Of a stretch of 11,813 nt of DNA, positions 1-11,813 are shown one piece after another. The stretch comes from Calditrichota bacterium (GTDB taxonomy: Bacteria; Zhuqueibacterota; Zhuqueibacteria; Zhuqueibacterales; Geothermadaptataceae). The notes under the pieces are model-generated. The model was not told the origin of the DNA. It searched no databases and saw only the letters and a program-made list of their open reading frames with translations. How positions within the stretch are numbered: position 1 is the first letter of the stretch; each line of letters starts with the position of its first letter. The DNA is taken from the NCBI GenBank assembly GCA_008501545.1, contig QQUM01000281.1, forward strand, positions 1 through 11,813. The letters run 5' to 3'. The translations under genes and the position numbers were made by a program.

Positions 1-108
1 TTTTAATTTTGCGTTGCTTAAGATTTCCTCACCTTAAAAACAGGGTTCGAAATGACAACATCAGTCATTACTTTTGAAAATCGCAATGGTTTTAACATGA
101 CATCAATA

Positions 109-123
109 TATCACATTGTGATA
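109..123. repeat. Short perfect dyad TATCACA-T-TGTGATA
   Basis: A 7-base inverted repeat with a one-base centre lies 12 bases beyond the stop codon of the minus-strand gene that ends at 136. As RNA it could form a 6-bp hairpin with a three-base loop, but no run of U follows it on either strand, so it is a poor intrinsic terminator. It could equally be an operator for a gene to the left of the window. The rest of 1-135 holds nothing I can support. Confidence 0.3.
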
Positions 124-135
124 AAGAGTTACAAG

Positions 136-2256
136 TCATTTCTTCGTATTTTGCATCAGCAATTTTGCAAATTCATCCCGGCTGACAATTTTATCGTTGA
201 GCCGAACACCTTCTTCCTGCAGCAAGCTTTCCGCACTTGAAAGCCAGAACCCCGCATGCTCTTTTCGAATAAACTGATAAAATTCTTGCCATTCACTTGA
301 TTTTATCTGAATTGATGAAATCGCAAGCGCGTGCAGTGCATAAATGTTGTGTTTTCTCAGATGGTAACGAGCCTTTCGTGCCAGCGGTTCGTAGGTGAAG
401 AGCAGGACCGGTTTTCCAGGCGTACTCAACCCACGCAACAGACCGTATTCGTACCAGGTGTTGGGCAGGGTGCGCATGAAAATTCCCCAGCAAAAATCAG
501 GCACAAACGCTTCGACGCGTTCACGCAACCGGCGTGCGAAACGCTCCACTTCTTCCATCAATATTTGGTTGTACAACGGGAGTAATCCGTTATCCTGCAA
601 AAAGGCAAAGCGTTGCGGCGCTGGTGTCAAAAGGTAATCCTGCAGCAACGAATCTTTTACAAATCCACGGGCGCTGTGACGAAAAAACGCAGCCGTTTCG
701 TCTGAATATTCAAGCGCATTTGTGTAAGCATTGGCGGATGTCCGGCCATAAAAATCCGTGTCGATGACGAATCCCTTCAACGAAGCGTATTCGGACGCAT
801 TTTTAGCCACGGCAGTTAGCGGATGCCAAAATCCCTGTTGCCAGAACTGCCGGTCCAAAGGTGACCAAATGTTTTCCGTCACATTGCGAAAATCGACGCT
901 TCTTCCGGGATTTTGACGAAAATCGCGGTAATCCATTCCTGCAAACCAGATTGTGTTGCCCTGCAATAAATTTGTACTCAATTCAGCCCACAACATTCTT
1001 ATTTTATCTTTTTCAGAAGGAGAATAAAGTGGATCATCACCAAAAGCCTGTGGTGTTGCAATCGACCAAAACAGATTGGTTCCGGAATTTTTGAAAAATG
1101 TACTGAGCAGATCCAGTTCATGGAGTGATTTTGCGTTGGCAATAACACGGTTATCATGCTGTAAATCCGTGAGCCTTCCCCAGACGGCTTTGATGCCATC
1201 ATGCATAAATTTCTTGATCACCGGCGAGGTCACTTTGTCTGATAAATAACTGTCTGATTGCTGCAGGTCGCGTTCGTTTACTTGATTATCTATAGAAAAT
1301 GTATGTATTTTTACCGGCAGAAAATCCACGGTAGGCACCGATTGCAATGCAGGCCAGACAGGCAGTTCCGAATCAGAACGCGACTCCAGCGCCGAGCTGG
1401 CAATGACGGGTGTGAGCATCATTTTCTGGCCTTCAAGGATTTTCACAAACCGGATGGCGATTGCTTTTACAAATTCAGCTGTATTTTGTCGCAACGTGTT
1501 ATTGAATAAAGGCATTGCGTTACGCTCCGGAACAGGACCAAAGGCATGAAATGCTTTTTCCGGAATGAGCAAAATGGGCGCAGACTTACCGGTGATGGCA
1601 CTTAACTGGAACGGTCCCGGATACGTCACTTTCCCTTTTTTAAAAGATGCGACGGGGTAACTCTCTGCGACAAGTTCCACATTTGCACCGCGCAAAATGC
1701 GCAACGGCATTGTTTCACCCAGAGCTATGGAATCTGTTCGGGAGTGCGTCCATTGTCCATGGCGTCGCACAATGCCAAATGCCTGCATAAGGCTGCGGTA
1801 GTGCATGTCGGGCTGGTGTGCGTGCAATTCACTGATTTCAATGTTGAGCCGTAATTCCCGCAAAAATTGGTTCATCGCCCAGCGATCATCGCTGCCGCGC
1901 CGGTCGAGAGAGCTGGGAAATGCCAAAACAATCCCTTTCCCTGCAGCATAGAATTTTTTCATTAATTCCACATCATCTCGTGTGATGCGTGCACTGGCGA
2001 CCAACGGCATTGTTCCACCTAAAAGCAGCAAGGCATCATAGTTCTCCACATCGGACTGGGTCAGATAGGGGTGGTAGCGACGATAGTCGACCTCACAACC
2101 GGCGTCGATCCAGGGCTGGGCGTAACCGGCCACCAGCGATTCATCGGGCATTGCTTTGTGGATAACCAGAAAGCGTGGGGCTTGTGCATGGATGAGCGGT
2201 AGATTCAGTGTGAACAAAAAGAATAATACGAAGCAAATTCTTCGAAGTCTGCGCAT
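136..2256 (-). CDS. Exported protein of unknown function with a GATase-like N-terminal domain
   Basis: I do not recognise this 706-residue protein as a named family. Residues 1-26 form a signal peptide: basic MRRLRR, a hydrophobic stretch, then IHAQA. Residues 28-140 look like the flavodoxin or class I glutamine-amidotransferase fold: a strand FLVIHKA, a helix, the strand YDALLLLGG (73-81), and KGIVLAFPSS (107-116). I see no nucleophilic Cys elbow, so it is probably a non-catalytic ThuA/DUF4350-like domain. Residues 315-700 carry aromatic and acidic segments (IWFAGMDYRDFR at 436-447, GFVIDTDFYG at 495-504, PVLLFTYEP at 616-624). These resemble the strands of a glycoside-hydrolase-like barrel, which is only a guess. 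The ATG start is preceded by AAAGGA about 9 bases upstream. The gene is 188 bases downstream of its upstream neighbour and I found no convincing promoter for it. Secretion and the fold hint suggest carbohydrate handling at the cell envelope; substrate and reaction are unknown. Confidence 0.85.
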   Translation of the reverse strand: MRRLRRICFVLFFLFTLNLPLIHAQAPRFLVIHKAMPDESLVAGYAQPWIDAGCEVDYRRYHPYLTQSDVENYDALLLLGGTMPLVASARITRDDVELMKKFYAAGKGIVLAFPSSLDRRGSDDRWAMNQFLRELRLNIEISELHAHQPDMHYRSLMQAFGIVRRHGQWTHSRTDSIALGETMPLRILRGANVELVAESYPVASFKKGKVTYPGPFQLSAITGKSAPILLIPEKAFHAFGPVPERNAMPLFNNTLRQNTAEFVKAIAIRFVKILEGQKMMLTPVIASSALESRSDSELPVWPALQSVPTVDFLPVKIHTFSIDNQVNERDLQQSDSYLSDKVTSPVIKKFMHDGIKAVWGRLTDLQHDNRVIANAKSLHELDLLSTFFKNSGTNLFWSIATPQAFGDDPLYSPSEKDKIRMLWAELSTNLLQGNTIWFAGMDYRDFRQNPGRSVDFRNVTENIWSPLDRQFWQQGFWHPLTAVAKNASEYASLKGFVIDTDFYGRTSANAYTNALEYSDETAAFFRHSARGFVKDSLLQDYLLTPAPQRFAFLQDNGLLPLYNQILMEEVERFARRLRERVEAFVPDFCWGIFMRTLPNTWYEYGLLRGLSTPGKPVLLFTYEPLARKARYHLRKHNIYALHALAISSIQIKSSEWQEFYQFIRKEHAGFWLSSAESLLQEEGVRLNDKIVSRDEFAKLLMQNTKK

Positions 2257-2444
2257 GGTATCGAAATCCTTTTCAATGTTTATTTAGAGCAATCTGAGAA
2301 ATATCCAAAATGACGCGCTTCCAATGCCGGTATAAAGCAAAATGCAATACAGATTGGATCAGGCCGATCAGATAATGGATATTCTCTGGTAGATGTGATC
2401 AAAATTAAATAGAGTCACCGAATACAAAATGGAGAAATCAGCTC

Positions 2445-3638
2445 CTATTTCTTAATGAACTGCGCAATGTAGGATGAAAATTCCAGCGCAGGCTGGTAAC
2501 CGATTGCACGTGAAATTTCTTTGCTTTTGAAATCAAGGATAATCGTGGTCGGGTAGCTGGTTACATTGTATTTTTCTGTCAACCTGCGGTTGACATCCCC
2601 GTCAATTTGCAGGCAAACGAACTTGTCTGACAGGCCAACAACCTCGGCATCATGGTATGTTCGTTCCTCCATAGTGGCAGCAGGGCCACTCCAGGTAGTA
2701 GTAAAATGCATAAGAATGGGTTTTCGTGTACTCCGTGCTCTGCGTTGCGCTGTTCGCATATTCGTTAACCAGGCAATACTGCGTGCGGCGCGGGGGCGTT
2801 GGGGTTCATCGAGATAGGGATTATTTCGGCTAATGTCTTCCTGCATTGTCAATTCTGTCTCTTTTTGACGGATGACAACACCACTGCCGTCGCTTTCTAT
2901 TTTGACAATTTCAAAGGCGGCATTATGCTGCCATGCAAGTCGCGTGGTTTCACGAAAATCGTCATAATGCAAATCTTCGAAATTCATTGATAATTGATCA
3001 AACAATAGCCAATTATCCCGGGTATCAAATAGTCCATTGCAATCGTCATCAATCAAGATGACAGAAAGTGGTGTTTCCTCAAATTCAAACTCGCCCTGCC
3101 GCCAGCAGTCCCGCAAAAAGTTTGCTGTCGTCGGTGAACCTTTGATCGGTTGCCAAAAATATAGCTTGCCAAATAACTCGAATGGCTTGTTTTTCTTGCC
3201 AATGGAAAAGGTATACGGCAGAATGAGTGAATCGTACTCAACATAATGAAAATTACGAGATGAGACAAATTCACCTCGACTCATCGTGTACGCCCGATCA
3301 TTTCTAAGATCCTGATCATAATTCCGGTCGATCCATAACCTGTCATAATAGACATCGCGAGGATTGTTTTTATCCAATACGAAATATAATTTCCTCCTTG
3401 TATTGCCAAACACAAAATGAGCGGCTAATGCATTTGCCGATAGTTCAGCCGGAAGAATCAATTTCGCATCAAGTGAATCCACAGGATTGAGATCAACTTC
3501 ATTTGGAATAACATAAGGCAGGGATTGCCCATCACGGCTGTCTTTGTATTGCAGTGGTATTTCGATTTCATTCTGACCGCATTGCCAGAAAAGGAGCACG
3601 AAAAAGGCGCTAAAGAGTATAATAATTGTTCTCTGCAT
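2445..3638 (-). CDS. Secreted or lipoprotein-like protein with a cysteine-less thioredoxin-like C-terminal domain
   Basis: The protein has 397 residues. Residues 1-20 are a hydrophobic export signal ending in LLFWQC; the Gln before Cys20 is unusual for a lipobox, so lipidation is uncertain. The N-terminal 280 residues contain two Asp/Asn-rich loops, DRNYDQDLRND (104-114) and DDDCNGLFD (197-205). They resemble the calcium-loop-like segments that precede thioredoxin-like domains in many Bacteroidota and related exported proteins. Residues about 296-397 are a thioredoxin or DUF255-like domain: KPILMHFTTTW, then SYPTTIILD with the expected cis-Pro at 363. Where family members have WCGPC this protein has W316-S-G-P-A320, so both redox cysteines are missing and thiol-disulfide exchange is not expected. 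The gene starts 26 bases after the upstream serine hydrolase gene, so the two are probably co-transcribed. I see no good ribosome-binding site. The fold of the C-terminal domain is clear; its role is unknown. Confidence 0.88.
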   Translation of the reverse strand: MQRTIIILFSAFFVLLFWQCGQNEIEIPLQYKDSRDGQSLPYVIPNEVDLNPVDSLDAKLILPAELSANALAAHFVFGNTRRKLYFVLDKNNPRDVYYDRLWIDRNYDQDLRNDRAYTMSRGEFVSSRNFHYVEYDSLILPYTFSIGKKNKPFELFGKLYFWQPIKGSPTTANFLRDCWRQGEFEFEETPLSVILIDDDCNGLFDTRDNWLLFDQLSMNFEDLHYDDFRETTRLAWQHNAAFEIVKIESDGSGVVIRQKETELTMQEDISRNNPYLDEPQRPRAARSIAWLTNMRTAQRRARSTRKPILMHFTTTWSGPAATMEERTYHDAEVVGLSDKFVCLQIDGDVNRRLTEKYNVTSYPTTIILDFKSKEISRAIGYQPALEFSSYIAQFIKK

Positions 3639-3664
3639 AAAATTAGTCTATTTGAATTCTGAAA

Positions 3665-4591
3665 TTAGTTAGAGTTTTGCATTAATTCATTATAAATAGA
3701 TTTTGAAATGGCCGCTATCGCATTTTCTGCTACGGCCGGTTCCGCAATGCCTTTGGTCAGCACAACCAGCACGTAAGGTTTGCGCTGTGGCGGATAGACG
3801 ATGGCACAATCGTGACTGATGGCGGTAATGGAACCGGTTTTGTTGACGACGTGCACACTGTCGGGTAAACCGGCAGGTATTTTTTTGCGGTAGAACTGTG
3901 CACCGAGAATATCGATCATTTCTTTGCAACTTTCTTCAGAAGCGGCTGTTGAAGTTGCGATGGCGCGCATAATGACGGCCATATCATATGCATCCGTGTA
4001 ATTGCTCCAGCCCTTGCGGAAGGCTTTTATGTCTTCAACACCGCGCAAAACCTGGATGTTTTCTGCGCCAAATTTCCGCATGGTTGCCGTCACATTTTTT
4101 GCATCGGCCAACGCAATGAGCAAGTTTGTCGCCAGGTTGCTGCTGCGCGTAATCATATCATAAATCAGATCCCGGATTGCGACTTGCTTTCCTGTTGAAT
4201 CGTAGAGCGCCTCACCACCATCTTCATTTATATCCAGCGAAAAAATACTGCTGTCGACGATGCTGTAGAAGCTGTTTTTGACTTCAATTTTCTCATCGAG
4301 CTGCACTTCGCCTCGTTCAGCCATCCGGAAAATTTCAATCATGACTGGAACTTTCATCGTGCTGGCTGCATGTAGCATGGATTTTTCATTATAATAAAAT
4401 TCCTGCCCCGTTTCGATGTCATGAAATGCTACCGCTATTTCAGCATTCAGGCTGTCAACAAGGTGAGAAATTTGTTTGTTCAGGAATTCACTTCTCAATG
4501 ATGGCACAGGCTTTTTCTCGCAGCTTAAGATAATGAGTAAGATAAGGATCGGGAAAAAGGGTGTTTTTAAAAAGAAGGGTGTTTTTCGCAT
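3665..4591 (-). CDS. Class A beta-lactamase-type serine hydrolase, lipoprotein
   Basis: The protein has 308 residues from the ATG at 4591. A TTG at 4600 would add three residues, but GAGAT sits just before the ATG and nothing comparable precedes the TTG. Residues 1-24 are a lipoprotein signal peptide ending in the lipobox IILSC. The mature part belongs to the penicillin-recognising Beta-lactamase2 family. It has the nucleophile motif S77-T-M-K80, an SDN-like motif S150-S-N152, and K251-T-G-S254 in the expected order and spacing. The omega-loop ExxLN that supplies the deacylating Glu166 of true class A beta-lactamases is not visible; the region reads VLRGVEDIKAF. I infer an envelope serine hydrolase acting on a beta-lactam or peptidoglycan-like substrate, with resistance activity doubtful. 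It lies 63 bases after the selenoprotein gene, probably at the end of or just beyond that operon, and 26 bases before the thioredoxin-like gene. Confidence 0.92.
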   Translation of the reverse strand: MRKTPFFLKTPFFPILILLIILSCEKKPVPSLRSEFLNKQISHLVDSLNAEIAVAFHDIETGQEFYYNEKSMLHAASTMKVPVMIEIFRMAERGEVQLDEKIEVKNSFYSIVDSSIFSLDINEDGGEALYDSTGKQVAIRDLIYDMITRSSNLATNLLIALADAKNVTATMRKFGAENIQVLRGVEDIKAFRKGWSNYTDAYDMAVIMRAIATSTAASEESCKEMIDILGAQFYRKKIPAGLPDSVHVVNKTGSITAISHDCAIVYPPQRKPYVLVVLTKGIAEPAVAENAIAAISKSIYNELMQNSN

Positions 4592-4654
4592 AGATCTCAA
4601 ATATTTTTATTTAATGTGATTTTTTTCAAAAGAGCAACGTTTTTCATTTTCTGC

Positions 4655-4873
4655 TTACTGCAACAAATCAATAATTAAACTTTCATCCGGAAAAATACCG
4701 GTTTGTTTCTTCGAATAGATTAATTGGCCACTCTTCGAGATTTCGAAGACACCGCCACCGGAGGCAATCAATTCGACTTTGATGTCATCGATGGCCTCTT
4801 CAAGCACGGCTTTCAACCTGAGAGCCCTCGGTTCATAATTTCACATCATGCAATATTCAATTGAAATGTTCAT
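4655..4873 (-). CDS. SelW-like Rdx-family selenoprotein with in-frame UGA (Sec11)
   Basis: Translation from the ATG at 4873 gives 72 residues if the TGA at 4843-4841 is read as selenocysteine. The N-terminus MNISIEYCMM-U-NYEPRAL carries the C8-x-x-U11 redox motif of the SelW/SelT/SelH (Rdx) family. After the TGA the same frame continues with the family's conserved body: VELIASGGGVFEI (33-45), then GQLIYSKKQTGIFPD (49-63), to a TAA stop. SelW homologues are thioredoxin-fold proteins about this long, with CxxC or CxxU in an N-terminal loop, thought to act in thiol redox chemistry; bacterial substrates are not known. A GG-loop hairpin lies just after the TGA (4815-4833). The ATG overlaps the TGA stop of the ABM gene (ATGA), with AAAGGA upstream, so translation is probably coupled. 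TGA ends several other genes here and interrupts none, so a general recoding of UGA is excluded. The alternative is a Cys-to-stop mutation or a sequencing error in a CxxC homologue. Confidence 0.92.
4815..4833 (-). promoter_or_regulatory. Candidate bacterial SECIS element
   Basis: On the minus strand the sequence just after the UGA folds as AACC-GAG, loop GGCT, CTC-(A)-GGTT. This is a 7-bp stem with one bulged A and an apical loop that begins with GG. A G among the first two bases of the apical loop, on a short stem inside the coding region just 3' of UGA, is the accepted pattern for SelB-binding bacterial SECIS elements. The stem starts 8 bases and the loop 15 bases after the UGA, slightly closer than in E. 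coli fdhF. Folding was done by eye. Confidence 0.7.
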
Positions 4874-5211
4874 TCCGTATTCCTTTCTTTTGTGAAAAAA
4901 TGATCGCGCTCGACTTTACACACACGCAGTGAAAAAGCATCATACCACTTTTTTTTACCCAGCGTCTGTGCTTCTTTGTGCTCTAGATCGCTTTTCCAAA
5001 GCTCGATTGCTTCCAGTGACTTCCAGTAAGAAACTGTAATGCCCATGCCCTCTGCATCGCGAGCTGATTCGATACCGAGAAAGCCACTTTGTTTTTCGGC
5101 AAGGTCAACCATTTTCTGTGCCATTTCTGTATAGCCGGCACTGTTTTCCAAGTTGAGCCTGGAAGTGAAAATTACCGCGTAGTAAGGTGGACATTGTTTG
5201 TTTTTAAACAT
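4870..5211 (-). CDS. ABM-domain protein (antibiotic biosynthesis monooxygenase-like)
   Basis: A 113-residue protein with the dimeric alpha-beta barrel pattern of the ABM superfamily: an opening strand YYAVIFTSRL (10-19), helix AGYTEMAQKMVDLAEKQ, strand GFLGIESARD (43-52), GITVSYWKS with the typical Trp (57-65), helix AIELWKSDLEHKEAQ with the family His at 78, and a closing strand FSLRVCKVERD. This subgroup is usually annotated as a YqjZ-like or HmoA-like monooxygenase. Members range from quinone-forming and haem-degrading enzymes to proteins with no known reaction, so the substrate cannot be assigned. The gene begins 3 bases after the aminopeptidase stop, with no clear ribosome-binding site of its own, which suggests translational coupling. 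Its TGA stop overlaps the ATG of the selenoprotein gene (ATGA). This tight arrangement suggests co-expression and possibly a shared role in oxidant or quinone stress; that role is inference. Confidence 0.9.
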   Translation of the reverse strand: MFKNKQCPPYYAVIFTSRLNLENSAGYTEMAQKMVDLAEKQSGFLGIESARDAEGMGITVSYWKSLEAIELWKSDLEHKEAQTLGKKKWYDAFSLRVCKVERDHFFTKERNTE

Positions 5212-5214
5212 GCG

Positions 5215-6333
5215 TTAATCGACGAGATTTTCCGGGTTGAGTGGCTGCAGGTCTTCCGGCAGAAAAAGGCCATCTTTGCGAATAAGCACATCATCAAAAT
5301 AGATTTCGCCACCACCACAGTCCGGTGTTTGACGCATCACCATGTCCCAGTGGACTTTGGAGCGGTTGCCGTTGTCAGCTTCTTCATAAGCCTGACCCGG
5401 GGTAAAATGAAAAGAGCCTGCCATTTTTTCATCAAACAGGATATCCAGCATGGGCCGCGTGACATATGGATTAAAGCCAATGGCGAATTCGCCTACGTAG
5501 CGGGCACCTTCGTCGGTGTCCAAAATTTGGTTCAGTTTTTCGGTTTTGTCCGCCGTTGCATCGATGATTTTACCATCTTTGAATTCGAGTCGAATATCAC
5601 TGAATGCAGTGCCTTCGTAGATGGTCGGTGTATTATACTGAATAACACCATTTACGCTGTTGCGAACCGGCGCTGTAAAACATTCACCATCCGGGATGTT
5701 GAATTCACCGCCGCAGGGGATGACAGCTATGTCTTTAATGCTGAATGCCAAATCTGTCCCCTTTCCGACAATTCTGACTTTATCCGTGCGCTCCATCCAG
5801 GCTTTCAACGCCTGGCTACGCTCAAACATTTTACCGTAATCGAGTGTACAGACATCGAAGTAGAAATTTTCAAAAGCTTCCGTGCTCATACCAGCCTGCT
5901 GCGCAAAAGAATAGGATGGATATCGCAGCACAACCCACTTGGTATTTCTTACACGTGTATCGAAATGCACTGGTTTGACATAATGCGACTTGTAAAGGCC
6001 CATTTGTCCCGGTGGCACATCCGACATTTCCATGACATTCTGGCCACCGCGGATGCCAATATATGCCTGCATCTCATCCATACGTGCTGTGTCCAGTTCA
6101 CCCCATTTACGTAATCCTGCCTCCCTGCCTCCTTTAACGAGTGCACGGGTAACTTCACTGTTTCTTAAAGTCACAAAAGGAATTGCACCTATTTCGTTTG
6201 CCAGGTTGACAAGTTCAACAACCAGTTGGTGCGGTGTATCGATCGCCTCAATGAGAATGCGTTCGCCTTTTTGCAGACGCGTTGAATGGTTGATGAGCAC
6301 AGAGGCCAGTTTATGGTGTCGTGGGTCTTTCAT
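5215..6333 (-). CDS. M29-family metallo-aminopeptidase (AmpS/AmpT/PepS type)
   Basis: The 372-residue protein matches the length and pattern of Peptidase_M29 (thermophilic metalloprotease family): dinuclear-metal cytosolic aminopeptidases that remove N-terminal residues from peptides. The C-terminal half holds likely metal ligands in the family order: E217 in NIPDGECFTAP, E282 in YVGEFAIGFNP, H309 in SFHFTPGQAYEE, and H328 and D330 in KVHWDMVM. The N-terminal domain (about 1-190) opens with the usual HHKLASVLINHSTRLQKGE segment. There is no signal peptide, so it should act in the cytoplasm. The ATG start at 6333 is preceded by GAGGGG at 5-base spacing, and a near-consensus promoter lies at 6383-6411. 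It is the first gene of a minus-strand operon with the ABM and selenoprotein genes, and is transcribed divergently from larB. A long open frame on the opposite strand (5089-6114) is a shadow of it. Confidence 0.95.
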   Translation of the reverse strand: MKDPRHHKLASVLINHSTRLQKGERILIEAIDTPHQLVVELVNLANEIGAIPFVTLRNSEVTRALVKGGREAGLRKWGELDTARMDEMQAYIGIRGGQNVMEMSDVPPGQMGLYKSHYVKPVHFDTRVRNTKWVVLRYPSYSFAQQAGMSTEAFENFYFDVCTLDYGKMFERSQALKAWMERTDKVRIVGKGTDLAFSIKDIAVIPCGGEFNIPDGECFTAPVRNSVNGVIQYNTPTIYEGTAFSDIRLEFKDGKIIDATADKTEKLNQILDTDEGARYVGEFAIGFNPYVTRPMLDILFDEKMAGSFHFTPGQAYEEADNGNRSKVHWDMVMRQTPDCGGGEIYFDDVLIRKDGLFLPEDLQPLNPENLVD

Positions 6334-6382
6334 GATACCCCTCGGTTTTTTGGGTTAATTTCTATGCTGTTTTCGAGTCGCC

Positions 6383-6411
6383 AATATAGGGAACATGGGG
6401 TTGAATGTCAA
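6383..6411 (-). promoter_or_regulatory. Sigma-70 promoter of the M29-ABM-selW operon
   Basis: On the minus strand, TTGACA (6411-6406) is followed by exactly 17 bases and TATATT (6388-6383). The -35 box is a perfect match and the -10 box matches 5 of 6. Transcription should start near 6376, leaving a leader of about 43 bases with a strong ribosome-binding site before the ATG at 6333. Confidence 0.75.
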
Positions 6412-6603
6412 GATATGGAAATGCCGGCAGCGACAGTTCAGTTTAACGATTTTAACAAGTAAGCAGAGCAAAAGGAGAACAATTTTTTTGTACGTTCACG
6501 TGCTTTTCCATCATCAAAACATCAAAAAAAACAACAGAAGTTTCGTTGTTTTTCTTTATAGATTTAGTGATGATTTCACAACTGTTAACTTCCATATAAA
6601 AAC
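6412..6603. other. Divergent intergenic region between the two promoters
   Basis: The intergenic region spans 6334-6735 and holds two outward-facing promoters and, between them, this AT-rich stretch. It contains the terminator-like hairpin at 6527-6553 and a ribosome-binding-site-like AAAGGAG at 6471-6477 ahead of a TTG at 6488. The open frame from that TTG (to 6619) gives a peptide with no recognisable pattern and overlaps the larB promoter, so I do not call a gene. An undetected small RNA is possible. Confidence 0.5.
6527..6553. terminator. Bidirectional terminator-like hairpin without an obvious gene
   Basis: AAAAACAAC and GTTGTTTTT form a perfect 9-bp stem around a 9-base loop. The A-rich left flank reads as a U tract on the minus strand, and the right arm runs into TTTCTTT on the plus strand, so it has terminator form in both directions. 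The stem is AT-rich and therefore weak. It lies between two promoters that point away from it, so it ends no annotated gene. Confidence 0.4.
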
Positions 6604-6632
6604 TTGCAACTCTATATGAAATAACCTATATT
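6604..6632 (+). promoter_or_regulatory. Predicted promoter of larB-sucC-sucD
   Basis: TTGCAA (6604-6609), a 17-base spacer and TATATT (6627-6632). The -35 matches 4 of 6 and the -10 matches 5 of 6. Transcription should begin near 6639, giving a leader of almost 100 bases before the larB ATG. A CATATA/TATATG inverted pair (6593-6598 and 6613-6618) overlaps the -35/spacer region and could be an operator. Confidence 0.55.
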
Positions 6633-6735
6633 CTGCATTCTTTTGCACGGCCAGTTTTTGGATTAAATTAGTTCATGCATCATTTGCCTGATACAGTATA
6701 AACAGAATCATTTGAGCGAGAAGCAAAGCGTAATT

Positions 6736-7494
6736 ATGGATGAAGGACAGATTAAAAATCTTTTGCATCGTTTTCAAAACGGTGATATAGACGAAAATGA
6801 GTTTGTAAACAGCCTGAAAACAATGCCGTTCGAGAATCTGTCTTTCGCGCACATCGATCACCACCGTGCCTTGCGGCAGGGTTGGCCTGAAACGATCTTC
6901 TGCCAGGGAAAAAACACAGAACATATTGTGCGCATTGCCGAACGTATTTTAGCAAACGACAATTTACTGCTCGCAACACGTATCATCCCCGACGCTGCAG
7001 CAAAACTGATCGATCGATTTCCCGATTTGAACTATAACCCACTGGCTAGAACAGTGGCTTCGAAAGTACCCGCTGACAGTGTATCAAGACCGGCGAAAGT
7101 TGCAATATTAACGGCAGGCACTAGCGATATGGCTGTTGCCGAGGAGGCCGCGGAAACACTCATGGTGTTGTCGATTCCGACGATACAACTATACGATGTC
7201 GGTGTCGCGGGTATTCATCGGTTATTTGACAAAATGGACAAGTTGAGACAAGTTGATTACATCATTGTGGCAGCGGGAATGGAAGGGGCGCTTGCGAGCG
7301 TTGTTGGTGGACTTGTGGGAATGCCGGTGGTCGCGGTGCCAACATCGATTGGCTACGGCGCAAGTTTTCAGGGGATTGCGGCATTACTGGCGATGCTCAA
7401 CAGCTGTGCGGCCGGTGTTTCAGTTGTGAATATCGATAACGGTTTTGGTGCTGCTTGTGTAGTGGCACGGCACGTTTATCATAATCTTAAATAA
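6736..7494 (+). CDS. larB: LarB, pyridinium-3,5-biscarboxylic acid mononucleotide synthase
   Basis: LarB carboxylates the pyridinium ring of nicotinic acid adenine dinucleotide and hydrolyses the phosphoanhydride. This is the first step of nickel-pincer nucleotide synthesis, the cofactor of lactate racemase LarA and relatives. The C-terminal half is the PurE-like (AIR carboxylase) domain: [18 protein letters not shown] (121-138), [26 protein letters not shown] with E183, and [11 protein letters not shown]. It ends with [19 protein letters not shown], where C224 corresponds to the cysteine that forms a covalent adduct in Lactobacillus plantarum LarB. I chose the ATG at 6736 (252 residues) because it gives the usual family N-terminus. 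A TTG at 6712 would add eight residues; neither start has a good ribosome-binding site. The gene ends 17 bases before sucC, so they are probably co-transcribed. larC and larE are not in the window. Confidence 0.93.
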
Positions 7495-7511
7495 ATAAGC
7501 AGGAGGATGTT

Positions 7512-8672
7512 TTGAATATTCATGAGTATCAGGCCAAAGATATCTTGCGAAACTTCGGTGTGGTCGTTCCGGAAGGCAAGGTTATCACCGCACCGTCTGA
7601 AGCCATATCTGCAGCAAAGGGATTAGGTACATCTGTGGTTGTTGTTAAAGCACAAATCCATGCCGGTGGACGAGGAAAAGGTGGTGGCGTCAAATTAGCG
7701 AAGAGTCCCGAAGAAGCCGGAAAAATAGCAAGTGAAATATTGGGTATGAATCTCGTCACTCATCAGACTGGCCCGGATGGAAAGAAAGTGAACAAGGTTT
7801 TGGTCGAACAAGGCCTGGATATCGCAACAGAGTTGTATGTTGGTATAACGCTGGATCGGACAGTTGGTCAGCTGGCAATCATGGCCAGTACGGAAGGCGG
7901 TATGGAAATCGAAAAAGTTGCCGCAGAAACTCCGGAAAAGATACTCAAAGAGTGGGTGGATCCTGCAGCCGGTTTGCGCCCGGCGCAAGCACGCAAACTT
8001 GCTTTCGGTCTTGGCTTGAGCGGTGATGCCTTTAAAAATGGTGTTAAATTCATTATGGCGCTCTACAAAGCCTACACTGCAACAGATGCTTCCCTTTTCG
8101 AAATCAATCCCCTCGTTGTAACCAAAGATGGTCGGGTTTTGGCACTTGATGCAAAAATAAACTTTGATGATAACGCACTTTATCGCCACAAAGATTATTT
8201 TGAACTGCGTGATCTGGATGAAGAAGAACCGCTGGAAGTTGAGGCCAGCAAATACGATTTAAACTATATCAAGCTGGACGGTAATGTAGGCTGTATGGTA
8301 AACGGTGCCGGTTTGGCCATGGCAACGATGGACATTATCAAACTCAACGGTGGCGAGCCTGCCAATTTTCTTGATGTGGGTGGTAATGCCAGTCCGGAAA
8401 CAGTTGAGAACGGCTTTAAAATTATTCTTGCAGATCCAAATGTGAAAGCGGTTCTCATCAATATATTCGGCGGGATTGTACGCTGTGATCGTGTTGCGAA
8501 AGGCATAATACAGGCTGCGAAAAATGTACAAATCAATGTCCCTCTCATCGTTCGCCTTGCCGGTACCAACGCTGAGGAGGCGGCAGAATTGTTGGCGAAT
8601 TCAGATGTTAAAATGGAAGTGGCAACGACGCTCAAAGAAGCTGCTGAAAAAGCGGTTGCTTCGATCGCATAA
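7512..8672 (+). CDS. sucC: Succinyl-CoA synthetase beta subunit (ADP-forming)
   Basis: SucC pairs with SucD to interconvert succinyl-CoA and succinate with substrate-level formation of ATP or GTP in the TCA cycle. It carries the ATP-grasp nucleotide site and the subunit contact. The 386 residues are family length, and landmarks fall at nearly the E. coli numbers: MNIHEYQAK at the N-terminus, K46[10 protein letters not shown] in the ATP-grasp domain, N199 in FEINPLVV and D213 in LALDAK for metal binding, and the C-terminal [16 protein letters not shown] (317-332). The start is a TTG with a perfect AGGAGG at 5-base spacing. The nearby ATG at 7507 meets a stop after two codons, so TTG is certain. 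It is 17 bases after larB and 17 bases before sucD. Confidence 0.98.
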
Positions 8673-8689
8673 TAATACAGGAGGATAAA

Positions 8690-9562
8690 TTGAGTATTCT
8701 AGTAAATAAAGATACACGGCTGGTTGTGCAGGGAATCACTGGCAGTGAAGGCACATTTCACTCCGATCAAATGTTGGAATACGGTACGAACATCGTCGCC
8801 GGTGTCACACCAGGCAAGGGTGGACAAAAATTCCGGGATAAAGTGCCTATTTTTAATACTGTTGCCGATGCTGTTAAAGAAGTCGGTGCAAACGCTTCAG
8901 TGATTTTTGTACCACCACCTTTTGCTGCCGATGCGATTATGGAAGCTGCCGATGCAGGTGTCGATGTGGTCATTGCAATAACCGAAGGCATTCCTACAGC
9001 TGACATGGTCACGGTAAAAGCTTTTCTTGAATCACGCGCAACACGCCTCGTGGGGCCGAATTGTCCGGGTGTTATTACCCCGGGTGAATGCAAAATCGGT
9101 ATTATGCCGGGATTTATTCATAAAAAAGGCCGGGTTGGCGTCGTTTCAAAATCAGGTACGCTGACCTATGAAGCTGTTCATCAACTGAGTGAATTGGGTA
9201 TCGGGCAATCGACCTGTATCGGAATTGGCGGTGATCCGATCATCGGTACGACACACGTTGATGCACTGAAGCTATTTAATGCAGATGCAGATACCGATGC
9301 CGTCATCGTTATCGGTGAAATTGGTGGCTCTGCAGAACAGGAGGCAGCTGTGTACATTAAGGCTGAAATGGACAAACCAGTCGTTGCTTTCATCGCCGGC
9401 CGTACCGCACCACCGGGACGCCGGATGGGACACGCCGGTGCCATCATCTCCGGTGGTAGTGGTACCGCAGATGAAAAAATGACAGCACTTCGTGCCGCCG
9501 GTGCAACTGTTTGTGAAAGCCCGGCAGTCCTTGGCGATACTATGCAAAGCTTGCTGAAATGA
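8690..9562 (+). CDS. sucD: Succinyl-CoA synthetase alpha subunit
   Basis: SucD binds CoA and carries the histidine that is phosphorylated during catalysis with SucC. The 290 residues show the CoA-binding Rossmann start [11 protein letters not shown] (14-24), GPNCPGVI (122-129), [10 protein letters not shown] (152-161), and E210 in VIVIGEIGG, which positions the histidine. The phosphohistidine is H248 in [13 protein letters not shown]. The start is TTG with AGGAGG at 5-base spacing, as in sucC; no ATG alternative would give the usual N-terminus. Together with sucC it forms a complete synthetase operon. About 200 bases separate it from ndk. Confidence 0.98.
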
Positions 9563-9571
9563 AAGCGATCA

Positions 9572-9586
9572 GCATCGAAACGATGT
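9572..9586 (+). other. Small hairpin after sucD
   Basis: CATCG-AAA-CGATG forms a 5-bp stem (plus one G-U pair) with a three-base loop, 10 bases after the sucD stop. Downstream sequence is GTGTATTTCT, not a true U tract. It may stabilise the larB-sucCD mRNA 3' end or act as a weak terminator before ndk. Confidence 0.3.
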
Positions 9587-9605
9587 GTGTATTTCTCCAT
9601 AAAAT

Positions 9606-9731
9606 ATGAGTAACGCAATGAATACATCAAAAACCGGTTTCGCAGTGATTTATCGTTGGAGGCTACGAGCCGGTTTTGAAAACCAATTTAAAGCAGCCTG
9701 GGCAACGATTACCGAGGTGCTCATGGAACAG
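9606..9731 (+). pseudogene. Truncated remnant of an ABM-domain gene
   Basis: The reading frame from the ATG at 9606 (or 9618) gives GFAVIYRWRLRAGFENQF followed by KAAWATITEVLMEQ. This is the first strand and first helix of a known ABM-like subgroup that begins with AVIYRWR-like sequence. After about residue 42 the similarity stops: the frame runs on as lysine-rich sequence across the ndk ribosome-binding site and ends inside ndk in another frame. An intact member would need about 60 further residues with a second strand and the YAQW-like segment. There is no ribosome-binding site. I read it as a 3'-deleted relic between sucD and ndk. It belongs to a different subgroup from the intact ABM gene at 4870-5211. 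The family match is from memory, so a chance resemblance is possible. Confidence 0.5.
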
Positions 9732-9759
9732 CTAAATTTAATCTTGAAGGAGTTAAAAC

Positions 9760-10182
9760 TTGGAAAAAACGCTCGCTATCATCAAACCGGACGCCGTTGG
9801 CGCAAATCATACAGGAAAAATTATTGACCGCTATCTCCAGGCAGGCTTTCGTATTCTCGGCATGAAAATGGTGCGATTGACAGCCGAAACAGCCGGTGCA
9901 TTCTATGAAGTCCATAAAGAAAGACCGTTTTATGGTGAACTCGTTGAATTTATGTCCAGTGACCGCTGTGTTGTTCTGGCATTGGGAAAAGAAAATGCTG
10001 TAGCAGATTATCGCACGCTTATCGGTGCCACGAATCCGGCCGAAGCCGCGGAAGGGACGATTCGCAAAGATTTTGCAACCAGTATTGGTAACAATGCGGT
10101 ACATGGTTCAGATTCGGTTGAAAATGGTGAAATTGAAGTCGCGTTTTTCTTCAGTCGCAGTGAACTTGTTCAAACCGCCTAA
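9760..10182 (+). CDS. ndk: Nucleoside diphosphate kinase
   Basis: Ndk transfers the gamma-phosphate of ATP to other nucleoside diphosphates through a phosphohistidine, and balances NTP pools; it can pass on GTP made by succinyl-CoA synthetase. The 140 residues are family length. The start [12 protein letters not shown] includes the nucleotide-binding K9. Next come [18 protein letters not shown] (21-38), [13 protein letters not shown] (55-67), and the active-site H115 in NNAVHGSDS, with EIEVAFFF near the C-terminus. The start is TTG at 9760 with AAGGAG at 7-base spacing; no in-frame ATG precedes the conserved N-terminus. It lies about 200 bases after sucD and could be read from the same promoter. 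Confidence 0.98.
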
Positions 10183-10223
10183 TGAAACATGTGGTTTTTC
10201 CTGAACAGGTGATTCATGCTGGT

Positions 10224-10237
10224 AGGATTTAAATCCT
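10224..10237. repeat. Perfect 14-bp palindrome AGGATTTAAATCCT
   Basis: A perfect dyad with no central gap, about 40 bases after ndk and 70 bases before the predicted promoter of the next gene. As RNA, flanking G-C and G-U pairs extend it to about 7 bp around a UUUAAA loop, but no U tract follows. It may be an operator or a weak processing signal. Confidence 0.35.
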
Positions 10238-10304
10238 GTCAGTAGTATATAGTTACGATAAGAAGTTTCACATAATCCTTGCGTGTTTCCGATCATATTA
10301 TTCC

Positions 10305-10333
10305 TTGCTGATAACTTCATTTCCGTGTATATT
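10305..10333 (+). promoter_or_regulatory. Predicted promoter of the SPOR lipoprotein gene
   Basis: TTGCTG (10305-10310), a 17-base spacer and TATATT (10328-10333). The -35 is weak (3 of 6) but the -10 equals the boxes predicted for the M29 and larB promoters. Transcription should start near 10340, about 48 bases before the ATG. Confidence 0.5.
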
Positions 10334-10387
10334 CTTTAATCACAGCTAAGCACTGCATTCTTTGAAAATCATGAACAGGAGTGTAGT

Positions 10388-10870
10388 ATGGCACGAAAAA
10401 ATAGAACGATGTTGTTCTTACTTGTTATCTTTCTCATCGTTACAGCCTGCGGGAAAGATGAAGAGCCGGATACGGATTTAATGGCAGAAAAAGCAATTGA
10501 GATGCAACAACCGGTGCAGCCCGATTCTGCAATTTCTGTTGATGAGCCGGTTATACAAGAGGAATTGAAGGAACCGCTTGCGGATTCATCACCCGATCCG
10601 AGTGAAATATCAGCATGGTTTGATAAAAATGGCATTTACACGTTACAGCTATCATCCTGGAAAACGAGAACATATGCCCAGCGAGATAAGAAACGATTTT
10701 ATGAGGCTGGGCTCGATTGCCGTATAGAGCCATTTGTACCTGAAAACAGCGATCGTACATGGTATCGCGTTCGCCTTGGGAGTTTTCGGACACGTAAAGC
10801 GGCCAGAGAATTTGCTGAAAAATATGTTCAGGATTTACTGGAAGAGCCAGCCTGGATCGATTACAAATAG
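10388..10870 (+). CDS. SPOR-domain lipoprotein
   Basis: A 160-residue envelope lipoprotein. Residues 1-21 are a lipoprotein signal peptide (basic start, LFLLVIFLIV, then the lipobox VTAC with C21). Residues 22-75 are an acidic, Pro-rich linker of low complexity. Residues about 82-158 form a SPOR domain with its two repeats: YTLQLSSWKTRTYAQRDKKR (84-103) and YRVRLGSFRTRKAAREFAEK (126-145). SPOR domains bind denuded glycan strands of septal peptidoglycan, so the protein probably localises to division sites. The position after D25 (KDEE rather than Asp at +2) does not suggest inner-membrane retention. AGGAG lies 6 bases before the ATG. It has its own predicted promoter and a hairpin downstream, so it looks like a single-gene unit. 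Confidence 0.92.
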   Translation: MARKNRTMLFLLVIFLIVTACGKDEEPDTDLMAEKAIEMQQPVQPDSAISVDEPVIQEELKEPLADSSPDPSEISAWFDKNGIYTLQLSSWKTRTYAQRDKKRFYEAGLDCRIEPFVPENSDRTWYRVRLGSFRTRKAAREFAEKYVQDLLEEPAWIDYK

Positions 10871-10906
10871 CAGTTTCACTGAGTATAATTCAGATAAACA
10901 CGGAAA

Positions 10907-10933
10907 TTAAGTTAAGGTTTTGCCTTAGTTTAA
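10907..10933 (+). terminator. Hairpin after the SPOR gene, possible terminator
   Basis: TTAAGTTAAGG, loop TTTTG and CCTTAGTTTAA form an 11-bp stem that includes two G-U pairs. It begins 37 bases after the SPOR stop and ends 45 bases before the next predicted promoter. The U tract is poor, so termination efficiency is uncertain. Confidence 0.45.
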
Positions 10934-10977
10934 TCATTTCAGCGCTTATGCAGTTTCCCATGTAAGCGAGTTTTTGC

Positions 10978-11006
10978 TTGACATAAAAGCATTTTAAGTT
11001 TAAATT
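10978..11006 (+). promoter_or_regulatory. Sigma-70 promoter of the DUF177-rpmF operon
   Basis: TTGACA (10978-10983), a 17-base spacer and TAAATT (11001-11006). The -35 box is perfect and the -10 matches 4 of 6. Transcription should start near 11013, leaving a short leader of about 18 bases that holds the AGGA ribosome-binding site. Confidence 0.7.
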
Positions 11007-11030
11007 TGCCATCTTTTTTGCCCAGGAACT

Positions 11031-11531
11031 ATGAAAATACAAGTTTCTCATTTGACGGATGGTCTGCACTCAGACCATCTTTTGGATTCGGCGAGTGCTT
11101 TTGGCTTTGAAAATCCGGATGACTTTGCAGGTAAAATCAAAGTCGACATAACGATAGATAAGCGTAGAAGTGATTTTTACCTGAAATTTGCTGTCATGGC
11201 TAAAGTCTTCCTCGTTTGTGATCGCTGTTTAGAACGATTCGAGAGTTTATTCGAAGATGAAGCGCGTGCACTTTACACAACCAATGAAAAACTGGTGACG
11301 GACGATTCCGGGTCAACATATTTGATCCAGGAAGGGCAACGGGAGTTGGAAGTTGGTACTGAGGTGCGCGAGATCGTCGTTTTAGCGCTTCCTATCAAAA
11401 CAGTATGTTCAGAAAATTGCAAAGGTTTGTGCAAGTGTGGTAGAAATCTAAACAAAGAAGCGTGCACTTGCGAGGAACCCGACATCGACCCGCGTTGGGA
11501 AACTTTGAAAAAATTGAAAAACACGAATTAA
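11031..11531 (+). CDS. yceD: DUF177/YceD family protein
   Basis: The 166-residue protein belongs to the YceD (DUF177) family, linked to 23S rRNA accumulation in E. coli and plants and almost always encoded just before rpmF. The central LVCDRCLERFE carries a C63-x-x-C66 pair. The C-terminus shows the family signature: C126, C130, then GLCKCGRNLN with C134 and C136, C145 and C147, followed by DIDPRWETLKKLK. The cysteines suggest a zinc site, which I infer and which not all homologues keep. It starts with ATG, with AGGA three bases upstream, and ends 23 bases before rpmF. Some relatives are named for DUF177 only, so the gene symbol is by family. Confidence 0.95.
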   Translation: MKIQVSHLTDGLHSDHLLDSASAFGFENPDDFAGKIKVDITIDKRRSDFYLKFAVMAKVFLVCDRCLERFESLFEDEARALYTTNEKLVTDDSGSTYLIQEGQRELEVGTEVREIVVLALPIKTVCSENCKGLCKCGRNLNKEACTCEEPDIDPRWETLKKLKNTN

Positions 11532-11554
11532 TAGAGTAGATAAAGGAGAAAATT

Positions 11555-11734
11555 GTGGCTGTACCAAAGAGACGTATCTCATCATCCAGAAGAGATAAGA
11601 GAAGGACCCACTGGAAGCTGAAACCATCCACTGTTTCAGAATGCGGCAATTGCCATCAGCCCAAACTTCCTCACAGAGCCTGCCCGAATTGTGGCTATTA
11701 CGACGGACGTTCAGTTTTTATTCCGCAAGGTTGA
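11555..11734 (+). CDS. rpmF: 50S ribosomal protein L32
   Basis: A 59-residue basic protein starting at GTG 11555, with GGAG 7 bases upstream. The N-terminus MAVPKRRISSSRRDKRR is typical of L32, followed by THWKLKP. A zinc ribbon is formed by C30-x-x-C33 and C43-x-x-C46 (SECGNCHQPKLPHRACPNCG), and the end is YYDGRSVF. This is the four-cysteine, zinc-binding form of L32. It assembles into the large subunit near the peptidyl-transferase side. It is co-transcribed with the DUF177 gene. plsX usually follows; 11735-11813 shows no gene start that I can support. Confidence 0.98.
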   Translation: MAVPKRRISSSRRDKRRTHWKLKPSTVSECGNCHQPKLPHRACPNCGYYDGRSVFIPQG

Positions 11735-11813
11735 TAATCACTAACGAATTACTCCGTAATACTGCAAGCATACATTTTCAACTAATTTTGAGAACGTGCA
11801 TTCGATGCACTCA

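Follow-up and report, generated by a model that had tools for sequence, protein, structure and literature searches.

A SelW-like (Rdx family) selenoprotein gene with a conserved in-frame TGA in a Calditrichota bacterium

The locus at 4655..4873 on the minus strand of the window (the whole 11,813-nucleotide stretch of DNA analysed, corresponding to contig C34) is, in our assessment, almost certainly a functional gene for a selenoprotein that belongs to the bacterial SelW-like (Rdx) family. Members of this family have a thioredoxin-like fold and a redox role. Site-specific recoding of TGA as selenocysteine (Sec), as had been proposed in the sequence-only reading of this DNA, is supported because the TGA is present in every relative that was read, a covarying hairpin follows it, the codons in the hairpin loop are constrained, the genome has its own SelB, and its congeners encode SelA, SelB, tRNA-Sec and SelD. 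Ribosomes would start at 4873, next to the stop codon of an ABM monooxygenase-like gene; SelB, bound to the downstream hairpin acting as a bacterial SECIS element, would deliver Sec-tRNA-Sec at the UGA (4841-4843) in place of termination, and translation would continue to the TAA at 4655. The predicted product, small and thioredoxin-like, would be a selenol/thiol oxidoreductase that has Cys-x-x-Sec as its redox pair; both Sec insertion at this UGA and the redox function are inferred.

A complete Rdx-family gene across one TGA

Translation of 4655-4873 (minus strand), with TGA read as U, gives MNISIEYC8MMU11NYEPR and so on, in total 72 residues from ATG to TAA with a single TGA at 4841..4843 (minus strand, residue 11). 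This TGA occupies the second redox position of the C8-M-M-U11 motif near the N-terminus and aligns with the CxxU of all loci read, while the first residue of the pair, Cys8, is encoded by TGC at 4850..4852 (minus strand). With Cys put for Sec, the protein matches the Rdx profile PF10262 at 66.6 bits (cut-off 22.6; 2.2e-18), the match spanning residues 2-71 and profile positions 1-72 of 74. Two NCBIfam models are likewise matched by the 72-residue frame with the same substitution: SelTWH_Campy (NF041051) at 89.4 bits against a cut-off of 88, and CXXU_selWTH (TIGR02174) at 58.2 bits against 34.2. The complete Rdx-family protein described in the sequence-only reading is thereby confirmed. The start ATG (4871-4873) overlaps the TGA stop of the ABM gene (4870-4872) as ATGA, and an AAGGA at 4881..4885 (minus strand), 7 bases upstream of the ATG, is by its sequence a likely ribosome-binding site. 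A frame of 61 codons remains open past the TGA with a probability of about 0.03 by chance at the local GC content; openness is therefore weak support when taken alone, and the main evidence is the family match together with the conserved TGA.

The gene illustrates how gene callers cut selenoprotein genes short. It had been suggested that a gene caller would see only a gap here; the full gene is indeed missed, but a 53-aa product of the window that starts past the TGA and carries PF10262 (P0002) is already in the protein database. Five of the eight database relatives besides the window's own are similar pieces of 44-55 aa without the CxxU region. Three full-length database relatives (P0003, P0004 and P0005) have Trp at the Sec site, possibly because the source translated TGA as Trp, and not because a genuine C-x-x-W form exists.

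The TGA is conserved across relatives

In a sample of 99 related genomes, own genome included, Rdx matches were found in 44, giving 45 matches in total as one genome (G050) has two. All 45 were read (30 fetched loci, the window and 14 further loci), and TGA stands at the aligned site in each, so that alignment with Rdx proteins places the window's TGA on the Sec site, as had been anticipated. One match (G051) initially appeared to be without a stop since it begins past the site, with the two preceding codons read as N; the TGA is present there too. Another (G014) contains two TGAs, and its interpretation as a double-Sec protein was rejected, the second TGA being the usual C-terminal end. The second Rdx copy of G050 (L186, G050:C144:6402-6542) has TGA at the Sec site and also a TAA inside the matched stretch, and therefore appears to be damaged or misassembled.

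A scan of named genomes yielded 251 confirmed relatives, and the best 80 of these were read: all 80 have TGA at the site, with TGC or TGT as the Cys codon. The scan did not select for TGA: its search patterns match sequence downstream of the site, and Cys stood at that position in the query. The 80 loci are the closest ones, and Cys forms may occur among the other 171. Judging by record titles, the best 80 of the 251 cover Calditrichaeota, KSB1, Gemmatimonadota, Desulfuromonadales, Marinimicrobia, Rhodospirillales and Planctomycetota. The closest of them, at 67% identity, is from Calditrichaeota bacterium isolate CLD2 14; the record of this isolate (L075) contains, letter for letter, the locus of a same-genus genome (L029, from G002), which makes it very likely that the source organism of the window and CLD2 14 are congeners. 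Past the TGA, codons of the two genes differ at 16, 13 and 32 sites at positions 1, 2 and 3, respectively.

These data bear directly on two readings in which the TGA would not be a Sec codon. The codon could truly be TGC or TGT, misread in sequencing, or the frame could be dead as in an ordinary pseudogene, and the TGA of the window does rest on a single draft assembly; however, 110 other loci, drawn from separate assemblies and including a few fetched twice, carry the same TGA, as do the 14 further loci. With the TGA present in all 45 matches of the relatives sample and in all of the best 80 of 251 named loci, this reading is very unlikely, to the point of being negligible. If, instead, TGA coded for an amino acid (Trp, for instance) throughout the genome, the Trp in P0003-P0005 could stem from translation under such a code. 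Against this, three genes of the window end in TGA, and several relatives have TGA at the normal C-terminal end of this same protein with unrelated sequence beyond it, leaving reassignment with a vanishingly small probability. The stop codons were checked in 12 window frames, the SelW-like one included: the 706-aa gene, the ABM gene and sucD use TGA, and the remaining nine end in TAA or TAG, so that the earlier description of TGA as a normal stop elsewhere in the window is borne out for these three genes.

A covarying hairpin follows the TGA

A hairpin at 4808..4826 (minus strand), which we take as the bacterial SECIS element on the grounds of fold, covariation, codon constraint and published constraints, consists of seven pairs with one C.A mismatch and carries the apical loop GGU (4816-4818). 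The bacterial SECIS model, as set out in the excerpt available of its description, has a loop of 3-9 nt with G in the first two positions, a stem of 4-16 bp, a distance of 16-37 nt from the UGA and an MFE of -7.5 or lower (PMC13188914). The window's hairpin falls within all four limits: the loop GGU lies 22 nt after the UGA, the stem has the seven pairs with one mismatch, and the energy is -8.6 kcal/mol over 42 nt.

Covariation was assessed in an ungapped alignment of the 45 bases past the TGA; of 111 rows, 104 distinct ones were used, L152 having been dropped for an N and six duplicates merged. The five core pairs form in 88.8% of cells and show 116 two-sided changes as well as 16 further pair types, as against 31-49% paired, 3-34 two-sided changes and 7-13 pair types in controls where one side was slid by 1-3 bases. 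Thinning the set to 53 rows less than 75% identical left 87.5% paired and 51 two-sided changes. The best covarying pair, columns 20-32, joins two third codon positions and is formed in 95 of the 104 rows (shuffle mean 52), followed by columns 21-31 in 87 of 104 (shuffle mean 42), with the caution that these shuffles ignore relatedness; it is at pair 21-31 that the window itself has its C.A mismatch. Codon choice in the loop is also constrained. At the eighth codon past the TGA, all 59 rows with Ser use AGT and all 15 with Gly use GGT; farther downstream in these genes, AGT accounts for 28 of 347 Ser codons (8%) and GGT for 116 of 523 Gly codons. Folding energy, a weak test, did not set the window below its synonymous shuffles (0.51 of them were as low), and across the 104 rows the mean z was -0.56, with only 10 of 104 at or below 0.05. 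The short hairpin is thus distinguished by covariation and codon choice, not by energy.

Selenocysteine machinery in the genus and in the source genome

The two same-genus genomes (G001 and G002) each contain SelA, SelB, tRNA-Sec and SelD, with SelA matches of 7.5e-161 and 3.2e-163, a tRNA-Sec (anticodon TCA) roughly 2 kb away from selB, and one in-frame TGA in each SelD. In both, the tRNA-Sec comes after a gene near selB, presumably a dehydrogenase-like one. More widely, SelB exceeds the cut-off in 18 of 21 near relatives, own genome included. SelA does so in 37 of the 44 genomes with Rdx and 33 of the 55 without it (Fisher p 0.014, a value that ignores relatedness), and matches to tRNA-Sec reach 60 bits in at least 31 of the 44 Rdx genomes, with up to 38 candidates scored per genome. 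The six best SelD matches (L069-L074) are open frames of 736-778 residues without an in-frame TGA, about twice the length of SelD, and apparently represent SelD fused to another domain.

The source genome, that of an uncultured bacterium, is represented by an assembly of 4.13 Mb in 838 contigs that is 67.7% complete. Its SelB is full length (660 residues), with the GTPase, the SelB beta-barrel and two SelB winged-helix domains. It shares 61% identity with the G001 protein across 630 residues and 69% with its G002 counterpart across 537. In this 67.7% complete assembly neither SelA (best 21.4 bits) nor SelD (best 49.7 bits) was found over cut-off, and no tRNA-Sec was found, matches to RF01852 all falling below cut-off. 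The search for sel genes proposed in the sequence-only reading therefore recovered selB, while selA, selC and selD were not found; the absence of selB or selC from a complete genome, which would have counted against recoding, does not apply to an assembly at this level of completeness. Among the eight RF01852 loci below cut-off, five were run through ARAGORN and yielded other tRNAs only, and three more share a contig with one of those checked. A DNA search with the tRNA-Sec of a congener returned one 21-base match (E 0.4) in a contig with a tRNA cluster, which was also rejected. The gene that lies beside tRNA-Sec near selB in the congeners is assembled in the source genome, and the next open frame comes after it without an intervening tRNA. 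As this position is assembled but empty, the lineage may have moved or lost its tRNA-Sec. An inverted repeat, GTCATTCC...GGAATGAC, lies in the interval that separates the gene after selB from the following frame (L169:6370-6475) and may mark a small insertion where the congeners carry tRNA-Sec.

Such observations raise the scenario of a relic, in which the lineage is losing Sec decoding, with selA, selC and selD gone and selB left, so that the gene would end at the TGA or yield a 53-aa fragment from a downstream start. The three genes missing from the assembly and the empty tRNA-Sec position would fit this, as would a relative listed as 98% complete (G064): its Rdx and SelD genes both contain the TGA, yet it gave no SelA match, nor any tRNA-Sec scoring above the cut-off. 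However, the assembly is 67.7% complete and broken into 838 contigs, and single Sec genes are also missing from other incomplete relatives. Moreover, SelB is full length; the CxxU motif, the hairpin and the family match downstream are all intact; and the differences from CLD2 14 past the TGA fall mostly at third positions. We consider a relic highly improbable, and a functional selenoprotein gene remains our reading of the locus.

Place among known selenoproteins

The SelW-like bacterial selenoproteins to which the gene was originally assigned are a known family. In the excerpts available, a bacterial survey from 2006 gives 10 SelW-like genes and few or no Cys homologues for organisms that contain Sec (PMC1794560), and a study of ocean samples lists SelW-like proteins and SelD as the most widespread selenoproteins, with 427 SelW-like CxxU sequences and 56 Cys homologues (PMC2398784). 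The window gene resembles the bacterial SelW-like proteins (Rdx, PF10262; TIGR02174) in its family match, its CxxU and its UGA followed by a SECIS-type hairpin, and nothing of substance sets it apart from them besides its own gene neighbors and its Calditrichota-type genome. Sequence matches to proteins of solved structure include animal Selenoprotein W (2npb) over residues 3-63, a weak match at 4.6e-4, and animal C17orf37 (2ljk) over residues 2-70. C17orf37 has Cys instead of Sec. Eukaryotic SECIS elements sit in the 3'-UTR, according to the ocean study (PMC2398784). A limited literature search for Calditrichaeota selenoproteins or Caldithrix selenocysteine returned nothing on the subject, judging by titles and the openings of abstracts. 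Family and mechanism are thus already established, and what is new is the locus in an understudied Calditrichota-type lineage; as a new selenoprotein gene, it points to the use of selenium in this lineage.

Gene neighborhood

The SelW-like gene lies between the ABM gene (4870..5211), followed by an M29 metallopeptidase gene (5215..6333), and a beta-lactamase-fold serine hydrolase gene (3665..4600), all on the minus strand; both the peptidase and the hydrolase also neighbor the SelW-like gene in several relatives. Neighbors were counted in the 30 fetched loci of the relatives sample and in the best 80 of the 251 named loci, sets that overlap in part and include loci with short flanks. The M29 peptidase is near the SelW-like gene in 14 of the 30 and 4 of the 80, the hydrolase in 14 and 2, and the two together in 12 and 2. 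Loci bearing the peptidase come from four families and those bearing the hydrolase from three, and the congener G001 (L181) also has both. The ABM gene directly adjoins the SelW-like gene only within the genus; weaker ABM matches occur about 0.9 and 1.3 kb away from it in L115 and L118.

A tentative scenario would place the SelW-like gene in a conserved cluster with the M29 peptidase, the serine hydrolase and, within the genus, ABM, across Calditrichota and related lineages, its product serving one of these proteins as a redox partner or as a maturation factor. We regard this as possible but doubtful: the conserved neighbors are the only lead towards function, not evidence of function. If true, it would provide a concrete, testable substrate for a poorly understood protein family.

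Elsewhere in the window, the 706-residue protein encoded at 136-2256 has no Pfam match at E 0.001, yet a relative of its first 196 residues, 63% identical, occurs close to the same locus in the CLD2 14 record (L075).
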